Source: Dyella marensis
GTDB taxonomy: Bacteria; Pseudomonadota; Gammaproteobacteria; Xanthomonadales; Rhodanobacteraceae
Assembly: GCF_900112865.1 (NCBI RefSeq)
Contig: NZ_FONH01000032.1
Span: forward strand, 1 to 33,125
DNA length: 33,125 bases
Direction: 5' to 3'
Position 1 is the stretch's first letter; each line of letters begins with the position of its first letter. The notes under the pieces are model-generated. The model worked only from the letters and a program-made list of their open reading frames with translations. It was not told the DNA's origin and searched no databases. Below are positions 1 to 33,125 of the stretch, piece after piece. Both the position numbers and the translations under genes were made by a program.

Positions 1-62
1 GTGTCGATGGCGTGGACGGAGGCGTCGGTGCCGTCGGTGGGAATGAGGATGTGCGTGTACAT
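1..62 (-). CDS. Universal stress protein (UspA family), N-terminal fragment cut by the window edge
   Basis: Only the first 20 codons are in the window, on the minus strand from an ATG at 62-60. They read MYTHILIPTDGTDASVHAID. The I-L-I-P-T-D-G-T/S-D pattern is the classic first beta strand and nucleotide-binding loop of UspA-domain proteins. A Shine-Dalgarno AAGGGAG lies about 7 nt upstream (minus strand, near 69-75), supporting this start. Family members are small cytoplasmic proteins, often ATP-binding, induced by starvation and envelope or oxidative stress. The rest of the gene lies to the left of the window, so one- versus two-domain architecture cannot be judged. Confidence 0.8.
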   Translation of the reverse strand, partial: MYTHILIPTDGTDASVHAID

Positions 63-180
63 GGTCGTCTCCCTTATGACTCGCCTGCCGTGCGGTTGGG
101 GCGCGGCGAGGGCGGGTGACGGTTCCGGTATCCGCTGATTGGGGTGAGGTTGCAAGTGGTGCGCTTGGTGTATTGATTTC

Positions 181-383
181 CTTCAAGTTGGAATCCTTCT
201 CCCTCCGGCGACCCGAAGGTAGTCCCCGTGGGAGAGCACGCGGGGAGCGCACATGGATGTGCGCGGCTCTGAGGAGCGAGGAAGGTGGCGGCAGCCGGAT
301 GAGGGTACGGGCGCAGTCGAGCGCATCACTCCGCCCGTACCCTCACCCCAACCCCTCTCCCGGAGGGAGAGGGGCTCTGCGTT
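181..383. repeat. Family A bipartite palindromic repeat, interrupted copy
   Basis: The gap 63-467 holds no credible gene. This element has the same parts as the copies at 9751-10158 and 29866-29976: CTTCTCCCTCC (about 197-207), GAAGGTGGCGGCAGCCGGAT (281-300), GAGGGTACGGGCG and its complement CGCCCGTACCCTC (301-344), then CCCCTCTCCC / GGGAGAGGGG around 353-374. Between the two arms of the first hairpin lie about 72 extra bases (209-280) that other copies lack. This insert carries its own small palindrome, GCGCACAT-GG-ATGTGCGC (247-264). Short ORFs reading through here encode the repeat and are not genes. Confidence 0.8.
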
Positions 384-419
384 GCGGCATTCTCCCCTCC
401 ATCCGCCATAGCCAAAAAG

Positions 420-447
420 AAAGCCGCGCCCTTGCAGGCGCGGCTTT
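420..447 (-). terminator. Rho-independent terminator of the M13 peptidase gene
   Basis: A perfect 11-bp stem AAAGCCGCGCC (420-430) / GGCGCGGCTTT (437-447) with a 6-nt loop lies 20 nt beyond the stop codon of the M13 peptidase gene. On the minus strand it is followed by TTTCTTTTTGGC, a U-rich tail. Both position and shape fit an intrinsic terminator for the minus-strand gene. Confidence 0.85.
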
Positions 448-467
448 CCCAGCAGACCAGGTCGGAC

Positions 468-2522
468 TTACCAGATCTTCACCCGCTGCTTCGGATCCAG
501 ATAAAGCTTCTGCCCCGACTGCACCTTGAACGCGTCATACCACGCATCCAGGTTGCGCACCGTCTGCGCGCGGAACGAACCCGGCGAATGCCCATCGCCG
601 ATCACCTGCGCACGCAAGGCCGCATCGCGCGTCTTGGTCCGCCAGGACTGCGCAAAGGCCAGGAAGAAGCGCTGGTCGCCGCTCAGTCCGTCGATCACCG
701 GCGCCGGCTTGCCGCCCAGCGACTTGACGTAGGCGGCATGCGCAATCGCCAGGCCCGACACGTCGGCGATGTTCTCGCCCAGCGTCTGCTGGCCGTTGAT
801 ATGCAGGCCCGGCAGCGGCTCGTAGGCGTTGTACTGTTCGACCAGCTTCTGGCCGGCGGCCTTGAAGTGGGCCTGGTCTTCCGGCGTCCACCAGTTGGCG
901 AGGCGGCCTTCGGCGTCGAACTCCGCGCCGGTGTTGTCGAAGCTGTGGCTGATCTCGTGGCCGATCACCGCGCCGATCGAACCGTAGTTGGCGGCATCGT
1001 CCGCCTTCGGGTCGAAGAACGGCGCTTCCAGGATCGCGGCCGGGAAGTTCAGCGCGTTCTGCAGCGGCAGGTTCACCGCGTTCACCGTCTGCGGCGTCAT
1101 CCACCACTCGCCCTTGTCCACCGGCTGGCCGAGCTTGGCTAACTGGTGCTTGTACTCGAACTCCTGCGCACGCAGCGAGTTGCCGAGCGCATCGTCCGCC
1201 TTGACGTCCAGCGACGAGTAATCGCGCCAGGTTTCCGGATAGCCCACGCCCACTTTGAGGGTGGCGATCTTGGCCTTGGCCTTCTGCTTGGTGACGGGGC
1301 TCATCCAGTCCAGCGTGTCGACGTGGTCGTTGAACGCGGCCTTGATGTTGTCGACCATCTGCGCCACCCGTGCCTTGGACGAGGCGGGGAAATAACGCTG
1401 CACGTAGATCTGGCCGACGGCATCGCCCAGCGCATCGCCAGTGGAGCCCACCGCGCGCTTCCAGCGATCACGCTGCTTCGGCGTGCCGTTCAAGGTGTGG
1501 CCATAGAAGTCGAACTGCGCGTCGGCATAGGCCTTGGGCAGCAGGCCGGCGCTGTGGTTGAGTGTGTGGAAAGTCAGCCAGTCCTTCCAGGTCTGCAGCG
1601 GTTCGCTGGCGGTGAGGGCGGAGAGCTTGCTGATCGCTTCCGGCTGCCACGCGATCACGGTCTTCTGGCCGGACAGGCCGGCGGCGGTGAAGTAAGCGTT
1701 CCAGTCCAGGCCCGGCGCCTTCTTGGCGAAGTCGGCCATTGCCCACGGATTGTTGGCCTTATGCACGTCCTCGCTCTCGACGATGCTGGCCTGCGCCTTG
1801 GCGATCTTGGTCTCCAGGGCGAGGATGGCGGCCGCCTTCGCGTCGGCATCCTGCGCGCCGCTCTGCTTGAGCAGGCTGGCGATATAGGCCTGGTACTTGG
1901 CGCGATAGCCCTTCATCTGGGCGTCGTCGTTGAGGTAGTAGTCGCGGTTGGGCATGCCGAGGCCGCCCTGCAGCAGGTACGGCACGTTGTGCGAGGGATC
2001 TTCCAGGCCTTGCGTGACAAACAGGCCGAACAGGTTTTCCGTCCACCAGTTGGTGGCATTGATCGGATCGACGTCGGAGCGCAGCGTGCCGCCGAGCACG
2101 CGCGAGAGGTCGGTCTTGTTCTTGATCGCGTCGACCTCGGCCAGCTCCGCCTTGATCGGCGCCAGGCCATTCTTCTCGATCGCCGCCTCATTCATATACG
2201 CGGCGTAATAGTCGGCGATCTTGCGCTCGTTGCTGCCGGCCTTGGGGTTGCTCTTGCCGGCGTCGCGGATCAGTTCGGCGTTGCGCTGCTCCGCCTTCTC
2301 GAACACCTTCAGGAAGATGCCGGTGCTGGAGCGGTCGGCCGGGATCTGCGCGGTCTTGGCCCAGTTGCCGCTGGCGTAGCCGTTGAAGTCGTCGCCGGGC
2401 TTCACGCTGTGGTCGATGCCGGCCAGGTCCACGCCGGAGGCGGAAGCGGGGGCGGGAGCGGCATGCGCGGTGGCGCAGGCGGCCGCGATGGCGGCGGCGA
2501 GAATCCAGCGATTCGACTTCAT
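468..2522 (-). CDS. Secreted M13 family zinc metallopeptidase (PepO/neprilysin type)
   Basis: This 684-residue enzyme is a gluzincin endopeptidase, expected in the periplasm or outside the cell, cutting small peptides. The zinc site is HEISH (H522, E523, H526) and the third ligand comes from ENIAD (E583, with D587), the standard M13 pair. The substrate-cleft motif NALNFPA and a C-terminal VKIW like the family's C-x-x-W end are also present. The start chosen is the ATG at 2522, with AAGGAG 7 nt upstream; it gives a clean signal peptide (KSNRW followed by an Ala-rich core, cut near AHA-AP). An earlier in-frame codon at 2540 lacks this spacing. It is divergent from nemR across 140 bp and ends at a strong terminator. 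Length is normal for bacterial M13 proteins. The physiological substrate cannot be told from sequence. Confidence 0.95.
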   Translation of the reverse strand: MKSNRWILAAAIAAACATAHAAPAPASASGVDLAGIDHSVKPGDDFNGYASGNWAKTAQIPADRSSTGIFLKVFEKAEQRNAELIRDAGKSNPKAGSNERKIADYYAAYMNEAAIEKNGLAPIKAELAEVDAIKNKTDLSRVLGGTLRSDVDPINATNWWTENLFGLFVTQGLEDPSHNVPYLLQGGLGMPNRDYYLNDDAQMKGYRAKYQAYIASLLKQSGAQDADAKAAAILALETKIAKAQASIVESEDVHKANNPWAMADFAKKAPGLDWNAYFTAAGLSGQKTVIAWQPEAISKLSALTASEPLQTWKDWLTFHTLNHSAGLLPKAYADAQFDFYGHTLNGTPKQRDRWKRAVGSTGDALGDAVGQIYVQRYFPASSKARVAQMVDNIKAAFNDHVDTLDWMSPVTKQKAKAKIATLKVGVGYPETWRDYSSLDVKADDALGNSLRAQEFEYKHQLAKLGQPVDKGEWWMTPQTVNAVNLPLQNALNFPAAILEAPFFDPKADDAANYGSIGAVIGHEISHSFDNTGAEFDAEGRLANWWTPEDQAHFKAAGQKLVEQYNAYEPLPGLHINGQQTLGENIADVSGLAIAHAAYVKSLGGKPAPVIDGLSGDQRFFLAFAQSWRTKTRDAALRAQVIGDGHSPGSFRAQTVRNLDAWYDAFKVQSGQKLYLDPKQRVKIW

Positions 2523-2625
2523 GGTGAATCTCCTTGGCATCGAGGGTGGAAAAAAGGTGGCTCACGATAGACCCCGGGCCGCTGGCGCGGAGACATGACC
2601 AATGGGCTAGCGGCCGGCGAGGCAC

Positions 2626-2640
2626 TAGACGACCGGTCTA
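2626..2640. promoter_or_regulatory. Operator 1 of the NemR-type repressor (nemR promoter)
   Basis: The sequence TAGAC-GACCG-GTCTA is an inverted repeat with 5-bp arms and a 5-bp spacer. The same arms and spacing recur at 3310-3324 before the reductase gene. It covers the likely -35 region of nemR, so bound repressor would block its own transcription. The site is about 104 bp upstream of the divergent M13 peptidase start, so an effect on that gene is possible but not indicated. Confidence 0.8.
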
Positions 2641-2648
2641 ATGGTGGC

Positions 2649-2654
2649 TAGAGT
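2649..2654 (+). promoter_or_regulatory. Probable -10 element of nemR, giving a near-leaderless mRNA
   Basis: TAGAGT at 2649-2654 lies exactly 17 bp downstream of TAGACG (2626-2631), which matches TTGACA at four positions and is half of the operator. Transcription would start near 2661, only a few bases before the ATG at 2663. No Shine-Dalgarno is visible before that ATG, consistent with a leaderless transcript. TCTAAT at 2637-2642 is an alternative -10. Confidence 0.45.
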
Positions 2655-2662
2655 GCGCCGCC

Positions 2663-3265
2663 ATGATCGCGACGGCCCCCTCCACCGACGTCCGCCAGCA
2701 CATCCTCGATGTGGCTCGGCCGCTGTTGCTGAGCAAGGGTTTCACCGCCGTGGGTCTGGCCGAGGTGCTGGCCGCGGCGCGGGTGCCGAAGGGGTCGTTC
2801 TATCACTACTTCGGTTCCAAGGAGGCCTTCGGCGAGGCCGTGCTGGAGGACTACTTCGGCAACTACCTGGCGCATACCGACACGCTGTTGGCCGGAGAAG
2901 GCACGGCAGCGCAGCGCCTGTTGGCGTTCTTCGACGACTGGTTGGATTCGCAGACCGGCGACGAAGCGCAGAGCCGGTGTCTCGCGGTGAAGCTGGGCGC
3001 GGAAGTGTGCGATCTCTCGGAGAGCATGCGCACGGCGCTGGAACGCGGCACCGGTGGTGTGATCGAGCGGCTGGCGCGCTGCATCGAGGATGGGCGCGCG
3101 GATGGTTCGGTGGTGCCCGCATGGGAAGCACATGCGGTCGCGGCGATGCTCTACCAGAGCTGGCTGGGCGCGAGCCTGCTGGCAAAGATATCGCGCAACC
3201 GCGCGCCGCTCGACACGGCGGTGATCGGCACCCGGCAACTGCTCGGTTTGCACGACAAGGTTTGA
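2663..3265 (+). CDS. nemR: NemR-type TetR-family redox and electrophile-sensing repressor
   Basis: This 200-residue protein has the TetR helix-turn-helix near residues 28-54 (GLAEVLAAARVPKGSFYHYF). The rest closely resembles what I recall of E. coli NemR, which represses nemA and gloA and is inactivated by hypochlorous acid, methylglyoxal and N-ethylmaleimide. Cys106 (in SRCLAVK) and Lys175 (in LLAKISR) fall at the same residue numbers as the E. coli Cys106-Lys175 pair reported to form a reversible sulfenamide bond. Cys116 (AEVCDLSE) is shared too; Cys140 is extra. It sits upstream of an NADPH-dependent reductase, the expected kind of detoxification target, and both genes carry the same TAGAC-N5-GTCTA operator. 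It ends in its own terminator. Orthology rests on remembered sequence, not a search. Confidence 0.85.
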   Translation: MIATAPSTDVRQHILDVARPLLLSKGFTAVGLAEVLAAARVPKGSFYHYFGSKEAFGEAVLEDYFGNYLAHTDTLLAGEGTAAQRLLAFFDDWLDSQTGDEAQSRCLAVKLGAEVCDLSESMRTALERGTGGVIERLARCIEDGRADGSVVPAWEAHAVAAMLYQSWLGASLLAKISRNRAPLDTAVIGTRQLLGLHDKV

Positions 3266-3296
3266 GGCGGGATCTGCGCAAGCGGCCCGCCTTTTT
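3266..3296 (+). terminator. Rho-independent terminator after nemR
   Basis: Directly after the TGA, GGCGGG (3266-3271) pairs with CCCGCC (3286-3291) and is followed by TTTTT (3292-3296). The 14-nt loop is longer than usual, so efficiency may be moderate. It separates nemR from the reductase gene, which has its own operator just downstream. Confidence 0.65.
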
Positions 3297-3309
3297 CGCA
3301 CCTTACGAC

Positions 3310-3324
3310 TAGACGATCGGTCTA
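3310..3324. promoter_or_regulatory. Operator 2 of the NemR-type repressor (reductase promoter)
   Basis: TAGAC-GATCG-GTCTA has the same 5-bp arms and 5-bp spacing as the site before nemR. It overlaps TCTAAT (3321-3326), a five-of-six match to a -10 box, and lies 22 bp before the reductase start codon. Repressor bound here would cover the core promoter. Confidence 0.8.
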
Positions 3325-3346
3325 ATTCCCCACAGGAGTGATCCCC

Positions 3347-4378
3347 ATGCCCCAGAACGACACCGTCAACCGCCGCCTCGTCCTCGCCGCGCATCCGAAG
3401 GGTGCGCCGACGCCGCAGGATCTGCGCCTGGAAGAAGTGCCCGTGCCGCAACCCGCCGAAGGCCAGGTGCTGCTGCGCACGCTGTATCTGTCGCTGGATC
3501 CGTACATGCGCGGCCTGATGAACGTAGTCGGCCCGAGCTATGCCGAGGCGGTGAAGCTGGGCGCGCCGATGGCGGGCGGTGCGGTAAGCCGGGTGGCGGC
3601 GTCGAAGCATCCGCACTTCAGGGTTGGCGACCTGGTGTTGGGCAATGCGGGGTGGCAGGACTATGCGTTGTCGGATGGCAAGGATCTGATGCCGCTCGGC
3701 GACATGGCGCGTCCGTCGCTGGCGCTCGGCGGCCTGGGCATGCCGGCGTTCACCGCGCACTACGGCTTGCTGGATATCGGCCAGCCCCAGCCGGGCGAGA
3801 CGGTAGCGGTGGCTGCGGCGACCGGTGCGGTCGGTTCGGTGGTGGGGCAGATTGCGAAGTTGAAGGGTGCGCGTGTGGTTGGCATTGCCGGTGGTGCGGA
3901 CAAGTGCAAGTACGCGGTGGAAGAGCTGGGCTTCGACGTGTGCCTGGATCGGCGCGATCCGGAGTTGGCGAAGAAGCTGGCCGAGGCTTGTCCGGACGGT
4001 ATCGACGTGTATTTCGAGAATGTCGGCGGCGATGTGTTCGATGCGGTGCTGCCGCTGCTCAACAACCATGCACGCGTGCCGGTGTGCGGGATCATTGCGC
4101 ACTACAACGACAAGTCGCTGCCTGACGGACCGAATCGGCTGCCGTTGGCGATGTCTACCGTGTTGCAGAAGCGCGTGCGGATGGAGGGTTTCATCATCCT
4201 TGACCACTATGGCGAGCGGTTCCGGCGGTTCTCCCGGGAGATGGGGGAGTGGATAGCCACCGGGAAGGTGAAGGTGCGCGAGGATGTGGTGGAGGGGTTG
4301 GAGAATGCGCCGCAGGCGTTTATCGGGCTGCTTGAGGGGAAGAACTTCGGGAAGCTGGTGGTGAAGGTCGCCGACTGA
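3347..4378 (+). CDS. NADPH-dependent medium-chain reductase (CurA/prostaglandin reductase-like, zinc-free MDR)
   Basis: The 343-residue product belongs to the zinc-independent medium-chain dehydrogenase/reductase group that reduces alpha,beta-unsaturated ketones and aldehydes with NADPH. The N-terminal GroES-like half contains LYLSLDPYMRG, typical of the CurA/leukotriene B4 dehydrogenase branch. The Rossmann nucleotide-binding loop AATGAVGSVVGQ is at residues 157-168, and YFENVGG follows. No structural-zinc cysteine cluster is seen. The ATG at 3347 is preferred because AGGAG (3334-3338) lies 8 nt upstream; an in-frame GTG at 3338 overlaps that ribosome site. It lies behind a NemR-type operator, so reactive electrophiles or oxidants probably induce it. 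The natural substrate is unknown. E. coli CurA has nearly the same length. Confidence 0.9.
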   Translation: MPQNDTVNRRLVLAAHPKGAPTPQDLRLEEVPVPQPAEGQVLLRTLYLSLDPYMRGLMNVVGPSYAEAVKLGAPMAGGAVSRVAASKHPHFRVGDLVLGNAGWQDYALSDGKDLMPLGDMARPSLALGGLGMPAFTAHYGLLDIGQPQPGETVAVAAATGAVGSVVGQIAKLKGARVVGIAGGADKCKYAVEELGFDVCLDRRDPELAKKLAEACPDGIDVYFENVGGDVFDAVLPLLNNHARVPVCGIIAHYNDKSLPDGPNRLPLAMSTVLQKRVRMEGFIILDHYGERFRRFSREMGEWIATGKVKVREDVVEGLENAPQAFIGLLEGKNFGKLVVKVAD

Positions 4379-4417
4379 CCGGCGAAAACCTGCTCTTGCT
4401 TGTCAAAAGAGCCGGCG

Positions 4418-4505
4418 CAGGTTGGGGTGAGCGCAGCGAACCCCAACGTCGACACATCGATGTGCACCGCAACGTTGGGGGCGCCTGCGGCTTACCCCAA
4501 CCTAC
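4418..4505. repeat. Family B palindromic repeat, copy 1
   Basis: It starts AGGTTGGGGTGAGCGCAGCG and ends CTTACCCCAACCTAC, so the ends form a long imperfect hairpin; inside, AACCCCAACGT pairs with ACGTTGGGG. It lies just after the reductase stop and is nearly the same as copy 2. With copy 2 it fills the 305-bp gap 4379-4683, in which I see no gene. Confidence 0.85.
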
Positions 4506-4540
4506 CTTCCTGCGCAGGAATGGCGAGCAAAAGAGCTGGC

Positions 4541-4632
4541 GTAGGTTGGGGTGAGCACAGCGAACCCCAACGTCGACACATCGATGTGCACTGCAACGTT
4601 GGGGTGCGCCTGCGGCTTACCCCAACCTACGC
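4541..4632. repeat. Family B palindromic repeat, copy 2
   Basis: GTAGGTTGGGGTGAGCACAG pairs with the closing TTACCCCAACCTAC. The internal GTCGACACATCGATGTGCA segment is shared with copy 1, from which it differs at only a few positions. The start-to-start distance is about 123 bp and the orientation is the same. It sits between the convergent reductase and serine hydrolase genes and may end transcription from either side. Confidence 0.85.
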
Positions 4633-4683
4633 CGGTTGTTCACGCCGGTTGTCGTTGCCGTTTCATGAGCGGATACGCCATGG

Positions 4684-6039
4684 TCATGGCAACCGCGGCT
4701 CGCGGCGCGAAGCCGGCATGCCATCCGCATGGAACTCCAACGCCACCGGCTGGCCCTTCGCACCGCGCACGACGTGGATGTAGTCGGTGCCATCCCCGGC
4801 GTAATACAGTACGTCGCCCGCCGCGATTGCCAATTCGCGCTCCGGACCGCCGTCGCGCCGGATCGTCAGCTTCGCATCGCGCACACCCAGCGTATGCACG
4901 CTGTCGCCGGATATGCGATAGCTTCCGGCCAGCGGCTGCATCTCGCGCACGGATAGCGCGCGAGGTGTCCAGACCGTATACGGATCGCCAACCGCAAGCG
5001 CACCCAGCCGGTGCGCAAGCGCGCGAGGATTGGGACGGCCGCCATCGGTATTGGCAAGCACCACCACCGTGACATCCTGTTCGGGAAAGTAGGTGTACTG
5101 CGTGGCGAAACCGGGAATGCCGCCGTTGTGCTCCCACACGGGCTTGCCGCGCACCGTGCCGGTGGCGACACCATAGCCGTAGGGCACCTGCTGTCCATCG
5201 GAGGTGGTCTTCGGACTGGTCATCGCGCGGCGCCACTCGGGCGGCAACAGATCGCCGTGCAGTGCGCGCAGGAACTTGAACAGATCGTCCGCCGTGGACG
5301 TCAACGCGCCGGCGGCGCCGGGGCCGGTCATGCTGGCGAAAGCCGCGTGCGTTGCGTTGCCCCTTTCATCGACGCTGTAGCCCTCGACCTGCCCCGGCAC
5401 GATCTGTTCGTCGCCGGCATAGAGCGTGTGCTCCATGCCCGCCGGCACCAGCACGAGATCGTGCATGGCGCGATCCCAGGGCTGCCCGGTCACGCGCTCG
5501 ATCACCGCACCCAGCAACATGTAGCCGGAGTTGCTGTAGCGCCACGCCGTGCCCGGCGCGAAATCGGGCGCCTTGTCTGCGATGCGCTTGACCAGCGTCC
5601 GGGTGTCGAGCGCTTCGGCCGGGTTGGCCTCCCAGTCGTCGCCGATGCCGGCGGTGTGGTCCAGCAGCTGTGCCAGGGTGATGTGCGAGCCATTGGGGAA
5701 ATCCGGCAGGTAGCGCGACAGCGGATCGTCCAGCGACAGCTTGTGCGCGGCCGCGAGCTCCAGCACGGTGGCGGCGGTGAGCGTCTTGGTGATCGAGCCG
5801 ATATGGAAGCGCTGTTCGGCCGACAGCGGCACGTCCAGTTCGAGATTGGCCACGCCGGCCGCGCCGCGGAAAAGCACTTGGTCACCCCGCGCCACCAGCG
5901 CCACGGCACCTGGGTTGCCATGGGCGATATCGGTGGCGAGCATGGCCTGCGCGCGCATGGCGAGATCTTCGGTGGCCGGCGCCGGAGAGGCGAGGCAGGA
6001 CAGCAGGGCGAGCAGGCCGGCAGTGCGGAAGTAGTTCAT
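4684..6039 (-). CDS. Exported serine hydrolase of the class C beta-lactamase fold
   Basis: The 451-residue product has the full set of serine-hydrolase motifs: SITK (S82, K85), YSN (Y168, N170) and HNG (304-306) in place of KTG. This HxG form is common in esterase- or D-amino-peptidase-like members and less typical of true AmpC enzymes, which usually have KTG. A C-terminal domain of about 100 residues follows the catalytic fold. The ATG at 6039 is chosen over an upstream in-frame codon at 6120 because AGGGG lies just ahead and a signal peptide follows; the upstream extension is repeat DNA. The leader contains LLSC at 12-15, a possible but poor lipobox, and also an APA signal-peptidase I site. 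Substrate is undetermined: esterase, peptidase or peptidoglycan-related roles all fit. Confidence 0.9.
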   Translation of the reverse strand: MNYFRTAGLLALLSCLASPAPATEDLAMRAQAMLATDIAHGNPGAVALVARGDQVLFRGAAGVANLELDVPLSAEQRFHIGSITKTLTAATVLELAAAHKLSLDDPLSRYLPDFPNGSHITLAQLLDHTAGIGDDWEANPAEALDTRTLVKRIADKAPDFAPGTAWRYSNSGYMLLGAVIERVTGQPWDRAMHDLVLVPAGMEHTLYAGDEQIVPGQVEGYSVDERGNATHAAFASMTGPGAAGALTSTADDLFKFLRALHGDLLPPEWRRAMTSPKTTSDGQQVPYGYGVATGTVRGKPVWEHNGGIPGFATQYTYFPEQDVTVVVLANTDGGRPNPRALAHRLGALAVGDPYTVWTPRALSVREMQPLAGSYRISGDSVHTLGVRDAKLTIRRDGGPERELAIAAGDVLYYAGDGTDYIHVVRGAKGQPVALEFHADGMPASRREPRLP

Positions 6040-6085
6040 GACGCCCCTGCATGCGTGGGTAGTAGCCGGGGACTGTAGCAGCACG

Positions 6086-6250
6086 GTAGGTTGGGGTGAG
6101 CCGCAGGCGAACCCCAACAATGCGATGCGCCTGGAGTCAACGATGTTGGGGTTATGGGCTGCATCAGCAGCCCACCCTCTGGGCCATCCGCTGCGCGGAT
6201 GTTCGCTACGGCATCCTGCCTTCGCAGTCGCCTGCGGCCCACCCCAACCT
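6086..6250. repeat. Family B palindromic repeat, long composite form
   Basis: It opens with GTAGGTTGGGGTGAGCCGCA and closes with CCCACCCCAACCT. In between are nested hairpins: GGGCTGC-ATCA-GCAGCCC, then GCCC/GGGC, then ATCCGC-TG-CGCGGAT. The last 97 bases before the closing arm (6142-6238) recur at 33029-33125 with six differences. It fills the space between the GH92 stop and the serine hydrolase start, about 11 nt beyond the GH92 stop, so it could shape the 3' end of that mRNA. Confidence 0.85.
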
Positions 6251-6261
6251 GTGCCGGTTTT

Positions 6262-9200
6262 CTACTCCGCGCCGAGCAGCTCGATCTCGGCCAGCGCCGC
6301 CTTGGCCTCGTTGCCGAAGCTCACCCGGTACCACGCATAGCTGCCGGGCTTGCCGATGGTGAATGCGCGCGTCTGCCCCGGCCATGGGAAGCGTTCGCCG
6401 TGACGGCTGTCGAGCACGGTCCATTGCTTGCCATCGTTCGATCCTTCCAACTTCCAGTCGCCAGGCGCATTGCCGTTGATGGACGAAGTGAGCGTATACA
6501 TCGCCAGCTTCGCCGCCGCCGGCGCATGCCAGCGCACGACGGCATGTGCATCGAGCGCGCTGTCGGTGCGTCCATCGTTGTCGAACAAGGCATCGATCTT
6601 GGCGATGCCGGTCGCCTCGCGCTCGCCCTTGCCGCCATCGGTGAGATCGCGCAGCGGCTTCGGCCCGGCCGGGCCGCTCAACGATGCCGGCAGCGCCGCT
6701 TCGTCGCTGGCCCGGTGCGAAGGCTCCGGCCCCATCTCGAAACTCAGCGTCGCCCCCTTGGACAGCAACTCGTGCGGCAGGGTCAGGCGATGCCACGGTT
6801 GTCCATTCACCCGCAGGCCCTGCACATAGCGGTTGCGGTCGCTGACCTGCGGCGCATCGATCACGATGTGCCTGCCGCTGTCCAGCTTGATGTCCATATG
6901 CGGGAAGAACGGCGCGCCGATCACGTACTCCGGTGCGCCCATGCGCAACGGATAGAAGCCCGCGGCGCTGAACACATACCAGGCCGACATCTCGCCGTTG
7001 TCTTCGTCGCCGGGATAGCCCTGGCCGATATCGCTGCCGGCATACACGCGCGACAGCAGGTCGCGCACCTTGTCCTGCGTCTTCCACGGCTGCCCGGCGT
7101 AGGCATACATGTAGAGGATGTGGTGCGAGGGCTGGTTGCTGTGGCCGTATTGGCCCATGCGGATGTCGCGCGCTTCGAGCATCTCGTGGATCGGCTCGCC
7201 GTAGCCGCCGACATGGAACTCGCCGGGCGTGGCGAAGAACTGGTCCAGCTTGGCCGCGAGCCTGTCGCGTCCGCCGTACAGCGCGGCCAGGCCGGCGCCG
7301 TCATGCGGGGCGTGGAAGGCCATGTTCCAGGCGTTGGTCTCGGTGTAGTCGTCGCCCCAGCGCAGCGGGTCGAACTGCGCCTTGGTGTAGCGCCACTTAC
7401 CCTTGGCGTCGCGGCCGACGAAGAAGCCGATCTCCGGATTGAACAGGTTGACGTAGTCCTGCGCGCGCGAGTGGAAGTACGCCGCGTCGGTGGCGTAGTT
7501 GGCGGCGTAGGGATCCTTGGCGTCCTTGCTTGCAGCCAGCGCGGCGGCGAGGTTGCCGATGGCGAAGTCGTTGATATAGCCGTCCATCGACCAGGACAGG
7601 CCTTCCTTGGTGCCGGTGTCGACGTAGCCGTTGAAGTTGGAGCGCTCCAGCCCCTTGCGGCCGGCACCGGCAATCGGGCTGAGCACGGTCGCGTCCTTCA
7701 GTGCCGCCTGGTAGAAGCTGCGCACGTCGAAGTTGTGGATGCCCTTAAGCCAGGCATCGGCAAAGGCCACGTCCGCGCTGGTGCCGACCATCAGGTCCGC
7801 ATAGCCGGGCGAGGACCAGCGCGCGATCCAGCCGCCGTCGCGATACTCCTGCACGAAGCCGTCGATCAGCTCGCCGGCCTGCTTCGGCACCAGCAGGGTG
7901 TAGGCCGGCCAGGCGGTGCGATAAGTGTCCCAGAAGCCGTTGTTGACGTAGACCTTGCCGTCGAGCACGCGTGCGCCGGTGTGGCTGGGCGTGTTCTCGC
8001 CGCTGCCGGCGGAGAACGGGCTGGCGTAGCGGTACATCGGCTTGGCCTGGTCGCCGACGTTCTCGTAGGCGGAGTTGGGATAGAGGAACAGGCGGTACAG
8101 GTTGGAATACAGGGTGACCAGCTCGTCGTGGCTGGCGCCTTTCACGGCGACGATGCCGAGCTGTTCGTCCCAGCGCTGGCGGGCACGTTCGCGCACGCTG
8201 TCGAAGTTGTCGTTCGGGGCGATCTCCAGCGCGAGGTTGTGCTTCGCCTGCTCGACGCTGATCAGCGAGGTGGCGATGCGCAGGTTCACCGTCTTGTGCT
8301 TCGCGGTATCGAAACCGAACCAGGCGGCGACGTGATCGCGGCCTTCGCCGGTGAGCTTGCCGCTCTCGCTGACCGGCTGGTCGACTTCGGCATAGAAGAA
8401 CAGGCGCGTGGCGCCGGTGGACAAGCGGCTCTTCACGTCCGAGTAGCCGCTGAAGCTGCGCCCGGAAGGGTCGAGCGTGATGCCGCCCTGGTCGGTGCGG
8501 TTATCGAACACCAGCTGGCTGCGAGCGTCGCGGAAGGTGAAACGGAACATCGCCGCGTGGTCGGCGGGCGCGATCTCGCCGACGATGCCATTGTCGAATC
8601 CCACCTTGTAGTAGTCGGCGCGCGCCACTTCGTTGGCGTGGCCGAAGCTGAGCGCACGCGCCTTGCGGTTGGCGGTGGGCGCGCCGCTGGCGACGCTGGC
8701 CGGCATCAGCTGGAAGGTCTGGCGGTCGCCCATCCACGGGCTGGGTTCGTGCGACAGCACGAAGGCTTCCAGGCGCGGGCGGTTGTCCTCGCCGTTGCGC
8801 TGCTGGTACTGGTACATCCAGTCCGAGCCGGCGTCGGTCACTGGCGCCCAGAAGTTGAAGCCATGCGGCAGGGCGGTGGCGACGACGTTGTTGCCGCGCG
8901 AGAAGTCCGCGTTGGAGTTGGTGCCGCGCAGGGTGCTGACGTAGTCGCTGGGGCGCGTGGCGGTATCCGCCGGCGCGTCGCCGATGCGCAGGTCGTCCAG
9001 ATAGCCCTCCACCGCGCCGGCGGGACCGTCCTGCGCGAGCACGATGCGCTTGATGGTGCGGCCTTGCGCCACCGCGGCGACGTCGACCACCAGGCGGTTC
9101 CACTGGTTGGGATAGAGCGTGCGGCCTTCGCCCTGCGCGCGTGCGCTGGCGCCGACACGGTGCTGGTCGCGCGCAGCGTGCGCGGAGAGGCGCGTGCCGT

Positions 9201-9597
9201 CGTCGAGGATCAAATCCACCGCGGTGTAGGTGGACGGGTTGGCGAGGTTGTCGCCGACGGTGACGGGGAACAGCAGGTACGAGAGTTGCGTGTGCGCGCC
9301 AACCGGGAGGTTGACGTCGAACAGCGCCGCCTCCTGCGGCTTGCCACCCTGGCCGCGGTAATGCAGCGAATGCAGGCCGGTGAAGCCGACGCCGGGCTTG
9401 GCGGTGAGTACGACGGTTTTATCCGGGCCGCCGGCGAGGTCGATCGCGAGAGATGATTTGGACGTCTGCGGCGTGGGATCGCCTTGTTCGAAGGAGCTAA
9501 AGAAGCCGCCGTCCTGGCTGGCATGGGCCAGCGGCAGGGCGAGCAGGAGAGCGCAGGTCAGGAGACGCGGAGCGGAGATGCGGAGCCGATGGCGCAT
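6262..9597 (-). CDS. Secreted GH92 alpha-mannosidase with C-terminal F5/8-type (discoidin-like) domain
   Basis: This 1111-residue protein has a signal peptide of about 26 residues, then a beta-sandwich N-domain and the (alpha/alpha)6 catalytic barrel of glycoside hydrolase family 92. Family signatures include WDTYRTAWP, PGYADLMVGTSADV and GDEDNGEMSAWYVFSA (from G863; D864, D866 and E869 lie in the catalytic region), followed by GFYPLRMG. GH92 enzymes are calcium-dependent inverting exo-alpha-mannosidases acting on N-glycans or yeast mannan. The last 130 residues or so (FDNDGRTDSA, DWKLEGSNDG, WYRVSF) look like an F5/8 type C carbohydrate-binding module. The start is the ATG at 9597, with a GAGGGGAAG ribosome site upstream. 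No other mannan-degrading gene is nearby, so it seems a stand-alone scavenging enzyme. Linkage specificity cannot be read from sequence. Confidence 0.95.
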   Translation of the reverse strand: MRHRLRISAPRLLTCALLLALPLAHASQDGGFFSSFEQGDPTPQTSKSSLAIDLAGGPDKTVVLTAKPGVGFTGLHSLHYRGQGGKPQEAALFDVNLPVGAHTQLSYLLFPVTVGDNLANPSTYTAVDLILDDGTRLSAHAARDQHRVGASARAQGEGRTLYPNQWNRLVVDVAAVAQGRTIKRIVLAQDGPAGAVEGYLDDLRIGDAPADTATRPSDYVSTLRGTNSNADFSRGNNVVATALPHGFNFWAPVTDAGSDWMYQYQQRNGEDNRPRLEAFVLSHEPSPWMGDRQTFQLMPASVASGAPTANRKARALSFGHANEVARADYYKVGFDNGIVGEIAPADHAAMFRFTFRDARSQLVFDNRTDQGGITLDPSGRSFSGYSDVKSRLSTGATRLFFYAEVDQPVSESGKLTGEGRDHVAAWFGFDTAKHKTVNLRIATSLISVEQAKHNLALEIAPNDNFDSVRERARQRWDEQLGIVAVKGASHDELVTLYSNLYRLFLYPNSAYENVGDQAKPMYRYASPFSAGSGENTPSHTGARVLDGKVYVNNGFWDTYRTAWPAYTLLVPKQAGELIDGFVQEYRDGGWIARWSSPGYADLMVGTSADVAFADAWLKGIHNFDVRSFYQAALKDATVLSPIAGAGRKGLERSNFNGYVDTGTKEGLSWSMDGYINDFAIGNLAAALAASKDAKDPYAANYATDAAYFHSRAQDYVNLFNPEIGFFVGRDAKGKWRYTKAQFDPLRWGDDYTETNAWNMAFHAPHDGAGLAALYGGRDRLAAKLDQFFATPGEFHVGGYGEPIHEMLEARDIRMGQYGHSNQPSHHILYMYAYAGQPWKTQDKVRDLLSRVYAGSDIGQGYPGDEDNGEMSAWYVFSAAGFYPLRMGAPEYVIGAPFFPHMDIKLDSGRHIVIDAPQVSDRNRYVQGLRVNGQPWHRLTLPHELLSKGATLSFEMGPEPSHRASDEAALPASLSGPAGPKPLRDLTDGGKGEREATGIAKIDALFDNDGRTDSALDAHAVVRWHAPAAAKLAMYTLTSSINGNAPGDWKLEGSNDGKQWTVLDSRHGERFPWPGQTRAFTIGKPGSYAWYRVSFGNEAKAALAEIELLGAE

Positions 9598-9655
9598 GCG
9601 TAGGTCTTCCCCTCTGGGGCGCGCGGTGCGTGGGGGACCGGGCGCGGAAGTCCGG

Positions 9656-9685
9656 ATTTGAATCGTTCTAAATGGGGTGTGTCAA
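9656..9685 (-). promoter_or_regulatory. Probable sigma-70 promoter of the GH92 gene
   Basis: On the minus strand TTGACA (9685-9680) is a perfect -35 box, followed after 18 bp by TCAAAT (9661-9656), a four-of-six -10 match. Transcription would start near 9649, leaving a leader of about 50 nt before the GH92 ATG. Confidence 0.5.
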
Positions 9686-9688
9686 ACG

Positions 9689-9740
9689 GCAGCGCAGCAT
9701 GCCTGCTGCGCTGCTGCCCCTCTGCGAGGGGCAGCAGCGC
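9689..9740. other. Two overlapping, mutually exclusive hairpins upstream of the GH92 promoter
   Basis: Hairpin one is GCAGCGCAGCA (9689-9699) with TGCTGCGCTGC (9704-9714), a perfect 11-bp stem and 4-nt loop. Hairpin two is GCGCTGCTGCCCCT (9708-9721) with AGGGGCAGCAGCGC (9727-9740), a perfect 14-bp stem and 5-nt loop. They share bases 9708-9714, so a single strand can form only one at a time. They lie just upstream of the -35 box of the GH92 gene and belong to neither repeat family. Confidence 0.6.
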
Positions 9741-9750
9741 AAGGGTGATG

Positions 9751-10158
9751 AGCTCCGCTCCGCCCGTACCCTCATCCGGCTGCCGCCACCTTCTCCCGGT
9801 AGGGAGAAGGGTTCCACTTTGAAGGTTGAGGAATAACCGTAGCGTCCGTGCGTAGCTCGACGTAGAGCCCCTCTCCCTCCGGGAGAGGGGTGGGGGTGAG
9901 GGTACGGGCGGAGCGCGGAAGTAATGCGCTCCGCTTCGCCCGTACCCTCATCCGGCTGCCGCCACCTTCTCCCGGAGGGAGAAGGGTTCCACTTTGAAGG
10001 TTGAGGAATACCGTAGCGTCTGTGCGTAGCTCGACGCAGAGCCCCTCTCCCTCCGGGAGAGGGGTTGGGGTGAGGGTACGGGCGGAGCGCGGAAGTGATG
10101 CGCGCCGCTCCGCTCGCACCCTCATCGGCTGCCGCCACCTTCTCCCGGCGGGAGAAGG
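9751..10158. repeat. Family A palindromic repeats in a tandem array (about 2.3 units, period about 175 bp)
   Basis: The landmark CGCCCGTACCCTCATCCGGC begins at 9761 and again at 9937, and a diverged copy begins at 10111, giving periods of 176 and 174 bp. Each unit has a CTTCTCCC/GGGAGAAG hairpin, a linker TTCCACTTTGAAGGTTGAGG, a CCCCTCTCCC/GGGAGAGGGG hairpin and the GAGGGTACGGGCGGAGC arm. The last unit is truncated after GGGAGAAGG at 10158. The array fills most of the 659-bp gap between the GH92 and MFS genes, which are divergent. Open frames through it, including the upstream extension of the MFS frame, are repeat translations. Confidence 0.9.
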
Positions 10159-10256
10159 ATTCGCAATGGAGATGTCGATTCCACCCGCCCACATTCGTCA
10201 TCCTCAAGCACCCGGCGCAAGATGCCCCGGTCAACTCCCTCTCAAGCGAGCCGAAC

Positions 10257-11720
10257 ATGACCAACGACGTTTCCCCCGGATCGCACGACCACCACCACGA
10301 GCGCCGCCGCTGGATCGCGCTGCTGGTGCTGTGCATGGGCGTGCTGATGATCGTGCTGGACACCACCATCGTGAATGTGGCGCTGCCCTCGATCAAAACC
10401 GACCTGAAGTTCACCGACACCGCGCTGGCCTGGGTGGTGAACGCCTACATGCTCACCTACGGCGGCTTCCTGCTGCTGGGCGGGCGGCTGGGCGATCTCT
10501 ACGGGCACCGGCGCTTCTTCCTGCTTGGCATCGCGCTGTTCACGCTGGCCTCGCTGGCCTGCGGCTTGTCGCAGACGCAGGGCTTCCTGGTGGCCTCGCG
10601 TGCGGTGCAGGGGCTCGGCGGTGCAGTGGTCACCGCGGTGGCCTTGTCGCTGATCATGGACCTGTTCACCGAAGCGGCCGATCGCGCCAAGGCGATGGGC
10701 ATCTACGGCTTTGTCTGCGCCGGCGGCGGCAGCCTGGGCGCGATGCTCGGCGGCGTGCTGACCAGCACGCTGACCTGGCACTGGGTGTTCCTGGTGAACC
10801 TGCCGATCGGCATCGCGGTGATCGTGTTCGCGCCGAAGCTGCTGCCGGCGACCAGGGGCGCCAGCGATACGCGCCATCTCGACGTGAGCGGCGCGGTGAC
10901 GGTGACCGCGGCGCTGATGCTGGCGGTGTACGCCATCGTCAACGGCAACGAGCTGGGTTGGACGTCCGCGCGCACGCTGGGCGAACTGGCGGTGGCGGCG
11001 GTGCTGCTGGCCTTGTTCTTCGTGATCGAAGCGCGCGTGCGCAAGCCGCTGATGCCGTTGCGCCTGTTCGTACGGCGCAACATCGCCGTGTCGAACACGG
11101 TAGGTGTGCTGTGGGCGGCGGCGATGTTCGCCTGGTTCTTCCTGTCCGCGCTGTACATGCAGCTGGTGCTCGGCTATGGGCCACTGGAAGTGGGCCTGGC
11201 CTTCCTGCCGGCCAACCTGATCATGGCGCTGTTCTCGCTGGGCATCTCGGCCAGGCTGGTCATGCGCTTCGGCATCCGCAAGCCATTGGCGGCCGGGCTG
11301 GCCCTGGCCGCGCTGGGACTGTTGCTGTTCGCGCGCGCACCGCTGGATGGGCACTACGTCATCGACATCATGCCCGGGATGATCCTGCTGGGCCTTGGCG
11401 CTGGCATCGCGCTGAACCCGGTGCTGCTGGCGGCGATGAACGATGTGGAGCCGTCGGAGTCGGGCCTGGCCTCGGGCCTGGTGAATACCGCTTTCATGAT
11501 GGGCGGCGCGCTGGGCTTGGCGGTGCTGGCCAGCCTGGCAGCAGCGCAGACGGGCATGGCCCTGGCGGATGGTGCCGGGCGTGGCGCCGCGCTGCTGGTC
11601 GGTTATCGCGCCGCGTTCCTGGCTGGTGCCTGTTTCGCCGCGCTGGGCGCGGTGCTGGGCGCCACGCTGCTGCGGCCGCGCGATGTCGCGGCATCGGAGG
11701 CGGCCATGTCGACGCACTGA
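10257..11720 (+). CDS. MFS drug efflux transporter, DHA2 family (EmrB/QacA type, 14 TM)
   Basis: The 487-residue product is an inner-membrane proton antiporter of the drug:H+ antiporter-2 family. The first helix carries LDTTIVNVALP, the DHA2 hallmark with an embedded acidic residue. Motif A is GRLGDLYGHRR between helices 2 and 3, and helix 5 carries the glycine-rich GFVCAGGGSLGAMLGG (motif C-like). The hydrophobic pattern is compatible with 14 segments. The ATG at 10257 is chosen because all upstream in-frame sequence is repeat DNA; the ribosome site is weak (AAGCGAG). The cytoplasmic N-terminus has a short histidine-rich stretch, HDHHHE, which could bind metal but may be incidental. No EmrA-like adaptor or local regulator is adjacent. 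Substrates are unknown. Confidence 0.93.
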   Translation: MTNDVSPGSHDHHHERRRWIALLVLCMGVLMIVLDTTIVNVALPSIKTDLKFTDTALAWVVNAYMLTYGGFLLLGGRLGDLYGHRRFFLLGIALFTLASLACGLSQTQGFLVASRAVQGLGGAVVTAVALSLIMDLFTEAADRAKAMGIYGFVCAGGGSLGAMLGGVLTSTLTWHWVFLVNLPIGIAVIVFAPKLLPATRGASDTRHLDVSGAVTVTAALMLAVYAIVNGNELGWTSARTLGELAVAAVLLALFFVIEARVRKPLMPLRLFVRRNIAVSNTVGVLWAAAMFAWFFLSALYMQLVLGYGPLEVGLAFLPANLIMALFSLGISARLVMRFGIRKPLAAGLALAALGLLLFARAPLDGHYVIDIMPGMILLGLGAGIALNPVLLAAMNDVEPSESGLASGLVNTAFMMGGALGLAVLASLAAAQTGMALADGAGRGAALLVGYRAAFLAGACFAALGAVLGATLLRPRDVAASEAAMSTH

Positions 11721-11757
11721 ACTGCGCGATTCGCCGCGCGGCGCGACGTGGTGCGAT

Positions 11758-11843
11758 GTAGGTTGGGGTGAGCGAATGCGAACCCCAACATGCGTATCCA
11801 TGTGGCGGTGCGTTGGGGTTCGCTTACGCTCACCCCGACCTAC
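11758..11843. repeat. Family B palindromic repeat between convergent MFS and tamB genes
   Basis: GTAGGTTGGGGTGAGCGAAT pairs with GCTCACCCCGACCTAC, and the inner GCGAACCCCAACATG pairs with GTTGGGGTTCGC, making a hairpin of about 85 nt in all. It sits 37 bp after the MFS stop and 26 bp beyond the tamB stop, where two transcripts meet, so it could stop transcription from both sides. There is no U-tract. Confidence 0.85.
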
Positions 11844-11869
11844 GCCTTACGTACGGAGCGAGAACAAGC

Positions 11870-14800
11870 TCACTTCTCGATGCGGTAATTGAGGCTCGCA
11901 CGATTGAAATCCGTCGCGCTCTGCGCCTCGAAGTTCCAGCGGTGGCTGAGCCGGTAGCGCAGCGTGATCACCTGTCCAGGTTCGAACAGCCCCACGCCAT
12001 AACTCAGGTACAGGCGCGGCGACAGGAACTTGCCCACGGTGAAGGCCGACGTGCCGCCCAGCGCCTCATTGCTCGACACGCCCACATCGTCGATGCCCAG
12101 CTTGCTGCCGACACTCTTGGCCAGCAGGTCGCCCGCCGCCGAACCCAGCGCCTGCGCCGCCGCGCCGACCATGTCGCCTTCGCCGCCCTTGACCTGCGAC
12201 AGCGGCTTGCCGGTGATCAGGTAGGACAGCGCATCCGACTGCTCCATCACCGGATTGGAGAACACGGTAAGCACCGGACGCTGCGCCGTGCCGGAGACCA
12301 TCAGGCCGACCTTCTGGCCTTCGTCGATGGTGGCGTTCGGATTGAGCTTGCGTGCCGCGCGGATATCCAGGCCGGGGTTGTCGATCGGCGTGCCGGCGAA
12401 CAGCAGGCGGCCCTGTTCGATCTGCAGGTTCTGGCCGTAGGCCTTGTAGATGCCGTCGACGGTGATCTGGCCCTGGCCGGTGGTGGCGCGGCCGGGGCGC
12501 TCGCTGACGGTGAGCGTGCCGCCGAGGCGGCCGTCCAGGCCGAAGCCGACCAGGTGCGTCTTGCGGCCGAGGTTGACCTTGACCGAGGCGGTGATCGGCA
12601 GCGACTTGGCTTTCTCCGCCTGCTGCTCCTCATCGACCACGACGACGTCGGGCGAGGCCTGGGTGGCGCCGGCGCCTGGCAGGCGGGAGACGTCGATGTC
12701 GGCGGTGTCGAGCGTGACATCGCCGCCGACATTGATGCCTTTGGCGTCCTGGGTGATCTGCAGGTCCGGCGACACGATCACCTTGGCCGAAGGAATATCC
12801 GCCGCGGTGAACTGGCTGCCCTTGAGGTTGATCGCGGTGGTGGCGCCTTCGCCGAGGCCGGCGTGACCGTCCACGCGCAATGAACCCTTGCCGGACTGCA
12901 CGCTGCCGCCGATCAGGAATTGCCTGGCATCGGTGGTGCTGACGGTGAGCTGGCCCTGGGCGAGCTTGAGGCCGGCCGAAGGCACCTCCGCGGCGAAGCC
13001 GGTTACCGTGGCCTGGCCCGCCACCAGCGGCTGCGCCAACGTGCCGCCGAAGCGGAAGCTGCCGTTGGCGGCGCCTTTCACGTCGGCGACTTCGTTGGTG
13101 AACAGCTCGATGAACTTGAGGTTGTTGAGATGCAGTTCGAGCTGGCCGCCCAGCGCCTGCTGCGCGCCGTTGAGCGCGAGCTGGCCGTCCACGCGGCCGC
13201 CGTCGTTGAGGCCCGCGTGCAGCGTGGCGCTCTGGCTGGATGGGCTGAGCTGCGCCTGCACGGCGAGTTCGTTGTAGGAAAGCAGCGGCTGGTCGGCACG
13301 ATCGACATAGGTGATCGTGCCGCGCGGCGAAGTGATCGAGGCACTGCCGCTGAGCGCGCCGGCCGCGTTGCGGCGGATGCTGCCGCTGCCGCCCAGCGTG
13401 CCGTCGGCGCGCATCGGCAGGTCAGGGCCGGCGAAGGTCATCAGCAGCGCCAGCGGCAGGTCGCGCAAGCGGTAGCTGGCGTCGAGATTGCCGGCCTTGT
13501 CCTGCTTCGCCGCCACGCACAGTTGCGGTTCGCCGGCGGTGAGGCACAGCTCGGACAGGCTCATCGCACCGCCGTCGTAGGACAGCTGCGACGGCTGCTG
13601 CAGATGCCAGCGCGGAATGCCCTGCGGCTCCAGGTCCAGCGTGGACAGCGTGCCGTTCCACGCGCTGCCCTTCATGCTGCCGCTGAGCGCGACGCGGGTG
13701 GACAGCTGCTGGCCGCTGGCCTGCAGGGTGAGGCTGTGGCGCGATGCAGTGCCATCGCCACGCAGTTCGATGCGCTTGAAATCGAGGCCACCGAAGTTGG
13801 CGTGGCCGGTATCCAGGTCGAGCTGGCCGCCCGGGTTGCTGAGGTCGGGCAGGTTGGCGGCGAGGTGCAGGCTGTCGACGGTCTGGCCGGCGTAGACGAT
13901 GCCGTTGCCCTGCAGCTTGGCGTCGAGCGAGAACTTCGGTGACTTGCCGCGCAGGCGCAGGTCGCCTTGCACATGGCCTTGCGCATCCGGCAGCCAGTCG
14001 CCGAGCGAGGCGATGGCGAGATCGAGTTGCGCATCGTTGCTGGCGCCGGGCTTCGCGTCGAGCTTTACGGTGCTGCCGCCGGAGGCAAGATCGAGCTTGC
14101 CATCGACCACCTGCTGCGGGGTCAGATGCAGCTTGCCCTGCGCACGCAAGGGTCGCTCGCGCAGGACGCCGGTGAGCTTGCGGATTTCCAGCGTGGCGTC
14201 GGGCTGGTTTTCCGGCAGCGTGCCCATCGTGGCGATATCGAAATCCAGTGCGCCGTTCCAGCCGGCGAGCAGCTGGCCGGGATCGAGCCTGCTTGCCGTT
14301 GCATCCAGCTGCCAGGCCAGCGCGGGCTGCAGGGTGAGCGTGCCCTTGGCCTGCATGCCGCCCTGCGGTTGCTTCAGTTCCAGCGTGTGCAGCGTGATGA
14401 TTTTCGGCGTGCCGTCGAGATTCAACGCGAGCTTGGCCAGCTTGCCCGGCGGGCCGACGTCGACATCGCCTTCGGCATGGAAGGCGTCCGCGCTGCCGCG
14501 CGCCTTGAGGCTGCCCTGGCTGGCGAGATCCTGGCCGGCCAGCGAGGCGGGCAGCAGCAGGTCTTTCCATGCGATGGCGAGATCGCCGCTGACCGGCTGC
14601 GCGCCGAGCTGCACGGTGCCGCTGGCTTCGAACTGGCCCTTGATCTGCGGCGAGCCCAGCACGAGCTGCTCGAGCTTCAGCGTCTTGAAGTCATCGCTGA
14701 AGCGGGCACGCAGCGGCTGCAGCAGCAGCTGGTAGTCGTTGAGTTCGACCTTGCCCTGCAGCGAGCCGCCGTGGCGGTCGCCGCTGCCTTGCAGGGCCAG

Positions 14801-15619
14801 GCCGAGCGCGCTCAGCGAGCTGTCGCCGAGCAGCGGCTTGGGATCGAAGCGCGGCGCGTCCAGGCGCGCATTCCAGTCGTAGTTGCCGCGCTGCGCGGCG
14901 TCCACCGTCAGTTGCAGGGCGGTGGGCTGGATGAGCTTCAGTTCGGTCTTGATGCGCCTGCCGTCGCCGTGCGCTTCGATGCTGCCGGCGTAGTCCACGC
15001 CGGCCACCTTCCAGGCGAAGCTCGCGGCGCCATCGCCCTTCTCGCCGGCCGCGATCACCAGGGCGCCGTTGAGATCGGCATGGCCGTCCGGCGCGAGCAG
15101 GTTGAGCTTGCGCAGTTCGATGCCGGCGGCGGTCCATTGACCGGCGAGGTCGAGGCGGTTGGAGGCGAACAACGGTTCGCCGGCCTGCGCGATGCGCACG
15201 GCGCCGACATGCACGCGGTCGAGCAGGATGTCCAGCGGGGGCTGCAGGGAGAAGCTGCTTTCGCTGGGCTGTTCCTCTTCCTTCGGCTTGGGCAGCGCGA
15301 CATCGATGCCATCGACATCCAGATTCAGCACGTGCGCGCGCTTGCGCAGCAGCGGCCACAGGCGCAGGTCGAGCGTGGCGGTGGCGACCTTCACTTCCAT
15401 GCCCTGGCCGTCGGCGTAGCGCACGCCCTTGAGCAGCAGCGGTCCCGCCAGCCGGCCGTCGGCCTGCTGCACGGTGAGCGCGCCATCGGTGAAGGATTGC
15501 GCGCGCGCCAGCGCGAAGCGCAGGCCGGAGGCGCTGCCCAGCAGCCACCACAGTGCGGCGGCGAGGATCAGCAGGAGGATGCCGAAGGCGAGGGCGATGC
15601 GCTTGAACCAGGTGGCCAT
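11870..15619 (-). CDS. tamB: Translocation and assembly module inner-membrane component TamB
   Basis: The 1249-residue protein has one N-terminal membrane anchor (residues about 5-27) followed by a very long periplasmic beta-helical body of repeating amphipathic strands, and the TamB C-terminal domain (DUF490), including VSERPGRATTGQGQI and the terminal NFEAQSATDFNRASLNYRIE-type strand. TamB proteins span the periplasm, work with TamA in outer-membrane protein assembly and are implicated in phospholipid transport to the outer membrane. The ATG at 15619 is preferred over an ATG two codons earlier (15625), because GAGGG then lies 8 nt rather than 2 nt upstream. It follows tamA by 11 nt in one operon. 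An acidic patch, KPKEEEQ, sits near residue 105. An apparent open frame continuing to 16840 is only the shadow of tamA. Size is typical. Confidence 0.95.
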   Translation of the reverse strand: MATWFKRIALAFGILLLILAAALWWLLGSASGLRFALARAQSFTDGALTVQQADGRLAGPLLLKGVRYADGQGMEVKVATATLDLRLWPLLRKRAHVLNLDVDGIDVALPKPKEEEQPSESSFSLQPPLDILLDRVHVGAVRIAQAGEPLFASNRLDLAGQWTAAGIELRKLNLLAPDGHADLNGALVIAAGEKGDGAASFAWKVAGVDYAGSIEAHGDGRRIKTELKLIQPTALQLTVDAAQRGNYDWNARLDAPRFDPKPLLGDSSLSALGLALQGSGDRHGGSLQGKVELNDYQLLLQPLRARFSDDFKTLKLEQLVLGSPQIKGQFEASGTVQLGAQPVSGDLAIAWKDLLLPASLAGQDLASQGSLKARGSADAFHAEGDVDVGPPGKLAKLALNLDGTPKIITLHTLELKQPQGGMQAKGTLTLQPALAWQLDATASRLDPGQLLAGWNGALDFDIATMGTLPENQPDATLEIRKLTGVLRERPLRAQGKLHLTPQQVVDGKLDLASGGSTVKLDAKPGASNDAQLDLAIASLGDWLPDAQGHVQGDLRLRGKSPKFSLDAKLQGNGIVYAGQTVDSLHLAANLPDLSNPGGQLDLDTGHANFGGLDFKRIELRGDGTASRHSLTLQASGQQLSTRVALSGSMKGSAWNGTLSTLDLEPQGIPRWHLQQPSQLSYDGGAMSLSELCLTAGEPQLCVAAKQDKAGNLDASYRLRDLPLALLMTFAGPDLPMRADGTLGGSGSIRRNAAGALSGSASITSPRGTITYVDRADQPLLSYNELAVQAQLSPSSQSATLHAGLNDGGRVDGQLALNGAQQALGGQLELHLNNLKFIELFTNEVADVKGAANGSFRFGGTLAQPLVAGQATVTGFAAEVPSAGLKLAQGQLTVSTTDARQFLIGGSVQSGKGSLRVDGHAGLGEGATTAINLKGSQFTAADIPSAKVIVSPDLQITQDAKGINVGGDVTLDTADIDVSRLPGAGATQASPDVVVVDEEQQAEKAKSLPITASVKVNLGRKTHLVGFGLDGRLGGTLTVSERPGRATTGQGQITVDGIYKAYGQNLQIEQGRLLFAGTPIDNPGLDIRAARKLNPNATIDEGQKVGLMVSGTAQRPVLTVFSNPVMEQSDALSYLITGKPLSQVKGGEGDMVGAAAQALGSAAGDLLAKSVGSKLGIDDVGVSSNEALGGTSAFTVGKFLSPRLYLSYGVGLFEPGQVITLRYRLSHRWNFEAQSATDFNRASLNYRIEK

Positions 15620-15630
15620 CGTCATAGCCC

Positions 15631-17397
15631 TCACAAGTCCGGCCCGATCACGAGATGCAACTGCACGCCGTGCTCGCGCTTGTCGTTGATCGGCGTGCCC
15701 AGGTCCACGCGCACCATGCCCACCGGCGACAGCCAGCGCAGGCCCAGGCCCGCGCCGATGCGCGGGTTGTAGTCGGTGCCGTTGAAGGCGTTGCCGGCGT
15801 CGACGAAGGCGGCCATGCCCCAGTTGCGGCTGAAGTAATGCTCCACCTCGGAGCTGGCCACCAGCAGGTTGCGGCCGCCGATCACGCGGTCGTAGCTGTT
15901 GCGCGGGCCGATCGCCTGGAAGCCGTAGCCGCGCACCGAACGGTCGCCGCCGGCGAAGAAGCGCAGCTGCGGCGGCAGCGCGTCGAAATCGTTGGTCCAG
16001 GTATAGCCGACGCTGCCGCGCAGGATGAGGCGGTCGCGCCGGGTGAAGGCGCGGATCCACTTCGCGTCGGCGGCGAGCTGGCTGAAGCTGGCGTCGGACA
16101 GCAGGGTGCCGACGGTGCTGCGCGCATAAATGTCGATCGACCAGCCGTTGCGCACGAAGGTGGGGTTGTCGGCTTTCTTCTTCGATAGCGAGGCCTCCGG
16201 ATAGAGCAGCGTGCTGCGGCCGCGCTCGATGCCTTCGACGTCGTCGTTCTCGCCGGCCTTCTTGCCCACGGTGAAGGTGCCGGACAGCGCGTGCATGCCG
16301 ATGGTGCGCGTCCAGCCGTGCCACAGGCGGGTCTCGTTGGCGACCAGTTCGAGCGTGCGCGACTTGGAGGTGGTGGTGTCGGCGTCGCGGAAATTGGCGC
16401 CGAAATTGAACGAACGCTGGTCGTCGCCCGGCATCGGAATCGAATACAGCGTGGACAAGGTCTTCAGGCGCTGCGCCAGCACCAGCTCGTTCTTCCACTT
16501 GTGGCCGCTGCGGTTGATCCAGCGCCGCTCCATGCCGGCGCGCACGCCCGCGCCGGTGTCGGTGCCGATGAAGGGGCCGCCGGTATAGATGGTGCGCTTG
16601 GCCGGCGCCAGCTGGACGGTGACATCGACCACGCCGTCCCTGGCTTCGTCCACGTCGGGCAGCACGTTGACCACCGAGAAGTAGTCGGCGCCGTTGAGCG
16701 CCTGCTGCAGCTGCAGCAGCTGGTCCTGCTGGAAATAGTCGCCGCGCTTGAACGGCACGTAGCGATCGAGAAAGCCGTCCTTGAACTGCGAGCCTTCGAA
16801 ATGCACCTCGCCGTAGCGGTAGCGCTTGCCGGTCTCCCACGCCAGCGCGATGGTGGCGCTGCGCTCGCCGCGGTTGACCTCCACGCGATGGGTGACCATG
16901 CGGGCGGACAGGAAACCGTTGGCGGTGAGCGCACCGGCCAGCGCATCGCGCGTGGCGGTATAGGTGCCATGGTTGAGCTGCTGGCCCTTGAGCCGCTCGA
17001 CCGCGCGCTCGGCGCGGCGCACCGCGGGAATCTTCATGGCCTCGTCGTCGAGCTTGACCTCGACCGCGCTGACCAGCACCGGCTGGCCCGGCTGCACGTG
17101 CAGGGTGACGCGCCAGTCGGCGCCGACCTGCTGGATCTCGCCGGTCGCGCTGGCCTCGTAGTAGCCGTAGGGTTCCAGCGCGGTGCGCACCTGCTCCGGC
17201 GCGCGCTCGAACAAGCGGCGCACTTGTGCTTCGCTCGCTTCGCGATTGGCGTATTGCGACAGCTCGACACCGGCGACGACGGGAGCCTTGAGCGTGTCGT
17301 CCACCCCATCCACCACCAGCTGCACGCCGGCCCGCGCGAACGGGCTCAGCAACAGCAGGGGCAGGGCGGCCAGGCCCAGGCGTCGCGGTCGGCGCAT
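15631..17397 (-). CDS. tamA: Outer-membrane BamA-like assembly factor TamA
   Basis: This 588-residue Omp85-family protein has a signal peptide (RRPRRLG, Leu-rich core, cut near ARA-GV), POTRA domains over roughly the first 250 residues (for example FKRGDYFQQDQLLQLQQAL), and a 16-strand barrel beginning around YTGGPFIGTDTGAGVRAG. The lid-lock signature VRGYGF is at 488-493. TamA inserts in the outer membrane and partners TamB, encoded immediately downstream. Two ATGs are possible: 17397, preceded by GGATGGAA at suitable spacing, and 17409, with a poorer ribosome site; I take 17397. The upstream region shows a -10-like TAAGCT and a 5'-proximal stem-loop. Confidence 0.93.
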   Translation of the reverse strand: MRRPRRLGLAALPLLLLSPFARAGVQLVVDGVDDTLKAPVVAGVELSQYANREASEAQVRRLFERAPEQVRTALEPYGYYEASATGEIQQVGADWRVTLHVQPGQPVLVSAVEVKLDDEAMKIPAVRRAERAVERLKGQQLNHGTYTATRDALAGALTANGFLSARMVTHRVEVNRGERSATIALAWETGKRYRYGEVHFEGSQFKDGFLDRYVPFKRGDYFQQDQLLQLQQALNGADYFSVVNVLPDVDEARDGVVDVTVQLAPAKRTIYTGGPFIGTDTGAGVRAGMERRWINRSGHKWKNELVLAQRLKTLSTLYSIPMPGDDQRSFNFGANFRDADTTTSKSRTLELVANETRLWHGWTRTIGMHALSGTFTVGKKAGENDDVEGIERGRSTLLYPEASLSKKKADNPTFVRNGWSIDIYARSTVGTLLSDASFSQLAADAKWIRAFTRRDRLILRGSVGYTWTNDFDALPPQLRFFAGGDRSVRGYGFQAIGPRNSYDRVIGGRNLLVASSEVEHYFSRNWGMAAFVDAGNAFNGTDYNPRIGAGLGLRWLSPVGMVRVDLGTPINDKREHGVQLHLVIGPDL

Positions 17398-17420
17398 GTG
17401 GGGTTCCATCCGTTGGGGGC

Positions 17421-17452
17421 GGCAGGCGAAGGGGTCGCCTGCCCCGAGCTTA
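17421..17452 (-). promoter_or_regulatory. tamA promoter -10 and 5'-leader stem-loop
   Basis: On the minus strand, GCTAAGCTCG contains TAAGCT (17452-17447), with TTGCGG 16 bp further upstream as a weak -35. A perfect 9-bp stem follows, GGCAGGCGA / TCGCCTGCC (17443-17435 with 17429-17421, 5-nt loop). If transcription starts about 7 nt after the -10, the stem would form the extreme 5' end of the tamAB mRNA, which often protects mRNA from decay. Confidence 0.45.
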
Positions 17453-17490
17453 GCGGGTGGAGGTCAGACCGCAACCTCGCGCTGTCGTTC

Positions 17491-17526
17491 GTCGGTTGGA
17501 GTGAGCGCCAGCGAACCCCAACCGAC
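17491..17526. repeat. Family B repeat, minimal copy
   Basis: GTCGGTTGG (17491-17499) pairs with CCAACCGAC (17518-17526). The middle, AGTGAGCGCCAGCGAACC, matches one arm of family B. It lies directly beyond the stop of the GH17-GT2 gene and upstream of the tamA promoter. Confidence 0.7.
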
Positions 17527-17538
17527 GGCGGCGTCGCA

Positions 17539-20142
17539 TCAACCGGCCTTGTCGCCTGCCTTGTGCGCGATCCACGCGCCGACCACCGCGGACACGTAGG
17601 GAATCGACTGCGCGCCGAGGATGAACATCCACAGCGTGCTTTCCACATAGTACGTGCCGTAGGCCATGCCCATGCCGACCACGCACAGCAGCAGCGCGAT
17701 CGCCATCAGCATTTCCTCGCGCACCGGCGCGAACGCGGCGAAGTTGCTGCCGCCGAGGCGGCGGCTCTTGGCGGTCACCACGAACGAAGTCTTCTCGCGG
17801 GTCAGGCCGTGCAGGATGCCGCGCGCGATCGCATGCGACAGGCCCATGCTGGCCAGCGAGGCCATCAGCGTGTCGTACCAGCTGCAGGGCACGCGGGCGC
17901 GGTACAGCACGATGCCGAAGATCGCCTTGGCGAAGAAGAAGCCGATCACCGGTATCAGGAACAACTGCATCGGCAGGGTGAAAAGCTTCGGCGCCGCCAC
18001 CATGCCGGCGGTCCAGAAGATCGCCATCAGGGTGAAGATCAGATGCAGCGCATCGGCGAACCAGCTGAACCAGCCGGTGAGGAAGTGGAAGCGCTGGCCC
18101 GCCGAGAGCGGTCCCTTGTGCGTCATCCAGTCCCAGCGGCCCTTGAGGATCTGCATGGCGCCGAAGGCCCAGCGGTAGCGCTGGCTCTTGTAGGCCTTGA
18201 AGTCCGCGGGAGTCAGGCCCTTGCCCATCAGCTCGTCGACATAGACCAGCTCGTAGCCGGCGTGCATCAGGCGCAGGCCGAGCTCCGCGTCTTCGCAGAT
18301 GGTCCATTCGGACCAGCCGCCGGTACCCTCCAGGGCCGAGCGGCGCACCATGGTCATGGTGCCGTGCTGGATGATCGCGTTGCGCTCGTTGCGGTGGTGC
18401 ATGCCGATGCGGAAGAAGCCGTCGTATTCCCACGCGGTCATGCGGCGGAAGCGGTTGTGCTCGAAGTCGCGATGCGCCTGCGGGCACTGCACCACGGCTA
18501 CCTTCGGGTCGTGGAAGTGGCCGGTGAGCGTGGCCAGCCAGTCCTGGCGCACCACGTAGTCGGCGTCGATCACCGCCACCACGTCGGCGCGCGGATCGGT
18601 TTCCTTGAGGCCGAAGTTCAGCGCGCCTGCCTTGAAGCCGGGCCAGGGTTCCAGGTGGAAGAAGCGGAAGCGGTGGCCGAGCTTCTCGCAGTATTCCTGC
18701 ACCGGCTGCCAGATCGCCGGGTCCTTGGTGTTGTTGTCGATCACCAGGACTTCGTAGTTCTCGTATTCCAGTGCCGCCAGCGAGTCGAGCGTGACGATCA
18801 CCATCTCCGGCGGCTCGTTGTAGCAGGCCAGGTGGATCGACACGAACGGCTGCCTGGCCGGCGGGTCAGGGCGCAGCATGCCGGCGTGGCGCACCCACGA
18901 GCGGCGCCACAGCACTTCGGTGAACTCGAAGCCGTTGATCAGCAGGATGGCCAGGATGGCGATCTGCGCCGGGAACAGCAGGACCAGCATGGTCCAGTCG
19001 ATCCAGCTCAGATAGAAATTGAAGGGCAGGGTGGCCGACCACACCACCAGGCCGCAGGCCAGCTGGATCAGCGCGGCGAAGAAGAAGCGGCCCATCAGCT
19101 TGAAGCGGCCGAAGCGGCGGCCGAACCAGACCATCGGCAGCAGGGCCAGCAGGCCGGCGGCGATCGCCTTCCACGGCCAGCCGGTGTCCTCGGTCACCGG
19201 GCCGGTGAACGGGAACTTGGGCTGGCGGTCGGCGTTGAACATGCCCCAATACGCTTCGGTGCGGCCGGCCAGCTTTTCCTTCCAGGGCTGGTCGAAGGCT
19301 TCCATCACGTAGTAGTCGATCTTCTGCTGCTTGGCCGCGTTGAACCAGTTGCGCAGGAAGATCGCCTCGTCCGACACCGAGGGCTGGGCATACTGGAAGC
19401 GGTCGCCGTTGGACGGCCAGCCGATCTCGCCGATCACGATGTGCTTGTTGGGAAACAGGCGCTGCAAGGCCTTGAAGCTGTCCATCGCCTCGCCGATGGC
19501 CGCCTCGCGGGATACGCCGTTCCAGTACGGAAACAGGTGGACCGTGATGAAGTCGACGTGATCGGCCAGCTCCGGGTACTTGGCCCAGATATGCCAGGGC
19601 TCGGCGATCGACACCGGCTGCTTGAGCGCGGCGCGGGCGCGGTCGGCATAGGCCATCAGCTGCTCGGGCGTGAGGTCGCCGCGGAACAGCACCTCGTTGC
19701 CGACGATCACGCGGGTGATCGAATTCGGATAGCGGCGGGCCTGGGCGATCAGCGCCTCCAGCTCCAGCTCGTTGTTGTCCAGGCGGCGGTCCATCCAGGC
19801 GCCGGCCATCACGTCCAGCCCTTCGCGCTCGGCCAGGCGGTGGACCTGGGGATTCTGCAGGGTGGAATAGGTGCGGATGCGCGAGGTGTAGCGACTGAGC
19901 AGCTTCAGGTCGCTCTCGATCTCGTCCTCGCTGGGGAAATCGTTCTTCAGCGGGTTCTGGTAGCGCTGGAAGGCGGAGAGGGCGAAGCCGCCGATCGGGC
20001 CTTTCCAGTCGTTCGGGCCGTGCGGGAGGTTGCCCCACCACCACAGGCCGACGTTCAGGGCCGCGACGATCAGCGCCAGCAGGATGGCTGAAAACAGCGT
20101 GGGCCGGCTGGGATGGGTGGCTGCTGCGTCGGTCGCGGTCAA
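17539..20142 (-). CDS. ndvB: GH17-GT2 fusion beta-1,3-glucan synthase (NdvB type of Pseudomonas)
   Basis: The 867-residue inner-membrane protein joins two enzymes. After one N-terminal TM segment, a GH17 domain (residues about 40-310) shows VGNEVLFRG (acid/base Glu about 150) and IGEIGWPSNG (nucleophile Glu about 239). After several TM helices comes a processive GT2 domain with VIDADY (DAD about 526-528), CED (about 616-618) and QRYRW (about 654-658), then four or five C-terminal TM helices. This is the layout of Pseudomonas NdvB, which makes beta-1,3-linked periplasmic glucans tied to biofilm antibiotic tolerance; its GH17 part has glucan-transferase activity. No ATG starts the frame: TTG codons at 20148 and 20142 are available. 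GGGGA abuts the first but lies 7 nt before the second, so 20142 is taken. It is monocistronic. Product structure (cyclic or linear) is inferred from the family. Confidence 0.88.
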   Translation of the reverse strand: MTATDAAATHPSRPTLFSAILLALIVAALNVGLWWWGNLPHGPNDWKGPIGGFALSAFQRYQNPLKNDFPSEDEIESDLKLLSRYTSRIRTYSTLQNPQVHRLAEREGLDVMAGAWMDRRLDNNELELEALIAQARRYPNSITRVIVGNEVLFRGDLTPEQLMAYADRARAALKQPVSIAEPWHIWAKYPELADHVDFITVHLFPYWNGVSREAAIGEAMDSFKALQRLFPNKHIVIGEIGWPSNGDRFQYAQPSVSDEAIFLRNWFNAAKQQKIDYYVMEAFDQPWKEKLAGRTEAYWGMFNADRQPKFPFTGPVTEDTGWPWKAIAAGLLALLPMVWFGRRFGRFKLMGRFFFAALIQLACGLVVWSATLPFNFYLSWIDWTMLVLLFPAQIAILAILLINGFEFTEVLWRRSWVRHAGMLRPDPPARQPFVSIHLACYNEPPEMVIVTLDSLAALEYENYEVLVIDNNTKDPAIWQPVQEYCEKLGHRFRFFHLEPWPGFKAGALNFGLKETDPRADVVAVIDADYVVRQDWLATLTGHFHDPKVAVVQCPQAHRDFEHNRFRRMTAWEYDGFFRIGMHHRNERNAIIQHGTMTMVRRSALEGTGGWSEWTICEDAELGLRLMHAGYELVYVDELMGKGLTPADFKAYKSQRYRWAFGAMQILKGRWDWMTHKGPLSAGQRFHFLTGWFSWFADALHLIFTLMAIFWTAGMVAAPKLFTLPMQLFLIPVIGFFFAKAIFGIVLYRARVPCSWYDTLMASLASMGLSHAIARGILHGLTREKTSFVVTAKSRRLGGSNFAAFAPVREEMLMAIALLLCVVGMGMAYGTYYVESTLWMFILGAQSIPYVSAVVGAWIAHKAGDKAG

Positions 20143-20189
20143 GAACAATCCCCGTGGTTGCCTCTCACACGAGGCGCCAAAGCCTGAGG

Positions 20190-20218
20190 AGCTTACCGAG
20201 GCCGGGCAGCAGGCTCAA
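20190..20218 (-). promoter_or_regulatory. Probable promoter of the GH17-GT2 gene
   Basis: On the minus strand TTGAGC (20218-20213) is followed after exactly 17 bp by TAAGCT (20195-20190). The same TAAGCT appears in the tamA, dps and 27301 upstream regions. Transcription would start near 20183, giving a leader of about 40 nt. Confidence 0.45.
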
Positions 20219-20276
20219 TAAAGGCGTGCCCCAGGTGGTCAGCGCGAGGTCAGGGCGAGGACCTTGCCAGGCTGGC

Positions 20277-20386
20277 GTAGGTTGGGGTGAGCCGCAGGCG
20301 AACCCCAACGAAGGTGTGCCATTGCCGTGACGGCAGGCGAGCCCCAGGCCCCTGTTGGGGTTCGCCTGCGGCTCACCCCAACCTAC
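20277..20386. repeat. Family B palindromic repeat downstream of dps
   Basis: GTAGGTTGGGGTGAGCCGCA pairs with TGCGGCTCACCCCAACCTAC at the other end, and GGCGAACCCCAACG with TGTTGGGGTTCGCC, giving a near-perfect stem of more than 30 bp around a variable centre. It starts 20 nt after the dps stop. A short hairpin AGGACC-TTC-GGTCCT (20392-20406) lies between them. The rest of the gap 20149-20405 holds only the GH17-GT2 promoter. Confidence 0.88.
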
Positions 20387-20405
20387 GTCGTAGGACCTTC
20401 GGTCC

Positions 20406-20873
20406 TTACTTCAACAGCGAACGCAGCATCCAGGCGGTCTTCTCGTGCTCCTTAAGGCGCCCGGTCACCATGTCCGCTGTGCCCTCGTCGCCGGCCGCAT
20501 CGGCCACCTTGATCGTTTCGCGGGAGGTATGGGCGGCGATCTCGTGGCCCTCGACCAGCTGGCCGACCATCTCCTTCCAGTCCGGCACGCCGGCTTCTTC
20601 CCTGATGGTGGTGAGCTTGCCGAACTGGCTGTAGGAGCCGGGGGCGAACACGTCCAGGGTGCGGATGCGCTCGGCCACTTCGTCGGCGGCCAGCCACAGC
20701 TCGTTGTACTGGGTCTCGAACATGGCGTGCAGGCTGTTGAACTGCGGGCCGGTGATGTTCCAGTGGAAGCTGTGGGTCTTCAGGTACAGGGAGTAGGTGT
20801 CGGCCAGCAGCTTGGAGAGGTGCTTGGCGACCTGTTCGCGATCTTTCTTGGCGATGCCGATATCGATAGCCAT
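20406..20873 (-). CDS. dps: Dps/ferritin-like DNA-protection protein
   Basis: The 155-residue protein is a four-helix Dps family member, which assembles as a dodecameric shell oxidising Fe(II) with hydrogen peroxide and protecting DNA. The inter-subunit ferroxidase ligands are visible in HSFHWN (H37), SLHAMFE (H49) and AADEVAER (D64, E68). The N-terminus is short, with only a few basic residues (AKKDREQ), so direct DNA binding through a lysine tail, as in E. coli Dps, is uncertain. The ATG at 20873 has AAGGAG six bases upstream. It is divergent from hrpA across 133 bp. The leader has TAAGCT as probable -10; I could not identify an OxyR-type site by eye. Confidence 0.95.
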
Positions 20874-20907
20874 GGGCTACTCCTTCTGGATGAAAAGTCT
20901 GTCGTCG

Positions 20908-20913
20908 AGCTTA
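20908..20913 (-). promoter_or_regulatory. Probable -10 element of dps
   Basis: GGCTAAGCTCG on the minus strand includes TAAGCT at 20913-20908, 35 nt before the dps ATG. No good -35 is visible at 16-18 bp, which would fit activator dependence or a stationary-phase sigma factor, but that is inference. Confidence 0.4.
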
Positions 20914-20954
20914 GCCGCGGGTCCTGTTAGGAAGAAATGAATGCTTCCGATCCG

Positions 20955-20977
20955 CCCGATAGCCATGGGCTATCGGG
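20955..20977. promoter_or_regulatory. Perfect inverted repeat in the dps-hrpA intergenic region
   Basis: CCCGATAGCC (20955-20964) and GGCTATCGGG (20968-20977) are exact complements around ATG. The inner 16 bases CGATAGCCATGGGCTA are identical to the dps start-codon region (20864-20879). The site lies between the divergent dps and hrpA promoters and could bind a dimeric regulator or form a hairpin. Confidence 0.55.
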
Positions 20978-20990
20978 CCCGCGCTGCCGT

Positions 20991-20996
20991 TAGAAT
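20991..20996 (+). promoter_or_regulatory. Probable -10 element of hrpA
   Basis: TAGAAT lies 10 bp before the hrpA ATG at 21007, in the context GTTAGAATGTGC. A transcript from here would be leaderless or nearly so, and no Shine-Dalgarno is visible before the ATG. A very similar CCTAGAATGAGC lies before relA. Confidence 0.45.
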
Positions 20997-21006
20997 GTGC
21001 GGTCCG

Positions 21007-24000
21007 ATGAGCGACACGCCTGCCTCCCGCCCCGTTCCGTCCGATGCCCGCCTGCGCACGCTGCGCCAGGCGCTGGACGGCGTTTCCAGTCGCGATTTCG
21101 GCCGTTTGCTGGGGCGCTGGCGCGGGCTGTCGCGCCGTGCCGACGAGAACAAGCTGGAGGCGCTGGCCGCCGACGTCGAGCGTTCCGCGGCAAAGCGCCG
21201 CGCCCGCGCCGCGGCCAAGCCGACGATCCGCCTGGACGAAGCGCTGCCGATCAGCGCGCGCGCCGACGAGATCGTCGAGCTGATCCGCCGCCACCAGGTG
21301 GTGGTGATCGCCGGCGAGACCGGCTCGGGCAAGACCACCCAGCTGCCCAAGCTGTGCCTGGCCGCCGGCCGTGGCGAGGCCGGCATGATCGGCTGCACCC
21401 AGCCGCGCCGCCTGGCCGCGCGCTCGGTGGCGCGCCGCGTGGCGGAGGAACTGGGTACCCAGCTCGGCGACCAGGTCGGTTTCCAGGTGCGCTTCAACGA
21501 CCAGGTGTCCGAGCGCAGCCTGGTCAAGTTCATGACCGACGGCATCCTGTTGGCCGAGACCCAGGGCGATCCGTGGTTGTCGGCCTATGACACGATCATC
21601 ATCGACGAGGCGCACGAGCGCAGCCTCAACATCGATTTCCTGCTCGGCTATCTGAAGCGGCTGGCGGTCAAGCGGCCGGACCTGAAGATCATCGTCACCT
21701 CGGCCACCATCGATACCGCGCGCTTCGCCGAGCATTTCGGCAACGCGCCGGTGGTGTCGGTGGAAGGCCGCGCCTATCCGGTCGATGTGCGCTGGCGCTC
21801 GCTGGACGCGCTGGGCGAGCGCCGCGGCCGCGACATGCAGCAGGGCGGCGCCGAGCACATCGCGGCGGTGCTGGACGAGCTCACCCGCGAGGATCCGCGC
21901 GGCGACGTGCTGGTGTTCCTGCCCGGCGAGCGCGAGATCCGCGACGCGCATCTGCTGCTGTCGCGCCGGCAGTACCGCGAGACCGAGATCCTGCCGCTGT
22001 ACGCGCGCCTGTCCGCCGCCGACCAGGACCGCGTGTTCAAGCCCGGCACCAAGCGCCGCGTGGTGCTGACCACCAACGTGGCCGAGACCTCGCTCACCGT
22101 GCCGCGCATCCGCTATGTGATCGACTCCGGCCTGGCGCGCGTGAAGCGCTACAGCCAGCGCAGCCAGCTCGAGCGCCTGCACGTGGAACCGATTGCGCGC
22201 GCCGCCGCCGACCAGCGCAAGGGCCGCTGCGGCCGCGTCGGCCCAGGCATCTGCTATCGCCTGTACGACGAGGCGGACTACAGCGCGCGCGCCGCGTTCA
22301 CCGATCCGGAACTGCTGCGCTCCTCGCTGGCCAACGTGATCCTGCGCATGCTGTCGCTGCAGCTGGGCGAGGTGGACGAGTTCCCGTTCCTGGAGGCGCC
22401 CGATCCGCGCGTGGTGGCGGATGGCTACCGGCGCCTCGCCGAGATTTCCGCGATCGACGAACACAAGCGCCTGACCGCGGTCGGCCGCACGCTGGCCAAG
22501 CTGCCGATCGACGTGCAGCTGGCGCGCATGCTGGTGGAGGCGAACCAGCTGGGCAGCCTGCGCGAACTGCTGGTGCTGGTGGCCTTCCTCAGCATCCAGG
22601 ATCCGCGCGAGCGGCCGGCGGATGCGCGGCAGCAGGCGGACCAGGCGCATGCGCAGTTTGCGGATGCGAAATCGGATTTTGCCGGCGTGCTGAATCTCTG
22701 GCGCGCGTATGACGAGTCGCACAAGGAGCTGACGCAGTCGAAGCTGCGCGACTGGTGTTCGCGGCATTTCCTGAGCTTCATGCGGATGCGCGAGTGGCGG
22801 GAATTGCATCGGCAGCTGTTGCTGGTGGCCGAGGAGTTGGGATGGAGCCTTGCCGCTTCCGCGCCTGTCGGCACGGATGGAGTGCGGGGGGGGAAGGGTG
22901 CGCCCGTGCTGCACGCGAAGAAGCAGGCTTCAAATAAGCGTTCGGGCGAGCCCCGGCCCCTCACCCCAGCCCTCTCCCCGGAAGGGAGAGGGAGTGACGA
23001 TGACGATCAGCGTCTCTATGAAGCCGTGCATCGCAGTCTGCTTGCCGGTCTGCCGACCCAGGTCGGACACAAAGACGAAAAAGGTCTCTATCGCGGCACC
23101 CGCGAGCGCCGTTTCCAGGTGTTCCCCGGCTCGGCCCTGGCGAAGGTGCCGCCGAACTGGATCTTCGCCGCGCAGATCCTCGATGTCGGCGGCAAGGTGT
23201 GGGGCATGATGTGCGCCCGCGTGGAGCCGGCGTGGATCGAGCAGCAGGCCGCGCATCTGCTCAAGGCCAGCTGCCGCGACGCGCACTGGTCGCGCAAGCG
23301 CGGCACCGTGGTGGCCTACGAGCAGGTGAGCCTGTTCGGCCTGACCCTGGTGGAGCGTCGCCCGGTCACCTTCCAGCAGCAGGATCCGCCACTGGCGCAC
23401 GAGATCTTCCTGCGCGAAGCCTTGGCGCGCGGCGATATCGATGCGCGCGCCGACTTCGTGCGCGCGAATCTGCGCGTGATGGAAGACGCGTGGGGTATCG
23501 AGGCGAAGCAGCGCCGCGAAGGTTTGATCCGGCATGAGGACGAACTGGCTGCGTTCTTCGAGGGCAAGCTGCCGCAGGACATTGCCAGCAGCCGCGGGCT
23601 GGATGCGTGGTACAGCCGCGCGCGGCCGGCGGAGCAGGCGGCGTTGCGCTGGTCGCTGGACGATGTGATGGCGGGTGGGGCGGGTCTCGATCCGAAGGCG
23701 TTTCCTGCTTCGCTGGATATTCAACCGCAACGCTATCGCCTCGAATACCGCTTCGTCCCCGGCGACGACGCGGACGGCGTCACGCTGCACCTCCCGCTGG
23801 CGATGCTCAACGCATTGCCGGCCGCACGCTGTGAATGGCTGGTCCCCGGCCTGCTCGGCGAAAAGGTCGCCGAACTGATCCGCGGCCTGCCCAAGCCGCT
23901 GCGCCGCAACTTCGTGCCGGCGCCGGATTTCGCGCGCGCCTTCGTCGAAGCGGAAGCGCCGCGCGACGAACCATTGAGCAAGGCGCTGGCCGCCTTCCTC

Positions 24001-25038
24001 AAGCGCGCCACCGGCGTCGATATCGCCGCCGGCGAATTCGATCCCACCGCCTTGCCCGCGCATTTCCGCATGCGCTTCCGCCTGCACGACGAGAACGGCC
24101 GCACCCTCGCTGCCGGCCGCGACCTGGCCGCGCTGCGCGGCCAGTGGGAGGGGCAGGCGCGCGAGGCGTTCTCGCGCAAGACCGACCTGGAACTGACCCG
24201 CGAGGACGTGACGCGCTGGGATTTCGAGGACATCCCGGCGCAGGTGCGTTCCGACGGCGGGCTGATGGCTTTCCCCGCGCTGGTCGATCTCGGCGAGGCG
24301 GTGGCGCTGCGCGTGTTCGAGCGCAGCGACGAGGCGCGCGAGGCGCACCGCGGCGGCGTGGTGCGCCTGCTGCGCAACGCGCTGGCCAGCGAGATGAAGC
24401 AGGCGCGCCGCCGGCTGCCGGTGGGCAATCCGCTGGCGCTGAAGTACGCGCCGCTGGGCAGCGTGGACAGCCTGCGCGAAGACCTGGCCGAGGGCGGCTT
24501 CGCCGACCTGCTGGAACGCCACGCGCTGGACGCGCGCACGGCCGGCGCGTTCGAGGCGCTGCACACCCAGGCCAATCGCGAACTGTTCGGCGCGGCGGTG
24601 GAGCGGCTGAAGCTGGCCGAGCCCATCATCGAGGCGCAGGCCGAGCTGAAGCCCTGGCTGGAGCCGCCGCTGATCGGCTTCGCCCGTGCCAGCTACGACG
24701 ATCTGCGCGAGCAGCTGGCGCATCTGCTGGAGCCGGGCTTCCTGCGCGAGCTGCCGACCGCGCGGCTGGCGCATTTCCCGCGCTATCTGAAGGCGATGCG
24801 CCTGCGCGCCGAACGCCTGCGCCAGGATCCGGCCAAGGACCAGCAGCGCATGCTGCAGGTGCTGCCGTACTGGCGCGAGTACCTGAAGCATCGCGCCGCC
24901 GGCGCCGAACCGGCCGCGCTGGCCGAGCTGCGCTGGCTGATCGAGGAATGGCGGGTATCGCTGTTCGCGCAGGAACTGAAGACCGCCGAACCGGTCTCGG
25001 CCAAGCGGCTGGCGCGCGCGCTCGAAGCCCTGGGCTGA
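21007..25038 (+). CDS. hrpA: ATP-dependent DEAH-box RNA helicase HrpA
   Basis: The 1343-residue product matches HrpA in length and order of parts: Walker A GETGSGKT (103-110), TQPRRLAA, DEAH (200-203), SAT, FLPGEREI, TNVAETSLTVP and QRKGRCGR (403-410; family usually QRAGRCGR). Winged-helix and helicase-associated domains follow, then an OB-fold and the long DUF3418-type C-terminal region. HrpA proteins act in mRNA processing and have been linked to rescue of stalled ribosomes. The ATG at 21007 is the first start downstream of a TAGAAT box; an open frame to 20941 runs through the intergenic inverted repeat. Around residues 626-665, before YEAVHRSLL, the reading frame contains a G8 run (22886-22893) and a family A repeat translated as LTPALSPEGRG. 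The frame is nevertheless intact. relA follows 51 bp downstream. Confidence 0.95.
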   Translation: MSDTPASRPVPSDARLRTLRQALDGVSSRDFGRLLGRWRGLSRRADENKLEALAADVERSAAKRRARAAAKPTIRLDEALPISARADEIVELIRRHQVVVIAGETGSGKTTQLPKLCLAAGRGEAGMIGCTQPRRLAARSVARRVAEELGTQLGDQVGFQVRFNDQVSERSLVKFMTDGILLAETQGDPWLSAYDTIIIDEAHERSLNIDFLLGYLKRLAVKRPDLKIIVTSATIDTARFAEHFGNAPVVSVEGRAYPVDVRWRSLDALGERRGRDMQQGGAEHIAAVLDELTREDPRGDVLVFLPGEREIRDAHLLLSRRQYRETEILPLYARLSAADQDRVFKPGTKRRVVLTTNVAETSLTVPRIRYVIDSGLARVKRYSQRSQLERLHVEPIARAAADQRKGRCGRVGPGICYRLYDEADYSARAAFTDPELLRSSLANVILRMLSLQLGEVDEFPFLEAPDPRVVADGYRRLAEISAIDEHKRLTAVGRTLAKLPIDVQLARMLVEANQLGSLRELLVLVAFLSIQDPRERPADARQQADQAHAQFADAKSDFAGVLNLWRAYDESHKELTQSKLRDWCSRHFLSFMRMREWRELHRQLLLVAEELGWSLAASAPVGTDGVRGGKGAPVLHAKKQASNKRSGEPRPLTPALSPEGRGSDDDDQRLYEAVHRSLLAGLPTQVGHKDEKGLYRGTRERRFQVFPGSALAKVPPNWIFAAQILDVGGKVWGMMCARVEPAWIEQQAAHLLKASCRDAHWSRKRGTVVAYEQVSLFGLTLVERRPVTFQQQDPPLAHEIFLREALARGDIDARADFVRANLRVMEDAWGIEAKQRREGLIRHEDELAAFFEGKLPQDIASSRGLDAWYSRARPAEQAALRWSLDDVMAGGAGLDPKAFPASLDIQPQRYRLEYRFVPGDDADGVTLHLPLAMLNALPAARCEWLVPGLLGEKVAELIRGLPKPLRRNFVPAPDFARAFVEAEAPRDEPLSKALAAFLKRATGVDIAAGEFDPTALPAHFRMRFRLHDENGRTLAAGRDLAALRGQWEGQAREAFSRKTDLELTREDVTRWDFEDIPAQVRSDGGLMAFPALVDLGEAVALRVFERSDEAREAHRGGVVRLLRNALASEMKQARRRLPVGNPLALKYAPLGSVDSLREDLAEGGFADLLERHALDARTAGAFEALHTQANRELFGAAVERLKLAEPIIEAQAELKPWLEPPLIGFARASYDDLREQLAHLLEPGFLRELPTARLAHFPRYLKAMRLRAERLRQDPAKDQQRMLQVLPYWREYLKHRAAGAEPAALAELRWLIEEWRVSLFAQELKTAEPVSAKRLARALEALG
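22958..22992. repeat. Family A half-element inside the hrpA coding sequence
   Basis: CCCTCACCCCAGCCCTCTCC and the hairpin CCCTCTCCC (22970-22978) / GGGAGAGGG (22984-22992), loop CGGAA, match the outer arm of the intergenic family A repeat (compare CCCTCACCCCAACCCCTCTC at 340-359). It is in frame with hrpA and encodes PLTPALSPEGRG at about residues 651-662, in the linker before the OB-fold region. Confidence 0.85.
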
Positions 25039-25056
25039 AAACCGCGGCGCAGGTCC

Positions 25057-25062
25057 TAGAAT
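25057..25062 (+). promoter_or_regulatory. Probable -10 element of relA
   Basis: TAGAAT, 28 bp before the relA ATG and within the 51-bp hrpA-relA gap, would start transcription near 25069. A ribosome site AAGGA (25077-25081) then lies 8 nt before the start codon. relA could also be read through from hrpA, since no terminator separates them. Confidence 0.5.
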
Positions 25063-25089
25063 GAGCGGTATTCGCTAAGGACATTCCGC

Positions 25090-27225
25090 ATGGTCCAAGC
25101 CGCCCCCATCGCAGCTTCCAGCCTGGCCCAGTGGCGCGAGCGCGCCGTCGCGCCGGCGCCCGTGCTGGCCCAGGCGCTGGAAGCCTGCGCGGGGCATGCG
25201 GGCAACGAAGCCGAATGCGTGGACGTGCTCGACCTGCTGGCGATGCTCGGCTGCGATGCGCAGACCCAGGCCGCGGCGCTGTGGTTCGAGCTGGCGCGCA
25301 GCAAGCCGGAGACCTGGGCCGGGATCGAGCCATCGCTGCCGCCGGAGCTGCAGCGCCTGGTGCAGGGCCAGCTGGCCGCGGAGAAGGTCTGGGCATTGCA
25401 TGCGCAGCAGGCGCCGCAGAGCGGCTCGGAAGGCCTGCGCCGCCTGCTGCTGGCGATCATCCGCGACCTGCGCGTGGTGTTCGTGCTGCTGGCGCGGCAG
25501 CTAGCACACATGCGCGCGGCCGGCGCGCTGCCGGAAGCCGAGCGCGTCGAGCTGGCGCGGCTGACCCGCGACATCCACGCGCCGCTGGCCAACCGCCTGG
25601 GTATCTGGCAGCTGAAGTGGGAGCTGGAAGACCTGGCCTTCCGCTACCTGCAGCCGGACACCTATCGACGCATCGCCAAGCTGCTGGACGAGCGCCGCGC
25701 CGACCGCGAAGGCTTCATCCGCGAATCGCTCGATCAGCTCAAGCGCTCGCTCGACGCCGCCGGCATCCGTGCCGAGCTGGCCGGGCGGCCCAAGCACATC
25801 TATTCCATCTGGAAGAAGATGCAGCGCAAGGCGCTGGAGTTCTCCGACCTGTACGACATCCGCGCGATCCGCGTGCTGGTCGGCAGCGTGGCGGACTGCT
25901 ATGGCGCGCTGGGCGTGGTGCATACGCTGTGGCCGCACCTGCCGGGTGAGTTCGACGACTACATCGCGCGACCCAAGGGCAACGACTACCGCTCGCTGCA
26001 CACCGCGGTGATCGGCCCGCACGGCAAGACGCTGGAAGTGCAGATCCGCACCCACGAGATGCATCGCGTCAATGAACTCGGCGTGGCCGCGCACTGGCGC
26101 TACAAGGAAGGCGGCAGCGCCGACAGCGAGTTCGAGGCGAAGATCGCCTGGATGCGCCGCCTGCTGGAGCCCAAGGCCGAGAGCGAAGGCGACCTCGCCG
26201 CCGAACTGCACACAGAGTTGATGGAGGACCGCGTCTACGTCCTCACCCCGCGCGGCGAGGTGATCGATCTGCCGCGCGGCGCCACCGTGCTGGATTTCGC
26301 CTATCACGTGCATACCGAGGTGGGACATCGCTGCCGCGGCGCCAAGGTGAACGGGCGCATCGTGCCGCTGACCCACCAGCCGCACAGCGGCGATCGCATC
26401 GAGATTCTTACCACCAAGCTGGGCGAGCCCAGCCGCGACTGGCTGTCCGCGCACCACGGCTATCTCAATACCTCGCGTGCCCGCGAGAAAGTGCGCGCCT
26501 GGTTCCGCCGCAGTGCGCACGACGCCAACCTCGCCGCCGGCCGCGCGATGTTCGAGCGCGAACTGAAGCGCCTGGCGCTGCCGGCGGCGGATCTCAATAA
26601 ATTGCCGGTGCATTTCCATCTCAAGCAGCTGGACGACGTGCTGGTGGCGCTGGCGCTGGGCGAGATCACGCCCGGCCAGATCGCCCGCGCGCTGCAGGAG
26701 GCGGAAACGCCGCCGGCGGAGATGACCCAGTCGCAGCTGCCGGTCGCCTCGCGCCACGCCACGCTCGATCACAGCGCGCTGAGCATCGAGGGCGTCGGCA
26801 ACCTGCTCACCACGCTGGCGCGCTGCTGCCAGCCGCTGCCGGGCGATCCGGTGCGCGGCTTCGTCACGCGCGGGCGCGGCGTGTCGGTGCATCGCGCCGA
26901 TTGCGCCAGCCTGGCCCGGCTGGCGCGGCGCGATCCGGACCGGGTGATCGAGGTGGAGTGGGGCAAGGCCTCGGCGCAGGCCTACGAAGTGGACGTGGAA
27001 ATCCGCGGCTACGATCGCAAGGGCTTGCAGAAGGACGTGACCAGCGTGATCAGCAATGCAGGCACCCACATCATCGCCTCGTCCAGCCGGGTGTTCGTGC
27101 GCACCGGCGAGGTGGAGATGCGCTTCACCCTGCGCGTGCGCGATTTCGAGCAGCTCTCGACCCTGCTGGCGCGCGTGGCCGCCTTGCCGAACGTGGTGGA
27201 CGCCAAACGTATCGGCGGTGGCTGA
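25090..27225 (+). CDS. relA: RelA, (p)ppGpp synthetase I (monofunctional, HD-degenerate)
   Basis: The 711-residue protein makes (p)ppGpp from GTP or GDP and ATP on ribosomes stalled by uncharged tRNA. The N-terminal hydrolase domain has lost the HD-x-x-ED catalytic motif. The synthetase domain contains GRPKHIYSIWKKM, DLYDIRAIRVLV and EFDD (287-290), the EXDD form that marks monofunctional RelA as opposed to RXKD of SpoT, then YRSLHTAV and VQIRTHEMH. After it come the TGS domain (from about 380, DRVYVLTPRGEVIDLP), a zinc-finger/conserved-cysteine domain (C579, C580, H601, C605) and a C-terminal ACT domain (from about 630). All RelA domains are present. AAGGA at 25077-25081 supports the ATG. 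A separate SpoT must supply hydrolysis. Confidence 0.95.
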   Translation: MVQAAPIAASSLAQWRERAVAPAPVLAQALEACAGHAGNEAECVDVLDLLAMLGCDAQTQAAALWFELARSKPETWAGIEPSLPPELQRLVQGQLAAEKVWALHAQQAPQSGSEGLRRLLLAIIRDLRVVFVLLARQLAHMRAAGALPEAERVELARLTRDIHAPLANRLGIWQLKWELEDLAFRYLQPDTYRRIAKLLDERRADREGFIRESLDQLKRSLDAAGIRAELAGRPKHIYSIWKKMQRKALEFSDLYDIRAIRVLVGSVADCYGALGVVHTLWPHLPGEFDDYIARPKGNDYRSLHTAVIGPHGKTLEVQIRTHEMHRVNELGVAAHWRYKEGGSADSEFEAKIAWMRRLLEPKAESEGDLAAELHTELMEDRVYVLTPRGEVIDLPRGATVLDFAYHVHTEVGHRCRGAKVNGRIVPLTHQPHSGDRIEILTTKLGEPSRDWLSAHHGYLNTSRAREKVRAWFRRSAHDANLAAGRAMFERELKRLALPAADLNKLPVHFHLKQLDDVLVALALGEITPGQIARALQEAETPPAEMTQSQLPVASRHATLDHSALSIEGVGNLLTTLARCCQPLPGDPVRGFVTRGRGVSVHRADCASLARLARRDPDRVIEVEWGKASAQAYEVDVEIRGYDRKGLQKDVTSVISNAGTHIIASSSRVFVRTGEVEMRFTLRVRDFEQLSTLLARVAALPNVVDAKRIGGG

Positions 27226-27267
27226 AGACGCGCTTTTTCGGCACGCGGCGGCGGCCTGATGCGGTGC

Positions 27268-27273
27268 TAAGCT
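27268..27273 (+). promoter_or_regulatory. Probable -10 element of the TPR-like membrane protein gene
   Basis: GTGCTAAGCTCGCG carries the same TAAGCTCG core as the tamA and dps upstream regions, 27 bp before the ATG at 27301. No -35 match is evident. Confidence 0.35.
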
Positions 27274-27300
27274 CGCGCGGTCGAAACGATTGCGTGGACC

Positions 27301-29013
27301 ATGAACGGACGCAGAGACCAGCACGAATCCGATCCCCAGGGGCGCACGGAGCCCACCCTGGGCAATCTCGATCAGCTCGATGCCGGCAGCGCGCGCGAAC
27401 AGCGTCCGCCGGACGACGGCCTGCCCAAGGTGACCCTGGACGCCGGCCAGCGCCGCGCCGCGGCCGCCAGCCATTCGCGCGACGCGCGGCCTGGTTCCGG
27501 CAGCCGCCGCGGCTGGATCTGGCCGCTGCTGCTGCTGGTGGCGATCGGCGTCGGCGTCACTTTCTATCTGCAGCAGGACCGCGTGCGCGGCATGCTGCCG
27601 ACGACGGAGCTCAACGACGTGCTCGGCCGCGCCGAGCAGGCGCTGCACGACGGGCGGCTGGACGGCAACGACGGCACCAGCGCGCGCGAACTGTTCGAGG
27701 CGGCCCGCGCGCTGGAGCCGGACAACGACCGCGCCCGCGACGGCCTGCGCAAGGTCGGCCTGGCCGAGGTGGCCAAGGCCGACGCGGCACTGGCCGCCGG
27801 CAAGACGGACGAAGCGGAACAGGCCACCAATGCCGCGCGCGAACTGCTCGGCGGCGGCAGCGACGTCGATCGCCTCGCCCAGGCCATCGCCAAGGCGCGC
27901 GGCGCCAATTTCGAGGCCGGCGCGCTGGTCGACCAGGCGCAGCAGGCGATGAGCGCGGGCCGCCCGGCGGATGCGGGCGCGCTGTACAAGCGCATCCTCG
28001 CCGCCGATCCCGGCAATGCGGTGGCGGCGCATGGCCTGGACAAGGTCGGCGACGCGCTCGCCGCGCAGGTGCACAAGGACATCGACGCAGGCGACCGCGC
28101 CGCTGCCGGCGCCGATGTCGACCGCCTCGCCGCGCTGCTGCCCAATTACGGCGAACTGCCCGCGCTGCGCGCCGCGCTGGTGCAGGACCAGAAGGAAGAC
28201 GACGGCCAGCTGTCCGAGGCGATCCGCCTGGGCCAGGCGGCGCTGCGCGCCGGTCGCATCACCGGCACCGGCAGTGATACGGCGCTGGCGCACTTCAAGG
28301 ACGCGCTGGCGCTGGACCCGGACAACGCACAGGCCAAGGCCGGGCTGGGCCAGGTCGCGCAGGCGCTGGTGGTGCAGGCCAATGCAGCGCTGGACAGCGG
28401 CGACGCGGCCCAGGCCAGCCGCCTGCTGGACCAGGCCACCGAGCTGGCGCCGAAGTCGGCGGAACTGGCGGCGGCGCGCGCGCACCTGGGCGATGCCTCC
28501 CGCCATCCCGGCAGTGGCGGCATGGTGCCCGGCGAGCTGCCGCAGGCCGACGCGCAGGCCCAACTCACCCCGCAGCAGACCGCCGAGCTGGCGCAACTGG
28601 TGCGCCAGGCGGAAGCGGCGGCGCGCGGCGGCAAGGTCATGCTGCCGCCGGGCGAGAGCGCGTACGACCTGTATCGCCGCGCGCTGGCCATCGACGGCAA
28701 CGACGAAGCGGCGCGCCGCGGCCTGCAGGAGCTGCCGTCCACGGTGGTGCAGCAGTTCAACCAGGCGCTGTCCGGCGGCAATCTGCAGCAGGCCGGCGAG
28801 CGTCTCAACGACCTGGCCGACCTGGCGCCCGGCGAAGCCGGCCAGGCCGAACTGCGCCAGCGCCTGGCCAATGCCTGGATGGACCAGGCCGAGGAACATC
28901 TCGGCGCCGGCGATCGTCCCGGTGCGGCGCAGGCGCTGGAGCACGCGCGCAAGCTGGCGCCGGGCAATCCGCGGCTGAGCAGCATCACTGCGCGCCTGCA
29001 GGGCGGCGGCTGA
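27301..29013 (+). CDS. Single-span membrane protein with TPR-like repeats, function unknown
   Basis: I do not recognise a named family. The 570-residue product has a charged cytoplasmic N-terminus (about 70 residues, Arg/Asp/Gln-rich), one TM helix (about 72-90, WIWPLLLLVAIGVGVTFYL) and a long Ala-rich helical region predicted to be periplasmic. That region repeats a tetratricopeptide-like pattern: A-L-E-P-D-N-D-R-A near 137, AADPGNAVAAHGL near 235, ALDPDNAQAKAGL near 337, ELAPKSAELAAA near 381, AIDGNDEAARRGL near 465 and LAPGNPRLSSI near 555. Such arrays usually bind other proteins. The start is the ATG at 27301 with only a weak ribosome site. It lies between relA and an SDR gene (10-bp gap), with the PBP1B gene beyond. 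A scaffold role at the envelope is possible; nothing indicates a specific partner. Confidence 0.85.
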   Translation: MNGRRDQHESDPQGRTEPTLGNLDQLDAGSAREQRPPDDGLPKVTLDAGQRRAAAASHSRDARPGSGSRRGWIWPLLLLVAIGVGVTFYLQQDRVRGMLPTTELNDVLGRAEQALHDGRLDGNDGTSARELFEAARALEPDNDRARDGLRKVGLAEVAKADAALAAGKTDEAEQATNAARELLGGGSDVDRLAQAIAKARGANFEAGALVDQAQQAMSAGRPADAGALYKRILAADPGNAVAAHGLDKVGDALAAQVHKDIDAGDRAAAGADVDRLAALLPNYGELPALRAALVQDQKEDDGQLSEAIRLGQAALRAGRITGTGSDTALAHFKDALALDPDNAQAKAGLGQVAQALVVQANAALDSGDAAQASRLLDQATELAPKSAELAAARAHLGDASRHPGSGGMVPGELPQADAQAQLTPQQTAELAQLVRQAEAAARGGKVMLPPGESAYDLYRRALAIDGNDEAARRGLQELPSTVVQQFNQALSGGNLQQAGERLNDLADLAPGEAGQAELRQRLANAWMDQAEEHLGAGDRPGAAQALEHARKLAPGNPRLSSITARLQGGG

Positions 29014-29023
29014 GCCGACGGCC

Positions 29024-29863
29024 ATGCGCGTCCTGGTGTTCGGCGCGAGCAGCCAGATCGGCCACTTCCTGCTGCCGCGGCTGCGCGAGCGCGGCGCGGA
29101 AGTGCTGGCGGTCAGCCGCCGTCCGCGCGACACCGCCGGCATCACCTGGCTGCGCGGCGATCTTCCGCACGATGTGCCGGCGGTGCGCGAGCTGTCGGCG
29201 ATCGTCAGCTTCGGCCCCCTGCAGGGGCTGGCCGACTGGATGCTGGGGGCGGACTTCGACGGCGCGCCGCGCGTCATCGCCACCAGTTCGATGAGCGCGG
29301 AAACCAAACGCGATTCCGCCGTGCCGGCCGAGCGCGCGCTGTCGCGCCAGCTGCGCGATGCGGAAGAAGCGCTGGCCGCGATCTGTGCGCGCCGCGGCTG
29401 CGCATGGACGGTGTTCCGGCCCACCCTGGTCTACGGCGCGGGCATGGACAAGAGCCTTACCCCGATCGCCCGCCGCGCGGTGCGCACGCGGGTGTTCCCG
29501 CTGCCGGCCGGACGCGGGCAGCGCCAGCCGGTGCATGCGGACGACATCGCCCACGCGGTGCTGGCTGCGCTGGATACGCCGCTGGTTGCCGGCAAGGTCA
29601 TTCCGCTGGGCGGCGGCGAACGCCTGCATGCCGGCGAGATGTTCGCCCGCGTGCGGCGCAGCCTGCCGGTGGCGACCCTGCCGGTGCCGCTGCCGGCCTG
29701 GCTGCTGCGGCTGGGCCGCCACGCGGTGCCGCGCCTGCGCGGGCCGCTGGACCGGCTGGACAGCGACCTGATCGCCGACAACAGCGCCGTGCAGCAGCTG
29801 CTCGGGGTTTTCCCGCGGCCGTTCCGGCCGGATGCGGCGTGCTGGGGGATGACTGATGACTAA
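29024..29863 (+). CDS. Atypical NAD(P)-binding SDR/epimerase-like protein
   Basis: The 279-residue protein begins with a Rossmann fold, VLVFGASSQIG (residues 3-13, G-x-x-x-x-x-G), and has RPTLVYGAGMD, typical of extended SDRs such as sugar-nucleotide epimerases. After the ATSSMS strand the usual Y-x-x-x-K catalytic pair cannot be found, so it may bind NAD(P) without classical SDR catalysis, as atypical SDRs do. There is a substrate-domain-like tail rich in Leu, Pro and Arg (LPVPLPAWLLRLGRHAVPRL) that might touch the membrane. It starts 10 bp after the TPR-like gene and is likely co-transcribed with it. The ribosome site is weak. A family A repeat begins 3 bp after the stop. Substrate unknown. 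Confidence 0.85.
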   Translation: MRVLVFGASSQIGHFLLPRLRERGAEVLAVSRRPRDTAGITWLRGDLPHDVPAVRELSAIVSFGPLQGLADWMLGADFDGAPRVIATSSMSAETKRDSAVPAERALSRQLRDAEEALAAICARRGCAWTVFRPTLVYGAGMDKSLTPIARRAVRTRVFPLPAGRGQRQPVHADDIAHAVLAALDTPLVAGKVIPLGGGERLHAGEMFARVRRSLPVATLPVPLPAWLLRLGRHAVPRLRGPLDRLDSDLIADNSAVQQLLGVFPRPFRPDAACWGMTDD

Positions 29864-29865
29864 AG

Positions 29866-29976
29866 CCCCTCTCCCGTCGGGAGAGGGGTTGGGGTGAGGG
29901 TACGGGCGGAGTGGGGCGTTGCACTCCGGCCGGACCCTCATCCGGCTGCCGCCACCTTCTCCCGGAGGGAGAAGGG
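29866..29976. repeat. Family A bipartite palindromic repeat, complete copy
   Basis: The end hairpins are CCCCTCTCCC-GTC-GGGAGAGGGG (29866-29888) and CCTTCTCCC-GGA-GGGAGAAGG (29955-29975). Between them GAGGGTACGGGCGGAGTG loosely pairs with CACTCCGGCCGGACCCTC. It begins 3 bp after the SDR stop codon, so its first hairpin may act as the 3' end of the upstream transcript. This is the cleanest single copy in the window. Confidence 0.9.
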
Positions 29977-30076
29977 TCCAAGGTTGGGGACTGAGCGTCC
30001 TTCAAACCGCTGCGCCATGCCACGCCATCGCCCCAAACCCCCGCCCGCATTCATATGCGCGCCGGGAAGCAGGCCC

Positions 30077-30082
30077 TATGAT
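30077..30082 (+). promoter_or_regulatory. Probable -10 element of mrcB
   Basis: TATGAT is a five-of-six match to TATAAT. Transcription would start near 30089, downstream of an ATG at 30017 and upstream of the TTG at 30113. No -35 with ideal spacing is seen (TTCATA at 30050 is 21 bp away). Confidence 0.5.
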
Positions 30083-30112
30083 CGACCCCTTATCGTTCAG
30101 GATTCCCCCACG

Positions 30113-32440
30113 TTGGCCTTTCTGACCCGACTCCGCTCGCTCGCAAGCGCTATCTGGCCCTGGGTGCGCATTCCCTTCTGGATCGGCCTGGGCCTGTTCT
30201 TCGGCTTCGTGCTCCCCTACACGCTGGTGCTGAACAAACGCGTGCAGGATCGCTTCAACGACCTGGTCTTCGCCGTCCCCACCCGCGTCTACGCCCGTCC
30301 GCTGCCGCTCGAAGCCGGCGCGCCGATGACGCCGGGCGCGCTGGAGCTGGAGCTGACCTTCGCCGGCTACGGCAATGACGGCCACGGCCAGGTCGCCGGC
30401 ACCTGGGCCAAGGACGGTTCCAGTTATGTGATTTCCTCGCGCGGCTATGCCGGTCCGGACGGCGGCGAGCTGCCGCACCGCATCCGCGTGACGCTGGGCA
30501 AGAACGCGGTGGCGTCGGTGAAGGACGCCGCCAGCGGCAAGGCGCTGGACCTGGCGCACCTGGATCCGGCGCGCATCGCCACGGTGTATGGCTCGCAGCA
30601 GGAAGAGCGTCGCATCGTGCGCCTGGCCGACGTGCCGCCGATGCTGATCGCCGGCCTGCAGGCGGTCGAGGACCGCGACTTCAAGCACCACATCGGCATC
30701 GACTTCAGCGCCATCCTGCGCGCCAGCTTCGCCAACCTGCGCGCCGGCCACACCGTGCAGGGCGGCTCGACACTGACCCAGCAGCTGGTGCGCAACCTGT
30801 TCCTGGACCGCGATCAGAACATCACGCGCAAATTCAACGAAGCGCTGATGTCGATCCTGATCGAAGCGCACTACGACAAGGGCCGCATCCTGGAGGCGTA
30901 CGTCAACCAGGTGTTCCTCGGCCAGCAGGGCGGGCAGGCGGTGCACGGCTTCGCCGCGGCTTCGGAGTTCTATTTCGGCCGGCGCATGGAAGACCTGCGT
31001 CCGCAGGAAATGGCCCTGCTGATCGGCATGGTGAAGGGCCCCAGCTTCTACGATCCGCGCCGCTATCCCGAGCGCGCGCTGTCGCGCCGCAACCTGGTGC
31101 TGGAGCAGTTCGCCGGCACCGGCCTGCTCACGCCGGAGCAGGCCAAGGCGGCCGAAGCCACGCCGCTGGGCATCGTCAGCAACGGCCAGCTGCCGCATAA
31201 CCGCTTCCCGGCCTTCATGCAGCTGGTGCGCGCGCAGATCACCAACGACTTCGACGATGCCACGCTCAGCGCCGGCAACTTAAGCATCTTCACCACGCTC
31301 GATCCGGCCGCGCAGTTGTATGCCGAGCAGGGCATCGCCACCGCGATGGGCGGCCTGGGCAAGCGTGGCGAGGCGGCGCAGGCCGCGGCGGTGGTCACCG
31401 AGGCGCAGACCGGCAGCGTGCTGGCCATCGTCGGCAGCAAGGATCCGGGCGACCAGGGCTTCAATCGCGCGATCGATGCGCGCCGCTCGATCGGCTCGCT
31501 GATCAAGCCGCTGGTGTACCTGGTGGCGCTGGCGCAGCCGGAACGCTGGAACCTCGGCTCGCCGGTCGAAGACACCCCGATCAGCATGCGCCAGCCCGAC
31601 GGCACGCAGTGGACGCCGAAGAACGACGAAGGCGACGTGCACGGCTCGGTGCCGATGGTCGACGCGCTGGTGCATTCGTGGAACCTGGCGACGATCCACC
31701 TGGGCCTGGAAGTGGGCCTGCCGCGGATCAAGTCGTTCCTGGAATCGTTCGGCCTGGAAGACGTCAATCCCAGCCCTTCGCTGCTGCTCGGCGCGCAGGG
31801 TATTCCGCCGCTGCAGGTGGCGCAGCTGTACCAGTACATCGCCGCGGACGGCCATGCGCTGCCGCTGGTCGCGGTGCGCGGCGTGGTCGACGCCGACGGC
31901 AAGACGGTCAAGCGCTACGAGGTGAAGACCGGCAAGGGCGAATACCAGCTGGCCGTGCGCCAGGTGACCTGGGCCATGCAGCAGGTGGTGCGTTCGGGCA
32001 CCGCGGCGGCGATCGGCAAGACCCTGCCCAGCCTCAATGCCGCCGGCAAGACCGGCACCAGCAACGAGATGCGCGACAGCTGGTTCGCCGGTTTCACCGG
32101 CGATCACCTGGCGGTGTTCTGGATGGGCCGCGACGACAACAAGCCGAGCGGCCTTTACGGCGCCACCGGCAGCCTGCGCGCGTGGCAGGAGCTGTTCCGC
32201 AAGCTGCCGTCGAAGCCGTTGTCCGCCGCTCCTGGCGAAGGCCTGGAGATGGCCTGGATCAATCCGACCGACGGCAAGCGCACCGATCCGTCCTGCGAGG
32301 GCGCGCGGCAGATCCCGGTGGTTGCGGGTACCCTTGCGCAGGATTCCGAAGGCTGCTTCTGGCAGCGTGTCCAGAACTGGTTCGGCGGCGACGACAATAA
32401 GTCGCCGGCGCCGGCCTCCACCGCTCCCATCCGAGATTGA
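30113..32440 (+). CDS. mrcB: Bifunctional penicillin-binding protein 1B (glycosyltransferase/transpeptidase)
   Basis: From the TTG at 30113 the product has 775 residues: a short cytoplasmic tail, TM helix (about 19-40), UB2H domain (about 58-150), GT51 glycosyltransferase with EDRDF (catalytic E186), GGSTLTQQL (217-225), RKFNEALM and KGRILEAYVNQ, and a transpeptidase with SLIK (nucleophile S462), SWN (522-524) and KTGT (646-649). It polymerises lipid II and cross-links peptidoglycan. The UB2H domain identifies the PBP1B class, which needs an outer-membrane lipoprotein activator; a candidate is encoded 2 bp downstream. Start choice: an ATG at 30017 would add 32 residues of unusual composition and lies upstream of the TATGAT box, while AGGA (30099-30102) precedes the TTG by 10 nt. 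The upstream frame to 29894 is repeat DNA. The start is uncertain; the identity is not. Confidence 0.95.
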   Translation: MAFLTRLRSLASAIWPWVRIPFWIGLGLFFGFVLPYTLVLNKRVQDRFNDLVFAVPTRVYARPLPLEAGAPMTPGALELELTFAGYGNDGHGQVAGTWAKDGSSYVISSRGYAGPDGGELPHRIRVTLGKNAVASVKDAASGKALDLAHLDPARIATVYGSQQEERRIVRLADVPPMLIAGLQAVEDRDFKHHIGIDFSAILRASFANLRAGHTVQGGSTLTQQLVRNLFLDRDQNITRKFNEALMSILIEAHYDKGRILEAYVNQVFLGQQGGQAVHGFAAASEFYFGRRMEDLRPQEMALLIGMVKGPSFYDPRRYPERALSRRNLVLEQFAGTGLLTPEQAKAAEATPLGIVSNGQLPHNRFPAFMQLVRAQITNDFDDATLSAGNLSIFTTLDPAAQLYAEQGIATAMGGLGKRGEAAQAAAVVTEAQTGSVLAIVGSKDPGDQGFNRAIDARRSIGSLIKPLVYLVALAQPERWNLGSPVEDTPISMRQPDGTQWTPKNDEGDVHGSVPMVDALVHSWNLATIHLGLEVGLPRIKSFLESFGLEDVNPSPSLLLGAQGIPPLQVAQLYQYIAADGHALPLVAVRGVVDADGKTVKRYEVKTGKGEYQLAVRQVTWAMQQVVRSGTAAAIGKTLPSLNAAGKTGTSNEMRDSWFAGFTGDHLAVFWMGRDDNKPSGLYGATGSLRAWQELFRKLPSKPLSAAPGEGLEMAWINPTDGKRTDPSCEGARQIPVVAGTLAQDSEGCFWQRVQNWFGGDDNKSPAPASTAPIRD

Positions 32441-32442
32441 TC

Positions 32443-32967
32443 ATGTCGTACCGCCGTCTGCTCCTCGCTTCCACCGTGCTGGCCACGCTTGCGCTGGCCG
32501 CGTGCAACCAACCCAGCGCGCCGTCGCAGGCCACCCGTCCGACGCGCTCGGACGGGGACATCCTGGCTTCGATCCAGGCGGCCGGGGACAAGGAGAAGTC
32601 GGTGATCGACGTGCATCCGCTGCGCGATCCGGGCGTAGCGTCGCTGCAGGACGCGGCGCAGGCGGATGTGCGCACGGGGCAGTTCGATGCGGCGGCAGCG
32701 AAGCTGGATTCGGCGATCAAGCTGAGTCCGAATTCGCCGGATCTGTTGCAGGATCGCGCGGAGCTGGCGATTCGCCTGAAGGATTATTCGGCGGCCGAAC
32801 AGCTCGCGCGCAAGTCATGGGAGATCGGGCCGCGGCTGGGACCGCTGTGCGCGCGCAACTGGCAGACGATCCAGGAGTTGCGCGATCGTGCCGGCGATCA
32901 GGCGGCTGCCGCGACTGCCGGCAAGTGGGTCAAGCAGTGCCACGTGGAAGGCGTGCCGCGCTATTGA
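32443..32967 (+). CDS. lpoP: LpoP-like TPR lipoprotein, probable activator of PBP1B
   Basis: The 174-residue protein has a lipoprotein signal with lipobox LAAC (18-21) and Asn at +2 and Gln at +3, which favour outer-membrane sorting. A low-complexity linker (NQPSAPSQATRPTRS) is followed by TPR-like helices (DAAQADVRTGQFDAAAAKLD and neighbours). Two cysteines near the end, C136 and C166, could form a disulfide in the periplasm. The ATG lies 2 bp after the mrcB stop with GAGA before it, so the genes are translationally linked. In Pseudomonas aeruginosa, LpoP is a TPR lipoprotein encoded next to the PBP1b gene and required for PBP1b function, as LpoB is in E. coli. Position, size, lipobox and TPR all agree with LpoP; the symbol is inferred from this, not from a search. 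Confidence 0.82.
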   Translation: MSYRRLLLASTVLATLALAACNQPSAPSQATRPTRSDGDILASIQAAGDKEKSVIDVHPLRDPGVASLQDAAQADVRTGQFDAAAAKLDSAIKLSPNSPDLLQDRAELAIRLKDYSAAEQLARKSWEIGPRLGPLCARNWQTIQELRDRAGDQAAAATAGKWVKQCHVEGVPRY

Positions 32968-32976
32968 GCGCCTGTC

Positions 32977-33125
32977 GTAGGTTGGGGTGAGCCGCAGGCG
33001 AACCCCAACGGACCTTTCCAGGTGGCGCGATGTTGGGGTTACGGGCTGCATCGGCAGCCCGCCCTTCGGGCCATCCGCTACGCGGATGTTCGCTACGGCA
33101 TCCTGCCTTCGCAGTCGCCTGCGGC
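32977..33125. repeat. Family B palindromic repeat, long composite form, running off the window
   Basis: It begins GTAGGTTGGGGTGAGCCGCA 10 bp after the lpoP stop. The hairpins GGGCTGC-ATCG-GCAGCCC, GCCCTTCGGGC and ATCCGC-TA-CGCGGAT follow. The segment 33029-33125 matches 6142-6238 at 91 of 97 positions. The closing arm (CCCACCCCAACCT at the other copy) would lie beyond the window edge. It may act as the 3' end of the mrcB-lpoP transcript. Confidence 0.85.

Follow-up and report, generated by a model that had tools for sequence, protein, structure and literature searches.

In-frame intergenic repeats in a loop of the helicase HrpA of Dyella marensis and its relatives in the Rhodanobacteraceae

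The hrpA gene of Dyella marensis and its repeat arm

The window analyzed here, a 33,125-nucleotide stretch of the Dyella marensis genome (contig NZ_FONH01000032.1), carries an open reading frame for the helicase HrpA, whose Pfam domains (DEAD/Helicase_C, HA2, OB_NTP_bind and DUF3418) occur in the usual order (Table 1). Within this gene lies a repeat at positions 22958-22992, in which CTCACCCCAGCCCTCTCCCCGGAAGGGAGAGGG starts at 22960 (residue 674) and gives LTPALSPEGRG in the frame of the helicase, just as the sequence-only reading, which had reported an arm with a 9-bp hairpin translated ahead of the OB fold, had described it. When the protein was aligned by phmmer with the structures of E. 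coli HrpA, the match broke at query residues 636/692, which correspond to E. coli residues 611/618, leaving a linker of 55 residues in D. marensis against 6 in E. coli. Since the alignment stops at 636 and resumes at 692, the insert is placed in the loop preceding the OB fold. AlphaFold2 modeled the linker region with a mean pLDDT of 54 and its linker blocks at 31 to 37, free of secondary structure, in a model that is weak overall and in which much of the OB region scored hardly better, so that it is of little help for the linker.

RNA folding of the arm predicted a 9-bp stem closed by a 5-nt loop, with an energy of -18.8 kcal/mol. The isolated arm was no better folded than shuffles of the same composition (z of -0.77), and the whole linker was somewhat better folded than its shuffles (z of -2.4). 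In relatives, the arm is the second of a doublet; D. marensis (genome G000 of the set) retains this second arm only, and the stretch that probably represents a decayed first arm gave no match to the strict arm pattern over 22857..22900.

Table 1. Features of the Dyella marensis window, with positions counted from its first nucleotide
Feature	Position	Strand	Evidence
HrpA open reading frame, 1365 aa	20941..25038	+	ORF list; Pfam; match to E. coli HrpA structures 9ggr/6zww
Variable linker, residues 637-691, at the boundary of HA2 region and OB fold	22849..23013	+	Break in the phmmer alignment
Probable decayed first-arm remnant (SAPVGTDGVRGG; PSPLRGEGRGEG in relatives)	22857..22900	+	Inferred from position beside G001/G003/G004
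Extended 21-type repeat arm (GAGCCCCGGCCC + CTCACCCCAGCCCTCTCCCCGGAAGGGAGAGGGAG)	22948..22994	+	Second arm of the doublet of relatives
Hairpin stem, 5' half (CCCTCTCCC)	22970..22978	+	RNA folding
Hairpin stem, 3' half (GGGAGAGGG)	22984..22992	+	RNA folding
Core of intergenic copy, 22-type	342..361	+	Pattern match
Core of intergenic copy, 22-type	9881..9900	-	Pattern match
Core of intergenic copy, 22-type	10055..10074	-	Pattern match
Core of intergenic copy, 22-type	29879..29898	-	Pattern match

The arm pattern matched exactly at 161 places in the 5.0-Mb D. marensis genome, and a reversed-pattern control matched at none. Two spacings can be distinguished. One, of 22 bases (CCCTCACCCCAACCCCTCTCCC), characterizes the four intergenic copies of the window, whose core has 112 exact copies genome-wide; the other, of 21 bases (CCCTCACCCCRRCCCTCTCCCC), is that of the hrpA copy, which thereby falls into a sister subfamily shorter by one base. 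This 21-type was found in 15 exact copies with the longer pattern, and in 16 exact copies, or 26 when up to one mismatch was allowed, with the shorter one. A 12-base upstream extension, GAGCCCCGGCCC, accompanies 6 of these 26 copies, that of hrpA included, and is also present in the hrpA copy of G001. In-frame copies in a convincing gene amounted to 2 of the 25 21-type copies examined (26 known), against 0 of the 100 22-type copies examined (112 known). Further copies flagged in the same genome by the GC3 screen (L148 of the 21-type; L298, L308 and L313 of the 22-type) had odd translations and were judged spurious. The earlier statement that the same DNA is strictly intergenic here is therefore not quite right: the other copies of the window are indeed intergenic, but they are of the 22-type, the hrpA copy is of the 21-type, and lhr holds a second 21-type copy within a gene. 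The identity of the hrpA segment with genomic repeats and its in-frame position are established.

The 21-type was found by exact pattern in 74 of the 147 family genomes, with, for example, 112 copies in G001 (where hrpA lies on a contig of Dyella sp. SG609), 133 in G052 and 218 in G025. At the places listed, it often forms an inverted doublet, a minus arm followed by a plus arm, and the inverted pairs of the listed genomes lie 74 to 145 bases apart, start to start. The repeat is thus like the REP superfamily in being a palindrome of 20 to 40 bp, of high copy number, mostly intergenic and often arranged as inverted dimers. It is also like the Rickettsia palindromic elements (RPE) in occurring both between genes and in frame within a conserved gene from whose homologues elsewhere it is missing. 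The GTAG/CGTC tetranucleotide that tags the REP superfamily was absent around the hrpA copy, and Rfam gave no match over the window at gathering score. The flanks of the listed repeat copies differ between genomes, and a GTAGG-type flank stands at the start of roughly half of the 15 listed G001 copies (CCGTAGGTCCC and variants), by which related tagged subfamilies may exist.

Further repeat structures were also noted. Repeat arms form tandem arrays of about 144 bases at three places of the D. marensis genome (G000:C24:143041-143497, C25:381629-381938 and C28:197237-197548), and another family, CGTAGGTTGGGGTGAGCCGCAGGCGAACCCCAAC, which is 34 bases long and includes perfectly inverted copies, lies at window positions 6086, 20276, 20354 and 32976. 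A 98-base repeat, 94% identical between its copies, occupies window positions 6141-6238 and 33028-33125; the second copy ends the contig, and the assembly may break at repeats.

HrpA linkers across the Rhodanobacteraceae

HrpA was matched in 144 of the 147 family genomes. Linkers were taken from 91 of these 144 genomes and from named loci, the best 80 among the matches listed, which belong to Dyella, Rhodanobacter, Frateuria, Fulvimonas, Luteibacter and others; after removal of duplicates 140 remained, of which 117 were readable by the final expression and 23 were dropped. The linkers ranged from 12 to 144 residues between conserved flanks. A recognizable repeat was present in 82 of the 117 and absent from 35, and family A, to which the hrpA arm belongs, occurred in 57, mixed rows included. 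By type, we counted 55 linkers with A, 13 with B, 6 with H1, 4 with H2, 2 with F, 1 with A+B, 1 with A+H2 and 35 without a repeat. These labels were partly set by hand, because the A and B patterns overlap: 31 rows were first marked A+B, and their translated linkers, once read, gave 11 B and 19 A, with 1 kept as both; in addition, 2 rows marked B were set to none and 2 marked A+F to A.

In relatives, the family A doublet reads PSPLRGEGRGEG, followed by 17 to 51 residues (median, 27) and then LTPALSPEGRG. Strict arm patterns recovered both arms in 35 of the 57 family A rows, one arm in 17 and neither in 5, and mismatch-free stems were seen in 27 of the 40 first arms and 27 of the 47 second arms found. 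The other types are built from different DNA. Type B is palindromic (CTCCCCCTGCNNGCAGGGGGAG) and is translated as APPPARRGRLGGG together with TPPQPSPASRGG; types H1 and H2 consist of inverted pairs of the heptamers GAGTCCC (read ESRVPSP) and GTTCCCC (read RSPFPVP), respectively; and type F is the GTCATTCCCGCG element, read SFPRKRES. The two mixed rows hold a B palindrome pair between family A arms (L206) and heptamers beside a family A arm (L198). All 13 Luteibacter-type rows, a starred group of the tree, were without repeats, with one of the none labels (G037) set by hand. The family A copy of hrpA was found at the same position in the sister species G001 and G002 and is decaying in G002; hairpins were decayed or missing in G002, G103, G112 and G005.

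The sequence-only reading had expected relatives to lack residues at this position between clean flanks, and many HrpA proteins without family A do lack the insert, as does that of E. coli. Its view of the element as an accepted protein linker also stands, because the relatives vary exactly at the linker and the flanking domains are intact on both sides. The existence of empty sites is established.

As the next point, the type of repeat in HrpA was compared with the repeats of the same genome. By exact pattern, A is present in 74 of the 147 genomes, B in 36, H1 in 21 and H2 in 17; of the five repeat types that occur at one site, these four were counted as genomic repeats. At least three genomic A copies were found in 41 of 43 genomes with A in HrpA, compared with 10 of 36 others (Fisher test, 2e-10). 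The same threshold gave 6 of 8 compared with 14 of 71 for B (p of 0.003) and 2 of 2 compared with 4 of 77 for H1 (p of 0.005), and was not significant for H2 (1 of 1 compared with 7 of 78; p of 0.1); all of these tests cover 79 genomes and ignore kinship. In a kinship-aware test, just 3 pairs could be used for A, and 2 for B, which is too few. The link of linker type to genomic copy number is established on these counts. The B palindrome, for instance, occurs at 21, 32, 24 and 22 places in G043, G104, G125 and G145, all of which have B in HrpA, the GTTCCCC pattern has 399 overlapping matches in G007, and the GAGTCCC pattern has 27 in G045 and 9 in G022. There are exceptions: G115 and G014 have an A motif in HrpA and no exact genomic copy, and G093 and G031 have B in HrpA and a single exact copy. 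G025, with its 218 copies of the 21-type, has an HrpA without insert and no Y1 transposase match.

A Y1/RAYT transposase was considered as the engine of family A and rejected, as there was no association with copy number: at least three A copies were present in 31 of 51 genomes with Y1 and in 20 of 28 without it (p of 0.46; 79 genomes). A search with PF01797 at an E value of 0.001 gave no match in G001, G025 and G052 (copy numbers above), in G012 (85 copies) or in G054 (43 copies), and only a weak one (6.9e-4) in the D. marensis genome. G022 has 18 Y1_Tnp matches, many of them identically scored, and an HrpA linker of GAGTCCC heptamers without family A.

Next, the linker types were placed on a tree built from the flanking HrpA protein of the 117 rows, with the linker excluded. 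Linker type requires 31 changes on this tree, where 7 is the minimum possible and shuffles give 54; the starred branches alone force at least four changes for A, three for B, two for H1, two for H2 and one for F. Family A is nevertheless clustered, with 19 changes compared with 39 in shuffles. Close neighbors can be of wholly different type: Dyella choica (L197, H2) adjoins D. flagellata (G103, A) at a branch with a support of 93, which is not starred, and L195 (B) falls into one starred group together with three A species.

The history of the arms themselves was approached through 25 sequences chosen for having both arms intact, with 60 flanking codons on each side. Fourfold sites differed in 16 to 21% of comparisons within the HrpA arms, compared with 32% upstream and 42% downstream. 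This divergence is lower than in the flanks, which simple drift of the arms does not explain; either a constraint on DNA or RNA or renewed copying from the genomic repeats must come in as well. A T in place of C at stem position 3 (6 T:A, 1 T:G and 1 T:C) was always accompanied by an A at one base outside the stem, and all 31 C:G cases and the single C:A case have a G at that outside base. The low fourfold divergence and the linked stem variant would both follow if arms had been replaced as a whole by copies from elsewhere in the genome; hairpin constraint would explain the former. On the other hand, the hrpA arm of G003 has CCAG, where CCAA (in one case, CCGA) is found in the remaining listed copies of that genome; in G001 and G054, the upstream part of the hrpA arms (GAGCMCC-type) is unlike that of most other listed copies. 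Since these differences from the copies of the same genome speak against frequent conversion, vertical inheritance with occasional replacement is the best reading of the arm history.

Helicase loops as hosts of repeats and the origin of the hrpA segment

To see which other genes hold such copies, 86 loci of 21-type copies were screened for frames open on both sides, and 10 candidate frames were read. Besides hrpA, this yielded at least an Lhr-type helicase of D. marensis and the mfd gene of G146. The D. marensis Lhr (G000:C36:91459-92043; L265 and L141) has an in-frame 21-type arm with FTPSPQRGEGWGEG in a loop of 63 residues, compared with 9 unaligned residues in mycobacterial Lhr, for which a structure is solved. 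The mfd gene (L254, G146:C1:194197-197245) contains three in-frame repeat doublets, 153 bases apart, in an insert of 162 residues between positions matching E. coli residues 411 and 425, where E. coli has 13. Lhr loops were readable in 14 of 30 loci and were judged by eye. Nine had A- or B-like inserts or remnants, namely, family A-like inserts in G000, G001 and G002, A-like pieces in G018 and G020, a B doublet in G003, G007 and G023 and a collapsed B remnant in G004; the other five (G005, G008, G016, G022 and G024) were short and empty, and G005 is of the same genus as the D. marensis genome. At thirteen places behind the matches of the Lhr query in G001 to G004, G012 and G023, considered as possible in-gene copies, the motif-bearing frames resembled 5' extensions or antisense frames. 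The exception is G004 (contig C33, L385), in which Lhr has, in addition to the collapsed remnant of the first loop, another repeat-like stretch, APSPQPSPRGGEG, toward its C-terminal part.

Altogether, we consider it likely that the hrpA segment is an inherited, in-frame 21-type repeat of REP/BIME-like kind, derived from an inverted doublet, and that helicase loops recurrently capture, lose and swap repeats. The loop of HrpA between the HA2 and OB-fold parts would tolerate very different inserts, and helicase loops of the Rhodanobacteraceae (HrpA, Lhr and one Mfd) would serve as landing places for repeats. Entry may be favored by the abundance of the repeats in the genome and by reading frames that are mostly open: of the 6 frames of the consensus arms, 5 or 6 contain no stop codon. 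An inserted repeat would survive if the protein still folds, and would then decay by substitution and deletion until other repeat families replace it. Capture without damage is plausible because the arms are stop-free and because distant homologues have only short loops at these places. Conserved domains and an open frame lie on either side of the insert, and from this sequence HrpA is predicted to function with it. We infer that the repeat was inserted, and did not arrive by gene conversion or templated copying, and that it is nearly neutral in the protein; neutral tolerance alone leaves the recurrence of nucleic acid translocases unexplained.

Other origins of the segment were weighed against this reading. 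That a proline- and glycine-rich linker resembles the repeat by chance has a negligible probability: the linker is GC-rich and of low complexity, but it fits a 20-base pattern exactly and shares a 12-base extension with 5 other copies, the reversed-pattern control gave nothing, the repeat is present elsewhere in the genome, and the order of the doublet is that of intergenic copies. It is also extremely improbable that the intergenic family A of the window moved recently into hrpA of this genome. The arms are strongly alike, but the spacing is that of a different subfamily (21 compared with 22) and sister species carry the same arm at the same site, by which such a move is ruled out, and none of the 22-type copies examined was in frame in a convincing gene. 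The sequence-only reading had taken the insert as direct evidence that family A is mobile. The hrpA copy, inherited and of the sister subfamily, gives no such direct evidence; repeated entry is indicated instead by the relatives that carry unrelated families at the site. For the same reason, a single ancestral insertion of a 21-type doublet, followed by vertical descent under peptide or DNA constraint with the variants as divergence, is contradicted for the site as a whole, and we regard it as unlikely. The clustering of family A on the tree agrees with it, as do spacers that are alike within groups and the GAGCMCC-type upstream part that hrpA copies share even where, as in G001 and G054, most of the other copies listed differ. 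However, it leaves unaccounted for that the site also holds B, H1, H2 and F, as well as the A+B and A+H2 rows, and the linked stem variant looks as if arms had been replaced as units.

A use of the RNA structure itself was weighed as well, namely, that the hairpin pair of the hrpA mRNA slows ribosomes and could thereby let the level of HrpA be tuned through what HrpA itself does, with various hairpin repeats recruited to one task. Stalled ribosomes are rescued by HrpA in E. coli (PMC13159725), which fits such a loop. Repeat linkers also fold better than dinucleotide shuffles, with median z values of -4.3 for A (54 rows), -4.8 for B (13 rows), -4.0 for H1 (6 rows), -2.8 for H2 (4 rows) and -5.0 for F (2 rows), compared with -0.5 in 31 repeat-free rows; the whole linker of G007 reached -6.9 (a partial fragment, -0.7). 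The mismatch-free stems in more than half of the arms found and the lower synonymous divergence of arms than flanks point the same way. Nevertheless, strong folding comes with any inverted pair, so that repeat linkers must fold strongly and this proves no use. D. marensis is without the first arm, the hairpins of the four genomes named above are decayed or absent, Luteibacter-type HrpA has none, 22 of the 57 family A rows match only one arm pattern or neither, and lhr and mfd carry the same kind of insert, all of which argues against a strict need for the hairpin. We therefore find a functional hairpin quite unlikely. That the linker of hrpA serves convergently for regulation, with hairpin pairs re-installed by different lineages, pausing that reports and adjusts ribosome rescue, and repeat families that are interchangeable since the mRNA hairpin alone counts, is decidedly improbable. 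The recurrent capture, loss and replacement of inherited repeats is the reading that we retain.

Known repeats within genes and the meaning of the HrpA loop

The HrpA loop amounts to a natural, densely replicated experiment on how selfish intergenic repeats become protein. With one loop filled by several unrelated repeats in dozens of species, and with empty, nested and decaying cases beside them, the rates at which repeats are captured, lost and replaced become measurable. It also lets one ask whether helicase loops are merely tolerant or are preferred targets, a question asked in print for repair genes in 2013. For annotation, it carries a warning, since protein motifs like PSPLRGEGRGEG and LTPALSPEGRG stem from the translation of a repeat and do not mark a domain.

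In-frame intergenic repeats within genes are already known, as intragenic REPs and as the coding palindromes of Rickettsia. In the work on intragenic REPs (PMC3733652, BMC Genomics 2013), GTAG- or CGTC-tagged REPs are described inside open reading frames, as single elements or dimers that add tens of residues; many of their hosts are proteins of DNA repair or proteins that act on RNA, among them RNA helicases. In recB of two Xanthomonas species, a REP occupies about the same site, and flexible linkers or loops are mentioned. These elements resemble the hrpA repeat as palindromic intergenic repeats inside open reading frames. In contrast, the hrpA repeat has no GTAG/CGTC tag and does not track Y1 transposases, and in HrpA five repeat types occur at one site across a bacterial family. 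The main text of that paper makes no mention of hrpA, lhr or mfd, and its Additional file 3 may list relevant genes.

Rickettsia palindromic elements are likewise described (PMC2229807) both between genes and fused in frame in conserved protein genes, and a test with guanylate kinase is cited there for the tolerance of an RPE by an enzyme. They are 105 to 146 bp long and belong to Rickettsia, whereas the hrpA arms are of about 40 bases, often paired, GC-rich, found in Rhodanobacteraceae and recurring at fixed loops. The enterobacterial RU/ERIC repeats (PMC2759123) and the QMITE of Coxiella (PMC5896051) are small repeats that extend or enter open reading frames in frame; they are longer and MITE-like compared with the hrpA arms, and recurrent capture at a single site is not described in the available portions of those reports. 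The H1 and H2 linkers are closest to the heptameric G-rich repeats of Xanthomonas (GGGAATC type), being similar 7-base units in inverted pairs. The Xanthomonas heptamers are reported to be under-represented in coding regions (PMC4692102); unlike in that report, heptamers form the HrpA linker in 10 of the 117 rows (11 with L198).

In titles and abstracts of the open-access literature, neither hrpA, lhr and mfd as recurrent capture sites nor HrpA-linker repeats in Dyella or Rhodanobacter were found. Compared with these known systems, what is new, as far as seen, is the scale and the turnover of unrelated repeat families at one helicase loop.
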